DNA of 64,000 bases from an uncultured Polaribacter sp. (lineage in GTDB: Bacteria; Bacteroidota; Bacteroidia; Flavobacteriales; Flavobacteriaceae): NCBI RefSeq assembly GCF_947501385.1, contig NZ_CANMVP010000021.1, positions 23,246 through 87,245 of the forward strand. The letters are read 5' to 3'. Numbering within the stretch: position 1 is the first letter of the stretch; each line of letters begins with the position of its first letter. Of the stretch, positions 1 through 64,000 are shown one piece after another. A model generated the notes under the pieces. That model had not been told where the DNA came from. It was given only the letters and a program-made list of their open reading frames with translations, and made no database searches. The position numbers and the translations under genes are program-made.

Positions 1-477
1 AACAATTTCTGTATATGCAAAACTTTTATTATTGTGATTTAGACGTAGTTGCGCTTTTATAATCTCTAAAAGAAAGGAAGGGATTATGATAAAAGACAAT
101 AATACTAAATATATTTTGGTATTCTGAAACTGAAAATCAATAAAAAAAGCACTTATATTAATCAATACAATTAGAAGTAAAGAAACTAGAAAACCTTTTT
201 TTAAAACATACAAAAACAAGCTATTTTTTTCTTCAGCAGATTTTAATAATGCGCCATATCTTAAAAAACTTTGATGCAAGCCTAAGCCACTAATTGGTAC
301 TATAAAAATGATAATATTATAAGCAAAAAGCACAACTCCTAATTCTTTGTTAGGAATCAACTTTAATGCAAACCAGGCCGCTAAAAATGAAAATATTCTT
401 GCAAAAATTGTGGCAAAAAGAACATAGCTTCCTTTTCTGCCTAAAAAATTTGCAATGTAAGATGTTATTAAATTCAA
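1..477 (-). CDS. Polysaccharide biosynthesis / flippase (Wzx-like) membrane protein, N-terminal part only, runs off the window
   Basis: Continuous minus-strand reading frame, translating from a TTG near 477 as LNLITSYIANFLGRKGSYVLFATIFARIFSFLAAWFALKLIPNKELGVVLFAYNIIIFIVPISGLGLHQSFLRYG; hydrophobic segments typical of MATE/flippase exporters; adjacent to a glycosyltransferase. Confidence 0.7.
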   Translation of the reverse strand, partial: MNLITSYIANFLGRKGSYVLFATIFARIFSFLAAWFALKLIPNKELGVVLFAYNIIIFIVPISGLGLHQSFLRYGALLKSAEEKNSLFLYVLKKGFLVSLLLIVLINISAFFIDFQFQNTKIYLVLLSFIIIPSFLLEIIKAQLRLNHNNKSFAYTEIV

Positions 478-478
478 A

Positions 479-1612
479 TTACCTTTTTAAAGATTGGTAG
501 TAAAGTAAAGAAAATTTATTAGAAATAACTTCTTTGCTAAATTGTTGTTGTATAAAATGATGCATTTTTTCTACCTCTAAGTTAGCAAACGTTTTTTTAG
601 AGTTTAAAATTTCTTGTAATAACAATACTTCATTTTTTATGGGAATTACTTGGCAAAAATCATACTCACTAAAATCTATTGTAATACCTGTATTCGTTGC
701 AATTACAGGAGTTCCACATGCAATTGCTTCTGGAATTACAATGCCAAAAGTCTCGTAATTACTAAATGAAATACATACAGAAGCATTTTGTAAATTAGTA
801 ACCAATTCCTCTTGCGTTTGATGATCTATAAAAGATATTTTACCGTTTTTTATATTTAATTCTTTTAGAAACTCTTTAAATCCAATACCATTATTACCAA
901 TAAATTTCCATTCGAAGTCATTTACTTGCTCATCTAAAAGTTTTGCAACCCGCAACATTCCTTTGATGTTTTTATGTTCATCTTTTAAACTAGAGACATG
1001 TACTAATTTTAAAATTTTGTTGTCTTTCTCCTTCGGAATAAATAAATCTGTATCTACCACATTTGCTACGGTTACATAATTCCCATCAAAACCTAACTCT
1101 TGCATGTTTTCTGATAGGTAATTACTTACAGGACAAACGGTATCCGCATTTCTTATAATATGCTTAGAAATAAACTTTTTTAAAAAACTAAATTTAAAAT
1201 TTGACGTTTTTAAAAATCCTGTAAAATGTTCAGAAATTAAATAGGGTATGTTTCTTTTTTTAGATGTTTGTCTTGCAAAAATTCCAAAAGGAAAAATCTC
1301 ATTTAAATGAATAACATCAAAAGTATCAGTTTTGCCTAAAAGAAGTTTATAAGCTTTCCAAAATAATAATATTTTTTTTAAAATGATTTTTTGAGGTTTT
1401 ATGTAAGCAATATGCACTGTTAAATGCTCTTCCTTTGTAGAAACTACTTCCATATTTTTAATGCAATTATTATCTGTAATCATATGAAAAACGGTTACTT
1501 TATGTTTTAAAGATACTGCACGTGCGTGTCTTTCAATAAAATCGCCATTTGTTGGTAAAACTCGAGAAGGATACCAACCACAAAGAAATAAAATATGAAG
1601 TTTATTGTTCAA
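479..1612 (-). CDS. Glycosyltransferase family 4 (GT-B fold)
   Basis: LFLCGWYPSRVLPTNGDFIERHA N-terminus and C-terminal ETFGIVIPEAIACGTPVIATNTGI motif of GT4 enzymes. Confidence 0.9.
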   Translation of the reverse strand: MNNKLHILFLCGWYPSRVLPTNGDFIERHARAVSLKHKVTVFHMITDNNCIKNMEVVSTKEEHLTVHIAYIKPQKIILKKILLFWKAYKLLLGKTDTFDVIHLNEIFPFGIFARQTSKKRNIPYLISEHFTGFLKTSNFKFSFLKKFISKHIIRNADTVCPVSNYLSENMQELGFDGNYVTVANVVDTDLFIPKEKDNKILKLVHVSSLKDEHKNIKGMLRVAKLLDEQVNDFEWKFIGNNGIGFKEFLKELNIKNGKISFIDHQTQEELVTNLQNASVCISFSNYETFGIVIPEAIACGTPVIATNTGITIDFSEYDFCQVIPIKNEVLLLQEILNSKKTFANLEVEKMHHFIQQQFSKEVISNKFSLLYYQSLKR

Positions 1613-1685
1613 AGAAAAAGTTTTGTTATCACAAATATAACAACTTAATCTGCGTTTTTTTATTTATAATTTTTACATTTAGCAA

Positions 1686-2369
1686 ATGAAAATTGAACAC
1701 GTCTTTTTTGACTTAGATCATACTCTTTGGGATTTTGAAAGAAATTCTGAATTAACATTCCATAAAATATTCCTTGAAAACAATATCACTATTAGTATTG
1801 CTGATTTTTTGGAAGTTTACAAGCCTTTAAATTTAAAATATTGGAAATTATATAGAGAAGAAAAAATTTCTAAAACAGCGTTGAGATACGGTCGTTTAAA
1901 AACTACTTTCGATGCCGTGAATTATACAATTTCAGATAATTTGATTGATAAAATAGCCATCGATTATATTGAGAATCTAGCTAATTTTAATCACCTTTTT
2001 GAGGGTGCGTTTGAACTGTTAGAGTATTTAAAAGAAAAATATACACTTCATATAATTACCAATGGTTTTGAAGAAATTCAAAGTAAGAAAATGGTGAATT
2101 CGAAGATTCATCACTATTTTGATCAAATTATTACTTCAGAATCTGTAGGTGTAAAAAAACCAAATCCTAAAGTATTTAATTATGCCTTAGAGATTGCAAA
2201 AGCAGACAAAGAAACATCGATTATGATTGGCGATAGTTTAGAAGCAGATATTGAAGGTGCAATAGCTATAGGTTTAAGGGCAATTCATTGTAATTTTGAT
2301 GAGATTAGTTCGAACAATACATCATTTACAACGGTAAAAAATCTATTAGAAATAAAACAATATTTGTAG
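1686..2369 (+). CDS. YjjG-family noncanonical pyrimidine nucleotidase (HAD superfamily)
   Basis: HVFFDLDHTLWDFERNSE HAD motif I, ITNGFEEIQ motif II, KKPNPKVF and MIGDSLEADIEGA motifs. Confidence 0.9.
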   Translation: MKIEHVFFDLDHTLWDFERNSELTFHKIFLENNITISIADFLEVYKPLNLKYWKLYREEKISKTALRYGRLKTTFDAVNYTISDNLIDKIAIDYIENLANFNHLFEGAFELLEYLKEKYTLHIITNGFEEIQSKKMVNSKIHHYFDQIITSESVGVKKPNPKVFNYALEIAKADKETSIMIGDSLEADIEGAIAIGLRAIHCNFDEISSNNTSFTTVKNLLEIKQYL

Positions 2370-2405
2370 TACCTTTTGCGTTTAAAAATCAATAAAACTT
2401 TCTGT

Positions 2406-2954
2406 ATGAAATTTTTTAAAAAGGTGTCTTTTCTACTAAGCACTATTTTATTTTTCTCTTGTTCTCAAACCTTAGATTTCAATCAAATAGAAGATTATAC
2501 GACAACGCCTGTTTTTACATCTTCACTTACCTTATTTACCTTAAATGCTTCTAATTTTGTAGCATTCCCAGGTGCACCACCAGTTACAGAAATTTCTGAA
2601 CGCTCTGATTTTAAGATTTTTGAGAATAGTTATGTAAGAGATAATTTGGTGAGAATTGATTTTGATTTTGAAATTAGAAATGAATTCAATCGAGATTTTA
2701 CGATGGAAATTTCTTTGTTAGATGCTGCTAATAATTTGATTTATAAATTACAAGATTTAAATATCGAAGCCAATAACTTAGAATTTATACAAAAAGAAAT
2801 CATAGACATTACTCAAAATCCAAATTTAAGAAATTTTACGAATGTAGAGGTTACATTAAGTTTAGATGATAAAATTACACCAATAAGTGCATCAGACATA
2901 GGGATTTTGGATTTCAAATCTGCAATTACAGTCTATTTAGAAACCACTCTATAG
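2406..2954 (+). CDS. Hypothetical lipoprotein (likely start at 2406)
   Basis: MKFFKKVSFLLSTILFFSCSQ lipoprotein signal peptide with lipobox cysteine; 2 bp upstream of the next gene. Confidence 0.7.
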   Translation: MKFFKKVSFLLSTILFFSCSQTLDFNQIEDYTTTPVFTSSLTLFTLNASNFVAFPGAPPVTEISERSDFKIFENSYVRDNLVRIDFDFEIRNEFNRDFTMEISLLDAANNLIYKLQDLNIEANNLEFIQKEIIDITQNPNLRNFTNVEVTLSLDDKITPISASDIGILDFKSAITVYLETTL

Positions 2955-2955
2955 G

Positions 2956-4323
2956 ATGAAAAATATTCTCTTACTTTTTAGTTTTTTACTGAGTATACAA
3001 TCCTACTCACAGAATAAGCAGGTTTTATATGATTTTGCAGGTTTGCCTCAAACATTGCTTATCAATCCTGGTTTAGAAACCAATTACAAATACCATGTTG
3101 GTGTTCCATTACTATCAGGTTTTTCGTCTGAGTTTGGTACTACTGGTTTTGTGGTTTCAGATATTTTTGCGGTAGATAGTAGAACTATTAATGACAAGAT
3201 TGCTGCTGTTTTAGAAGACATAGATACCAGAGATTATATAAAATTGAATTCTCAAATTGAAATTTTGAATGCAGGCTACAGGTATGATGAAGAAACCTAT
3301 TTAAGTTTTGGTTTTTATCAAGAATTAGATGGTATTGTTTACTTTCCTCAAGATATCATTACCTTGGCAAATGAAGGAAATGGAGCGTATTTAAATAAAA
3401 GTTTTGATGCATCTCAAATTTTATACAAATTAGATGTTTTAGGTGTCATTCATGCTGGAATCACCAGAAAAATAAACGACAAATTAACAATTGGTGGTCG
3501 ATTTAAGATTTATTCATCTGCTTTGAATGTACAATCTACCAACAATTCAGGAACCTTTACAACCACTTTAGGAAATAACAATATTTACACACATTATTTA
3601 GACAATGTAAATGTGAATTTTAAAACTTCTGGTTTAATTAAAGATGATGAATATATTGATGATCCTAGTACATATTTAAAAAGCACTTTTTTAGGAGGTA
3701 ATTTAGGTGTAGGGCTAGATTTCGGAATTACATATCACATCAACAAACAATTACAATTTTCTGGAAGTATTATAGATGTTGGATTTGTAAATCATAAGAA
3801 AAACATTAAAAACACCTTAACAGCGGGAAGTTTTACTTTTGAAGGTATTGAGTTTGAATATGATGATTCAAACAGAAATTATTGGGATGAATTAAATACT
3901 GCTTTTAAAGAACAATTGCCAACCACAGAAAATGCGGAGTCTTATGTTTCTTGGAGACCAGCGAAATTAAATGCGGCATTAAAATACAGTTTTGGAGAAA
4001 AAAGAGGTAAATATTGTTATGATAATACGTACAAAGATTTTTACACAGATGCCTTTGGTGCGCAATTATATTCAGTTTTTAGACCCTTAAGTCAGCAATT
4101 TGCGCTTACTGGGTTTTATGAAAAATCTTTTACAAACAAATTACATGTGAAAGTTACTTATACAGTAGATGATTACTCTTATTATAACATTGGTATTGGT
4201 GTTTCTGCACAAATTTGGAAATTAAATTTTTACGGAATTCTTGATAATCTCGCCGAAATGTCAGATATTTCTTCCGCAAATAACGTTTCTTTACAATTCG
4301 GTTTTAATCTTATATTCAATTAA
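2956..4323 (+). CDS. DUF5723-like outer membrane beta-barrel protein
   Basis: Signal peptide, LPQTLLINPG motif near the N-terminus, beta-barrel pattern. Confidence 0.7.
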   Translation: MKNILLLFSFLLSIQSYSQNKQVLYDFAGLPQTLLINPGLETNYKYHVGVPLLSGFSSEFGTTGFVVSDIFAVDSRTINDKIAAVLEDIDTRDYIKLNSQIEILNAGYRYDEETYLSFGFYQELDGIVYFPQDIITLANEGNGAYLNKSFDASQILYKLDVLGVIHAGITRKINDKLTIGGRFKIYSSALNVQSTNNSGTFTTTLGNNNIYTHYLDNVNVNFKTSGLIKDDEYIDDPSTYLKSTFLGGNLGVGLDFGITYHINKQLQFSGSIIDVGFVNHKKNIKNTLTAGSFTFEGIEFEYDDSNRNYWDELNTAFKEQLPTTENAESYVSWRPAKLNAALKYSFGEKRGKYCYDNTYKDFYTDAFGAQLYSVFRPLSQQFALTGFYEKSFTNKLHVKVTYTVDDYSYYNIGIGVSAQIWKLNFYGILDNLAEMSDISSANNVSLQFGFNLIFN

Positions 4324-4324
4324 A

Positions 4325-5101
4325 ATGAAAAATAAATTAATAATAATATTTTTAGTGATGTCTAATGTCATTGCTTTTAGTCAAAAAAAACAAGTTCAAA
4401 ATTACAAATATATTATTGTACCAGAAAGGTTTGATTTCTTAAAAGAAAATGATCAATACAAAACAAGTTCGCTTACTAAATTTCTTTTACAGAAAAATGG
4501 TTTTACGGTAATTTTAGATTCAGAGGAATATCCAATAGAATTAAAAAATAATCCATGCAATGCCTTAACAGCAAATGTTACCAACAAATCTTCTATGTTT
4601 AAAACAAAGGTTGTAATTGAATTAAAAGACTGTTATAACAAAACAGTATATGCTTCTAAAGAGGGTGAAAGTAGATTGAAAGAATATAAAAGAAGCTATC
4701 AAGAAGCCATTAGAAATGCACATGCCAATATGAATAGTATTACTTATGAAGCATTATCTGGTGAAGATATAATTCAAACCAAAAAAGAAGTAATTGTAAG
4801 TAAGCCTATGATAGTTAATAGAGTTGATAAAATCATTCCCTCTATAAACAAAGAAATTGAATCCACAAAAAACAAGGCGACGAATACATTAAGCGTTTTA
4901 TATGCACAGCCAAAAGAAAATGGTTATCAATTGATTAACCTCAAGCCCGAAGTGGTTTTCTTAATTTTAAATACAAATATACAAGACGTTTATATTATCA
5001 AAAATAAAAACGGCTTATTGTATAAAAAAGAGGCCCATTGGATTGCAGAATTCTACGAAAACGAAAAGTTAGTCACTAAAAAATATCAGATAAAATTCTA
5101 G
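4325..5101 (+). CDS. Hypothetical secreted protein (the track start at 4241 overlaps the upstream gene; ATG 4325 is more likely)
   Basis: MKNKLIIIFLVMSNVIAFSQKK signal peptide; tight spacing to upstream stop. Confidence 0.65.
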   Translation: MKNKLIIIFLVMSNVIAFSQKKQVQNYKYIIVPERFDFLKENDQYKTSSLTKFLLQKNGFTVILDSEEYPIELKNNPCNALTANVTNKSSMFKTKVVIELKDCYNKTVYASKEGESRLKEYKRSYQEAIRNAHANMNSITYEALSGEDIIQTKKEVIVSKPMIVNRVDKIIPSINKEIESTKNKATNTLSVLYAQPKENGYQLINLKPEVVFLILNTNIQDVYIIKNKNGLLYKKEAHWIAEFYENEKLVTKKYQIKF

Positions 5102-6369
5102 TAATCATATCTGCTTTTCCATCGATTCTTTAAGATCTCTCTAAACTGATTTTCTCTTTGATTTTCTCCAGGCTCATACAATTTTGTGCCAGAAATTTCG
5201 TCTGGTAAAAACTCTTGATTTATAAAGTTCTTAGGATAGTTGTGCGAATATTGATAGTCTTTTCCGTAATCTAAATCTTTCATCAATTTAGTAGGCGCAT
5301 TTCTTAAATGTAAAGGCACAGATAAATCGCCTGTTTTTCTTACAATATTTTGGGCTTCACCTATGGCTAAATAAGAAGCATTACTTTTTGAAGAGTTTGC
5401 TAAATACAGGGCACACTGACTTAAAATAATCCGAGATTCTGGATTACCAATTACAGAAACTGCTTGAAATGTATTGGTTGCTAATATCAATGCAGTCGGA
5501 TTTGCGTTGCCAATATCTTCAGAAGCTAAAATTAACATTCTTCGTGCAATAAATTTTACATCCTCACCACCTTCAATCATTCTTGCCAACCAATAAACAG
5601 CAGCATTAGGATCGCTACCACGGATCGATTTTATAAATGCAGAAACAATGTCATAATGTTGTTCTCCTGTTTTATCATATCTAGCTGTATTTTTTTGAAT
5701 TTTAGATAAGACTAATTTATTCGTAATTTCTATTTTATCTTCGGTGGAAACTAATAATTCAAAAATATTTAATAATTTTCTTGCATCGCCACCAGAAACT
5801 TGCAATAAAGCATCGGTTTCTTTTAACGTTATTTTTTTGGAAGAAAGAAATTCATCTTCTTTCATAGCTCTATTTAGCAGCGCAATTAAATCTTCTTTAT
5901 CAAAAGAGTTTAAAATATAAACCTGACACCGAGAGAGTAGGGCAGGAATCACTTCAAAACTTGGGTTTTCTGTGGTAGCACCAATTAAAGTGACCCAACC
6001 TTTTTCTACAGCGCCTAATAAGGAATCTTGCTGAGATTTACTAAACCGATGAATTTCGTCAATAAAAAGAATTGGATTTTTTGCAGTGAACAATCCACCA
6101 CTTTTCTTCGCTTTTTCTATCACTTCTCGAACATCTTTTACTCCAGAACTAATGGCGCTTAAGGTGTAAAAAGGTCTATTTGAAACGGTCGCAATAATAT
6201 TTGCAAGCGTAGTTTTTCCGATTCCTGGAGGTCCCCAAAGTATTAATGATGGAATAATACCTTGTTTTATTAAATTTGTTAAAACCCCTTTTTCACCAAC
6301 CAAATGTTGTTGACTAATGTAGTCTTCTAATGTTCTAGGTCTAATTCTTTCTGCCAAAGGTTCATTCAT
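5098..6369 (-). CDS. rarA: Replication-associated recombination protein A (AAA+ ATPase, MgsA/RarA)
   Basis: [21 protein letters not shown], Walker [12 protein letters not shown], Walker [10 protein letters not shown]. Confidence 0.93.
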
Positions 6370-6444
6370 AATGCAAAAATAATAAAGTTTTATGACAGAA
6401 GTTGTAATTTTTTATTTTGGTAACATATTTGTTATTTTTTAACT

Positions 6445-7122
6445 ATGGAAGATGAAAACCAATTAAAGATCTCAAAATCTGTATTTTTTATACCAGTACT
6501 TTATATCGTAAGTATTTGGTTTATCTATTGGGTGGAAATTTATTTTAACTTCAATTTTAATAAATACGGTGTATTTCCTAGAGATCCTCTTGGTTTTAGA
6601 GGTGTTTTTCTAATGCATTTTATCCATAGTGATACGAGTCATCTATTTAATAATTCAATTCCTCTGTTTGTATTGCTTTCAAGTCTTTTTTATTTTTATA
6701 GAGATGTCGCCTTAAAAATTTTAATTTTTGGTGGAATTCTCACGGGATTATCGACTTGGATGATTGCTAGAGAATCTTATCATATTGGCGCTAGCGGTGT
6801 TGTGTATCTTTTGTTTAGTTTTGTTTTTTTTAGTGGAATTATACGAAAGCACTATAGATTGGTAGCCTTATCTTTAATTGTAATATTTCTCTACGGAAGT
6901 ATGATTTGGTATGTGTTACCCATTAAAGATGGAATGTCTTGGGAAGGCCATTTATCTGGTTTTCTTGTAGGGCTTTTATTTGCTTTTATCTATAGAAATA
7001 AAGGAATAACAAAACAAGAACACCATTTCAAAGAAACTGCATTCGATTTGTTATTTGATGAAAACGGTAATTTTTCTCCACCAAAAGAAGTAGAAGAAGA
7101 AAATGATGAAATAAAATTTTAG
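6445..7122 (+). CDS. Rhomboid family intramembrane serine protease
   Basis: HLFNNSIPLFVLL, GASGVVY catalytic serine motif, WEGHLSGFLVG catalytic histidine. Confidence 0.88.
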   Translation: MEDENQLKISKSVFFIPVLYIVSIWFIYWVEIYFNFNFNKYGVFPRDPLGFRGVFLMHFIHSDTSHLFNNSIPLFVLLSSLFYFYRDVALKILIFGGILTGLSTWMIARESYHIGASGVVYLLFSFVFFSGIIRKHYRLVALSLIVIFLYGSMIWYVLPIKDGMSWEGHLSGFLVGLLFAFIYRNKGITKQEHHFKETAFDLLFDENGNFSPPKEVEEENDEIKF

Positions 7123-7128
7123 TTTTAC

Positions 7129-7899
7129 CTACTGCCTACTGCCTACTCTACTGCCTACTGCCATTCTCTGTCTTACAGTCTCATATAAGAAGGCTCCACA
7201 CGCAACGGAAACATTTAACGAGGCAATTTCACCTAACAAAGGTAATTTTGCTTTATAATCGACCATTTTAAGGATGGAAGGGTTTACACCTCTATGTTCA
7301 GAACCCATAATAATTGCAATTGGTTGGTTTAAATCTACATCGTAGATAGAAGTATCTGTTTTTTCTGTAGCAGCAACCGTTTTTATATCTGAAGCCTGTA
7401 ATATAAACAAGGCATCTTTAATATGATCTACTTTACAAATTGGAATTTTAAAAGCAGCACCTGCGGATGTTTTTATCGTTTCAGCATTTACAGGAGCACT
7501 TCCGTCTTTCTGAATAATTATTCCATTAACGCCTGTACATTCTGCCGTTCTAATAATTGCACCAAAATTTCGAACATCAGAAAGTTGATCTAATAAAAGA
7601 AAGAGTGGCGTAGTATTACTTTCTAAAGTCTCATTAATTAAAGTTTCTAAGTCGTAAAATTCTATAGGAGATATTTGAGCAACAGCACCTTGATGGTTGC
7701 CGTTTTTTGACAAACGATTTAATTTTTCAACAGGAACAACACTTGTAGCGATGCTTTTTTCTTTGATGAGCTTATTCAATTCATAATACAGTTCTCCTCT
7801 CAAAGCCTTTTGTAAATAGATTTTACTCATTGTAGAACCACTTTCAATGGCTTCTATAATTGCTCTAATACCAAAGATGGTTGTTGTTTTATTTTCCAT
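7129..7899 (-). CDS. rlmB: 23S rRNA (guanosine(2251)-2'-O)-methyltransferase RlmB (SpoU family)
   Basis: IFGIRAIIEAI start, LLLDQLSDVRNFGAIIRTAECTGVNGIII, IIMGSEHRGV and SLNVSVACGAFLYE SpoU motifs. Confidence 0.92.
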   Translation of the reverse strand: MENKTTTIFGIRAIIEAIESGSTMSKIYLQKALRGELYYELNKLIKEKSIATSVVPVEKLNRLSKNGNHQGAVAQISPIEFYDLETLINETLESNTTPLFLLLDQLSDVRNFGAIIRTAECTGVNGIIIQKDGSAPVNAETIKTSAGAAFKIPICKVDHIKDALFILQASDIKTVAATEKTDTSIYDVDLNQPIAIIMGSEHRGVNPSILKMVDYKAKLPLLGEIASLNVSVACGAFLYETVRQRMAVGSRVGSRQ

Positions 7900-7926
7900 T
7901 TTGCAAATGTATGTTAAATATAGAGC

Positions 7927-7968
7927 AAAAAAAAACCATCAAAAGATAATACTTATGATGGTTTTAAG
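7927..7968 (-). terminator. Rho-independent terminator of the minus-strand T9SS gene
   Basis: AAAACCATC...GATGGTTTT inverted repeat followed by a T-run on the minus strand. Confidence 0.65.
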
Positions 7969-7983
7969 ATAGTTAACAAAAAA

Positions 7984-10900
7984 TTATTCTATGATAATTT
8001 TTTTTGTAATTTTTTTACTTCCATTCGAAAATTTAATTAAATACAACCCAGCATTTAAGTGTTCTAAGTTTAACGTTTTTTTACTACTTGATAAATTTTG
8101 TACGTCAGAATAAACGGATTTACCTGTTATACTATAAACATTTATTTTTGTTTTACCAATATTATCTTGTGAAGTAATATTAACAATTCCATTGGAAATT
8201 GTTGGATATACATTTAATTCTGAACTCGTAAATACAGTATTATCGACAGATAGTGATTCTGCTGTGAACATTCCAGAAAATACACCTCTACCATGAGTTG
8301 CAGCAAATACCATGTTATCATTTCTTAAATCTAAATCTAATACTTTAACATTACTCATACCGTTAGAGGAAGTTTCCCACTTAGGATCTAAAGCTGAAAA
8401 ATTAGTTGTAGACCATATACCCAATTCTGTACCGATAATAACCTCTTCTAAATTTAGCGGGTTTTGAAGTATTGCTTTTACAGGTAGATCTGGTAAATTT
8501 CCATCTTTTGCCTGCCATGTTATACCCTTATCATTAGTGTACCATATATTGTTTACACCGTAATTATGCACCGTAACAAAAATATTATTTTCATCCACAC
8601 CAAATTCTAAATCTGAAATACTACCAACTATAATATTATCATCTAAACCAGTCCAAATAGGAGTTTCTGTATCTGCATTTTCTACTAAAAGAACATCTCC
8701 TAAAATTGATCCAACAAGCAGTGTTGAAGAACTTTTTGTATGAGGTGACACAGTAAATGCTGTTGGCATTCTTATTAGTAAGTCATCCGTTAAATCTGTT
8801 TTTGTTAGTGTAGTTTGAGACTTAATTCCAGAATATCTTTTAATTATAACATTAGGTCCAGATGTATAATTAGAATACAAAATATCTAAGTTAGAGTCTA
8901 ATGCCTGAGGATTGATAAAAGATCCAGCACTAGCATCTTCATTGTTAATAGTAACATTATCACCATCGAAATTATATAAATTTACGCGATCATTATAAAC
9001 ATAGTTAGAAACAATATATCTATCGCTACCATCTTGGTCAAAAAAAGTATAGGCACCATCACCTCCTTGAATTTCAGTAGAGCTATTTGATTCTGAATTT
9101 TTTGCGTTTTCAATTAAAAGTGTTCCATTATCTTGCAAACCACCTGCAAAATAATCTCCAGTAAATGCAGTGGTTGGTCCAACACCAACGGTGTAATATT
9201 GAGAAGTAATTAAACCTTTAGTTCTTTCTACAATTGTTGTTCCTCCATCTGCACTATATGATACACCACCATCATGACCAAAAATAACTTTGTTGGAATC
9301 ATTATGCCCAAAAGCAGCAATATGTTGATCTGCATGAACGTACTGAAACCCAAAACCAGCATACCAGTGAGAAATTTGTGACCATTCAGAAGCCCCATCC
9401 GTAGATTTAAATAAATCGATACCACCAATGTATAAAATATCATCATTATTTGGGTCAACTTCTAACATTAAATCATAAAAGGCTTGTCCTCTTGTGAAAT
9501 CTGCAGCTGTTATATTTGTATCGGCGTCATTGGGCAGAGTTTTCGATCTTGTTAAAAATGATATATTAAAAGCATCTGTTGTACTCTTTATAGAAACACC
9601 ACCACCAGCTAATTCAGCTAAAACGTATATCTTCTGTGCATCTGAAGAAGAAATTGCTATTTGAGTTCTAACTCCATCTGGAACTGTATATTTCTTTGTG
9701 AAAATTATACCGTCTGTAGACGAAAATATTTCACCACCACCATCGTTAAATAATTTACTTGTAGTAGTCGATAACCAAATTTGACCATCTGAACCAATTT
9801 CAATATCATTTGGACAATGTTTATTTCCATCAGCTGTTAATGGAAGATTTATCTCTAACCAGTTATTACCACCATCTGTAGACTTATATAAACCATAAGA
9901 CAATCCACCAATAGTAGTAGCAGAGTTAGAAGCACCATATAATGCATCTGCTGCAGCTACATATATTTCCGAAACACCATCGTTATCTTTTATTTTAATA
10001 TCATTTATATGTTGTATTCCAGGAACTACTGTCGCAGTAAAATTTCCTGAAGCAGGGTTTAAAGAACCACTCACTGATCCAGAGACTATTGCAGCTTCAA
10101 TTTTGTCTCCATCTTCTTTTGATATCATCACAGATGGTATTGTAATTGTTGCATCTTCTCCACCCATGGGTATAGGTTCTCCACTTACATTATTCATCAT
10201 TATTACGGCAATTGCACCAGCATTTTGTGCGGATTTTACTTTTTCTACAAAAGAACAAACTCCTCTGCGTATTAAAGCTATTTTTCCAGTCAAATCAATT
10301 GTTGAGGGGCCACAATTTTCATTAGGTTCTGTTGACGTACCACCATTATTTGCAACGAATGGAACCGTTCCATTTGCCAAAGTAAATTCTCCTGAAATTT
10401 CTGATGTAATTTCTGAACCAAAATTAGCAGTGGGAAATGATTGATAGTTACCATTTACCTGTGATGAGCCTGTTACAGTAATATTTGATGATGATACAAA
10501 GTAACTAACTCCAGTATTTCCACCAAAGATGTTAGTCCATGTATTTCCGCCATCAATAGATTTCCATATACCATCTCCATTGACTGATCCATCTGTATGA
10601 CCAACATAAGATTCTCCAGTACCAACATAAAATATTTTTGGATTATTTGGATCAAATGTAATAGATGATACTGCTAAATTTTCTGGGATATCAACTCTTG
10701 TCCAAACAGAATTTTCGTCAGAAATATTTGTATTTTTCCATAATCCACCACTAACACTTCCTGCAAAAACGGTATTATCTGTAGTATCATTAGGATCAAA
10801 CATTATCGCTCTAGTCCTCCCTGCAACATTATCTGGACCTCTATTAATCCACTTGTTATCTGACGCATCACCAGGAGTTCTATATTGAGTATTATTCTTT

Positions 10901-11199
10901 AGTAATAATTCTTTTTGTAATTCAGCTACTTTTATAGGAGTTGGTCTTCCTAATTTAGGATTCATAGTAAGAATCCATTGCTCTTCATTATATTTATTAG
11001 GTGGTATGCCTAAACTTTTTCTTTCATTTTTAGATAATTTTAATGTTTCTTTAAATGGATTTTTTTCTATATTTTTTGCATGTAACTCTTTTAGCCTGTC
11101 AATTGAATTTACTGGAGTATTTATATTAACATAAATAATAGCAAATAATACTATACCAAGAGCTAAAATTAGAATAGGTAGTTTGTTTTTTTTTATCAT
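7984..11199 (-). CDS. Large secreted protein with BNR/VPS10-like beta-propeller repeats, an embedded PA domain and a C-terminal type A T9SS sorting domain
   Basis: SxDGGxTW repeats ([33 protein letters not shown]); PA-like [42 protein letters not shown]; C-terminus [11 protein letters not shown]...[21 protein letters not shown]. Confidence 0.85.
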   Translation of the reverse strand: [1071 protein letters not shown]

Positions 11200-11270
11200 A
11201 ATTAATTGTTAAGCAAAATACCCCTGTAAAATAATTTACAGAGGTATTTTTTGTATTAATAAAATTATTT

Positions 11271-12167
11271 TTACAAAGGGGTTACTGTAAAATTATAACC
11301 ACTTTTAGTTATTGTTGCTACTGCTGTTTCTGCTGGAGTTCCAGAAACAGATTCTATAGAACTAAGAGTAAATGTGTCTGCAATAGTAAACTCTCCTGAA
11401 TCAGAATTTGACTGACTGTAACTTACAGTAACAGGAACTGGTTCTGTAAGATCATAAACTGTAAATGGGTTATCATATACCTCAAGTACCAGAAAGTATT
11501 CTCCGTCAGGTAAATTTTCCATAGTAGAATCTGTTTCAGTACAAGAACCAGTAGCTCCTAAAGTTTGAACAAAGAGTCCTGCATTTGTATATAACAGTAC
11601 ATCAAAATCTATGTTACAAAAATCTAAAGTAACATCTGTAGGTCCTGCAGCTTCAAAAGTGTAAGACCCAGCCCAAGTTGTAGTAAACATCAATGTATCA
11701 TCAATTTGATCATTATTAATTGTTACTGGTAAATTATATTCACTAGCTAAATTAAAATTACCATCTGTTACCGCTGATAAGACGAATGTCTCTGTACCTT
11801 CGATATCACCATTTCTATTGATTGATAATTCTGTAGAAGCTGTAGTAGCCCCAGCAGGTATTTTAATTTCACCTATAGTATAATCATCACTGTCAGCATT
11901 ACCACTAGTTTGTACAAATGATATTATTGCATCTAAAGGTTGTGGTTCCATTAAGCTTGCACTTACAGTTGCTGTATAAGTATCAAGGTCATCTACATCA
12001 ATTAAAGTTTCATTAAAAGTGTAAGATGCCTGTGAACTAGATAAGGTTACTGTTGCATCGGTCCAAGACATTTTTGAGGCACCAGTATAATCATCATTGT
12101 TTTCGCAAGATGTAATAATAATACCACCCAAAATGGCAAAACATACGTATTTTATAATATTTTTCAT
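11271..12167 (-). CDS. Lipoprotein with Calx-beta-like domain
   Basis: MKNIIKYVCFAILGGIIITSCENND lipobox; SGNADSDDYTIGEIKIPAGATTASTELSINRNGDIEGTETFVLSA Calx-beta-like motif. Confidence 0.7.
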   Translation of the reverse strand: MKNIIKYVCFAILGGIIITSCENNDDYTGASKMSWTDATVTLSSSQASYTFNETLIDVDDLDTYTATVSASLMEPQPLDAIISFVQTSGNADSDDYTIGEIKIPAGATTASTELSINRNGDIEGTETFVLSAVTDGNFNLASEYNLPVTINNDQIDDTLMFTTTWAGSYTFEAAGPTDVTLDFCNIDFDVLLYTNAGLFVQTLGATGSCTETDSTMENLPDGEYFLVLEVYDNPFTVYDLTEPVPVTVSYSQSNSDSGEFTIADTFTLSSIESVSGTPAETAVATITKSGYNFTVTPL

Positions 12168-12179
12168 TTTTATTTTATT

Positions 12180-13052
12180 TTATAATTTTGTATAAACTCC
12201 AGTACATTCTATTTTTGTAGCTCCCCCAGAGAATTCTATAATGTAATAGATTTTTAAATCACCAGTTGTTGAATCTACACTACCGTCAGCAAAATTATAA
12301 ACTTGGTTACTATAAAATCCTTGAGCTAGTCCTTGTTGAGGTACATTTAAAGTACCACAAACATCGCTAAAATTAAATCCTTGATCAGGAGCAGGAAGTC
12401 CGTCAGGGCTTGCCCACCTGTAAGTAGTAGTAGTTTTATATACTCCTGGACTAACTTCAGTTATTATTTCATTAGGAAAAGTAATGTCATGATTAAAATT
12501 AGAAGTAAATCTTAAGCTATATACACCAGCTAGAGCAGAGGCACAATTTACAGTTACATCATACTTACTAAAATTAGAACCCTGATAAAATACATTTCCA
12601 GAGTTTGTGAAAACTTTGACTTTAAAATTAATCTGATTTCCGATTCTTACGTTTTTTAGATCAACGTTTAAACCTTCAAAGTAATCACTTACAGAATCAA
12701 AACTAGTGGAAATAGGCAATGTTTCAGATTCTATTACCACAACTTCTTCTCCACCCTCAAAAGATTTTACAATCTGATATTTAGCAACGTTACTGGGTAT
12801 TTGACCTGGTAAAACAGATAAATTAAGTGTTAATTCTGCATTGGCATCAGTTAAAGCAACTTCAGATGTTTCTAAATCTGCTGGATTTAGAGCGTTTCCT
12901 AATAATTTACCTGATGTACCAGATAAAGTTGTTATTACTCCTTCTGCTACTATACCAGCATCTACGTCTAGTGAATCCTCACTGTCTTCACAAGAAGTAA
13001 ACGTCATAAAGATTGAAAGGAAAAATATTGATAAAATTTTTATTTTTTTCAT
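12180..13052 (-). CDS. Hypothetical lipoprotein in a SusCD locus
   Basis: MKKIKILSIFFLSIFMTFTSCEDSED lipobox; collinear with SusD and SusC. Confidence 0.7.
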   Translation of the reverse strand: MKKIKILSIFFLSIFMTFTSCEDSEDSLDVDAGIVAEGVITTLSGTSGKLLGNALNPADLETSEVALTDANAELTLNLSVLPGQIPSNVAKYQIVKSFEGGEEVVVIESETLPISTSFDSVSDYFEGLNVDLKNVRIGNQINFKVKVFTNSGNVFYQGSNFSKYDVTVNCASALAGVYSLRFTSNFNHDITFPNEIITEVSPGVYKTTTTYRWASPDGLPAPDQGFNFSDVCGTLNVPQQGLAQGFYSNQVYNFADGSVDSTTGDLKIYYIIEFSGGATKIECTGVYTKL

Positions 13053-13078
13053 TTTTTTATATATTTATTATTAATATG

Positions 13079-14521
13079 TTATTGCCAGAATAAAGGTGAA
13101 GTTAACTCATCACCATTAATCTTAGAAGCGCCAGCATCATAACTTGTCTTATTTAAAGAAGGTTCTGTTGTTGGATAAAACAAACGAGATGGAATTTGCG
13201 TTAGTATTGCTTCTGTAGCTGGTGTTAAAGCTGGAATTTTATTTCTTCTCCATTCTGTCCACGTTTCAAAACCTTGGCCAAATAAAGCAATCCATTCTTG
13301 TATCGCAATTTTTTCTGTCGCATCAGCTTTAGTTGCATAATTTAAAGATGCTTGATTTAAATAAGCTAGTGCATCACCTGAAGCTACGCCATTGAATTCA
13401 AGATTTGCTGTTATTCCTTTTTTATACCAATCTAAAGAACCTGTAATTCCTCCAGAAACAAAACCTTCATTCATAGCTTCAGCAATTAATAAACTTAATT
13501 GTGAATAAGATAATAATACACCAGGAAGTGTTGGCTGTAAATAAAAATCTCCTAAAGGTGAAATATTTGCATAAGTATAACCTAAGCCTTCGTTTGGTAA
13601 AGTAGTTTGAGCACCAAATCCTGATGGCTTCCCTACAATCTCGTCATCCGCATTTAATCCTGCATATACTTCCAACCTAGGATCATTTAAATCTTCTAAT
13701 ATATCAACTAAAACAGAATTAATTTTGTATTCTGGTCTGTTACCGTCTACAACAGTTTCCCAAATTGGGTTTGCATCTGGTGCTGCTGATAAATAAGTAA
13801 GCTGCGCACTATCATCATTAGATGTAAACATTTTACCCATTAAAGATCGCAACTCAGCATTGACACTTCTAGTCGAAGAAATTCTCATTAAAGCTCTAAA
13901 CTTTAAAGAATTTGCTAACTTATACCATTTAGATACGTCACCTCCATAAAAAAGATCTGAACTAGCTACTATTGTACCATCACTATTACTAAGTAACGCC
14001 GCAGCATCCGTTAACAATTTAATTACACCTTCATATACAACTGCCTCATCATCATAAACAGGTTGTAAAATGTCACCATTGATAGCTTCCGTGAATGGAA
14101 CAGGTCCATAAAAATCTACTAATGTTTGAAAACCTATTGCCTTCATAACAAGTGCAGCACCTTTCAGACTATTATTTCCTTCAGCTTCTGCTAAATCAAA
14201 CATAGCACTAGACTCAGAAATAACGCTCGCATACATATTATTCCAAATGGCATCTATATTACCTCTTCTTGGTATGTATCTTGCCTCATCATTATATTGT
14301 ACTTTAGACCAATGTTGTGCCCAACATGCTCCCATGTCACCACCTAACTGCATACCGTACATTGTATTAATGAATATTCTTTGGGGCCCTCCTAATAGTA
14401 AATGTGCAGGAACAGCGGTGGAATTATTGGGATCCACATTTAGCTCTTCGAACCCTCTATCACAACCTGTGATTAGGATAAAGCTCAAAAGAGTATATAA
14501 AACTATATTTATTTTTTTCAT
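13079..14521 (-). CDS. SusD/RagB-family outer membrane lipoprotein (SusD-like_2 type)
   Basis: LITGCDRGFEELNVDPNNST N-terminus, WAQHWSKVQYNDEARY, C-terminal WIALFGQGFETWTEWRRNKIP; next to a SusC homolog. Confidence 0.9.
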   Translation of the reverse strand: MKKINIVLYTLLSFILITGCDRGFEELNVDPNNSTAVPAHLLLGGPQRIFINTMYGMQLGGDMGACWAQHWSKVQYNDEARYIPRRGNIDAIWNNMYASVISESSAMFDLAEAEGNNSLKGAALVMKAIGFQTLVDFYGPVPFTEAINGDILQPVYDDEAVVYEGVIKLLTDAAALLSNSDGTIVASSDLFYGGDVSKWYKLANSLKFRALMRISSTRSVNAELRSLMGKMFTSNDDSAQLTYLSAAPDANPIWETVVDGNRPEYKINSVLVDILEDLNDPRLEVYAGLNADDEIVGKPSGFGAQTTLPNEGLGYTYANISPLGDFYLQPTLPGVLLSYSQLSLLIAEAMNEGFVSGGITGSLDWYKKGITANLEFNGVASGDALAYLNQASLNYATKADATEKIAIQEWIALFGQGFETWTEWRRNKIPALTPATEAILTQIPSRLFYPTTEPSLNKTSYDAGASKINGDELTSPLFWQ

Positions 14522-14541
14522 GATGTTTTTGTATTTTTCAA

Positions 14542-17500
14542 TTAAAATCTTAAGTTGATATTAAAACCAATATTTCTAGCAGAAGGTGATTGACCAAATT
14601 CCTGACCCTGATTACCGTTAGAACTACTAAAACCAGTCTCTGGATCAATATGTGGCGCTCTCTTGAATAGAATAGCTAGATTTCTTCCCACAACCGAGAA
14701 TTTTAGTGATTGAACGATTGAATTAGAAAGATATCTTTGAGGCAATGAATACCCTAATGATACTTGTCTTAATTTAACATAAGATGCATCAAAAATTGCG
14801 CTAGACTCAACTCCATTTGAAAACGAAGCTTGATTGTATGCTTTTGCCGATACGGCTACATTGTTTGGTACAAATCCACCATTGCCATCAGACATAACAC
14901 CGTTTCCAACAACACCAGTCTCACGACCTATTATCGTTTCAGATAATGTACCAGCATATCTACCCCAAGAATAACTCATACTATGCACGTCTCCACCAAT
15001 TTTTGCGTCGACTAGAGTAGAAAAATCAAAATCTTTGTAACGGAAAGAAAAGTTTGCACCACCAGTCCAATCTGGAGCAATATTACCAACTACTTGTTGA
15101 TCATCGTTCACTAAAGGTAATCCATTTTGATATATTACTTGACCATCATCTGTTCTTTCAAAATCTCTACCAATTAAAGTTCCGTATGGCTGCCCTGGTC
15201 TAGCTTCTAAACTAATTCCCCATTGACCACCTAAAACATAGGTATCTAATCCATCTAAAGAAGTAACTTCATTTACATTTCTTGCGAAGTTTAAGTCAAC
15301 ATCAAAAGAAAAGTTCTCATTTTTAACAATAGTTCCTCCCAACTGCAATTCTATCCCAGTATTTTGCATGTCTGCGATATTATCCCAAACACTTGTAAAG
15401 CCAGTTGCTGCAGAAACCTGAATAGGTACTAACAAGTCCTCACTTTTTTGATCATAGTATGTTGCGCTAAAACGTAATCTATTTCTAAACATCTTTAAAT
15501 CTAGACCAAATTCAACTCCAGTTACAGTTTCAGCTTTTAAATTTGGATTAAATTGAGTATTAGGAACACTTGCTTGATTTCCAAACCCTGAATTGTTTAA
15601 TCCGAAAGTTTGGTTTAAAGAATAAGCTCCTAAAGCTCCTGTACTACCAACTTGAGACCAACCACCTCTAATTTTAAGAAGATTTATGTTGTTTTCTTTA
15701 AGGTTTTCAAAAACATCAGATAATAAAACAGATGCAGCAACCGATGGGTAAAAGAATGAATTATTAGCTACTGGTAAAATACTAGACCAGTCATTTCTAG
15801 CTGTAAAGTCTATAAAAATCATATCTTTAAATGAAATTTGTCCCGTACCATAGAAACTATTTATCTGTTGATCGCTGTGATAATTACTCAATACAGCTGT
15901 AGAACCCGTTTGTAAATTAGATAAATTGTACAAGTTTGGTAATTCTAAATTTGGTAGATTACCAAGAACATTATCTAGAGTTCTATTCATGTGATTACCA
16001 CCAAAGCTTAATGAAAGACCAATACTTTCTGATATTGTATTATTATAATTGAAGAGGAAATTTGCATTTATTTCTTCAAATCTTCTAATTCTTTCAGTAT
16101 AAGACCCATTTTGTGCATTATTACTACCAACAGCTTGTCTATTAGTTGTTCTCTGGCTAAAACCATCTACTCCTAACATTGTAGTTAATGATAAATGTTC
16201 TGTAAGTTGAGAGTCCGTGGTAATGTTTCCAATGATACGATCTTTTTCAAAAGTATTTGTATTGGTTTCTAAAACCCAGTAAGGATTGTTTTGAAAATTA
16301 TGATTCCAGTTTAATGGAGTGCCTGCCGCTGCTGTGCCTTCTGGAGCAAGTGGAAAGTTTCTCCAATCTTTCAAATCAGAAAAATTAACTTGTCTAGCAG
16401 ACCATATAAATTGTTGAAAAGGGTTTTCATTATTATATCCAGTAATCGGAATGTTATCACTATCTTGATTTATATAATTTAATGAAATACCTGCTTTTAT
16501 ATATTCTCCAATATCCATAGACCCACTTAGACCAACAGTGAATTTTTTAAATTCAGTAAAAGGAATCATACCCTTTTGCTCACTATTACCTAATGATAAT
16601 CTAAAAGAACCACTTGTAACAGACACATTATTTGAAAGGTTTATACCTGTATTCAAAAAATCTCTTACGTTATCAGGATGAGAAATCCAAGGAGTAGGGT
16701 TTCCGTTATTGGTTAGTTGAGAATCCCATTGAACAAATTCAAAACCTGCATCTAAAGCTGGACCCCAACTTTCATCAACACCATCACCGATACCACCACT
16801 AGCACCATCTACATATTTAAAGTTATTTGTATCTCCTCCTTGTCCATAAGAATTTTGATAATCAGGTAACAATAAAGGGTTAGAAAAAGTTACGTTTGTA
16901 TTAATAGAAACACCAAATTTTCTATTCACATTTCCCCTTTTTGTAGTAATAACTATTACACCATTACCAGCTCTTAGTCCATACAAAGCGGCAGCATTTG
17001 GCCCCTTTAAAACAGTAATGGATTCAATATCATCTGGGTTAATATCCGCAGCTCCGTTTGGTAAATCTACTCCACCACCAGAACCAGCATTTCCAAAAGT
17101 ACTATTACTAATCGGAACCCCATCTACTACATACAAAGGTTCATTATTACCAGTAATAGAAGAATTACCTCTTAAAACAATTCTAGAAGATGCGCCAACA
17201 CTTCCCGAAGTTCCAGTAACTTGAACACCAGCAATCTTACCACTAATAGAGTTTGTAATATTACTCTCTCGTGCTTCTGTTAAATCTCCTCCTTTAATAC
17301 TTTGTACAGAGTATCCTAAGGCTTTTTCTTCTCTTTTAATACCGAAAGCTGTAACAACAATCTCATCTAATACATTAGAATCTTCCTCTAATTTAATATT
17401 AATAATATTTGAGTTACCTACTGTTCTTTCTACAGGTTTAAAACCTAAATATCTATAAACCAAAACGTCTCCTGTTTTAGCTGTTATAGAATATTTACCG

Positions 17501-17670
17501 TCAAAATTTGTTTCGGTACCAGTATTTGTACCTTTAATTACAACACTAACTCCTGGTAATGCTCCTGATTCATCAGAAACTAACCCAGAAACAGTCTTAG
17601 TCTGCGCAAAATTTATTTGCACAACAAACGCTAATAAAAGCGTTAAAATCCCATTAAACTTTGTCTTCAT
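14542..17670 (-). CDS. SusC/RagA-family TonB-linked outer membrane protein (likely start at 17670)
   Basis: Carboxypeptidase-D-like GLVSDESGALPGVSVVIKGTNTGTETNFDGKYSI, plug motif VLKGPNAAALYGLRAGNGVIVITTKRG, C-terminal aromatic barrel strand. Confidence 0.95.
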   Translation of the reverse strand: MKTKFNGILTLLLAFVVQINFAQTKTVSGLVSDESGALPGVSVVIKGTNTGTETNFDGKYSITAKTGDVLVYRYLGFKPVERTVGNSNIINIKLEEDSNVLDEIVVTAFGIKREEKALGYSVQSIKGGDLTEARESNITNSISGKIAGVQVTGTSGSVGASSRIVLRGNSSITGNNEPLYVVDGVPISNSTFGNAGSGGGVDLPNGAADINPDDIESITVLKGPNAAALYGLRAGNGVIVITTKRGNVNRKFGVSINTNVTFSNPLLLPDYQNSYGQGGDTNNFKYVDGASGGIGDGVDESWGPALDAGFEFVQWDSQLTNNGNPTPWISHPDNVRDFLNTGINLSNNVSVTSGSFRLSLGNSEQKGMIPFTEFKKFTVGLSGSMDIGEYIKAGISLNYINQDSDNIPITGYNNENPFQQFIWSARQVNFSDLKDWRNFPLAPEGTAAAGTPLNWNHNFQNNPYWVLETNTNTFEKDRIIGNITTDSQLTEHLSLTTMLGVDGFSQRTTNRQAVGSNNAQNGSYTERIRRFEEINANFLFNYNNTISESIGLSLSFGGNHMNRTLDNVLGNLPNLELPNLYNLSNLQTGSTAVLSNYHSDQQINSFYGTGQISFKDMIFIDFTARNDWSSILPVANNSFFYPSVAASVLLSDVFENLKENNINLLKIRGGWSQVGSTGALGAYSLNQTFGLNNSGFGNQASVPNTQFNPNLKAETVTGVEFGLDLKMFRNRLRFSATYYDQKSEDLLVPIQVSAATGFTSVWDNIADMQNTGIELQLGGTIVKNENFSFDVDLNFARNVNEVTSLDGLDTYVLGGQWGISLEARPGQPYGTLIGRDFERTDDGQVIYQNGLPLVNDDQQVVGNIAPDWTGGANFSFRYKDFDFSTLVDAKIGGDVHSMSYSWGRYAGTLSETIIGRETGVVGNGVMSDGNGGFVPNNVAVSAKAYNQASFSNGVESSAIFDASYVKLRQVSLGYSLPQRYLSNSIVQSLKFSVVGRNLAILFKRAPHIDPETGFSSSNGNQGQEFGQSPSARNIGFNINLRF

Positions 17671-17897
17671 TTTATAATTATTTGAATTAATTACGTCAAA
17701 AGTCATAAATAAAACTTAAAACACCAACTTTTTAACACTAAAATGTCAAAAAAAAGTTAATTTGTTGTTAATCAAAGAGACCAAATGTTAAATTTTGATA
17801 AAACATACTTACTTTAAGATCAAAAACTGTTTTCGTATGATAAGTAGATACCTTTTCTATTCCCTTACAATAGTATTTCACTTTTAATTTACTGAAA

Positions 17898-19586
17898 TTA
17901 AAAATAATTAACCCAATTTACAAAGAATTGGATATTATTAAAATTTAGTGAGGTTTTTGAACTGGTTCCTACAGAAGTAGTTATGTTTATTTGCGAATTA
18001 TTCGTATTAAATAAATAACCAATACCTAAGGCAAACAATTTTTCTTCTTGTTTTGAAGTTGACACCAATGCCAAGTCTGTAATGGAGTATAAAAAAGATT
18101 TACTGGATGTTTTATATCGATATTCTATGTTTTGAAGAACGTAATTTTTAACGAAAATACTCTGCTCATTAAATCCTCTAATAGAATTATTACCACCGAT
18201 TCTAAACAATTCATTGTCGATATAATTTTCAGAAGATAATAAACCTGTTTTGTTTCTCGTGAAAATTGTATTTCTACTATTTAAATCGAAAAGATAAGAA
18301 ATTGTAGATTCTAATTTTATTTGATTGAATGATGCATTTGAATTTTTTCTTTTTCCAAAAGAAGGATTAATCTCAAGAAAGAATTTATTGTTGTTGAAAA
18401 AATCGTTTTTTAATAATTTGTATTGATATCCTAATCCAATAAAAATACTGCTAAATGTATCTATATTGTTAGTAGTTGTGTTTTCTAGTTCTTCTGAATT
18501 TTCTGACACAAAAGATAAAAATAAATTGGAGTTGTTTTTTATTTGATATTGTATCTTGGAATTTAGTTTTGTGTTTAAAAATGTTGAATCTTGTTTGTAG
18601 ATAGAGAAATTAATTTCAGAAGATACTTTTGTATTGAAAAGATAAGGAAGTTTGGTTGATAGTTTGAGTTCTTGTCTTTCGTTCCCAATACTGTTCCATA
18701 GCAGATTTAAACTTTCGCCAGTTTTAAAAAGGTTTTTTAGTTTCAGATCTAAATAACCCGTAAAAAGGAGTTTACCGCTATCTTGAGTTGTAAAATTGAT
18801 AAGACCATCGAAGCTATTTATTTTTTCCTTTTTTAGATACATATATATAAACGTAGAATCTTTTGTAAATAAAGTCTCTGGAGGTTTTATTTCAGAAGCA
18901 AAATCTAAACCTTTAGAAAGTGCAGAGATCTCTTTTAATTTAGTCCGATTAAAAGTTGTTTCGTTATTGATATTAAAATAATTTTTGATAAAGGCATTTG
19001 GAAAATCTTTGTATCCTTTTACAATGACTTTATTAATATTCCTTTTTTTAGATTTTAGAATAACAATGTCGGCGAATAAGGTCTTTTTATCAATTGTAAA
19101 ATTTTTTAAAGCAACTTTAGAAAAAGAACTCCCTTCTTTTTCTAGTACATCAGATATTTCATTTAAAGTAGCTTCTAGCTTACTAATTGGTATTGTAAGT
19201 TTTTTTTTGTGGTAAAAGATTTGGTCTAAAATAACTTTGGGAAGGTTCGTTTTGCTCAAAACAATAGTATCTAACTTTTCGTTTAGAGAAAAATAAGCTG
19301 TATGTTGTTTGTCATTTTTGACAATACTATCTAAAGTATTTAAAAAGTAACCATTTAATTTTAGGTATTTAGAAATTTTGGCTATTTCATTATAAATAGA
19401 AATACTGTCGGAGTGTTTATTTTTAAAATCAACTTTAGATAAAAAAATGTTTTCTTCTTGATGGATAGAAAACAATTTTAATTCAATTTTTTGTGCTATT
19501 ATTTCTGTTGAAACAAGAAGAATAATCAAAAAACTGAGGAAATGTATTCTTTTTCTAGTCAAGTTTATATGTATTTTGATACTCAA
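17898..19586 (-). CDS. BamA/TamA-family outer membrane protein (POTRA plus surface-antigen barrel)
   Basis: Signal peptide, POTRA-like N-terminal half, C-terminal RIGGNNSIRGFNEQSIF motif of the BamA/FhaC superfamily. Confidence 0.8.
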   Translation of the reverse strand: MSIKIHINLTRKRIHFLSFLIILLVSTEIIAQKIELKLFSIHQEENIFLSKVDFKNKHSDSISIYNEIAKISKYLKLNGYFLNTLDSIVKNDKQHTAYFSLNEKLDTIVLSKTNLPKVILDQIFYHKKKLTIPISKLEATLNEISDVLEKEGSSFSKVALKNFTIDKKTLFADIVILKSKKRNINKVIVKGYKDFPNAFIKNYFNINNETTFNRTKLKEISALSKGLDFASEIKPPETLFTKDSTFIYMYLKKEKINSFDGLINFTTQDSGKLLFTGYLDLKLKNLFKTGESLNLLWNSIGNERQELKLSTKLPYLFNTKVSSEINFSIYKQDSTFLNTKLNSKIQYQIKNNSNLFLSFVSENSEELENTTTNNIDTFSSIFIGLGYQYKLLKNDFFNNNKFFLEINPSFGKRKNSNASFNQIKLESTISYLFDLNSRNTIFTRNKTGLLSSENYIDNELFRIGGNNSIRGFNEQSIFVKNYVLQNIEYRYKTSSKSFLYSITDLALVSTSKQEEKLFALGIGYLFNTNNSQINITTSVGTSSKTSLNFNNIQFFVNWVNYF

Positions 19587-19652
19587 AAGTAGAGTAAAAG
19601 GATGAAAGGTTTATAAATAAAAATGCATTTTTGAAAAAATAACTTACTGATA

Positions 19653-19683
19653 TTTGTATAATTATAAAATAGTTGTACATTTG
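19653..19683 (+). promoter_or_regulatory. Bacteroidetes-type sigma-ABfr promoter for rpsL
   Basis: TTTG (19653-19656), 19-nt spacer, TACATTTG (19676-19683), matching TTTG-N19-TAnnTTTG. Confidence 0.75.
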
Positions 19684-19741
19684 CAAACCCTTAAAATAGG
19701 GTAAAAGTTTAATTATAAACGAAAAACAGGAATTATATAGT

Positions 19742-20116
19742 ATGCCAACTATTCAACAATTAGTTCGTAAAGGAAGAACCAAAATAACTAAGAAGAGTAA
19801 ATCGGCTGCTTTGTCGTCTTGTCCTCAAAGACGTGGAGTTTGTACACGTGTTTATACTACAACACCAAAGAAACCTAATTCAGCAATGCGTAAAGTTGCA
19901 AGAGTTAGATTGACAAATGGTAATGAGATAAACGCATACATTCCAGGTGAAGGACATAACTTACAGGAGCACTCGATAGTATTAGTTAGAGGTGGAAGGG
20001 TAAAAGATTTGCCAGGAGTTAAATATCACGTAGTACGTGGTGCATTAGATACTGCAGGAGTTGAGGGTAGAACCCAACGTAGGTCTAAGTATGGAGCAAA
20101 ACGCCCAAAGAAGTAA
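19742..20116 (+). CDS. rpsL: 30S ribosomal protein S12
   Basis: [12 protein letters not shown]...[19 protein letters not shown]. Confidence 0.99.
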
Positions 20117-20231
20117 AAAAGTTAGAAGGTAAAAGTTAGAGGTTAGAAGTTTGAAGTAGAAACACAGAGGGCTAATAATTAATAATGAATAGCTAAATAA
20201 CTTAATTAATTAACTTTTTTAATGTAAAGAC

Positions 20232-20711
20232 ATGAGAAAAAGAGCAGCAAAAAAAAGAGTCTTATTACCAGATCCAAAATTTAACGATCAGCTAGTAACA
20301 CGTTTTGTGAATAACTTAATGTGGAGTGGTAAGAAGTCTGTAGCGTTCAAAGTGTTTTATGATGCGTTAGACATCGTAGAAGAAAGAAAAGGAGAAGACG
20401 AAGAAAAGTCGGCTTTAGAAATTTGGAAAGATGGTTTGTCAAATGTAATGCCTCACGTAGAAGTAAGATCTCGTCGTGTGGGTGGTGCAACATTCCAAAT
20501 TCCAATGCAAATTAGACCAGATCGTAAAGTATCTATGGCTATTAAATGGATGATTTTGTACACTCGTAAGAGAAACGAAAAAACCATGGCACAGCGTTTA
20601 GCTGCCGAAATCTTAGCTGCGGCTAAAGAAGAAGGAGCAGCAGTTAAAAAGCGTACAGATACTCATAAGATGGCAGAAGCTAACAAAGCATTCTCTCACT
20701 TTAGATTTTAA
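20232..20711 (+). CDS. rpsG: 30S ribosomal protein S7
   Basis: [19 protein letters not shown]...[16 protein letters not shown]. Confidence 0.99.
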
Positions 20712-20716
20712 TAGAA

Positions 20717-22834
20717 ATGGCTAGAGATTTAAGATATACAAGAAATATTGGTATTGCAGCACATATTGATGCTGGTAAAACCACAACTACAGAACGTGTT
20801 TTGTATTATACAGGAGTTTCTCATAAGATTGGAGAAGTTCATGATGGTGCAGCAACAATGGACTGGATGGAGCAAGAGCAAGAAAGAGGTATTACAATTA
20901 CTTCTGCGGCAACTACATGTACTTGGCAATTTCCAATGGAAAATGCGCAAGTGCTTCCAGATACTAAAGATTACCATTTTAATATTATTGACACTCCAGG
21001 TCACGTAGATTTTACTGTTGAAGTAAACAGATCTTTACGTGTATTGGATGGGTTAGTTTTCTTGTTTTCAGCTGTTGATGGTGTTGAGCCTCAATCTGAA
21101 ACAAACTGGAGACTAGCAGATAATTACAAAGTGCCAAGAATTGGATTCGTAAATAAAATGGACCGTCAAGGATCTGATTTTATGATGGTTTGCAAGCAGG
21201 TAAAAGAAATGTTAGGTTCTAATGCAGTGCCTATTGTTTTAAATATTGGTGATGAAGAAAACTTCAAAGGTATTGTAGATCTGGTTAAAAATAGAGCTAT
21301 TGTATGGCATGAAGAAGGAATGGGTTCAACATTTGATGTTGTTGATATTCCTGAAGAATTAAAAGAAGAAGCAAAGATTCTTCGTGGCAAACTTATTGAA
21401 GAAGTTGCTGCATATGATGAAGATTTGTTAGAAAAATATATGGAAGATGAAGATTCTATCACAGAAGATGAAGTGCATGCTGCACTGAGAGCTGCTGTAA
21501 TGGATATGTCTATCATTCCTATGATTTGTGGTTCTGCATTTAAAAATAAAGGTGTTCAGTTTCTTTTAGATGCTGTATGTCGTTATTTACCTTCTCCAAT
21601 GGATAAAGAAGGTATTGTTGGGACAAATCCTGATACAGGCGAAGAAGAACTACGTAAGCCAGATGTAAAAGAACCTTTTGCAGCTTTGGCCTTTAAAATT
21701 GCTACAGATCCTTTTGTAGGGCGTTTGGCATTCTTTAGAGCATATTCTGGTCGTTTAGATGCAGGTTCTTATGTGTTGAATAACCGTTCAGGTAAAAAAG
21801 AACGTATTTCACGTATTTATCAAATGCATGCGAACAAGCAAAACGCTATTGATTATATTGAAGCTGGAGATATTGGTGCTGCTGTTGGATTTAAATCTAT
21901 CAAAACAGGAGATACGTTAACCGCTGAAAAGCATCCAATCGTTTTAGAATCTATGGATTTTCCAGATCCAGTAATTGGTATTGCTGTGGAGCCTAAAACA
22001 AAAGCTGATGTTGATAAATTAGGGATCGGTTTAGGTAAGTTAGCTGAAGAAGATCCTACGTTTACAGTACGTTCAGATGAAGCTTCAGGGCAGACTATTA
22101 TTTCTGGAATGGGTGAATTACACTTAGATGTAATTGTAGACCGTTTAAGACGTGAGTTTAAAGTAGAAGTAAATCAAGGGCAACCTCAAGTAGAATATAA
22201 AGAAGCAATTACAGCGGAAGCAGAGCATAGAGAAATCTATAAGAAACAATCTGGTGGTCGTGGTAAGTTTGCAGATATCGTATTTACTATTGGTCCAGCC
22301 GATGAAGGTGTTCAAGGTTTACAATTTGCATCAACTATTAAGGGTGGAAACGTTCCTAGAGAATTTGTTCCTTCTGTAGAGAAAGGTTTTAGAGAAGCTA
22401 TGAATAACGGTCCTTTGGCAGGTTATGAAATGGATTCGATGAAAGTAACATTAAGAGACGGTTCTTTCCACGCAGTGGATTCTGATGCTTTGTCTTTTGA
22501 ATTAGCTGCAAAAATGGGTTATAAAGCTTCTGCAAAATCTGCAAAAGCAAAAATAATGGAACCATTAATGAAGTTAGAAGTGTTAACTCCTGAAGCAAAC
22601 ATGGGAGATATTGTTGGAGATTTGAACAGAAGAAGAGGGCAAGTAAATGACATGTCAGATAGAGCAGGATCTAAAGTAGTAAAAGCAATCGTTCCATTAT
22701 CGGAAATGTTTGGTTATGTTACAGCATTAAGAACCATGTCTTCTGGTAGAGCAACTTCTACCATGGAATTTTCTCACTATGCAGAAACTCCATCAAATAT
22801 TTCTGAAGAAGTAATTGCAAAAGCAAAAGGGTAA
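20717..22834 (+). CDS. fusA: Elongation factor G
   Basis: [44 protein letters not shown]. Confidence 0.99.
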
Positions 22835-22852
22835 CCTACTAAATAATACAAG

Positions 22853-23158
22853 ATGAGTCAAAAAATTAGAATAAAATTAAAGTCTTACGATTACAATTTA
22901 GTAGATAAATCTGCTGAAAAAATAGTAAAGACGGTAAAAAGTACTGGAGCTGTAGTAAACGGACCAATACCATTGCCAACACATAAAAAGATTTTTACCG
23001 TATTGCGTTCACCGCACGTAAACAAAAAATCTAGAGAGCAATTTCAATTATCTGCTTACAAAAGATTATTAGACATTTATAGTTCTTCTTCGAAAACTAT
23101 TGATGCTTTAATGAAATTGGAGTTACCAAGTGGTGTTGAAGTAGAAATAAAGGTTTAG
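22853..23158 (+). CDS. rpsJ: 30S ribosomal protein S10
   Basis: [43 protein letters not shown]. Confidence 0.99.
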
Positions 23159-23312
23159 TAAAACCTTTATTGAACATTCTTACGAAAGTGGGAATCTCAA
23201 TAAAGAAGCATTATAAAACTATACTTTTTTTTAAAGTTCAAGTTGAATACATTCCGAACTTGTTTCGGAATCTCTAAAAAAAAAGCAAATAAATATTAAC
23301 TTTCGGTTTCAT

Positions 23313-23343
23313 TTTGTTAAACCGAAAGTTTTTTATACTTTTG
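23313..23343 (+). promoter_or_regulatory. Bacteroidetes-type promoter internal to the S10 cluster (rpsJ-rplC gap)
   Basis: TTTG (23313-23316), exactly 19-nt spacer, TACTTTTG (23336-23343). Confidence 0.75.
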
Positions 23344-23400
23344 CAACCCGAAATAGAGTAGGGTGAGGCTATTTTTTGATGAAAATTCAATAATAGTAAC

Positions 23401-23474
23401 ATGTCTGGAGCGTTTCGCAAAGGAAAAACGGAAAAACAAAATCAGCGCTGAATTTGTTTTGCGCTGTTTTTTTT
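23401..23474 (+). promoter_or_regulatory. Candidate leader peptide plus attenuator upstream of rplC
   Basis: 16-codon ORF MSGAFRKGKTEKQNQR* (23401-23451); its stop lies in overlapping alternative hairpins: AAAACAAAATCAGCGCTGAATTTGTTTT (23433-23460) versus CAGCGC-N12-GCGCTG-T8 (23443-23474). Confidence 0.5.
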
Positions 23475-23574
23475 AGCAGAAACTCAAAAGATAACAATGA
23501 AACAATGGTTTCAAAAAAATAAATATTAATATAGACGCGCTGGATAAACATCTATCGTCTTAAATTTTAACTAA

Positions 23575-24192
23575 ATGTCTGGGTTAATAGGAAGAAAGAT
23601 TGGAATGACCAGCTTATTTGATGAAAACGGGAAGAACATTCCTTGTACAGTAATCGAAGCAGGTCCTTGCGTTGTTACCCAAGTCAGAACCGAAGAGGTT
23701 GACGGCTACAATGCGTTGCAACTTGGTTTCGATGACAAAAAGGCGAAAAGTTCTAACAAATCGTTAGATGGTCACTTTAAAAAAGCTGGCACAATCGCTA
23801 AGAAAAAAGTCGTTGAATTTCAAGGGTTTGAAGAGGAGTATAAATTAGGAGATGCTATTACCGTAGAGCACTTTACTGAAGGAGAATTTGTTGATGTATC
23901 AGGTGTATCTAAAGGTAAAGGTTTTCAGGGTGTTGTAAAGCGTCATGGATTTGCTGGTGTAGGTCAAGCTACGCACGGTCAACATAACCGTTTAAGAGCT
24001 CCTGGTTCAATTGGTGCTGCATCGTATCCTGCAAGAGTATTCAAAGGAATGCGTATGGCAGGAAGAATGGGTGGAGATAAAGTGAAAGTACAAAACTTAA
24101 GAGTATTAAAAGTAGTTGCTGAAAAGAACTTACTTGTTGTTAAAGGAGCAGTTCCTGGACACAAAAATGCTTTTGTAACTATTCAGAAATAA
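23575..24192 (+). CDS. rplC: 50S ribosomal protein L3
   Basis: [32 protein letters not shown]. Confidence 0.99.
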
Positions 24193-24821
24193 TGAAAGTA
24201 GCAGTTTTAGATATTACAGGAAAAGATACAGGTAGAAAAGTTGAACTTTCTAAAGATGTATTCGGTATAGAACCTAATGATCACGCTATTTATTTAGATG
24301 TTAAGCAGTATTTGGCAAATCAACGTCAAGGAACGCATAAAGCTAAAGAAAGAGCTGAAATTACAGGATCTACAAGGAAAATAAAAAAACAAAAAGGAAC
24401 TGGTACTGCAAGAGCAGGTTCTATCAAGTCTGGTGTTTTTAGAGGTGGAGGACGTATGTTCGGACCAAGACCAAGAGATTATTCTTTTAAATTGAATAAA
24501 AACTTAAAGCGTTTGGCGCGTAAGTCTGCTTTAAGTATTCAAGCAAATGATAAAAATTTAGTAGTTGTTGAAGATTTCAATTTTGAAACTCCAAAGACTA
24601 AAAACTTTATCGACGTATTAAAAGCGTTTGATGTAGATACTAAAAAATCATTGTTTGTATTAAGTAGTGAAAATACGAATGTGTATTTGTCATCACGTAA
24701 TTTAAAGAAATCTAAAGTGATCAAGGCTTCAGAATTAAATACTTATGGTGTGTTAAACGCTAATAAGATTATAATTACTGAGGGGTCTTTAGAAGATATA
24801 AACACAAATTTAAGCAAATAG
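24192..24821 (+). CDS. rplD: 50S ribosomal protein L4
   Basis: [32 protein letters not shown]. Confidence 0.99.
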
Positions 24822-24830
24822 GGATTCAAA

Positions 24831-25121
24831 ATGAGTATTTTAATAAAACCTATTATTACGGAAAAAGCGACAAGCGATAGCGAATTATTTAATCGTTATA
24901 CATTTGTTGTAGATAAAAAAGCGAATAAGTTAGAAATCAAAGATGCTGTTGAAACAGCTTACGGAGTTTCTATCTCTAGTGTGAAAACTTTAAACTACCC
25001 AATTCAAAGAAATACAAAGTTTACTAAAAAAGGTTTGGTAACTGGTATTAAGAGTGGGTACAAAAAAGCAATTGTACAAGTAGCAGAAGGAGAAAGTATT
25101 GATTTTTATAACAATCTTTAA
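24831..25121 (+). CDS. rplW: 50S ribosomal protein L23
   Basis: MSILIKPIITEKATSDSELFNRYTFVVDKKANK. Confidence 0.98.
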   Translation: MSILIKPIITEKATSDSELFNRYTFVVDKKANKLEIKDAVETAYGVSISSVKTLNYPIQRNTKFTKKGLVTGIKSGYKKAIVQVAEGESIDFYNNL

Positions 25122-25130
25122 GAGAAGAAC

Positions 25131-25955
25131 ATGTCAGTTAGAAAATTAAAACCAATAACACCAGGTCAGCGTTTTAGAGTTGTAAATGGGTTCGACACCA
25201 TAACAACTGATAAGCCGGAGAAAAGTTTACTTGCTCCGAAAAAACGATCTGGAGGTCGAAACAATCAGGGAAGAATGACCACACGTAACATTGGTGGTGG
25301 TCATAAACAAAAATACCGTATTATCGATTTTAAAAGAGATAAGCAAGGTATTCCTGCAACAGTAAAAACTATAGAGTACGATCCAAATCGTACGGCATTT
25401 ATTGCTTTACTAAGTTATGCTGATGGTGAAAAACGTTATGTGATTGCACAAAACGGTTTAAAAGTAGGTCAATCTATAATTTCAGGTAACGAAGCAACTC
25501 CAGAAATTGGAAACGCAATGACGTTAAGTGAAATTCCTTTAGGAACTACAATTTCTTGTATAGAATTACGTCCAGGTCAAGGTGCTGTTATGGCGCGTTC
25601 TGCTGGTTCTTTTGCTCAGTTAATGGCAAGAGACGGTAAATATGCAACGGTAAAGTTACCTTCTGGTGAAACAAGATTAATCTTGTTAACTTGTATGGCT
25701 ACTATTGGAGTTGTATCTAATTCAGATCACCAATTACTAGTTTCTGGTAAAGCTGGTAGATCTAGATGGTTAGGTAGAAGACCAAGAGTAAATGCTGTTA
25801 GAATGAATCCTGTAGATCACCCAATGGGTGGTGGTGAAGGACGTGCTTCTGGAGGTCATCCAAGATCTAGAAACGGTATTCCTGCTAAAGGTTACAAGAC
25901 AAGGTCTAAGACTAAAGCTAGTAATAAGTATATTTTAGAACGTAGAAAGAAATAA
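25131..25955 (+). CDS. rplB: 50S ribosomal protein L2
   Basis: [48 protein letters not shown]. Confidence 0.99.
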
Positions 25956-25961
25956 TAAGTT

Positions 25962-26240
25962 ATGGCAAGATCATTAAAAAAAGGACCTTACGTTCACTAT
26001 AAATTAGAGAAAAAAGTGTTAGCTAATGTAGAAGCTGGTAACAAAACAGTAATCAAAACTTGGTCTAGAGCAAGTATGATTACACCAGATTTTGTAGGAC
26101 AAACAATTGCTGTTCATAATGGCCGTCAGTTTGTACCAGTATATGTTACAGAAAACATGGTAGGGCACAAATTAGGCGAATTTTCACCAACGCGTTCTTT
26201 TAGAGGACATGCTGGTGCGAAAAATAAAGGTAAAAAATAG
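25962..26240 (+). CDS. rpsS: 30S ribosomal protein S19
   Basis: [18 protein letters not shown]...[18 protein letters not shown]. Confidence 0.99.
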
Positions 26241-26246
26241 TAGGAA

Positions 26247-26651
26247 ATGGGAGTTCGTAAAAAAAATATGGCAGATCAGTTAAAAGAAGCTAGAAAGCAC
26301 CGTGCTTTTGCTAAGCTTACTAACTGTCCTACGTCACCAAGAAAAATGCGTTTAGTAGCGGATCAAGTAAGAGGAGTGGAAGTTGAAAAAGCTTTACAAA
26401 TCTTAAAATTCAGTCCTAAAGAAGCATCTATCAACTTAGAAAAATTGTTATTGTCTGCAATTGCAAACTGGCAAGCTAAGAATGAAGATGCAAGTATAGA
26501 AGATGCTGGGTTATTTGTAAAAACTATTTATGTAGATAGCGCAGGAATGTTAAAAAGATTAAGACCAGCTCCACAAGGTCGTGCTCATAGAATTCGCAAG
26601 CGTTCTAATCACGTTACTTTAGAGTTAGGTAGTAAAAATTTAAGTAATTAA
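26247..26651 (+). CDS. rplV: 50S ribosomal protein L22
   Basis: [40 protein letters not shown]. Confidence 0.98.
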
Positions 26652-26662
26652 TCAAAGTAGAA

Positions 26663-27391
26663 ATGGGACAAAAAACTAATCCAATAGGAAATCGTTTAGG
26701 GATCATCAGAGGTTGGGAATCTAACTGGTACGGTGGTAATGACTACGGAGATAAAATTGCTGAAGATTATAAGATAAGAGAGTATATTCATGCTCGTTTA
26801 TCTAAGGCAAGTGTTTCTCGTGTAATTATAGAGCGTACTTTAAAACTTGTAACCGTTACTATCACCACTGCACGTCCAGGTATCATTATTGGTAAAGGAG
26901 GTCAAGAGGTAGACAAGTTAAAAGAAGAGCTTAAAAAAATTACAGGAAAAGAAGTTCAAATTAATATTTTTGAAATCAAACGTCCAGAATTGGATGCTAG
27001 ATTGGTAGCAACCAGTGTTGCACGTCAAATTGAAAATAGAATTTCTTACAAGAGAGCTATTAAAATGGCTATTCAAGCTACCATGCGTATGAATGCTGAA
27101 GGAATTAAAATTCAGATTTCAGGTCGTTTAAACGGCGCAGAAATGGCACGTTCAGAGCATTTTAAAGATGGTAGAATTCCGTTATCTACTTTTAGAGCAG
27201 ATATCGATTATGCACTTGTTGAAGCGCACACTACTTATGGAAGATTAGGTATTAAAGTGTGGATTATGAAAGGTGAGGTATATGGTAAAAGAGAATTATC
27301 GCCATTAGTTGGTTTGTCTAAAAAACAATCTGGTGGTAATAAAGGTGGTGGAGATAGAGGAAAAAGACCGCAACCTCGTAGAAGAAAATAA
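26663..27391 (+). CDS. rpsC: 30S ribosomal protein S3
   Basis: [25 protein letters not shown]-domain [16 protein letters not shown]. Confidence 0.99.
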
Positions 27392-27413
27392 TTTTTAAAA
27401 TTAGAAATTAAAA

Positions 27414-27845
27414 ATGTTACAGCCAAAAAGAGTAAAATACCGTAAGGTACAGAAGGCGAAAGGAAATATGACAGGTATTTCTGGTAGAGGAAATCAACTT
27501 TCTAATGGAATGTTTGGTATTAAATCTATAGATCAAAACTTGTTAACTTCTCGTCAAATTGAAGCAGCTCGTATCGCGGCAACTCGTCATATGAAAAGAG
27601 AAGGTCAGTTGTGGATTAAAATATTTCCAGACAAGCCTATTACCAAAAAACCTTTAGAGGTTCGTATGGGTAAAGGTAAAGGAGCACCAGATCATTTTGT
27701 TGCAGTTATTAAGCCAGGTAGAATTTTGTTTGAAGTTGGTGGAGTGCCAATGAATGTTGCAAAAGAAGCTTTACGTTTAGCAGCTCAAAAACTTCCCGTA
27801 AGAACGAAGTTTGTAGTAGCAAGAGATTTTGATATTAACGCTTAA
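27414..27845 (+). CDS. rplP: 50S ribosomal protein L16
   Basis: [18 protein letters not shown]...[24 protein letters not shown]. Confidence 0.99.
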
Positions 27846-27856
27846 TTCTAAATAGA

Positions 27857-28048
27857 ATGAAACAATCAGAAATAAAAGAATTATCTATAGCAGATCTTAA
27901 TGAGAAGCATGGAGCGTTGCAAAAAAATTATACCGATCTTAAGATGGCGCATGCAATAACTCCTTTGGAGAATCCATTGCAGTTGAGAAGCTTAAGAAGA
28001 ACTGTAGCAAGAATTGCAACAGAATTAACAAAAAGAGAATTACAATAA
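27857..28048 (+). CDS. rpmC: 50S ribosomal protein L29
   Basis: MKQSEIKELSIADL...NPLQLRSLRRTVARIATEL. Confidence 0.97.
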   Translation: MKQSEIKELSIADLNEKHGALQKNYTDLKMAHAITPLENPLQLRSLRRTVARIATELTKRELQ

Positions 28049-28068
28049 TTCTATAGTCAGTTTTAAAG

Positions 28069-28326
28069 ATGGAAAAAAGAAATCTTAGAAAAGAGAGAAT
28101 TGGTGTTGTTTCTAGTAACAAAATGGAAAAATCTATTGTTGTTGCAGAAACTAAAAGAGTAAAGCACCCAATGTACGGAAAGTTCGTATTAAAGACTAAG
28201 AAGTACGTTGCACACGACGAAAAGAATGATTGCAACGAAGGAGATACCGTTAGGATCATGGAAACAAGACCTATGAGTAAATCTAAACGTTGGAGATTAG
28301 TAGAAATCCTAGAAAGAGCTAAATAA
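28069..28326 (+). CDS. rpsQ: 30S ribosomal protein S17
   Basis: [33 protein letters not shown]. Confidence 0.98.
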
Positions 28327-28327
28327 T

Positions 28328-28696
28328 ATGTTACAGACAGAATCAAGATTAAAAGTAGCAGATAATACTGGAGCCAAAGAAGTTTTAGTAATTAGAGTTT
28401 TAGGAGGAACTAGAAAACGTTATGCAAGTATTGGAGACAAAATTGTTGTAACGGTAAAATCTGCAACTCCTAACGGATCGGTAAAGAAAGGTCAAGTATC
28501 TAGAGCCGTTGTTGTAAGAACTAAGAAAGAAGTTAGACGTAAAGATGGGTCTTACATCAGATTTGATGATAATGCTTGTGTGCTTTTAAATCCTACAGAG
28601 GAAATGAGGGGAACACGTGTATTTGGTCCTGTTGCTCGTGAACTTCGTGAGAAACAATTCATGAAAATAGTATCATTAGCACCTGAAGTGCTTTAA
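28328..28696 (+). CDS. rplN: 50S ribosomal protein L14
   Basis: [27 protein letters not shown]. Confidence 0.99.
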
Positions 28697-28707
28697 ATTA
28701 TCATAAA

Positions 28708-29010
28708 ATGAAGAAGTTTAAAATAAAATCAGGAGATACTGTAAAAGTAATTGCAGGAGATCATAAAGGATCTGAAGGTAAAGTTTTACAAATCATCAAA
28801 GATAAAGACAGAGTATTAGTAGAAGGTGTAAACTTAGTTTCTAAGCACACCAAGCCAAGTGCTCAAAGTCCTCAAGGTGGTATTGTAAAGAAAGAAGCAT
28901 CTCTTCACATCTCTAACGTAATGTTATTAGAAGAAGGGGTAGCTGTAAGAGTAGGTTATCAAGTTGATGGAGCATCTAAAACGAAGATCTCTAAAAAAAC
29001 TAAAAAATAA
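28708..29010 (+). CDS. rplX: 50S ribosomal protein L24
   Basis: [28 protein letters not shown] (KOW motif). Confidence 0.98.
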
Positions 29011-29018
29011 GAATAATC

Positions 29019-29570
29019 ATGAGTTACGTACCAAGATTAAAATCAGAATACAAAGAAAGAGTCGTAAAGGCGCTTACTGAAGAATTCAGTTATAAGAATG
29101 TAATGCAAGTGCCTAAATTAGAAAAGATTGTTGTTTCTAAAGGTGTTGGTGCTGCAATTGCAGATAAGAAGTTAATAGATTATGCTTTAGAAGAGTTGAC
29201 TAAAATTACGGGTCAAAAGGCAATTTCTACAATGTCTAAGAAAGATGTTGCATCATTTAAATTACGTAAGGGAATGCCAATTGGTGTAAAGGTTACGTTA
29301 AGAGGTGATAAAATGTACGAATTTTTAGACAGATTAGTTACTGCTTCATTGCCTCGTGTTAGAGACTTTAACGGTATAAAAGCTAACGGATTTGATGGTA
29401 GAGGTAATTACAATTTAGGAATTACTGAACAAATCATTTACCCAGAAATAAATATTGATCAAGTGAAAAAAATCAATGGAATGGATATTACTTTTGTAAC
29501 ATCTGCAGACACTGATAAAGAAGCAAAATCATTATTAGGAGAATTAGGTTTACCATTCAAAAAAAATTAA
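29019..29570 (+). CDS. rplE: 50S ribosomal protein L5
   Basis: [17 protein letters not shown]...[31 protein letters not shown]. Confidence 0.99.
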
Positions 29571-29573
29571 GAA

Positions 29574-29843
29574 ATGGCTAAAGAATCAATGAAAGCGCGT
29601 GAGCGCAAAAGAGAACGTACGGTTGCAAAATATGCTGAAAAGAGAAAAGCTTTAAAAGAAGCTGGAGACTATGAAGGTTTGCAGAAATTACCAAAGAATG
29701 CATCACCGGTTAGATTGCACAATAGATGTAAATTAACAGGGCGTCCAAAAGGATATATGCGTCAGTTTGGTTTGTCTCGTGTAACGTTTCGTGAAATGGC
29801 AAATCAAGGCTTGATACCAGGTGTTAGAAAAGCAAGTTGGTAG
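29574..29843 (+). CDS. rpsN: 30S ribosomal protein S14 (zinc-independent long form)
   Basis: [13 protein letters not shown]...[43 protein letters not shown]. Confidence 0.99.
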
Positions 29844-30004
29844 AAATTTGAAATAAAACTTAAATATAAAAATAGAATGTGTATCTTTGCACGCTCTATT
29901 TTTTTAAGTATAAGAGTATTAACTGATTATAGGTTCGGATATCACAGAGCAATCTGTAGGTACAATAGAGGTGTTTGAAAACCGTAATCGCAATATAAAT
30001 AAAT

Positions 30005-30403
30005 ATGTATACAGATCCAATCGCGGATTTTCTTACCAGAGTAAGAAATGCCATCGCAGCAGGACACAGAGTAGTGGAAATTCCGGCTTCAAACTTGAAG
30101 AAGGAAATGACTAAAATTTTGTTTGATCAAGGATTTATTTTAAGTTACCAGTTCAATGACGATAAAGTTCAAGGAACTATTAAGATAGCTTTAAAATATG
30201 ACAAGGAAACAAAAGAGTCAGTAATTAGAAAAATTCAACGAATTAGTACACCAGGTTTACGCAAGTATGTTGGGTCTACAGAGATGCCAAGAGTATTAAA
30301 CGGTCTTGGAATTGCTATTGTTTCTACATCTAAAGGTGTAATGACAAATAAAAAAGCACGTCAAGATAATGTTGGAGGAGAAGTTTTATGTTACGTTTAT
30401 TAA
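30005..30403 (+). CDS. rpsH: 30S ribosomal protein S8
   Basis: [21 protein letters not shown]...GGEVLCYVY. Confidence 0.99.
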
Positions 30404-30413
30404 TCTATAAGAA

Positions 30414-30959
30414 ATGAGTAGAATAGGAAAAAATCCCGTTAGCATTTCACAAGGTGTAGATGTAAACATAAAAGACAATGTGGTAACCGTAAAAGGAAAA
30501 TTGGGTGAGTTAACTCAAACTATTTCAAACGGAATTACAGTAAAGATTGAAGATGGTATTATCACTTTAGATAGAGCATCCGAAAGTAAAGACCATAAAG
30601 CACAACATGGTTTAATGAGAGCTTTGATCAATAACATGATTGAAGGTGTAAGTAAAGGTTGGACTAAGGAATTAGAATTGGTTGGTGTAGGTTATAGAGC
30701 CTCAAACCAAGGACAAAAATTAGATTTAGCTTTAGGTTTCTCTCATAATATTGTTTTAGAATTAGCTCCAGAAGTAAAAATTGAAACAGTATCTGAGAAA
30801 GGGAAAAACCCGATCATTAAATTATCTTCTTTTGACAAACAATTAGTGGGTCAAATTGCTGCAAAGATTCGTTCTTTCAGAGCTCCAGAACCTTACAAAG
30901 GTAAAGGTGTTAAGTTTGTTGGTGAAATATTAAGAAGAAAAGCAGGTAAATCTGCATAA
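30414..30959 (+). CDS. rplF: 50S ribosomal protein L6
   Basis: MSRIGKNPVSISQGVDV...RAPEPYKGKGVKFVGEILRRKAGKSA. Confidence 0.99.
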   Translation: MSRIGKNPVSISQGVDVNIKDNVVTVKGKLGELTQTISNGITVKIEDGIITLDRASESKDHKAQHGLMRALINNMIEGVSKGWTKELELVGVGYRASNQGQKLDLALGFSHNIVLELAPEVKIETVSEKGKNPIIKLSSFDKQLVGQIAAKIRSFRAPEPYKGKGVKFVGEILRRKAGKSA

Positions 30960-31055
30960 AAAAAATATACGATTTAAGATGTTAGAAGTGCAAAGTCTTT
31001 TCAACAAGAATTTTAAATCTACTATTTTATATCTAAATATTTAAATATAGAAAAT

Positions 31056-31406
31056 ATGGCATTATCAAAGCTACAAAGAAGAGCTAGAATAAAGCGTAGA
31101 ATCAGAAAGATTATTTCTGGTACTGCTACAAAACCAAGATTATCGGTTTATAGAAGTAATAAAGAAATTTACGCGCAACTAGTTGATGATGTAAACGGAG
31201 TAACATTAGCTTCCGTTTCATCTAGAGATAAAGAAATAAAAGCAGGTTCTAAAGTAGAAGCAGCTACAGCAGTTGGAAAAGCAATTGCAGAAAAAGGTGT
31301 TAAAGCGGGTATAGAAACAGTTGCTTTCGATAGAAATGGTTATTTATACCATGGTAGAGTTAAAGTATTAGCAGAAGCTGCAAGAGAAGCTGGTTTAAAA
31401 TTTTAA
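31056..31406 (+). CDS. rplR: 50S ribosomal protein L18
   Basis: [31 protein letters not shown]...[13 protein letters not shown]. Confidence 0.98.
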
Positions 31407-31412
31407 GAAATT

Positions 31413-31934
31413 ATGCAAGGTTATAAAAACGTAGAAAGAGTGAAGCCAAGCGGCTTAGAACTTGTAGATAAATTAGTTGGTGTACAACGTGTTACTAAAG
31501 TTACAAAAGGTGGTAGAGCATTCGGTTTCTCTGCAATTGTTGTTGTAGGAGATGGTAACGGTGTTGTTGGACATGGATTGGGGAAGTCGAAAGATGTTTC
31601 TTCAGCAATAGCAAAAGCTGTTGAAGATGCAAAAAAGAATTTAGTAAGAATACCAATTTTGGAAGGTACTTTACCTCATGAGCAAAAAGGTAAATTTGGT
31701 GGCGCAAAAGTGTTTATCAAACCTGCTTCTCCTGGTACAGGGGTTATTGCTGGTGGTGCAGTTCGTGCAGTATTAGAATCAGTTGGGATACATGATGTAT
31801 TATCAAAATCTCAAGGTTCTTCTAACCCTCACAACGCGGTAAAAGCAACTTTTAATGCATTGTTACAATTGCGTAGTGCAGTTGCAGTTGCAAAACAAAG
31901 AGGTATATCTTTAGAAAAAGTATTTAACGGATAA
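31413..31934 (+). CDS. rpsE: 30S ribosomal protein S5
   Basis: [39 protein letters not shown]. Confidence 0.99.
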
Positions 31935-31945
31935 ATCTAAGAACG

Positions 31946-32128
31946 ATGGCAAGAATTAAAGTTACACAAGTAAAAAGTCAAATCGGGCGTCTTCAGAATC
32001 AAAAGAGAACTTTAGAGGCATTAGGTTTACGTAAAATGCACCAAACTGTAGAACACGAGGCAACTCCTACAATTATTGGTATGGTAAATACAGTTAAACA
32101 CTTAGTTTCTTTCGAAGAAATTAAATAA
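31946..32128 (+). CDS. rpmD: 50S ribosomal protein L30
   Basis: MARIKVTQVKSQIGRLQNQKRTLEALGLRKMHQTVEH. Confidence 0.98.
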   Translation: MARIKVTQVKSQIGRLQNQKRTLEALGLRKMHQTVEHEATPTIIGMVNTVKHLVSFEEIK

Positions 32129-32141
32129 GATATTTAGAAAA

Positions 32142-32591
32142 ATGAGTTTACATAATTTAACACCAGCAGAAGGTTCCATTAAAAAAGGAAAAAGAATTGC
32201 AAGAGGTGAAGGATCTGGAAAAGGTGGGACCGCTACAAGAGGTCACAACGGACAGAAATCTCGTTCTGGTTATTCTAAAAAGATTGGTTTTGAAGGAGGG
32301 CAAATGCCACTTCAAAGACGTGTACCTAAATTTGGTTTCACCAACATAAACCGTAAGGAATATCAAGGTATCAATTTAGAGAAGTTACAGTCTTTAGTAG
32401 ATAGCGGAAAAATAACAGATACAGTTAATTTAGACATTTTAATTACAAATAGGTTGGCACGTAAAAACGACCTAATTAAAATCTTAGGAAACGGAGAATT
32501 AAAAGCTAAATTAAACATCACTGTACATAAATTTACTGCAACTGCAAAAGCGGCTATTGAAGCTGCCGGAGGAGAAGTAGTTACTTTATAA
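32142..32591 (+). CDS. rplO: 50S ribosomal protein L15
   Basis: MSLHNLTPAEGSIKKGKRIARGEGSGKGGTATRGHNGQKSRSG. Confidence 0.99.
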   Translation: MSLHNLTPAEGSIKKGKRIARGEGSGKGGTATRGHNGQKSRSGYSKKIGFEGGQMPLQRRVPKFGFTNINRKEYQGINLEKLQSLVDSGKITDTVNLDILITNRLARKNDLIKILGNGELKAKLNITVHKFTATAKAAIEAAGGEVVTL

Positions 32592-32602
32592 GAAACGTAA
32601 AT

Positions 32603-33925
32603 ATGAATTTTATTAATACGCTAAAAGACATTTTTAAGATTGAAGAATTAAAGAACAAAATTCTTCTTACAATCGGTTTAATTGCTGTGTATCGTTTTAT
32701 GGCTGCTGTTCCATTACCTGGAATAGATCCATTACAACTTTCAGCATTAAAAGAAAGTACTTCAGGAGGTCTTTTAGGATTATTGAATGCATTTACGGGA
32801 GGGGCATTTGCTAGAGCGTCAGTAATGGCACTTGGTATTATGCCATATATTTCTGCATCTATTGTAGTTCAGTTAATGGGAATTGCGGTTCCTTATTTAC
32901 AGAAGTTACAAAAAGATGGAGAAAGTGGACGTAAAAAAATTACGCAAATAACAAGATGGTTAACAATAGCAATTACATTGGTGCAAGCACCAACATATAT
33001 TACAGCTATTAAAACTCAATTTGGTTTAGGTCCTGAAGCTTTTTTAGTTCCAGGCTTAACTTTTTGGATTTCATCTATTATCATTTTAACTGCGGGTACA
33101 ATATTTGCAATGTGGTTAGGTGAGCGTATTACAGACAAAGGAGTTGGTAATGGAATATCCTTATTAATTACTGTGGGTATTATCGCAAACTTTCCAGCTG
33201 CATTTTTACAAGAATTTGTTGCAAAAACAACAAATGCTGGTGCAGGAGGAATTATGATGATTTTAATTGAAATAATCGTTTGGTTTGTAGTAATTTTATT
33301 AACTGTACTACTGGTAACCGCCGTTCGTAAGATCGCCGTACAATATGCTAGAAGAACAGTGGCAGGAAACATACAAAATGTTGCCGGCTCAAGAGATTAT
33401 ATTCCTTTGAAGTTAAATGCTGCAGGTGTAATGCCTATTATCTTTGCTCAAGCAATTATGTTTTTACCAGTTGCTTTGGCTCAAAGATTTCCAGCAATTG
33501 CAAGTTTGCAAGACATGAACGGTTTATGGTACAATGTTATTTTTGCATTGTTAATTATCATTTTTAGTTTTTTCTATACAGCAATTACAATTCCAACGAA
33601 TAAAATGGCTGAAGATTTAAAACGAAGTGGTGGTTTTATACCGGGAATAAGACCTGGTAAAGACACAGCAGACAGATTAGATAGCGTATTGTCTAGAATC
33701 ACGTTCCCAGGATCGTTGTTTTTAGCAGCCTTATCTATCTTACCAGCAATTGTAGTTCAATTTGGAGTACAACAAAGTTGGGCAATGTTTTACGGTGGTA
33801 CATCATTAATCATTATGGTAGGTGTAGCAATTGACACTATACAACAAATTAACTCGTACTTATTAAACAGTCATTATGATGGTTTAATGAAAGCGGGAAA
33901 TAGCAATAGAAAATCGATTAAATAA
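32603..33925 (+). CDS. secY: Preprotein translocase subunit SecY
   Basis: Multi-pass protein with [35 protein letters not shown]; conserved position after rplO. Confidence 0.99.
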
Positions 33926-33926
33926 T

Positions 33927-34142
33927 ATGGCTAAGCAATCAGCAATTCAACAAGACGGAACAATTACAGAAGCATTATCAAATGCCATGTTTCGTGTAGA
34001 ATTAGAAAATGGGCATATTGTAACGGCTCACATTTCTGGTAAAATGCGTATGCATTATATTAAGTTATTACCTGGAGATAAGGTAAAACTAGAAATGAGT
34101 CCATACGATTTATCAAAAGCAAGAATTACTTACAGATACTAA
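33927..34142 (+). CDS. infA: Translation initiation factor IF-1
   Basis: [36 protein letters not shown]. Confidence 0.99.
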
Positions 34143-34156
34143 AAAAAACAGAACAG

Positions 34157-34273
34157 ATGAAAGTTAGAGCATCAGTTAAAAAAAGAAGTGCCGACTGCAA
34201 AATAGTGCGCAGGAAAGGTAGATTATACGTAATTAATAAACAAAATCCTAGATTTAAACAAAGACAAGGGTAA
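34157..34273 (+). CDS. rpmJ: 50S ribosomal protein L36 (38 aa, absent from the supplied ORF track)
   Basis: Translation [38 protein letters not shown]; between infA and rpsM; stop overlaps the rpsM start. Confidence 0.97.
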
Positions 34274-34638
34274 TGGCAAGAATAGCAGGTATTGATATTC
34301 CAAAGAATAAAAGAGGAGTTATCGCTTTAACTTACATCTTTGGTATAGGAAGCAGCAGATCTAAAAAGGTGTTAGCTGAAGCAAAAGTAGACGAAAGCAT
34401 CAAAGTTCAAGATTGGACTGATGATCAAATCGCTGCAATTAGAGAACAAGTAGGATCTTTCACAATTGAAGGAGAGTTACGTTCTGAAGTACAGATAAAC
34501 ATCAAACGTTTGATGGATATCGGTTGTCAAAGAGGAATTCGTCATAGACTTGGTCTTCCATTAAGAGGGCAAAGAACTAAGAACAACTCTCGTACAAGAA
34601 AAGGTAAGAGAAAAACTGTAGCTAACAAGAAAAAATAA
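34273..34638 (+). CDS. rpsM: 30S ribosomal protein S13
   Basis: [26 protein letters not shown]...[11 protein letters not shown]. Confidence 0.99.
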
Positions 34639-34716
34639 GTTAGCGAAGTAATAAAGATCTAATAATAGCTTAAATGCTTTAAAATTAGAAAACTAAATTA
34701 CTAAAACTGAATAATT

Positions 34717-35100
34717 ATGGCAAAAGCAAGTTCGAAAAAACGTAAAGTAATTATTGATGCTGTAGGAGAAGCGCATGTAACTGCATCTTTTAACAATATC
34801 ATTATTTCTTTAACAAATAAAAAAGGTGATGTAATTTCATGGTCATCTGCAGGTAAAATGGGTTTTAGAGGTTCTAAGAAGAACACTCCTTATGCAGCCC
34901 AATTAGCAGCAGAAGATTGTGCAAACGTTGCAAAGGAAGCAGGTTTACGTAAAGTGAAAGTGTATGTAAAAGGACCTGGTAATGGTAGAGAATCTGCTAT
35001 TAGATCTATTCATAATGCAGGTATCGAAGTAACAGAAATTATTGATGTTACACCAATTCCTCATAATGGATGTCGCCCACCAAAAAGAAGAAGAGTATAA
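34717..35100 (+). CDS. rpsK: 30S ribosomal protein S11
   Basis: [44 protein letters not shown]. Confidence 0.99.
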
Positions 35101-35245
35101 TTTAAACTTTGTTTAAATTATATGCTGAACTTGTTTCAGTATCTTAAATGAGCATATCAAAATTAATCATATTTTAATTTGGTAGGAATCAGATTATCGA
35201 AGGAGTAAGCCTTAATTCATAATCCCTACCTATAACAAAAACGAA

Positions 35246-35851
35246 ATGGCAAGATATACAGGACCAAAAACTAAAATTGCTCGTAAATTTGGCGAAGCAA
35301 TTTTTGGAGAAGATAAAAACTTCGAAAAAAGAAATTACCCTCCAGGACAGCATGGAAATGCAAGAAGAAGAGGAAAAAAATCTGAATATGCTACTCAATT
35401 AATGGAGAAGCAAAAAGCAAAATATACCTATGGTATTTTAGAGCGTCAATTTAGTAATTTATTTAAGACAGCCTCAGCTTCTCAAGGAATTACAGGTGAA
35501 ATCTTATTACAATTATGTGAATCTCGTTTAGACAACGTTGTTTACAGAATGGGCGTATCTAATTCACGTAGCGGAGCGCGTCAGTTAGTTTCTCACAGAC
35601 ACATTACTGTGAATGGAGAAATCGTTAACGTACCTTCTTACAGATTAAAAGAAGGTGATGTTGTTGCTGTAAGAGAAAAATCTAAATCATTACAAGCTAT
35701 TGATGATGCTTTAGCATCTAACAGCAATGTATACGAATGGTTGACTTGGAATTCAGATAAAAAAGAAGGAACTTTTGTAAAAGTACCAGCAAGATTACAG
35801 ATTCCAGAAAACATCAAAGAGCAATTAATTGTAGAATTATATTCTAAATAA
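35246..35851 (+). CDS. rpsD: 30S ribosomal protein S4
   Basis: [17 protein letters not shown]...[33 protein letters not shown]. Confidence 0.99.
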
Positions 35852-35945
35852 TAATTTAATCAAATTGGTATTTAGCCAAAGGGTTTATTTGTACATCTTC
35901 AGACGTATAGACCGCGCAACTAAATAACAATTAAAACGAAGAAAT

Positions 35946-36938
35946 ATGGCAATTTTAAATTTTCAGAAGCCTGATAAAGTAATAATGATTGAATCTACAG
36001 ATTTTTCTGGTAGATTTGAATTCAGACCTTTAGAACCAGGTTTTGGTTTAACGGTAGGTAATGCTTTAAGAAGAGTATTGTTATCTTCTTTAGAAGGTTT
36101 TGCAATTACATCTTTAAGACTTGATGGTGTAGAACATGAGTTTTCTACTGTATCTGGTATCGTAGAAGATGTTACAGAAATGATTTTAAACTTAAAACAA
36201 GTTCGTTTTAAGAAACAAATAGAAGAAACAGATAGAGAAACTGTTTCTGTTTCTGTTTCAGGTCAAGAGCAGTTTACTGCGGGTGATTTGCAAAAATTTA
36301 TTTCAGGTTTTCAAGTATTAAATCCAGATTTAGTTATCTGTAATATGGACAAATCTGTAAAATTAAATGCAGAAATTACTATAGAAAAAGGTAGAGGATT
36401 TGTACCTGCGGAAGAAAATAAGAAAGCTTCTGCACCTATAGGAACAATTTTTACCGATTCTATTTACACACCAATTAAGAATGTAAAGTATGCAATCGAA
36501 AATTTTCGTGTAGAGCAAAAAACAGATTATGAAAAATTAGTATTTGATATAGATACTGATGGTTCTATAAATCCTAAAGATGCATTAACTGAAGCTGCAA
36601 AAATATTAATCCACCACTTTATGTTATTCTCTGACGAGCGTATCACTTTAGAGGCAGATGAAATTGCACAAACAGAAACGTATGATGAAGAATCATTACA
36701 CATGCGTCAATTATTAAAAACCAGACTAATCGACATGGATTTATCTGTAAGAGCTTTAAATTGTTTAAAGGCTGCAGAAGTAGATACCTTAGGAGATTTA
36801 GTTTCTTTTAATAAGAGCGATTTAATGAAATTTAGAAATTTCGGTAAAAAATCATTAACAGAACTAGAAGAACTAGTAATCGTGAAAGGATTAAACTTCG
36901 GAATGGATTTAAGTAAATACAAATTAGATAGAGACTAG
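35946..36938 (+). CDS. rpoA: DNA-directed RNA polymerase subunit alpha
   Basis: [33 protein letters not shown], alpha[19 protein letters not shown]. Confidence 0.99.
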
Positions 36939-37081
36939 TTCAATATACGAAGTACAAAGTTTGATAGTGGAAATTTCAAATACTTTTTAATATCAAACTT
37001 TTAATATTTAATATTAAAAACGCTTTCATATTTTGCTCCTCAAAATGAGTAGATGCAAGATGAAAGTATAAAACAAACGTC

Positions 37082-37555
37082 ATGAGACACGGAAAAAAGC
37101 ATAATCATTTAGGAAGACAAACAGCGCATAGAAAAGCAATGTTAGCGAATATGTCTTGTTCTTTAATAGAACACAAACGTATTAATACGACAGTGGCGAA
37201 AGCAAAAGCATTAAGATGTTTTATAGAGCCATTAATTACAAAGTCGAAAGCAGATACAACACACAACAGACGTATTGTATTTTCTTACCTACGTGATAAA
37301 TATGCAGTTACAGAACTTTTTAAAGAAATCTCTGTAAAAATAGCAGACAGACCAGGTGGTTATATTAGAATCATCAAATTAGGAAACCGTCAAGGAGATA
37401 ATGCTCCTATGGCTATGGTAGAATTGGTTGATTATAATGAAATCTACAATCCTAAAGGGAAAAAAGCTAAGAAAACGACAAGAAGAGGAAGAAGCAAAAA
37501 AGCGGGCACTGCTCAAGTAGAAGAGACTACAACAGAAGAAAAATCTGAAGAATAA
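37082..37555 (+). CDS. rplQ: 50S ribosomal protein L17
   Basis: [45 protein letters not shown]. Confidence 0.99.
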
Positions 37556-37583
37556 TAAGAAATGAAAATTTTTTAACTTATAT

Positions 37584-37615
37584 AAAAGGGATAAATGTAT
37601 ACGTTTATCCCTTTT
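37584..37615 (+). terminator. Rho-independent terminator after rplQ
   Basis: AAAAGGGATAAATGTATACGTTTATCCCTTTTT hairpin plus T-run. Confidence 0.85.
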
Positions 37616-37897
37616 TATTTTTAATCGAAAAGAATTCCTCAAGGCTCTGCCTCCTTTTAAAACTCCAGAAAATACTCCCATAAAGATTCCTGAGACAAGC
37701 AAGAACGGTAATCTCAGTATACTCCAGAATGTTGTCGGTATGATTTTTGACTTTTTTTAGTTCAAAGCTTGTGCCCAGATTGACTAGATATGAAACTAGT
37801 AAAATACTTTTATAGCTCTGCCTCAAAGACAGTTGGTTTTAAAAAATCTTTACTCACAAGTTTAAAATTAACTATTATTTTGTATTTTAGAGAATAA

Positions 37898-37993
37898 ATC
37901 CACAGATTATTAAAAATATTTTTTATAGTATTTATAATAATAACTTCAATTTGTTATTCTCAAATTAGAAATGAGAGCTTTGGTCAAGAGTAA
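37898..37993 (+). pseudogene. Possible degraded secreted-protein remnant (signal-peptide-like, no start codon, truncated)
   Basis: Open frame IHRLLKIFFIVFIIITSICYSQIRNESFGQE*; a second open stretch nearby reads NSDIRSNGFGVLVIGVMYPIIEKLE*. Confidence 0.3.
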
Positions 37994-38156
37994 TTTTTTT
38001 TAAAATTCAGATATTCGGTCAAATGGTTTTGGGGTACTCGTAATAGGAGTAATGTATCCAATAATTGAAAAGTTGGAATAATTTAGTAACTATTCAGATT
38101 TAGTATAAATTTTTGAATTTTATAACAACTTAGATTAACACAAAATAAACCATATT

Positions 38157-38846
38157 ATGAAAAAAACAATTTTAATATTAGTTAGTTTACTTTCTTTAAC
38201 ATTAAATGCACAAACTAGTGAGGATGACATCGATACAAGAGCTAATACTGCTGGAGATTTAAATGTAGGTTCCTCAGGTTTATGGGTGAAGTCTCCAATT
38301 TCAAAAAAAATTAAAGGAACTCCTTATTTATTCAAAAAGTGGGTAAATTTAGCTACAATATCCTCTAATGATGGTAAAACACATAAAGTGAAAAATATAA
38401 ATTATGATACAAAAATAGATAGATTTGTATCAAAATTTTCTTTAGATTCAGTATTTGTTTTCGATTTTAACTCCTTAAATAAAATAAGACTAAATAATAA
38501 AGTGTTTAAGCTTGTCTCCAATAATAATGTACAATCCTATTATGAATTGATAGCCTTTACAAAGGGTAAAGAAATTCTAAAAAAAAGTAGTAAATTAATA
38601 AAAAAGGGAGCTAGAGATGCATTCACCAATCAATTCAAACCTGATCAATATATTTTAAAAGAAACTTATTATCTAAAATCAGAAAATATTATTAAAAAAA
38701 TAAAACTAAAAAACACAACTTTTTTAAAAATATTTGGTAATAAGAGTCCAATTATTAAAAAATATATCAAAAAAAATAAACTTTCAATTAAAAATGATGA
38801 AGACTTAGCTAAAATTTTTCAATTCTACGAAAACATCAAACAATAA
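38157..38846 (+). CDS. Hypothetical secreted protein
   Basis: MKKTILILVSLLSLTLNAQTSE signal peptide; lysine-rich C-terminal half; flanked by near-duplicate terminators. Confidence 0.75.
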   Translation: MKKTILILVSLLSLTLNAQTSEDDIDTRANTAGDLNVGSSGLWVKSPISKKIKGTPYLFKKWVNLATISSNDGKTHKVKNINYDTKIDRFVSKFSLDSVFVFDFNSLNKIRLNNKVFKLVSNNNVQSYYELIAFTKGKEILKKSSKLIKKGARDAFTNQFKPDQYILKETYYLKSENIIKKIKLKNTTFLKIFGNKSPIIKKYIKKNKLSIKNDEDLAKIFQFYENIKQ

Positions 38847-38880
38847 AAAAGGGATAAGCGTTTACGTTTATCCCTTTTTT
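38845..38880 (+). terminator. Rho-independent terminator, near-duplicate of the one after rplQ
   Basis: AAAAAAGGGATAAGCGTTTACGTTTATCCCTTTTTT. Confidence 0.85.
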
Positions 38881-38914
38881 TATATTTTTACAGGAACAAA
38901 CACAATTTATATCA

Positions 38915-40033
38915 ATGAAATATCAAACTAGAAAAAAGGCATTAGTTTTATTAGCTGACGGAACTATCTTTTATGGGAAATCTGTAGGTATTGAAGGAAC
39001 TTCAACAGGAGAAATTTGTTTTAATACCGGTATGTCTGGATATCAAGAGATCTTTACAGATCCTTCTTATTTCGGACAAATTATGGTAACCACAAACGCA
39101 CATATTGGGAATTATGGTGTGAATGACAACGAAGTAGAATCAGATGGAATAAAAATTTCTGGTTTAATTTGTAGAAATTTTAGTTTTACACATTCTAGAG
39201 TAGACTCTGATGGGAATTTAAAAGGTTGGTTTGAAAAGCACAATACGGTTGCTATTTCAGATGTAGATACCAGAGCTTTGGTTTCTTACATTAGAGATAA
39301 CGGAGCCATGAATGCAATTATTTCTACGGATATCGATAATATTGAAGCTTTAAAAAAGCAATTAGCCAAGGTGCCATCTATGAATGGTTTAGAATTGGCA
39401 TCTAAAGTATCTACAACAGCACCTTATTTTGTTGGAAATGAAAATGCTAGAATTAAAATAGCTGCTTTAGACATCGGAATCAAGAAGAACATTCTTAGAA
39501 ACTTTGTAAAAAGAGACGCTTATGTAAAAGTATTTCCTTTCGATTCCACGTTTGAAGATTTAGCTGCTTTTAATCCAGATGGCTATTTTATTTCTAATGG
39601 ACCAGGAGACCCAAAACCCTTAACTGCGGCAATAGCGCTTGCAAAAGAAATTATTAAAAAAGATTTGCCACTATTTGGCATTTGTTTAGGACATCAAATA
39701 ATTGCATTAGCAAATGGAATTTCTACATACAAAATGCACCACGGACATAGAGGGATCAATCACCCAGTTAAAAATATGTTAACAGGTAAAGGAGAAATTA
39801 CTTCTCAAAATCATGGTTTTGCAATCAATAAAGAAGAAACTGAGAATCATAAAGATATAGAAATTACCCATGTTCATTTAAATGACCATACCGTTGCGGG
39901 AATAAGAATGAAAAATAAACCTGTTTTTTCTGTTCAATACCATCCAGAGGCGAGTCCAGGACCTCATGATTCTGAATATTTATTTGATCAATTTATAGAA
40001 ACCATCGAAAAACATCAGAAGGTTTCTGTCTAA
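38915..40033 (+). CDS. carA: Carbamoyl-phosphate synthase small subunit
   Basis: FNTGMSGYQEIFTDPSYFGQIM, GATase PLFGICLGHQIIALA, NHGFAI. Confidence 0.98.
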   Translation: MKYQTRKKALVLLADGTIFYGKSVGIEGTSTGEICFNTGMSGYQEIFTDPSYFGQIMVTTNAHIGNYGVNDNEVESDGIKISGLICRNFSFTHSRVDSDGNLKGWFEKHNTVAISDVDTRALVSYIRDNGAMNAIISTDIDNIEALKKQLAKVPSMNGLELASKVSTTAPYFVGNENARIKIAALDIGIKKNILRNFVKRDAYVKVFPFDSTFEDLAAFNPDGYFISNGPGDPKPLTAAIALAKEIIKKDLPLFGICLGHQIIALANGISTYKMHHGHRGINHPVKNMLTGKGEITSQNHGFAINKEETENHKDIEITHVHLNDHTVAGIRMKNKPVFSVQYHPEASPGPHDSEYLFDQFIETIEKHQKVSV

Positions 40034-40152
40034 AAAACAAAAACTTGTTTGAAAACGTTTTCGTAACAATTCTTTTTAAGTCAGATGAATCAAGTGCTTA
40101 TTTTGTAAATTAGCCATCATAAATAGAGTAAATTAACTAAATCAAATAGATA

Positions 40153-41439
40153 ATGAGTATTATTATTAGTGTTCATGCACGTCAAATTTTCGATTCAAGA
40201 GGAAATCCAACAGTAGAAGTAGATGTAACAACAGATAATGGAGTTTTAGGAAGAGCTGCTGTTCCTTCAGGAGCTTCTACAGGAGAGCATGAAGCTGTTG
40301 AGTTACGTGATGGGGGTAAAGATTACATGGGTAAAGGCGTTTTAAAAGCCGTAAAAAATGTAAATCAAATTATTGCTGAAGAATTGCTAGGCGTCTCTGT
40401 TTTTGAACAAAACGGAATTGATAAACTAATGAGAGATTTAGATGGTACTCCAAATAAATCAAAATTAGGTGCCAACGCAATTTTAGGGGTTTCTTTGGCA
40501 GTGGCCAAAGCAGCAGCAAATGAATTGGGGATGCCTTTGTATAGATATATTGGTGGTGTTTCAGCAAATACATTGCCAGTTCCAATGATGAATATTATTA
40601 ATGGTGGTTCTCATTCAGATGCACCTATTGCATTTCAAGAATTCATGGTAATGCCAGTAAAAGCAAAAACTTTTTCTAAAGCAATGCAAATGGGCTCTGA
40701 AATTTTTCATAATTTAAAGAAAGTGTTACACGACAGGAATTTATCTACAGCAGTTGGAGATGAAGGCGGTTTTGCACCTACTTTAGACGGTACAGAAGAT
40801 GCATTAGATACCATCGCATTAGCAGTTAATAATGCAGGATATTCTTTGGGTGATGAAGTAATGATTGCCTTAGATTGTGCTGCTGCGGAATTTTATGTTG
40901 ATGGCGCTTACGATTATACGAAGTTCGAAGGAAGTAAAGGAAAAGTTAGAACGAGTAAAGAACAAGCAGATTATTTAGCAGAGTTAGCAGCAAATTATCC
41001 AATTATTTCTATTGAAGACGGAATGGATGAAAACGATTGGGACGGTTGGAAATATTTAACTGAAAAAATTGGAGACAAAGTACAATTAGTTGGTGACGAT
41101 TTGTTTGTTACAAATGTTGAGCGTTTGTCTAAAGGAATTAAAAATGGTATCGCAAATTCAATTTTAATTAAGGTAAATCAAATAGGTACTTTAACGGAAA
41201 CTATTGCTGCCGTTAATATGGCAAAAAATGCGGGGTATACTTCAGTAATGAGTCACAGGTCTGGCGAAACAGAAGACAATACGATTGCAGATTTAGCAGT
41301 GGCCTTAAATTGTGGTCAAATTAAAACAGGTTCAGCTTCTCGTTCAGATAGAATGGCCAAGTACAACCAATTATTAAGAATTGAAGAAGCATTAGGAGAA
41401 GTGGCTTATTTCCCTAGAGGAAAAGCCTTTAACATATAA
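40153..41439 (+). CDS. eno: Enolase
   Basis: [55 protein letters not shown]. Confidence 0.99.
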
Positions 41440-41459
41440 TCGTATAATTATTTTTAATG

Positions 41460-41490
41460 AAGCCTCACATCAAAATGTGAGGCTTTTTTT
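41460..41490 (+). terminator. Rho-independent terminator after eno
   Basis: AGCCTCACATCAAAATGTGAGGCTTTTTTT. Confidence 0.88.
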
Positions 41491-41612
41491 GTGAAATTAT
41501 CAAATAGGTTAATATTATTTAAAAATATCAAAAATCTATAGGAACACATTTCAAAATTCTTCAAAATTTGGTATCTTCGTGGCTATTAGAAAAACAAAAA
41601 AAATCATTACAA

Positions 41613-42899
41613 ATGTCAGATATAGCTAAATTACAAATAGGAGAAGATTCTTATGAATTTCCTCTTGTAAAAGGAACAGAAAATGAAGTTGCAATAGATA
41701 TTAAATCTTTGAGAGGGGCTACAAATGGTGTTATCACAATAGATCCTGGATATAAAAATACAGGTTCTTGTGAAAGTGCTATTACATTTTTAGATGGTGA
41801 AAAAGGAATTTTAAGATATCGAGGATATGCGATAGAAGAATTGGCTGAAAAAGCAGATTTTTTAGAAGTTGCTTATGCGCTAATTTTTGGTGATTTACCA
41901 ACTACAGAACAATTAGAGAAATTTCACACAGATATCAAATCAAAATCTGTTGTAGATGATGATATTAAGAAAATATTAGATGCTTTTCCAAAGACTGCGC
42001 ATCCAATGGGCATCTTATCTTCTTTAACAAGTGCTTTAACTGCATTTAATCCAACATCTGTAAATGTAGATTCTGAGGAAGAAATGTACAATGCTATAGT
42101 GAAAATTATGGCAAAATTTCCTGTTTTAGTGGCTTGGACAATGCGCAAGCAAAAAGGACTGCCCTTAAACTATGGTTCTAAATCTTTAGGTTATGTAGAA
42201 AACATTATGAAAATGATGTTTGAAGAGCCAAATGAAGATTATGTGATGAATCCTATTATAAAAGATGCTTTAGATAAGCTGTTCATTTTACATGCAGATC
42301 ACGAACAAAACTGTTCTACATCTACAGTAAGAATTGTAGGTTCTTCTCATGCAGGTTTATTTGCCTCTTTATCTGCAGGAATTTCTGCGCTTTGGGGGCC
42401 ACTTCACGGGGGTGCAAACCAAGCTGTTTTAGAAATGTTAGAAGCGATTAAAGAAGATGGTGGAGATACTAAAAAATACATGGCAAAAGCAAAAGACAAA
42501 TCAGATCCTTTTAGATTGATGGGTTTTGGTCATAGAGTGTATAAAAACTTCGATCCAAGAGCAAAGATTATTAAAAAAGCGGCTGATGAAGTTTTAGCAA
42601 GTTTAGGTGTAGAAGATCCTATTTTAGAAATTGCCAAAGGTTTAGAAAAAGAAGCTTTAAGCGATCCTTATTTTGTAGATAGAAAATTATATCCGAATGT
42701 AGATTTTTACTCTGGTATTATCTACAGAGCCATGGATATTCCTGTAGAGATGTTTACAGTAATGTTTGCGATGGGACGTTTACCAGGTTGGATTGCACAA
42801 TGGAAAGAAATGAGATTAAACAAAGAACCAATAGGTAGACCACGTCAAATTTATACAGGAGAAAATGTTAGAGATTTCAAATCTATAGACAACAGATAA
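41613..42899 (+). CDS. gltA: Citrate synthase (likely start at 41613)
   Basis: MSDIAKLQIGEDSYEFPLV, LRYRGYAIEELAEKADFLEVAYALIFGDLPT, LHADHEQNCSTSTVR, GFGHRVYKNFDPRA. Confidence 0.97.
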   Translation: MSDIAKLQIGEDSYEFPLVKGTENEVAIDIKSLRGATNGVITIDPGYKNTGSCESAITFLDGEKGILRYRGYAIEELAEKADFLEVAYALIFGDLPTTEQLEKFHTDIKSKSVVDDDIKKILDAFPKTAHPMGILSSLTSALTAFNPTSVNVDSEEEMYNAIVKIMAKFPVLVAWTMRKQKGLPLNYGSKSLGYVENIMKMMFEEPNEDYVMNPIIKDALDKLFILHADHEQNCSTSTVRIVGSSHAGLFASLSAGISALWGPLHGGANQAVLEMLEAIKEDGGDTKKYMAKAKDKSDPFRLMGFGHRVYKNFDPRAKIIKKAADEVLASLGVEDPILEIAKGLEKEALSDPYFVDRKLYPNVDFYSGIIYRAMDIPVEMFTVMFAMGRLPGWIAQWKEMRLNKEPIGRPRQIYTGENVRDFKSIDNR

Positions 42900-42920
42900 A
42901 CTTCTTTATTTTAAATCATA

Positions 42921-42953
42921 AAAAAAAGCTTCATACCTTATGAAGCTTTTTTT
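42921..42953. terminator. Probably bidirectional rho-independent terminator
   Basis: AAAAAAAGCTTCATACCTTATGAAGCTTTTTTT. Confidence 0.8.
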
Positions 42954-42966
42954 AATACCTTTATGT

Positions 42967-43881
42967 ATGCTAAAATTAAATATCCAAAATGAGACTGCTA
43001 CTTTAAAAGCAGTTGTTTTAGGAATTGCTACCAGCAATGGCCCTACACCAAAAGTCGAAGACTGTTATGATCCTAAAAGTATTCAACATGTGTTGTCAGG
43101 AACTTACCCAAAAGAAAGTGATATGGTTCTTGAGATGGAAGCTGTTGCAAAGGTTTTGGAGAAATACAATGTGGAAGTTTTTAGACCAAAAATCATAGAA
43201 AATTACAATCAAATATTTTCAAGAGATATTGCATTTGTCATTGATGATAAATTAGTAAAAGCAAATATTTTACCGGATAGAGACCAAGAAATAAAAGCGA
43301 TATCTCATGTAATCTCTAAAATTCACCCAGATACTATTATAAATTTACCAGAAGCATGTCATGTAGAAGGTGGTGATGTAATGCCTTGGAACGATTATAT
43401 TTTTGTAGGGACTTATTCTGGTGAAGATTATCCAGATTTTATTACAGCAAGAACAAATATAGACGCAGTAATTGCGCTTCAAGAGTTGTTTCCAAATAAA
43501 ATTGTAAAATCTTTTGAATTAAGAAAATCTAATACAAATGCTAAAGAAAATGCCCTGCATTTAGATTGCTGTTTTCAACCCATTGGAAAAGACAAAGCAA
43601 TACTGCATAAAAACGGATTTCTAATTGAAAAAGAATATGAATGGTTGCTGAATTTCTTTGGCAAAGAAAATGTGTTTGAAATTGATAAAGAAGAAATGTA
43701 CCATATGAATAGTAATATTTTTTCTATTTCTGAAGAAGTAATCATATCGGAAAAAAACTTTACAAGATTAAATGCTTGGCTGAGAGCTAAAGGCTTTACT
43801 GTGGAAGAAGTTCCGTATGCGGAAATTGCAAAACAAGAAGGTTTGCTGCGCTGCTCTACGATGCCATTAATCAGAGCATAA
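42967..43881 (+). CDS. Dimethylarginine dimethylaminohydrolase / arginine deiminase-superfamily amidinotransferase (likely start at 42967)
   Basis: FSRDIAFVIDDKLVKANI, EACHVEGGDVMPW, LHLDCCFQPIGKDKAILH, LLRCSTMPLIR catalytic Cys region. Confidence 0.8.
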   Translation: MLKLNIQNETATLKAVVLGIATSNGPTPKVEDCYDPKSIQHVLSGTYPKESDMVLEMEAVAKVLEKYNVEVFRPKIIENYNQIFSRDIAFVIDDKLVKANILPDRDQEIKAISHVISKIHPDTIINLPEACHVEGGDVMPWNDYIFVGTYSGEDYPDFITARTNIDAVIALQELFPNKIVKSFELRKSNTNAKENALHLDCCFQPIGKDKAILHKNGFLIEKEYEWLLNFFGKENVFEIDKEEMYHMNSNIFSISEEVIISEKNFTRLNAWLRAKGFTVEEVPYAEIAKQEGLLRCSTMPLIRA

Positions 43882-44025
43882 AGAAAGCCTCACAATTTAC
43901 ATCTGAGTCTTTTGATTTTCGTATTATTGATTCTAAAAACACCTTCATTAAAATGATTTAATATTCTAAAGTTTTGGGTATTATGATCATTTTAATTTAT
44001 AATTTTGCCAACCGATTAGATATAC

Positions 44026-44961
44026 ATGAAACAAACTACCAATTCAATTTTAATGATTCGTCCTATTCATTTTAGGATGAATGAACAAACTGCTGTAAAT
44101 AATTACTTTCAAGAGGAGTTATCTCTAAAAAATACTGAGATCAATAAGAAAGCACAAGAAGAGTTTGATGCCTATGTTTTTAAATTGAAAAGTTTTGGTG
44201 TAGAAGTTATTGTGATTTCTGATACCGAAAAATTTGATACACCAGACTCCATTTTTCCAAATAACTGGATTTCTTTTCACGCAGATGGTTCTGTAGGTTT
44301 ATACCCAATGTTTGCAGAAAACAGACGCTTAGAAAGAAGAGAAGATATTTTAACAACGCTAGAAGAAAATGGTTTTGTGATAGAGAATGTAATTGATTAT
44401 ACTTCTGCAGAAGAGGAAGATTTATATTTGGAAGGTACTGGAAGCATTATCTTAGATCGTGTAAATAGAAAAGCATACTGCGCGCTGTCTGCAAGAGCTA
44501 GTGAAGAATTGTTTATTGAGTTTTGTGAAGATTTTGAGTATACCCCAGTTGTTTTTGTGGCAAATCAAACGGTTGAAGACAAAAGAGCACCTATATATCA
44601 TACCAATGTCATGATGTGTATTGCTGAAACATTTGCAGTGATTTGTTTAGAGACGATAGACGATACATCTGAAAGAAAAAATGTATTAAAACATTTAAAA
44701 GAAGACGGAAAACAAGTAATTGAAATTTCTGAAGCGCAAATGCATCATTTTGCAGGAAATATGCTGCAAGTAAAAGGAAAAGATAATGAATTGTTTTTAG
44801 TGATGAGTCAAGCAGCTTACGATGCTTTATCACAAAGTCAAATTTCAAAAATTAAAAATCACTGTAAAATTATCTCAAGCTCTTTAGAAACAATAGAAAC
44901 TTGTGGTGGTGGAAGTGCACGTTGTATGATGGCAGAAATTTTTCTTCCCAAAGCGCATTAG
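44026..44961 (+). CDS. ctlX: Citrulline utilization hydrolase, CtlX type
   Basis: MIRPIHFRMNEQTAVNNYFQ, DSIFPNNWISFHADGSVGLYPMFAENRRLERR, ETCGGGSARCMMAEIFLP. Confidence 0.88.
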   Translation: MKQTTNSILMIRPIHFRMNEQTAVNNYFQEELSLKNTEINKKAQEEFDAYVFKLKSFGVEVIVISDTEKFDTPDSIFPNNWISFHADGSVGLYPMFAENRRLERREDILTTLEENGFVIENVIDYTSAEEEDLYLEGTGSIILDRVNRKAYCALSARASEELFIEFCEDFEYTPVVFVANQTVEDKRAPIYHTNVMMCIAETFAVICLETIDDTSERKNVLKHLKEDGKQVIEISEAQMHHFAGNMLQVKGKDNELFLVMSQAAYDALSQSQISKIKNHCKIISSSLETIETCGGGSARCMMAEIFLPKAH

Positions 44962-45636
44962 ATGAGTCTACTTTTTTTAGCAATTGCACCTGTTTTAGTA
45001 ATCATCATTTATATTTATTTTAAAGATACATATGAAAAGGAACCTATTGGGCTTTTAACAAAAAGTTTCTTATTAGGTGCAACGGTAAGTATTATCATCA
45101 CATTTGTAGTTGGCTATTTGGCTGCAATTATTTTACCACTAACAGATGCTAAAAATATATTTCAGCAATTTTTAAAAGCATTTTTTGTGGTGGCACTTGT
45201 AGAAGAGTTTTCCAAATACTTAATTGTAAGGTATTACGCTCAAAGGAAGCGCGATTTTAATGAATCATTTGACGGAATTGTTTATGCTGTAATGGTTTCT
45301 ATGGGTTTTGCCGCTTTAGAAAACATTCTGTATACTTTTCAATATGGCGCGGGTACTGGTTTGCTTAGAGCTTTTACGGCAGTTCCTGCACACGCAACTT
45401 TTGGAATTTTGATGGGCTATTTTATGGGGAAAGCAAAATTCTCTAACCATAGAGTAAAACTAAATATCGCAGGACTTCTCTTCGCTACACTATTTCACGG
45501 TTTCTATGATTTCTTCTTGTTTATTAATTTTATACCCGGAATTTCAATCGGAGCTTTTATTTCTTTAATTATAGGAATTGTGCTTTCTAGAAAAGCAATC
45601 AAAAGACATCAAAATAGCTCTAATTTTAGAGTTTAA
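44962..45636 (+). CDS. PrsW-family intramembrane metalloprotease
   Basis: LVEEFSKYLIVRYYA EExxK motif, FDGIVYAVMVSMGFAALEN, HATFGILMGYFMG, FHGFYDF. Confidence 0.9.
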   Translation: MSLLFLAIAPVLVIIIYIYFKDTYEKEPIGLLTKSFLLGATVSIIITFVVGYLAAIILPLTDAKNIFQQFLKAFFVVALVEEFSKYLIVRYYAQRKRDFNESFDGIVYAVMVSMGFAALENILYTFQYGAGTGLLRAFTAVPAHATFGILMGYFMGKAKFSNHRVKLNIAGLLFATLFHGFYDFFLFINFIPGISIGAFISLIIGIVLSRKAIKRHQNSSNFRV

Positions 45637-47280
45637 TTATTTTTTTAAAACCTCTTCAATAATTGTACCCGAAGTACTGTTAGGAGCTTCAATTTTTAAT
45701 AGGTTCGCAATAGTTGGAGCAATGTCTATAATATCATATTTTTGGGTTGAAGACCCTTTTTGTATTCCATTTCCATAGAAGATAATTGGAACATGCGTGT
45801 CATAGGAATAGCCAGAACCATGACTGGAACCTTTTCTACCGTAAATTAGAGTTGCTGGATAAGGAATCATTAAAACGTCTCCAGAGAATTTTTGGTTGTA
45901 ACCATTTTGAAGAGCATTCATAATGCCTTCTGTAAAATTGGTGGTTTGTAAAGTTCTTGCGGTAACTGCTTTATAGATCTTGTCAAAATTTACAACTTCA
46001 TCAGCTAATCTTTGAGCAACTACATTTCTGTCTAACCCTAGAGATTCAATCTTATCTTTATTTAAAAATATCTGATAATTCGAAACATTTTCAATCAATT
46101 CTTTAGAGTTAAAATACTTTTGGGTAACCTCTAACATAAAATCTCTAAACGCTTTTTTCGTATTCATATAATGCGCAGGAATTTTTAAAGATTGTAAATA
46201 AGAGGGCACATGAACAGCTGCATGATCTGCTGTTAGAAAGAGTGTGTATTTTCCTTTACCAACTTCAGCATCTAAAAAATTAAAAAAATCTGCTAAATCT
46301 CTATCTAAGCGCAAATAAGTGTCTTCTGTTTCTACAGCAGCAACACCATATCTATGACCTACATAATCTGTAGATGAAAAACTTACCGTTAAAAAATCTG
46401 TGTACTTACTTTTTCCTAATTGTTCTCCTTTAATTACAGCTTTCGCAAAATCTACGGTATACGTATTTCCTGCGGGTACTGTTTTTATCAAGCTGAAATT
46501 TTCGTTTTTCTCTCTTAGCTTTTTTAAATCTTTAGGAAACGTAGGTGTTTCTTGTCCGTTTAAATTATTTTCGAAAATATTGTTATCTGCAATACTATTT
46601 TTATAGGTTTTTATATCGTATAATGTATTCCAAGTAGTATTTAAATATTCATCTGCTTTGTTGTTATTATTGAATTTTTTTAACCAATCTGGTAATTCAT
46701 TCATATAAAAAGAACTTGTAATCCATTGGTTTTTATCGCCCCCATCATACCAATAGGCTGCAGTTGCCGTATGTCCTACGGGTAGAATGGCAGCTCTGTC
46801 TTTTATAGAAATTCCAATGGTTTTTCCATGCATGTTTTGCGCTAAATGCAGTTGGTCTGCAATGGTAGTTGTAAATAATCTATGGGGAGATTTTTTTCCA
46901 ACAGTGCCATCATTACCAATAGTCCTGTAATTGTTATCATCAACACAATAAATGCTTTTTTTTAAAAACTTGTCATACCAATTATTAGATATAATACCAT
47001 GATTGTTTGGTGTTGTTCCTGTAAAAATAGAAGAATGCCCAACAGCGGTATAGGTAGGAATGTAATTAAAATGCGCGTTTTCTAACGAAAATCCATCCTT
47101 AAGAATTCTATGAAAGCCATCTTCTCCGTATCTATCTGCATACCTCGTTAAATAATCATAACGCATTTGATCGATAACAATACCAACGACTAATTTTGGT
47201 TTTTCTAATTTTTTTTCAGTTGTATGACAACTTGAAAAAAGAAGAATCAATCCTAAAAAGTATAAAAAAGCTCTTTTCAT
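45637..47280 (-). CDS. PafA-like alkaline phosphatase family protein
   Basis: LVVGIVIDQMRYDYLTRY, HSSIFTGTTPNNHGIISNNWYD, LFLTADHAAVHVP, lipobox SSCHTTEKK. Confidence 0.9.
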   Translation of the reverse strand: MKRAFLYFLGLILLFSSCHTTEKKLEKPKLVVGIVIDQMRYDYLTRYADRYGEDGFHRILKDGFSLENAHFNYIPTYTAVGHSSIFTGTTPNNHGIISNNWYDKFLKKSIYCVDDNNYRTIGNDGTVGKKSPHRLFTTTIADQLHLAQNMHGKTIGISIKDRAAILPVGHTATAAYWYDGGDKNQWITSSFYMNELPDWLKKFNNNNKADEYLNTTWNTLYDIKTYKNSIADNNIFENNLNGQETPTFPKDLKKLREKNENFSLIKTVPAGNTYTVDFAKAVIKGEQLGKSKYTDFLTVSFSSTDYVGHRYGVAAVETEDTYLRLDRDLADFFNFLDAEVGKGKYTLFLTADHAAVHVPSYLQSLKIPAHYMNTKKAFRDFMLEVTQKYFNSKELIENVSNYQIFLNKDKIESLGLDRNVVAQRLADEVVNFDKIYKAVTARTLQTTNFTEGIMNALQNGYNQKFSGDVLMIPYPATLIYGRKGSSHGSGYSYDTHVPIIFYGNGIQKGSSTQKYDIIDIAPTIANLLKIEAPNSTSGTIIEEVLKK

Positions 47281-47391
47281 TTCGGGAAGAAAATTTAATA
47301 TTTCATCAAAAGTAATTATTTTTTATTTTGAAGTGTATTAATTAACACTCAATTAAGCATTATTTAATACTTTAGCTTAAAATTTGTATGA

Positions 47392-48132
47392 ATGACATAT
47401 ATAGAACATGTAGGTAAATACTTTATGATGCTAGGTCGCGTTTTTAGAAAGCCACAAAAACCACGCATTTTTTACCAAGCTTTAATGAAAGAAGTTGATG
47501 ACCTAGGACTTAAGTCTCTAGGAATCATAATGTTTATATCCTTTTTTATTGGAGGGGTAATTGCACTTCAAACGGCATTAAATTTAGACAGTCCGTTTAT
47601 ACCAGACTCTTTAATTGGTTTTGCAGCAAAAAGATCTATTATATTAGAGTTTGCACCCACTTTTTGTTCAATTATTTTAGCAGGAAAAGTAGGTTCTTAT
47701 ATTACTTCTAGTATCGGTACGATGAGAGTTACCGAACAAATAGACGCACTAGACGTTATGGGGATCAACTCCATTAACTTTTTAGTACTACCCAAAGTAA
47801 TCGCTGCTTTATTCTTTTATCCTTTTTTAATTGCTTTGGCAATGGCTTTAGGAATTTTTGGAGGTTGGGTTGCAGGGGTGCTTTCTGGTTTATTTGCAGG
47901 AACAGATTACATTACTGGACTTCAAACTGATTTTAAACCTTTTTTAATTGTGTATGCTTTGATAAAAACATTGGTATTTTCTTTTCTAATTGCTACCGTA
48001 CCCTCTTATCATGGGTATTATGTAAAAGGAGGATCTATTGCGGTGGGAAGAGCAAGTACGCAATCTGTAGTTTGGACCACTATTTTAATTGTAGTCGCCA
48101 ATTATATTTTAACACAATTGTTATTAACTTAA
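47392..48132 (+). CDS. MlaE-family ABC transporter permease
   Basis: ISFFIGGVIALQTALNL, AGKVGSYITSSIGTMRVTEQIDALDVMGINSINFLVLPKV. Confidence 0.92.
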   Translation: MTYIEHVGKYFMMLGRVFRKPQKPRIFYQALMKEVDDLGLKSLGIIMFISFFIGGVIALQTALNLDSPFIPDSLIGFAAKRSIILEFAPTFCSIILAGKVGSYITSSIGTMRVTEQIDALDVMGINSINFLVLPKVIAALFFYPFLIALAMALGIFGGWVAGVLSGLFAGTDYITGLQTDFKPFLIVYALIKTLVFSFLIATVPSYHGYYVKGGSIAVGRASTQSVVWTTILIVVANYILTQLLLT

Positions 48133-48136
48133 GACT

Positions 48137-48904
48137 ATGATAGAAGTTAAAAATTTACATAAAGGTTTTGGAGGTGTAGAAGTTCTAAAAGGAATATCAG
48201 CAACCTTTTTACCAGGAAAAACAAACCTTATTATTGGGCAAAGTGGTTCTGGAAAAACAGTATTCTTAAAATCTTTAATTGGTTTACATATTCCAGAACA
48301 AGGCACTATTTCTTTTGATGGAAAAGTAAATACAAATTTTACAGAAGAAGAAAGACAACAATGGAGGCAAGAAATAGGCATGGTTTTTCAAGGAAGTGCA
48401 TTGTTTGATTCTCAAACGGTTGAAGACAATGTGATGTTTCCACTTAAAATGTTCACGAAAAAAACAAAATCAGAAATGTTAGATCGTGTAAACTTTGTTT
48501 TAAATCGTGTAAACTTAGAAAATTCAAATAAAAAATTACCAGCAGAATTGTCTGGAGGAATGCAAAAGAGAGTTGCCATTGCCAGAGCAATTGTGATGAA
48601 TCCTAAATATTTATTTTGTGATGAACCCAATTCTGGTTTAGATCCTCAAACAGCCATTGTAATTGATAATTTAGTTCAAGAAATTACAGAAGAATATAAG
48701 ATTACTACGGTCATAAATACCCACGATATGAATTCTGTTATAGAGATAGGAGAAAAAATAGTTTTTTTAAGAAAAGGTATTAAAGAGTGGGAAGGGTCTA
48801 GTGAAAACATATTTTCAACTGATAATGAAGCGGTTGTAGATTTTGTGTATTCTTCTAATTTATTGAAAAAAGTAAGAGAAGTTTATTTAAATGAAACAAA
48901 ATAG
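48137..48904 (+). CDS. MlaF-like ABC transporter ATP-binding protein
   Basis: Walker A GQSGSGKTVF, signature ELSGGMQKRVAIARAI, Walker B LFCDEPNSGLDP. Confidence 0.95.
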   Translation: MIEVKNLHKGFGGVEVLKGISATFLPGKTNLIIGQSGSGKTVFLKSLIGLHIPEQGTISFDGKVNTNFTEEERQQWRQEIGMVFQGSALFDSQTVEDNVMFPLKMFTKKTKSEMLDRVNFVLNRVNLENSNKKLPAELSGGMQKRVAIARAIVMNPKYLFCDEPNSGLDPQTAIVIDNLVQEITEEYKITTVINTHDMNSVIEIGEKIVFLRKGIKEWEGSSENIFSTDNEAVVDFVYSSNLLKKVREVYLNETK

Positions 48905-48964
48905 AAAAATGTTTTTTTATTGTAAAATAAAGCATACATTTGCACCCGTTAAAAACAAAAGAAT

Positions 48965-49037
48965 GACCTGGTAGCTCAGTTGGTAGAGCATCTCCCTTTT
49001 AAGGAGAGGGTCCTGGGTTCGAGCCCCAGCCCGGTCA
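48965..49037 (+). tRNA. tRNA-Lys (anticodon TTT)
   Basis: Cloverleaf GACCTGG-TA-GCTC..GAGC-A-TCTCC-CTTTTAA-GGAGA-GGGTC-CTGGG-TTCGAGC-CCCAG-CCCGGTC-A; one T-C mismatch in the acceptor stem; TACATTTG -7 motif upstream. Confidence 0.95.
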
Positions 49038-49040
49038 CTA

Positions 49041-49072
49041 AAAACTCCGCACATTGTGTGGAGTTTTTTTTT
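49041..49072 (+). terminator. Rho-independent terminator after tRNA-Lys
   Basis: ACTCCGCACATTGTGTGGAGTTTTTTTTT. Confidence 0.8.
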
Positions 49073-49142
49073 ATTTTAACACTATGCCAACAGTCTTAAA
49101 GGATTTTTATCAATATTTTTGTTTCATTATTTCTTTATAATT

Positions 49143-49679
49143 ATGAACAACCTTTTTTTAATTCTTTTAACAATCGTATGTATGAGTGCTACTACTAAAA
49201 CAATTTTTGATTTTAATTCAGACTCCAATATTTCTAATTGGAGAATTGTTGATGATGTGGTGATGGGAGGAAGGTCTCGTGGGAACTTTAAAATGAATGA
49301 AGAAAGTTTCGGAGTATTTTATGGAAATGTTTCTTTAGAAAACAACGGCGGATTCTCCTCCTTACGCTATCGTTTTTCTCCAATAAACGTAAAAGATTTT
49401 AAAGAGGTAGTTTTAAGAGTGAAAGGTGATGGTAAAAAATATCAATTCAGACTAAAAGATGATGTGTATAATTCCCATTCTTTTATTGCTACTTTTGAAA
49501 CAAACGGAGAGTGGCAAACCATAAAAATTACCCTCTCAGACATGTATCCTGCATTTAGAGGAAGAAAATTAGATATGAATCATTTTTCTTCAGAAAATAT
49601 AGAAGAACTCGCTTTTTTAATAGGAAATAAAAAAGAACAAAGCTTTCAACTAGAGATTGATAAAATCTACTTACAGTAA
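49143..49679 (+). CDS. CIA30-family protein (likely start at 49143)
   Basis: FDFNSDSNISNWRIVDDVVMGGRSRGNF...GFSSLRYRF. Confidence 0.85.
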   Translation: MNNLFLILLTIVCMSATTKTIFDFNSDSNISNWRIVDDVVMGGRSRGNFKMNEESFGVFYGNVSLENNGGFSSLRYRFSPINVKDFKEVVLRVKGDGKKYQFRLKDDVYNSHSFIATFETNGEWQTIKITLSDMYPAFRGRKLDMNHFSSENIEELAFLIGNKKEQSFQLEIDKIYLQ

Positions 49680-49742
49680 TTTTTTACACCCATTTTTCAG
49701 AGAACTTTTTTTGTATCTTTCCGGCATTCTAAATGATAGCAT

Positions 49743-51215
49743 ATGGAAGAAGATATAGAAAAGAATATAAAACCACATCCGGAGGAAGATGTTAAGCAAA
49801 GTGCTCAGAATGAGGCCAAAGGTTTATTAGAAAGCATTCGAAAGTTTTTAATTGAACTCTTTGACTTTAGAGACGATACAGATCATGAAGCTACGTTAGA
49901 AGCAATTAAGGCAGATATACCTTTTAAAGGTGCCACTGCTTGGGTGCTTATTTTTGCCGTATTTGTGGCCTCTATAGGATTGAATGCCAATTCTACTGCA
50001 GTTGTTATTGGAGCCATGCTAATATCTCCTTTAATGGGACCAATTTTAGGTATCGGTATGTCTTTTGCATTAAATGACATTAATACCTTTAAAAAATCGC
50101 TGATCAACTTAGGCATCATGATTGGGCTAAGTTTATTTGCTTCCTTTCTCTTCTTTTATTTCTTTCCGTTAAGTGAAGACAATTCAGAATTGTTAGGAAG
50201 AGTAAGTCCAGATATTCGAGATGTTTTAATCGCCTTTTTTGGAGGTTTGGCTTTAATGGTTGCAAGAACTAAAAAAGGAACCATTGCCTCTGTAATTTTT
50301 GGTGTGGCTATTGCTACTGCGTTAATGCCACCTTTATGTACAGCCGGTTATGGTTTGGCAAAAGGTAATTTTTCTTACTTTTTTGGTGCGATGTATTTGT
50401 TTACAATCAATACCATTTTTATTGCTTTGGCAACATTTTTAGTATTGAAATTATTGCGTTTTCCAATGCATAAATATGCAAATGCTGCGAAGAGAAAAAG
50501 GTACTCTACCATTGCAACGGTAGTTGGTATTGCCGTGATGATCCCTGCTATTTTTACCTTTATTAATGTATTTCAGGACAACCAAGTAAATACTCAAATA
50601 AATGCTTTTATTAAAAACGAAATAAAAGCAAATAAGTCTCTACAGTTAATTGACTGGGATAAAGACATTGATAAAAAAGAAATTTATTTAAACTTTTTTA
50701 ACGAAATTACGGATGCTACTGAGAATGACTTAACAAACGAATTGTCAAACATCGTTTTTTATCCAAATATTGGAGATTTTCAACTAAAAATTAAAGGAAG
50801 CGATACAAAGAGTTTCGAACTGATTACAACTGCTTATAAAGAGAAACGAGAAGAGCTCCAGGAAAGTAAAAATATCATTGCGGGTTTACAGAAGCAAATA
50901 ACAGCATTACAAGAAACGATCTCTACTTTAAACACTAGGATTGAGCAAGATGCATTGAATAAAAATCAGAAAGTGGTTGCTTTTAGTAGAATTGCAAAAG
51001 ACGCAAAAATTAGATATGTAGATATTAAAGAAATTAGTTTTGCAAATGTGTTGTCCTCTAAAGATTTTATAAAAATAGATACCATACCCATTGCGACTAT
51101 AAAATGGAATCGAAAATTATCTGATAGTATTATTGCACCAAAAGAAAGAGAATTAAGACGTTGGTTGCAAAAAGAAATGGCACTAGATACACTTTTTATT
51201 AAAAGAGATAGATAA
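49743..51215 (+). CDS. DUF389 / TIGR00341-family membrane protein
   Basis: AVVIGAMLISPLMGPILGIGMSFALND, GLALMVARTKKGTIASVIFGVAIATALMPPLCTAGYGLA. Confidence 0.88.
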   Translation: MEEDIEKNIKPHPEEDVKQSAQNEAKGLLESIRKFLIELFDFRDDTDHEATLEAIKADIPFKGATAWVLIFAVFVASIGLNANSTAVVIGAMLISPLMGPILGIGMSFALNDINTFKKSLINLGIMIGLSLFASFLFFYFFPLSEDNSELLGRVSPDIRDVLIAFFGGLALMVARTKKGTIASVIFGVAIATALMPPLCTAGYGLAKGNFSYFFGAMYLFTINTIFIALATFLVLKLLRFPMHKYANAAKRKRYSTIATVVGIAVMIPAIFTFINVFQDNQVNTQINAFIKNEIKANKSLQLIDWDKDIDKKEIYLNFFNEITDATENDLTNELSNIVFYPNIGDFQLKIKGSDTKSFELITTAYKEKREELQESKNIIAGLQKQITALQETISTLNTRIEQDALNKNQKVVAFSRIAKDAKIRYVDIKEISFANVLSSKDFIKIDTIPIATIKWNRKLSDSIIAPKERELRRWLQKEMALDTLFIKRDR

Positions 51216-51226
51216 AAAAGACCGTT

Positions 51227-51808
51227 TTAAAAGAGTGTCTTTAGTCTTACAATATTTCTTAAAAAGAACAAAATCAATGTATCGCTGTCAAATCCTTTGC
51301 GTATTTTTTTAAAGGCTGTTCTCATATGCGATTCTACTGTTTTTTTTGAGATATTTAGTGTTTTCGCAATTTCATCATACTTTAAACCGCCTAATTTGTT
51401 GAGCTCTAATACTTTTTTACAAACAGGTGGTAAGGTTTCAATAAGCTGTTTTAATTTTTTAATTCTAGAATTTATCAACTCTTTATCTTCAGGAATGGCA
51501 TCTCGTAAGGTCTTTTCTTTAATTTCCCCCAGTAAATGCGTTCTGTGTTTTGTTTTTCGGTATTGATCAATATACGTAGTATAAGAAACCCAGTATAAAT
51601 AGCCTTTTACCGTTTTACTAATATTCAAATCGTGCCGGTTCATCCACAAGGTCATAAACACCTGCTGTACAATATCTTCTGAGCTATAAATATCATGAGA
51701 AAGCGATCTGATATACCCCACAAGAGGTTTGTAATACTTCTTAAAAAGTACATCAAAAGCAGCACGGTCATCTTTTTTAATGCTAAGAATTAATTCTTGG
51801 TCTTTCAT
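51227..51808 (-). CDS. RNA polymerase ECF-type sigma-70 factor (Bacteroidetes FecI-like)
   Basis: DRAAFDVLFKKYYKPLVGYIRSLSHDIYSSEDIVQQVFMTLW (region 2), LNKLGGLKYDEIAKTLNISKKTVESHMRTAFKKIR (region 4). Confidence 0.93.
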   Translation of the reverse strand: MKDQELILSIKKDDRAAFDVLFKKYYKPLVGYIRSLSHDIYSSEDIVQQVFMTLWMNRHDLNISKTVKGYLYWVSYTTYIDQYRKTKHRTHLLGEIKEKTLRDAIPEDKELINSRIKKLKQLIETLPPVCKKVLELNKLGGLKYDEIAKTLNISKKTVESHMRTAFKKIRKGFDSDTLILFFLRNIVRLKTLF

Positions 51809-52060
51809 AAATCAACGGATATATGGGTATTATTTTGTTGGGAAATATACATAAAAAATAGATAGTAGTTTTTATTTGAAGTGGTAGTAGGGCAGAATCA
51901 GTACTGAATTCTTTTTTAACAAAGTATGATTCTGCTCTGCATTGGTAGGTCATCGAAAGAATTGTCCTAAAAGGAATGGTATTGTACATTCAATTCCTCA
52001 AAAAATTTGAAGCGGAATATGATGAGCGATTTCTTTTTGATTTTCTGGATGATGTATAAC

Positions 52061-52082
52061 CCTGCCTTTGCTGGCAGGCAGG
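52061..52082. repeat. CCTGCC...GGCAGG hairpin repeat (copy 1)
   Basis: CCTGCCTTTGCTGGCAGGCAGG. Confidence 0.7.
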
Positions 52083-52351
52083 TCCTACAGAGTATTGTGT
52101 TTGGGGTGTTCTTGTTTCTATATTGCCTGATGCCCTAGGGGAAAATGTTTTATTTTTTCAATATTAAATTAGTTGCTACACTACCTTGATACGGGCAAAT
52201 GAATGTTTTTTTAAATGTATGGGTAGGTCTTAGGAAGCCAACAGAAACCAACATTAGGAATCGATACCTAAATTTTTTAACTTTCCACTAAGGGTTTTTG
52301 CAAACTGAAATCGATATACTAATAGAGACTCCCAAACAATACGATTATTGA

Positions 52352-53554
52352 ATGAAAAATACCATACTAAAATATTTAACAGAGAACAGCATTACAGCTA
52401 CAGAGCTAGAGCAGTTGATTCATTGGCTTAAAAAACCTGAAAACCTAAAAGAATTTCAGGCGTATATTAAAGAGAACTACCATTTGAATATGGTATATGA
52501 TGTGATTGATGATGAAGCCGCCCTTCAAAAAGTAAAAAGAGCTATTAAAAATCAAGAAAAACCAGTACGTAGCTTCTATCTGCGTTATGCAGCGGCAGCA
52601 GCCGTATTTATTGGTGTGTTGGCTACAGGCTATTTCTTTAGAGGCAACATATTCAATACCACTATAGAAACCACCCCTATCATTGTCAACAACCAAATAG
52701 AAACGGGTACCGACAAAGCAAAACTAACCCTAGCCTCTGGAGAAGAAATTACCTTAATTAAAGGCGCCTCCTTCCAAAGTGCCAATGCCACCAGCAACGG
52801 AGAAGAAATCGTCTACCAAGAAACCAGAAACCAGAAACCAGAAACTAGAAACCAAATAACCTACAACACCCTAACCATCCCCAGAGGCGGCCAATTTACC
52901 ATGACCCTAGCCGACGGCACCCAGGTATGGCTCAACTCAGAAACCCAAATTAAATACCCAGTAGCCTTTACCAAAGGAGAAACAAGACAGGTAGAACTTA
53001 TCTATGGTGAAGCCTATTTTGACGTTTCCCCAAGTACAGCACATAAAGGAGCGTCCTTTAAAGTAGTGTCTCCGTCATTAACGTCATTGCGAGGTACGAA
53101 GCAATCTGTCAATAACAACCAAATCATAGAAGTATTGGGTACTGAGTTTAACCTTAAAGCCTATAAAGACGAAACCACACTCTATACCACGCTGGTAGAA
53201 GGCAAAGTACGGGTGCACTACGGAGACCAAAGTAATACGCTGCTACCTGGGCAACAGGCAGTATTACATAGTACGCAGCAACAAATGGAGATAAAACAAG
53301 TAAACCCCCACCGAGAAACCGCCTGGAGGCATGGCGAGTTTATGCTAGCCCATAAAACCCTAAAAGAAATCATGCAGGTGCTGTCACGTTGGTATGATAT
53401 GGAGGTTCGCTTTACCAGGCCAGAACTGGGCGAGGTACGTTTTGTAGGGGTATTGGGCAAAGACCAAACCATTGTAGAAATACTAAATACCATTAAAAGC
53501 TTTGGGGTAATTAACGATTATAAAATTAATAACAAAACAGTAACGCTTATGTAG
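52352..53554 (+). CDS. FecR-family anti-sigma factor
   Basis: LTIPRGGQFTMTLADGTQVWLNSETQIKYPVAF, GEAYFDVS, C-terminal LSRWYDMEVRFTRPELGEVRFVGVL. Confidence 0.93.
   Translation: MKNTILKYLTENSITATELEQLIHWLKKPENLKEFQAYIKENYHLNMVYDVIDDEAALQKVKRAIKNQEKPVRSFYLRYAAAAAVFIGVLATGYFFRGNIFNTTIETTPIIVNNQIETGTDKAKLTLASGEEITLIKGASFQSANATSNGEEIVYQETRNQKPETRNQITYNTLTIPRGGQFTMTLADGTQVWLNSETQIKYPVAFTKGETRQVELIYGEAYFDVSPSTAHKGASFKVVSPSLTSLRGTKQSVNNNQIIEVLGTEFNLKAYKDETTLYTTLVEGKVRVHYGDQSNTLLPGQQAVLHSTQQQMEIKQVNPHRETAWRHGEFMLAHKTLKEIMQVLSRWYDMEVRFTRPELGEVRFVGVLGKDQTIVEILNTIKSFGVINDYKINNKTVTLM
52820..52854 (+). repeat. Heptanucleotide tandem repeat (GAAACCA)x5 inside the fecR coding sequence
   Basis: GAAACCA GAAACCA GAAACCA GAAACTA GAAACCA. 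Confidence 0.95.
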
Positions 53555-53790
53555 TGTTGAAAGTTAAAAGTTAAAAGTTAAAAAGTGCAAAGTATGAATA
53601 TAAATACAAAACATAAAATCAAAACCAAAATGTCACCCTGAGCCTGTCGAAGGGCTGTTCAATAAAAAGTACAAAACATGAATATAAATACAAAACATAA
53701 AATCACTAACAGCTTAACGCAAATAGCCTAAAGCCCAAAAACCAAAACCTATGACCTAAAAACAACACCAAGAAAATCTCATCGAAAAGG

Positions 53791-53891
53791 GTGAGATCCC
53801 GACAGACATCAGGATTAGCCTGCCTGCGGCAGGTTAGACTAGCAATTTTAAGTACACACGCAAAACGTGTTTCTTAAAAATTGCGTCTCAC
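53791..53891. repeat. Three-way-junction-type repeat, copy 1 (upstream of susC)
   Basis: GTGAGA...TCTCAC ends; ATCC...GGAT arm; GCAATTTTAAG..CTTAAAAATTGC arm; contains the CCTGCCTGCGGCAGG hairpin at 53819-53833. Confidence 0.65.
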
Positions 53892-53996
53892 TAAAAAGGA
53901 GGAAACAGTTCATACCTGCAAAGTTCAAACTGTAAATCCCCCTCAAACGTATTCATTTAATTAAAAAATAAAAACTAACTAAATACACACAAATTT

Positions 53997-56900
53997 ATGG
54001 AAATTAAATTAAACCTAGTCGTGTTTCGCTATAGAAAACGACTCTTGATGCTACTTATGAAAACATTCTTGTTCTTACTCTGCACCACCGTATTCAGTTT
54101 TAATGTAGAAAACAGTTTGGCGCAAAAAAAGGTGACTATAAAGACCGACCAGCTACTGACGGTAGATGAGGTGTTTGATCTAATTATAGACCAAACCGCC
54201 TTCCGTTTTATGTATCCAGAAGACCTGTTTAAAGAGCTACCCAAAGTAACGGTAAAAAAAGGCACCTTTAGGCTGGGCAAACTCTTACAACAAATTTTAC
54301 CCAAAGGGCAATTTAGCATTGTATTAAGTACCAACAACCGGATTGTAATTAACAAAAAAACAAAGGCCCAACAACGGCAGGTCTCGGGTAAAGTAACCGA
54401 TGCCACAGGGCAACCCATCCCAGGGGTAACGGTAATGCTTAAGGGTACCTCTAGGGGTACGGCCACTGATTTTGATGGCAACTACCAAATTAGCGTACCA
54501 GACCCCGCCAGTGTCTTGGTCTTTTCCTATCTAGGCTATGCCACACAAGAAATCTTGGTAGGTACTCAAAGGATTATGAATATAAGCCTTAAAGAAAGTG
54601 TGAATGCCCTAGATGAAGTGACGATTAATGCAGGGTACTACAAAACCTCTCAACGTCAAGCAACAGGGAATATAGCCAAAGTGACCGCTGTAGAAATAGA
54701 GCAACAACCAGTATCCAATCCTTTGCAAACTTTACAAGGAAGAATGTCAGGAGTATATATACAACAACAAAGTGGTGTACCAGGAGGTGCTTTTAGCATT
54801 TTAATTAGAGGACAAAATAGTTTACGAGATGGTAGAGGAGGTACTATAAATGGAAACCTTCCTTTGTATTTAATAGATGGTGTTCCGTTTCCTTCTGCCT
54901 CGATATCAGGTACGGGAGGTACAAATCTGGGTAATGCAGTTACTCAAGGAGGAAATCCGTTAAGCACGATTAATCCAAATGATATTGAAAGTATTGAGGT
55001 CTTAAAAGATGCTGATGCTACATCCATTTATGGATCTCGTGGTGCTAACGGCGTGGTATTGATCACTACCAAAAGAGGAAAAACAGGTAAGACCAAAATA
55101 GATGTTAATTACTCATATGGTCTTGGTCAGGTAACTAATAAAATGAATCTATTAAATACAGAAGAATATCTGGAAATGCGTAATGAAGCATTTGCTAACG
55201 ATAATTTCAATCCACCTTCTTTTTTTGAACGATTTTTCCCAGATGTCTTTTTTTGGGATCAAGATCGTTTTACCGATTGGCAAGAAGTTTTATTAGGTGA
55301 TACTGCCGAACAGACCAATGCACAAATTAATATTTCTGGAGGTAACGACCAGACCCAATTTGTATTCGGAGGCAGTTATTTTAGGGAAACTACGGTATTT
55401 CCTGGAAACAATGATTTTCAGCGTATTTCGGGACGGTTCAATTTAAATCACCAATCCAAAAATGGAAAACTAAATGCCAACCTCTCAGTAAACTATTCAA
55501 ATAGTAGTAGTAATTTAATATCAGACTTTACAGCACTTGCGTTTAGATTGGCTCCCAACTCACCATCACTGTATGACGAAGAAGGCAATTTAAACTGGGA
55601 GGATGGGACCTGGTTCAACCCTTTAGCACAGCTTGAAAATAAATATCAAAACTTGACAGATAATTTGGTATCCAATGCCGTTTTAGGTTATTTTATAACA
55701 CCTGAAATTCAGTTTAAGACATCAATCGGGTTTACTCTTCAAAAAACAGATGAAAACAGTATTTTGCCATTAAGTGCGAGGAATCCTGAAACCATTACTA
55801 GTACTAGTACAGGTAGTGCGAATTTTTCGACATCCAACTTAAGAAGCTGGATTGTTGAACCTCAATTGGAATATAAAAAAGCTTTTGAAAATGGGAAATT
55901 AAATACCTTGATTGGTACGACTTTTCAAAATTCAGTTCAGGAAGTAGATGGAATAGCCGGATCTGGGTATACCAGTGATGCACTGCTCAGAAATCGGAAT
56001 GCCGCTGTTATATTAAGTTCTTTAGGTTCTAATTATTCACAGTATCGATACAGTGCCCTTTTTGGAAGAATCAATTATAATTATGACCGACGCTATATTA
56101 TAAATCTAACAGGTAGACGGGATGGCTCCAGTCGATTTGGTCCAGGTAAACAATTTGCTAATTTCGGCAGTATTGGTGCTGCGTGGTTATTTTCTAATGA
56201 GGCCTTTATAAAAAATACTTGGGATTTTCTAAGTTATGGAAAATTAAGAGGAAGTTATGGAACAACGGGGAACGATAATATTGGAAATTACGGATATTTA
56301 AATACCTATATATCAACAAATAATCCCTATAATGGGGTTTCAGGGTTGTCTCTAACCCGTTTAAGCAATCCTGATTTTTCTTGGGAAACCGTGCGAAAAT
56401 TGGAAGTAGGCTTGGAGTTGGGTTTTGCAAAAGATAAAATTTTATTAAATACTAGTTGGTATAGGAATCGTACTTTGGATCAACTCCTGGCGTTGCCTTT
56501 ACCAGTTATTACAGGTCAATCTTCTATCCAGTTCAATTTACCTGCCGAGATTGAAAACCGAGGTTGGGAATTTGAATTAAATACAGTCAATGTAAACAAA
56601 GCTGATTTTAAATGGAATACGAGTATTAATTTAAGTATACCCCGTTCAAAATTGGTAAAATATGATGAATTAGAAAATTCTCCATTTGCTGATAGGTATG
56701 AAGTAGGGAGTTCATTATTTATAAGAAAAGGACCTGTATATACAGGTGTGGATCCAGATACGGGAATTTATACTTTTGAAGATGTCAACGAGGATGGCAC
56801 TATTGATAATAATGATTATCAGATAATAGGAGAAGTCGCTCAAGATTTTTTTTGGGGGGTTCAAAATAATTTGACCTATAATGGGTTGGAATTAAGCTTT

Positions 56901-57317
56901 TTATTTCAATTTGTAAAACAAACGGGAAATAGTTATATAACTTCTTTTGGGGATCCAGGAAGTTTCTCTAATCAGCCAGAAGTCGTGTTGAGTCGTTGGC
57001 AAAATCCTGACGACATTACAAATATCCAAAGATATTATATCACTTCTAGTGTTGCGCAAAGAGCAGCCCTGAATAACAGAATCTCCAATGCCAGTATTGT
57101 AGACGCCTCTTTTATACGCTTAAGCAATTTGTCGTTAGCTTATAAATTTCCAAATAGGATAACCAACAGATTAAAATTACAGCAATTAAAGGTTTATCTA
57201 CAAGGACAGAACCTCTTTACCATTACAAATTACAATGGTCTAAACCCTGAAAGCCAAAGTACTATTGCCTTACCACCATTACAGATGATTACTACAGGGA
57301 TTCAATTCACCTTCTAA
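53997..57317 (+). CDS. SusC/RagA-family TonB-linked outer membrane protein with N-terminal STN domain
   Basis: STN region FDLIIDQTAFRFMYPEDLFKELPKVTVKKGTF; VSGKVTDATGQPIPGVTVMLKGTSRGTATDFDGNYQI; IEVLKDADATSIYGSRGANGVVLITTKRG. Confidence 0.95.
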   Translation: MEIKLNLVVFRYRKRLLMLLMKTFLFLLCTTVFSFNVENSLAQKKVTIKTDQLLTVDEVFDLIIDQTAFRFMYPEDLFKELPKVTVKKGTFRLGKLLQQILPKGQFSIVLSTNNRIVINKKTKAQQRQVSGKVTDATGQPIPGVTVMLKGTSRGTATDFDGNYQISVPDPASVLVFSYLGYATQEILVGTQRIMNISLKESVNALDEVTINAGYYKTSQRQATGNIAKVTAVEIEQQPVSNPLQTLQGRMSGVYIQQQSGVPGGAFSILIRGQNSLRDGRGGTINGNLPLYLIDGVPFPSASISGTGGTNLGNAVTQGGNPLSTINPNDIESIEVLKDADATSIYGSRGANGVVLITTKRGKTGKTKIDVNYSYGLGQVTNKMNLLNTEEYLEMRNEAFANDNFNPPSFFERFFPDVFFWDQDRFTDWQEVLLGDTAEQTNAQINISGGNDQTQFVFGGSYFRETTVFPGNNDFQRISGRFNLNHQSKNGKLNANLSVNYSNSSSNLISDFTALAFRLAPNSPSLYDEEGNLNWEDGTWFNPLAQLENKYQNLTDNLVSNAVLGYFITPEIQFKTSIGFTLQKTDENSILPLSARNPETITSTSTGSANFSTSNLRSWIVEPQLEYKKAFENGKLNTLIGTTFQNSVQEVDGIAGSGYTSDALLRNRNAAVILSSLGSNYSQYRYSALFGRINYNYDRRYIINLTGRRDGSSRFGPGKQFANFGSIGAAWLFSNEAFIKNTWDFLSYGKLRGSYGTTGNDNIGNYGYLNTYISTNNPYNGVSGLSLTRLSNPDFSWETVRKLEVGLELGFAKDKILLNTSWYRNRTLDQLLALPLPVITGQSSIQFNLPAEIENRGWEFELNTVNVNKADFKWNTSINLSIPRSKLVKYDELENSPFADRYEVGSSLFIRKGPVYTGVDPDTGIYTFEDVNEDGTIDNNDYQIIGEVAQDFFWGVQNNLTYNGLELSFLFQFVKQTGNSYITSFGDPGSFSNQPEVVLSRWQNPDDITNIQRYYITSSVAQRAALNNRISNASIVDASFIRLSNLSLAYKFPNRITNRLKLQQLKVYLQGQNLFTITNYNGLNPESQSTIALPPLQMITTGIQFTF

Positions 57318-57324
57318 AAAAATA

Positions 57325-58752
57325 ATGATGAAAATAACATTTAATAATAGCAGAAATTTAATATCAAAATCCTACGGATTGATTGTAGCAGCTTTTTTTG
57401 GGGCGATAGCATTGTTTTCCTGTGAGGATTTTGTGGATATTGATCCACCAAGAACAGAAGTTACCAGTGAAACCGTATTTACTACTGATGCTACAGTGCT
57501 ATCTGCCATAAGCGGTATTTATAGTCAAATGATTACCAATCGAAGCTTTACCAACGCTGAGATTGAACAGTATACAGGACTGGCTTCGGATGAACTACTT
57601 AACTTTAATACCTTTTCGCTTGATGATGGGGAATTTTTTACGAATAATTTAAATCCAGATAATGGAATTGTGTTTGGGTCGTTTTGGGAGCAAGCCTATA
57701 ATTATATATGGAATGCTAATGAAATTTTGGAACAGTTAGAGAATGCGTCGTCTATTACGGATTTTACTAAGAATCAGATTAGTGGAGAAGCCCTATTTGT
57801 ACGTGCCTTTTGCCATTTTTATTTGGTCAATTTATTTGGCGAGATCCCTATTGTAACTACTACAGATTTCCAAAGAAATAAAGTATTAAGTCGTTCATCA
57901 ATTAATTTAGTCTATGAACAAATCATTTCAGATTTATTAGAAGCACAATCTTTGATGACGGATGATTTTTCCTTTGCGAATGACGAACGGGTACGTCCTA
58001 ATAAAGGAGCTGCGACTGCCTTGTTGGCAAGAGTCTACTTATATCAAGAAGATTGGATAAATGCAGAAGCTCAAGCCACGGCACTTATTAATTTATCAAG
58101 CACCTATTCATTGGAAACTGACCTTAATCAGGTATTTACGCCAAACAATACCGAAGCAATCTGGCAGTTAAAACCAGCAACACCTTCTGGTTTTGTGCTT
58201 CAAGCACAGAAATTCGTGCTTACAAGCAGACCTTCAGAGGTATCATTGGCAGATGATTTTTATAATGCTTTTGAGACAGGGGATAATAGACAATCAGATT
58301 GGGTAGGTATGCTTATGGATGATGGTGATACCTTTTACTATCCCTTTAAATACAAATTCCCTGATGGAAATCTTGTAGAGTATTCTACTCTTTTTCGCTT
58401 AGGAGAGCAGTATCTAATCCGTGCAGAAGCCCATGCAAGGCAAAATAAGCTAGCAAGTGCAATAGCAGACCTAGACATAATTCGTCATAGAGCGGGTTTA
58501 CCATTAATAGCCCAAACCAATCCCAGTATCAGTCAAATAGATTTGTTGGATGCGATATTAAAAGAACGAAGATTTGAATTGTTTGTAGAATGGGGGCATC
58601 GCTGGTTTGATTTAAGACGCTTTGGACAAGCAGGTACAGTACTGTCCGCTATTCCTTTAAAAGATTGGCAATCTACAGACATATTATTTCCAATTCCCAT
58701 ATCTGAATTAGAAGTAAATCCGAACCTATTACCTCAGAACAATGGTTATTAA
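57325..58752 (+). CDS. RagB/SusD-family nutrient uptake outer membrane protein
   Basis: IALFSCEDFVDIDPPRTEV lipobox, RAFCHFYLVNLFGEIPIV, LKERRFELFVEWGHRWFDLRRFG. Confidence 0.95.
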   Translation: MMKITFNNSRNLISKSYGLIVAAFFGAIALFSCEDFVDIDPPRTEVTSETVFTTDATVLSAISGIYSQMITNRSFTNAEIEQYTGLASDELLNFNTFSLDDGEFFTNNLNPDNGIVFGSFWEQAYNYIWNANEILEQLENASSITDFTKNQISGEALFVRAFCHFYLVNLFGEIPIVTTTDFQRNKVLSRSSINLVYEQIISDLLEAQSLMTDDFSFANDERVRPNKGAATALLARVYLYQEDWINAEAQATALINLSSTYSLETDLNQVFTPNNTEAIWQLKPATPSGFVLQAQKFVLTSRPSEVSLADDFYNAFETGDNRQSDWVGMLMDDGDTFYYPFKYKFPDGNLVEYSTLFRLGEQYLIRAEAHARQNKLASAIADLDIIRHRAGLPLIAQTNPSISQIDLLDAILKERRFELFVEWGHRWFDLRRFGQAGTVLSAIPLKDWQSTDILFPIPISELEVNPNLLPQNNGY

Positions 58753-58776
58753 TAATAGCTAATAAATACTTAATAA

Positions 58777-60333
58777 ATGAATTTTCAAGATAGTAGGGTA
58801 AACAAATTGTTATTAATTCTATGTATTTTTTTACTTAGTAATTATGTAAAAGCTCAAAATAGCTCTTTACAAATAGGTGATTCAGCGCCACCTTTAAAGG
58901 TTTTTCAATGGATAAAGGGAAGCCCTGTTTCTGAATTTAAAAAAGGACAAGTCTATGTGGTAGAATTTGGAGCTACCTGGTGTAAGCCCTGTGCAGTAGC
59001 TATCCCAAAATTGACAGCCTTGCAAAAAAAATACAAGAAAAAAGTTAAAGTGATTGGTCTTTTTGTGATGGAATATAATAATGAACCTAAAGACACTAAA
59101 AAACCAAAATATGTTGCAAGAGTGCAAAAGTATGTGACTAAAAAGGGTGATCAAATGGACTACAGTGTTGCCGTGGATGATCCAGAACGCACCATGGAAA
59201 ATACTTGGTTACGAGCCGAAGGAAAAAATGGAGTCCCATATACATTTATTGTTGATAAACAAGGGCGGATAGCCTGGATTGGTCGGGTAGAATCCAATGG
59301 AATAGAAAAAATATTGAATACTATATTAAGTAATGAGTATGATATCAATAAGTTTATTGCTTGGAGCAAAGAAGATAAAAAAAATCAAACTCCTTATAAT
59401 GACAAAAAACTGTTGTTAATAGAGGACAATGGCGGTAAGTCAACTAATTTTTTATACCGTTCTATTTTAACAAATTATAATGGAGATATACAAAAAGCAC
59501 CTCCATCATTTATAACTGGATATTATTTGGCACATCCAAAACCAGAGACAGAGATGTATCTGGGAAGAGTTCAGACAACAGGTACTTCGCTTCCGCATCT
59601 TTATAACATGGCTTATGGTGATACTCTTTGGAATATGCCTTCATACAGACTTCCAAAGAACCTTATGTTTCCAGATACTTTAAAGAATCCTTATACCAAA
59701 AGATCTTATGGTAAATATTGGTTGCAACCTATTGTGGAAGTTTCCAATAAGAAACCCTTTGATTGGTTTTATAACTCACCTATGAATAAATACAATTATA
59801 GCCTAAAGGTTCCGACAGAAAAAGGCACTGCCAAATTTTTACAAGATGCCATGCAAAGAGACCTAAAAACCTACTTCGGATATGATGTACGTGTAGAAAT
59901 TAGGGAAATGCCATGTTGGAAAATCACAGCGAATAAAAATGCTGTTCAAAATTTAAAATCAAAAACACCTGGGCAACCCTATCGTAGGTTAAAATGGGAT
60001 AATGAAAAAGGATATGACGTCAAAAATGCAGAAATTCAAGATTTTATATGGAAATTGGCTTCAAATTCAGGGCTTACAGATACACCCCGTCCTCCATCCA
60101 ATAAAACCGCAAATATACTTCCTTTTATTGATGCTACAGAATTTGATTTTCAAATAGATTATAGTATAAGTTTGGAAGAGAACGACAAGATAAATACTGC
60201 ATTAAACAAGCACGATTTTTCATTGGCAAAAGCTTTTTTAAATCGTTTGGGCTTGAATTTAGAGAGAAGCACTCATCCAATGAAGGTAGTGGTCATTAGA
60301 GACCCCATTACAAACCAAAAAACGGTACCATGA
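58777..60333 (+). CDS. TlpA-like thioredoxin-fold protein with long C-terminal extension
   Basis: VVEFGATWCKPCAVAIPKLTALQKKY (CxxC), NGVPYTFIVDKQGRIAWIGRVE; about 330 aa of additional unassigned sequence. Confidence 0.85.
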   Translation: MNFQDSRVNKLLLILCIFLLSNYVKAQNSSLQIGDSAPPLKVFQWIKGSPVSEFKKGQVYVVEFGATWCKPCAVAIPKLTALQKKYKKKVKVIGLFVMEYNNEPKDTKKPKYVARVQKYVTKKGDQMDYSVAVDDPERTMENTWLRAEGKNGVPYTFIVDKQGRIAWIGRVESNGIEKILNTILSNEYDINKFIAWSKEDKKNQTPYNDKKLLLIEDNGGKSTNFLYRSILTNYNGDIQKAPPSFITGYYLAHPKPETEMYLGRVQTTGTSLPHLYNMAYGDTLWNMPSYRLPKNLMFPDTLKNPYTKRSYGKYWLQPIVEVSNKKPFDWFYNSPMNKYNYSLKVPTEKGTAKFLQDAMQRDLKTYFGYDVRVEIREMPCWKITANKNAVQNLKSKTPGQPYRRLKWDNEKGYDVKNAEIQDFIWKLASNSGLTDTPRPPSNKTANILPFIDATEFDFQIDYSISLEENDKINTALNKHDFSLAKAFLNRLGLNLERSTHPMKVVVIRDPITNQKTVP

Positions 60334-60500
60334 AGTCAAATTTAGTCTCCTCAGGTGTCGTGCATCAAAACTTCCTAAAAGAAGAAGCGTTACAGCTGTT
60401 ATGGTATCAATTTTACAAAATGGGTAAGAACACCCATAAAAGAAGAACAATAATAAAAAATAGCACACCTATGAAAGTCCAGAACAAAAGCCCTATTTAA
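60330..60500 (+). CDS. Small basic ORF (56 aa), translationally coupled to the TlpA-like gene; not in the ORF track
   Basis: ATGA overlap; MKSNLVSSGVVHQNFLKEEALQLLWYQFYKMGKNTHKRRTIIKNSTPMKVQNKSPI*. Confidence 0.4.
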   Translation: MKSNLVSSGVVHQNFLKEEALQLLWYQFYKMGKNTHKRRTIIKNSTPMKVQNKSPI

Positions 60501-60601
60501 GCCGTGTTCAATCCCCTATGGGTAGCCCAATTGGGGTTAAAACGGTTATAACCCCAGTATTATAAGGGGTTATGGCCTAAAGGTGGGGGGTTACGGCTCA
60601 A

Positions 60602-60922
60602 TTGTTGGGCACAACAGCCGCTCCGTTGGAGCCAACGGCTGCTCCGTTGGGGTCCGCGGCTGGTCCGTTGGGGTTCACGGCTGGTCCGTTGGGGCTCACG
60701 GGCGCTCCGTTGGGCACAACAGTTGGTTCGTTGGAGTCCACGGCTGTTCCGTTGGGGGCAACGCTTGCTCCGTTGGAGCCCACGGTTGGTTCGTTGGAGT
60801 CCACGGCCGCTCCGTTGGGGCTCACGGGCGCTCTGTTGGGGGCAACGCTTGTTCCGTTGGGAGCAACGGTTGGTTTGTTGAAGCCACTGCCCGTTTTGTT
60901 GGAGGTTATGGTGACTCCGTAT
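60602..60922. repeat. GC-rich 21-bp tandem repeat array (about 15 units, hairpin-forming), with degenerate half-units upstream
   Basis: Units every 21 bp from 60602, 60623, 60644 to 60896; consensus CCGTTGGnGnnCACGGnnGnT; unit at 60623 contains CCGTTGG-AG-CCAACGG. Confidence 0.95.
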
Positions 60923-60975
60923 TAGCCCACCATAAAAAAAAGTAGTAGATACCTAAACGTAAAAATAAGTTTATT

Positions 60976-61590
60976 ATGACACGAGATTTTATTCCTAGAA
61001 CAGAAGGTCAGCTTATCATATGGTTGACAAATTTTAAAGACAAAATAGCTACCTTGGGGGCAGACCTGGGGTTAAGTCCAGAAGCCCTTACCGCTATTAC
61101 CGCAGATTGTGAGGCCTTAATTGCCACCATTACTGCGGTAGAAACCGCCAGAACAGACCTGGCCACAGCCGTAACGGCCAAAGACAACACCAAAAAGAGT
61201 ACCATTAGTACCCTGCGTACCGAAATTGCCCGTATTAAAACCAACCCCAACTATACCGAGGCCATTGGTAAAGACCTGAGTATTGTAGGCGAAACCACCC
61301 CACAAGATTTAAATAATGCTAAACCTACCCTTAGCGCAGAGGCGTTTCCGGGCTATGTACGTATTAAATTTATCAAAGGCGGTTTTAGTGGCGTTAACAT
61401 CTATTCCCGTATCAAGGGCTCTGTTGGGTGGAGTTTTTTATCTCGAGATACTAGCAGTCCCTATGAAGACCAACGTCCGTTAGAAAACCCCAATGTTCCA
61501 GAAACCCGAGAATATATGGCCATCGGCCTAAAAGGCGATGATGAAATTGGGCAGGAAAGTGATGTGGTGGTGGTTGTTTTTTGGGGGTAG
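60976..61590 (+). CDS. Hypothetical protein: N-terminal helical/coiled-coil region plus C-terminal beta (Fn3-like) region
   Basis: Clean ATG ORF; IATLGADLGLSPEALTAITADCEALIATITAVETARTDLATAV helix; EAFPGYVRIKFIKGGFSGVNIYSRIKGS beta-rich part. Confidence 0.75.
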   Translation: MTRDFIPRTEGQLIIWLTNFKDKIATLGADLGLSPEALTAITADCEALIATITAVETARTDLATAVTAKDNTKKSTISTLRTEIARIKTNPNYTEAIGKDLSIVGETTPQDLNNAKPTLSAEAFPGYVRIKFIKGGFSGVNIYSRIKGSVGWSFLSRDTSSPYEDQRPLENPNVPETREYMAIGLKGDDEIGQESDVVVVVFWG

Positions 61591-61671
61591 TTTTAAAGTT
61601 TGAAGTTAAAAGTTAGAAGTACAAAGTATAGATGAGTACAAAAGATAAAATCAAATCTAAAATCATCGTGT

Positions 61672-61761
61672 CATTCCGAGAGGAGTGAAGCGGAACCGAG
61701 GAATCTCATATCGCGTTAACGTTAGCTTTTTAGAGATCTCTCTGCAAGGTCGAGATGACAG
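61672..61761. repeat. Dispersed intergenic repeat (GTCATTCC...GAGATGACA), uninterrupted copy
   Basis: TGTCATTCCGAG...AATCTCATATCGCGTTAACGTTAGCTTTTTAGAGATCTCTCTGCAAGGTCGAGATGACA; near-copy at 63816-63920. Confidence 0.7.
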
Positions 61762-62619
61762 AGAGTTGAAGGTTAGAAGTTAGAAGTACAAAGTATAAAA
61801 ATTGTACAAAATATCAAATGGTAGGTTCGCCATAGGATTTGGAGGCGAGCCTGTCTACCGTCAGGCGTCAATGGTTAGAAGATTTCGTAAAGAAAAAAAT
61901 GCTGTTTGACCATTGCCGAAAAACAAAAGACATTTTGCGCCGAAGGTAGCTAGCGAAGCTATCGAAGGTTATCAAGAAAAAGTAGTAGAAAAGAGAAATA
62001 GAAATAAAAAAAAAGAATTAGGAAACATTTTCTAAATGTCTGATCCTTGTAAAAACTAGAAAATGCTTCCTATCCTTTTATTATACATACAAAAAATAAA
62101 ACATGATTTTTTATATCACTTCAATAACCATTTGTTTCATGTTGATATTATTGATATGTGCAGAAGAATAATAAGAAAAATATATGCAGTAAATTAAAAC
62201 AATTAGTTAGAATTTTTAACCGCAATAGCATCTGACAATTACGTTGTCATTCCGGAGTTTATGCTGAGTGAAGACGAAGTGGTGGCAGGAATCCATAACC
62301 TCGCAGGTCGAGATGGTATACAGTAAAGAATAGCAATGCAATAAATAAAAAGAACGAACCTTGCCCATATGGGAATGGATGGGATAGAGATTGTTTAGAA
62401 AGTCTCTTTATATACAGATGAGAGGCTGTCTGAAAAGTAATTACAAATGTCTAACTGAGTGATTTGACTTTGTTCAGCACAGGCTATTCAGGATGACAGG
62501 AAGATTCACAACGACATTGCAAAAGAAAAAGATGATGATACAAACAAAAAAAGAACCCTACCGATTCCTATCTTGGAACGGATGCGATGAGATTGTTTAG
62601 AAGATCTCTTTATATACAG

Positions 62620-62697
62620 ATGAGATCCCGCGATTCCGCGGGATGAATTCGACTAACTAATTTTAAAACACGCAGTGTTTTAAAATTAGAGTCTCAT
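62620..62697. repeat. Three-way-junction-type repeat, copy 2
   Basis: ATGAGA...TCTCAT ends; ATCCCGCG..CGCGGGAT arm; CTAATTTTAAAACAC-GCA-GTGTTTTAAAATTAG perfect 15-bp hairpin. Confidence 0.75.
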
Positions 62698-62765
62698 GAA
62701 CCTTAACGCTTCTAATAGATTAGAACGGATGTTACGCGATTTTAAAAAAATCTTATTTAAAAGGT

Positions 62766-62867
62766 TGAGAGATCCCTGCCTTACTGAATCAAGTTCAGCA
62801 CAGGTCGCAGGGATTAGTTCAACTAACTAATTTTAAAACACTACGTGTTTTTAAAATTAGAGTTTCA
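62766..62867. repeat. Three-way-junction-type repeat, copy 3 (upstream of the HU gene)
   Basis: TGAGA...TTTCA ends; ATCCCTGC..GCAGGGAT arm containing CTGAATCAAGTTCAG; CTAATTTTAAAACAC-TAC-GTGTTTTTAAAATTAG. Confidence 0.75.
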
Positions 62868-62882
62868 CTAAAAACAAATAAA

Positions 62883-63266
62883 ATGCCAGTAAAGATTAAA
62901 GCTCTGGAACGTGGAGAACCAGGTGTAGCAGGTGGTGGTATCAAAAAATGGTATGCTACTACAGCCAAACAAGACGAGCGCAATATTGAAGCACTTACCA
63001 CAAGTATTGAAAAAATAAGCACCGTTAGTGGTGCAGACATCCGTGCCGTACTCTATGCCCTCGTTGATGTGTGTATAGAAGAATTAAGTTATGGCAATGT
63101 GGTTCGTATAGGAGAACTTGGAAACCTACGTGTAGGTGTAAGCAGCGAAGGTGTTGCTACACAAGAAGAAGTCACCACAGCACTGATTAAAAAAGCCAGA
63201 ATACTCTTTGCACCAGGATCACGACTTAAAGTGATGCGAGATACTTTAACCTATCAAAAAGTATAA
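62883..63266 (+). CDS. HU-family (Bacteroidetes-type) DNA-binding protein
   Basis: SGADIRAVLYALVDVCIEELSYGNVVRIGELGNLRVGVSSEGVAT...FAPGSRLKVMRD. Confidence 0.8.
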   Translation: MPVKIKALERGEPGVAGGGIKKWYATTAKQDERNIEALTTSIEKISTVSGADIRAVLYALVDVCIEELSYGNVVRIGELGNLRVGVSSEGVATQEEVTTALIKKARILFAPGSRLKVMRDTLTYQKV

Positions 63267-63280
63267 ATTGGCAAAGCAAG

Positions 63281-63318
63281 CACTAAAAAAGGGGTCATAA
63301 AACACCTTTTTTTTAGTG
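63281..63318 (+). terminator. Rho-independent terminator after the HU gene
   Basis: CACTAAAAAAGGGGTCATAAAACACCTTTTTTTTAGTG. Confidence 0.75.
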
Positions 63319-63341
63319 TTCTCAGCTTTCTTTTTAAAGTT

Positions 63342-63451
63342 GTAAGCACAGCGCAAGAAAAGTGTAGTTACAAAAGAACACTTTTGTAGTTACAAAAAGA
63401 ACATTTTGTAGTTACAAATCAACTTTTTTGTAGGCACAGTTTTTAGCCCCC
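63342..63451. repeat. 22-bp-period repeat (five units, outer two degenerate)
   Basis: GTAAGCACA / GTAGTTACAAAA / GTAGTTACAAAA / GTAGTTACAAAT / GTAGGCACA starting at 63342, 63364, 63386, 63408, 63430. Confidence 0.8.
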
Positions 63452-63469
63452 GTGGTTACTGGGCTGAGA

Positions 63470-63611
63470 GCCCATCCCGATGTATTATTTGCTTTGTGAA
63501 ATGTTTGTGAGAGCCCTTCCCCGAGATCCCATCTCAGAGGAGACTTTTTGCTTTGTGAAGCCCATCCCAGTGTATTATTCGCTTTATTAAGTCTCTGTGA
63601 GTACCCTTCCC
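63470..63611. repeat. Direct repeat of about 52 bp, two copies
   Basis: GCCCATCCCGATGTATTATTTGCTTTGTGAAATGTTTGTGAGAGCCCTTCCC (63470) and GCCCATCCCAGTGTATTATTCGCTTTATTAAGTCTCTGTGAGTACCCTTCCC (63560). Confidence 0.8.
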
Positions 63612-63815
63612 AAAGGGAAGGGTTAGGAAGCTTTGGGTTTAATAACAATTTGAATGTGAGTTTAGAAGATATAATAGTACGGAACGTAAAGAAAATGTCC
63701 AGTGGACATTTTTAGTGAACGTGCCAGCTGGCGGGTTGGCTTTATAAAGGAGAAATATTACCGAAATCAAAATGTATTTTGATGGAAGGTAGCTAGCGAA
63801 GCGGAGCGGAACAGA

Positions 63816-63920
63816 GCAATCTCATATCGTGTTAACGTTAGCTTTTTAGAGATCTCTCCACAAGGTCACTGAATCAAGCCTGCCTTGTCGGCAGACAGGT
63901 TCAGCACAGGCGAGATGACA
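63816..63920. repeat. Dispersed intergenic repeat, second copy, interrupted by nested hairpins
   Basis: AATCTCATATCGTGTTAACGTTAGCTTTTTAGAGATCTCTCCACAAGGTC-[insert]-GAGATGACA. Confidence 0.75.
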
Positions 63921-64000
63921 GGAAGTTGGAAGTTAGAAGTTAAAAGTGCAAAGTATGAATATGAGTACAAAAGATAAAATAATACGGAAATCAAAATGTC

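Follow-up and report, generated by a model that had tools for sequence, protein, structure and literature searches.

The iterons of plasmid origins are direct repeats of ~17-22 bp that are bound by Rep proteins, while centromeres of the parS/parC type, with their ParR/ParB-like proteins, combine an array beside the adaptor gene with multiple sites and autoregulation. The locus described here lies in the window, i.e. the whole 64-kb stretch of Polaribacter DNA that was analysed, and comprises a tandem array of 21-bp units followed by the gene of an uncharacterised protein. It resembles iterons in that tandem direct repeats of approximately two helical turns lie beside the gene of the presumed binder, with a sequence that is specific to the system. 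The cassette is, however, apparently chromosomal and lacks both a Rep protein (no Pfam match) and plasmid homologs, while near-identical paralogs carry unrelated arrays. As in parS/parC systems, the array adjoins the gene of the linked protein and offers multiple sites, but a ParA/ParM-like partner is not a recurring neighbour and the protein consists of a helical hairpin and an FN3-like domain.

The CRISPR and TIGR systems also combine an array beside a linked protein family with a sequence that is private to each locus. Unlike in CRISPR, the 21-bp units abut without unique spacers and no cas-like partner was found, while TIGR-Tas differs in that no Nop-domain match was obtained in Pfam scans, the period is 21 and there are no edge and loop repeats with variable spacers, many arrays being near-identical 21-mers throughout (e.g. 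L374 and L332). The REP/BIME-RAYT elements likewise pair a protein family with short palindromic repeats. Here, by contrast, there is no Y1 transposase, the partner protein has no transposase match, a second neighbour does not recur, and the units are private to their locus rather than dispersed in the genome. The GTTGGAA-type microsatellites of the genus share the GTTGG motif and a period divisible by 7 with the array, but the arrays show no 7-bp sub-period and the genus genomes that bear the microsatellites lack the partner gene. No published description of the array-gene pairing was found in the open-access literature (most subscription journals and bioRxiv preprints lie outside this scope).

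The array in the Polaribacter window

The array and its partner gene occupy just over one kilobase of the window (Table 1). Tandem Repeats Finder (TRF) assigns the core array a period of 21 with 12.7 copies, besides periods of 42 and 63, and its self-match at lag 21 is 0.694, compared to 0.285 +/- 0.025 in shuffled sequences (z = 16). Positions 60548-60929 form the sole segment with a 21/42/63 periodicity in the whole window. The initial annotation, made from the sequence alone, had described approximately 15 consecutive units (60602, 60623 and so on to 60896) with an invariant GTTG, near-invariant C14, G19 and T21, and variable positions 8-12 and 16-20. The unit positions were verified, and the counts over the 15 core units agree with this pattern (GTTG and T21: 15/15; G19 and G7: 14/15; C14: 13/15). 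The unit table and the small hairpins proposed for most units are also correct, and the within-unit dyad exceeds a null in which the 21 columns are permuted (p = 0.005-0.01). The inverted repeat reported upstream of the core is present, and the array is, as had been noted, richer in G+C (0.58-0.65) than its surroundings (0.25-0.42 in the 2.5 kb before the array).

Table 1. Coordinates of the array and partner gene features in the window
Feature	Position	Strand	Remarks
Degenerate, AT-richer leading units	60548..60601	.	Same 21-bp register as core; include inverted repeat ATAACCCC/GGGGTTAT at 60548-60573
Core array, 15 contiguous 21-bp units	60602..60916	.	Consensus YYGTTGGRGNYMACGGYYGNT; dyad GTTGG..CCAAC in many units
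AT-rich spacer, array to start codon	60917..60975	+	
Partner gene, 204-aa uncharacterised protein (MTRDFIPR...)	60976..61590	+	N-terminal helical hairpin and C-terminal FN3-like beta-sandwich
Helical N-terminal domain, residues 1-90	60976..61245	+	Divergence tracks array divergence among homologs
FN3-like domain, residues 118-202	61327..61581	+	Foldseek to FN3 domains; modest model confidence

The initial annotation also pointed to three open frames with heptad repeats. A role of the array as coding sequence for heptapeptide repeats (SVGxxGx, PLGxTxx or PNGxxVx) is scarcely credible: 21 is divisible by 3 and the three frames are indeed open in the window, but this is what the G+C content of the array would allow and is not evidence of coding. 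Stops occur in all six frames in 9/44 equivalent arrays, several arrays contain 1-bp slips, no peptide is common to different loci, and there is no family match. A heptad-repeat protein gene was rejected, as no single frame is conserved open across the members.

DNA searches, in which few candidates were scored per genome, returned no convincing match to the array sequence elsewhere in its own genome, and no match in 201 genomes of the family, while the matches in 168 genomes of the genus were confined to coding sequence or to GTTGGAA-type microsatellites with 7-bp units. Long 7-bp microsatellites (GTTGGAA, GTTGGCT, GTTGGTT) recur in many of the genus genomes (e.g. G321:C11:15921 and G000:C23:1710). 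There was nothing near the gathering score for the array in Rfam, and no match at the gathering score among the CRISPR-DR models. Collection-wide repeat-pattern scans yielded, among the matches listed, mostly unrelated coding repeats, with the exception of one locus (L167, see below). The initial annotation had named the lack of any comparable array in related genomes as grounds for abandoning its proposal. Such a lack is observed for the sequence, but not for the architecture, as homologs of the downstream gene have arrays before them, albeit with unrelated sequences. Elements of this kind escape sequence-similarity searches because only their period and position are conserved.

The partner protein and its distribution

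The downstream gene was absent from the initial annotation. Its product belongs to no family in Pfam, NCBIfam, PHROG or PADLOC, a PDB sequence search gave no convincing match, and no RHH or HTH match was obtained in any library searched. A structure model from the single sequence was too poor for its fold matches to be meaningful, while a two-row alignment gave an AlphaFold2 model (pLDDT 72) with a helical hairpin at residues 10-89 and a sandwich of ~8 strands at residues 118-202. On this model, Foldseek relates the sandwich to FN3 domains (target TM 0.55-0.69; probability 1.0), and a weak FN3 sequence HMM match was obtained in a two-domain relative. As modelled, the C-terminal part of the partner protein has the FN3 fold. 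Domains of the FN3 type commonly bind proteins or sugars. Neither a DNA-binding fold nor a relative in the PDB was recognised for the helical domain.

The partner gene occurs in no other of 201 genomes of the family and no other of 166 genomes of the genus, while 23 further genomes of the class, and also genomes from elsewhere in the phylum, carry homologs. The simplest reading is that the window genome acquired the gene horizontally. No family protein was found in plasmid, phage and viral collections. An intrinsic-terminator-like stem, as judged by eye, is commonly found 3′ of the family gene.

Association of 21-bp arrays with the gene family

Among the first 29 homolog loci, TRF detected 21-bp tandem arrays upstream of the gene again and again. 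When lags of 9 to 63 were compared for genes preceded by 250 bp or more of available sequence, a few of which lie in loci that are near-duplicates between genomes, the strongest upstream lag was 21, 42 or 63 in 54/62 family genes, compared to 5/59 downstream. Under a stricter criterion, applied to 20 flanking regions of 13-20 kb, arrays accompany 16/22 family genes and 1/213 other genes (Fisher p = 5e-19), and it is near certain that the association is real. All arrays were found beside one protein superfamily, other genes having been examined for 21-bp arrays in these flanks only. Beyond generic neighbours, no recurrent neighbour family specific to the cassette was observed in the flanks of the homolog loci.

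The arrays of the homolog loci have a median of 12.8 units, range in G+C from 0.22 to 0.68 and are separated from the ATG by a median of 76 bp (IQR: 55-100). Their sequences are unrelated between loci, with units private to each. Self-match averages 0.64, 0.68 and 0.63 at lags of 21, 42 and 63, respectively, and is not raised at 7, 10, 11 or 14; as the arrays were picked by the former three lags, only the contrast with the other lags is meaningful.

A different gene, encoding a 315-aa protein (L394:16762-17706), is also preceded by an array. Relatives of this protein contain a duplicated helical domain (hhalign between the halves: 96%; E: 1.6e-9), which is weakly related to that of the window family (hhalign: 37-42%). 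The top upstream lag is 21, 42 or 63 in 24/28 of these two-domain relatives, while this is the case downstream, mostly weakly, in 11/26. The same stretch harbours, after uvrB, an intergenic array with a 21-bp period (L394:7195-7537; lag-21 match: 0.59) without a family gene behind it, which may be an orphan left behind after loss of its gene.

A contig of the Phycisphaerae (L167) surfaced from a blind scan for the 21-bp pattern, and an HMM search subsequently placed a family protein just downstream of its array. The family is carried by 46/248 Phycisphaerae genomes, where arrays are found upstream of 15/26 genes and downstream of 3/26. The association therefore recurs in at least two phyla, Bacteroidota and Planctomycetota. 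Intact family genes in the Phycisphaerae are accompanied by many copies that are truncated or contain stops, which suggests frequent duplication and decay.

Inverted repeats, covariation and the probable role of the array

The best reading of these comparisons, to which we give a probability of about 0.45, is that the array is locus-specific and bound by the helical domain of the adjacent protein. The cassette would consist of two parts, a locus-private array of 21-bp units and a gene ~50-100 bp downstream. The encoded protein most likely binds the DNA of its own array through the helical domain, probably in dimeric form. As 21 bp correspond to two turns of the DNA helix, all sites would lie on one helix face, and the bound protein may regulate its own gene or build a multi-protein assembly at the array. 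Each paralog keeps a different array, such that cassettes in one genome would not cross-talk. Binding, dimerisation, autoregulation and assembly are inferences from what the comparisons show: arrays accompany the gene family in two phyla, their period is strictly 21 bp, dyads are in excess and favour neither strand, and unit similarity covaries with the helical domain. Among the three options in the initial annotation, a protein-binding array is thus the best supported, because the dyads are without strand bias, the 21-bp period is strict and array similarity tracks the helical domain; a structured RNA finds no strand-specific support and the heptad protein none.

Inverted repeats were assessed as a five-pair dyad within the 21-bp period, by comparison against the same array with its 21 columns permuted. 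Dyads are significant (p < 0.05) in 13/44 arrays (Fisher 9e-8), while a mirror-repeat control gave 3/44 (p = 0.75). The corresponding values are 6/8 arrays in the Phycisphaerae (p = 3e-7) and 3/24 in the two-domain relatives (p = 0.03). The dyad is a real tendency and not a universal rule, being significant in under half of the arrays. It is stronger with one-domain than with two-domain proteins (p = 0.008), as would be expected if homodimers recognise palindromic sites, and fused pairs asymmetric ones. There is no strand preference (G-U: 42; A-C: 51), folding z-scores are -2.0 for the sense and -2.1 for the antisense strand, and the sense strand is lower in 18/44 arrays. The excess of inverted repeats is thus equal on both strands, which favours a dyad acting at the DNA rather than the RNA level.

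This bears on the main rival explanation, in which the array is transcribed as a 5′ leader and its repeated hairpins function at the RNA level, in the control of translation or stability or as a protein scaffold, and in which structure alone matters while the sequence drifts. At some loci, only 12-34 bp separate the array from the ATG, too little for a promoter, and the promoter-like motif TAnnTTTG is more frequent than expected upstream of the arrays (11 vs. 4.25) and not in the spacer (1 vs. 2.4). A promoter between array and gene was not generally observed among the loci, with one clear case (L313). Given the short gaps and the upstream motif, many arrays are probably transcribed, whatever their role. 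The excess of inverted repeats would also suit a leader RNA, but the sense strand is not preferred, and pure structure would fail to explain the strict 21-bp period or the covariation with the helical domain; we consider this explanation unlikely. Assignment to a structured RNA family is not supported, there being neither an Rfam match nor a strand bias of G-U over A-C.

Covariation was determined from array-unit similarity, corrected for composition and taken at the best rotation and strand, among homolog pairs with >35% identity. Unit similarity is correlated with N-terminal identity given C-terminal identity in three gene sets (partial rho: 0.26, 0.30 and 0.34; Mantel p: 0.004, 0.014 and 0.09, respectively), while the reverse, C-terminal given N-terminal identity, is not significant. 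N-terminal identity still tracks the units given the spacer DNA (0.26, p 0.006; 0.38, p 0.004). Linkage is insufficient as an explanation, because the spacer DNA between array and open reading frame shows no significant relation to array similarity (rho: 0.11 and -0.08). The p-values of the covariation are modest, and when all pairs are taken, without the 0.35 identity cutoff, neither of the two large sets shows a correlation.

Covariation with the helical domain also argues against a phased DNA element that is not sequence-specific, acting through curvature, cruciform extrusion or as a nucleoid-protein platform, and read by a general protein such as HU. The two helical turns of the unit and the free variation of sequence and G+C (0.22-0.68) would fit such an element, as would the HU-HIG gene 1.3 kb downstream of the array in the window and the 92%-identical paralogs with unrelated arrays. 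A sub-period of 10 or 11 bp is, however, absent, and the HU neighbour does not recur at other loci, making this explanation rather improbable.

The paralogs in question (L346 and L348) share 92% protein identity and similar flanks on both sides, their substitutions lying within the first ~145 residues while the C-terminal part is identical. With 25% of four-fold sites differing between them, array sequence turns over faster than these sites. This pair speaks against cognate array and protein, as it would imply a large change in specificity for few substitutions. The fast turnover, together with the patchy distribution, the multi-copy paralogs and the broken copies in the Phycisphaerae, could instead mean that the repeats are the functionless mutational product of a site that is prone to slippage and adjoins a mobile or duplicated gene. 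We regard this as improbable, as the same period is found at a fixed position beside one protein family in two phyla, compared to 1/213 other genes, and neither the dyad excess nor the covariation with the helical domain would be accounted for.

If binding of the array by the helical domain is nevertheless correct, the loci may, tentatively, represent an unrecognised class of chromosomal cassette, present in at least the Bacteroidota and Planctomycetota, in which a helical/FN3 protein reads a fast-evolving, private and often palindromic 21-bp array, with many orthogonal pairs per genome. A repeat that appeared isolated is now tied to a protein family without a name or domain model, and the same 21-bp period is found with unrelated sequences in distant bacteria. 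Should the protein read its array, single genomes, in which up to 19 copies were detected, would contain numerous orthogonal protein-DNA pairs of natural origin, and their quick change of specificity would offer a ready system for studying the evolution of DNA recognition.

Additional genes and repeats can be observed around the cassette in the window. Upstream, a TlpA-like thioredoxin domain fused to DUF3738 is encoded at 58777-60333, directly after a SusC/SusD-like pair; genes of this kind in the window support its assignment to the Bacteroidota. The HU-HIG DNA-binding protein (PF18291; E: 1.8e-23) is encoded at 62883-63266, 1.3 kb downstream of the cassette, and its gene is followed at 63363-63433 by three copies of a 22-bp unit, TGTAGTTACAAAAGAACATTT. 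Dispersed repeats of the AAAGTTAGAAGTACAAAGTAT type (88% copies at C21:87168 and C14:1723) and repeats of the form GTCATTCCGAG...GAGATGACA are located around the cassette, at 61595-61642 and 63920-63980, and on other contigs of the genome.
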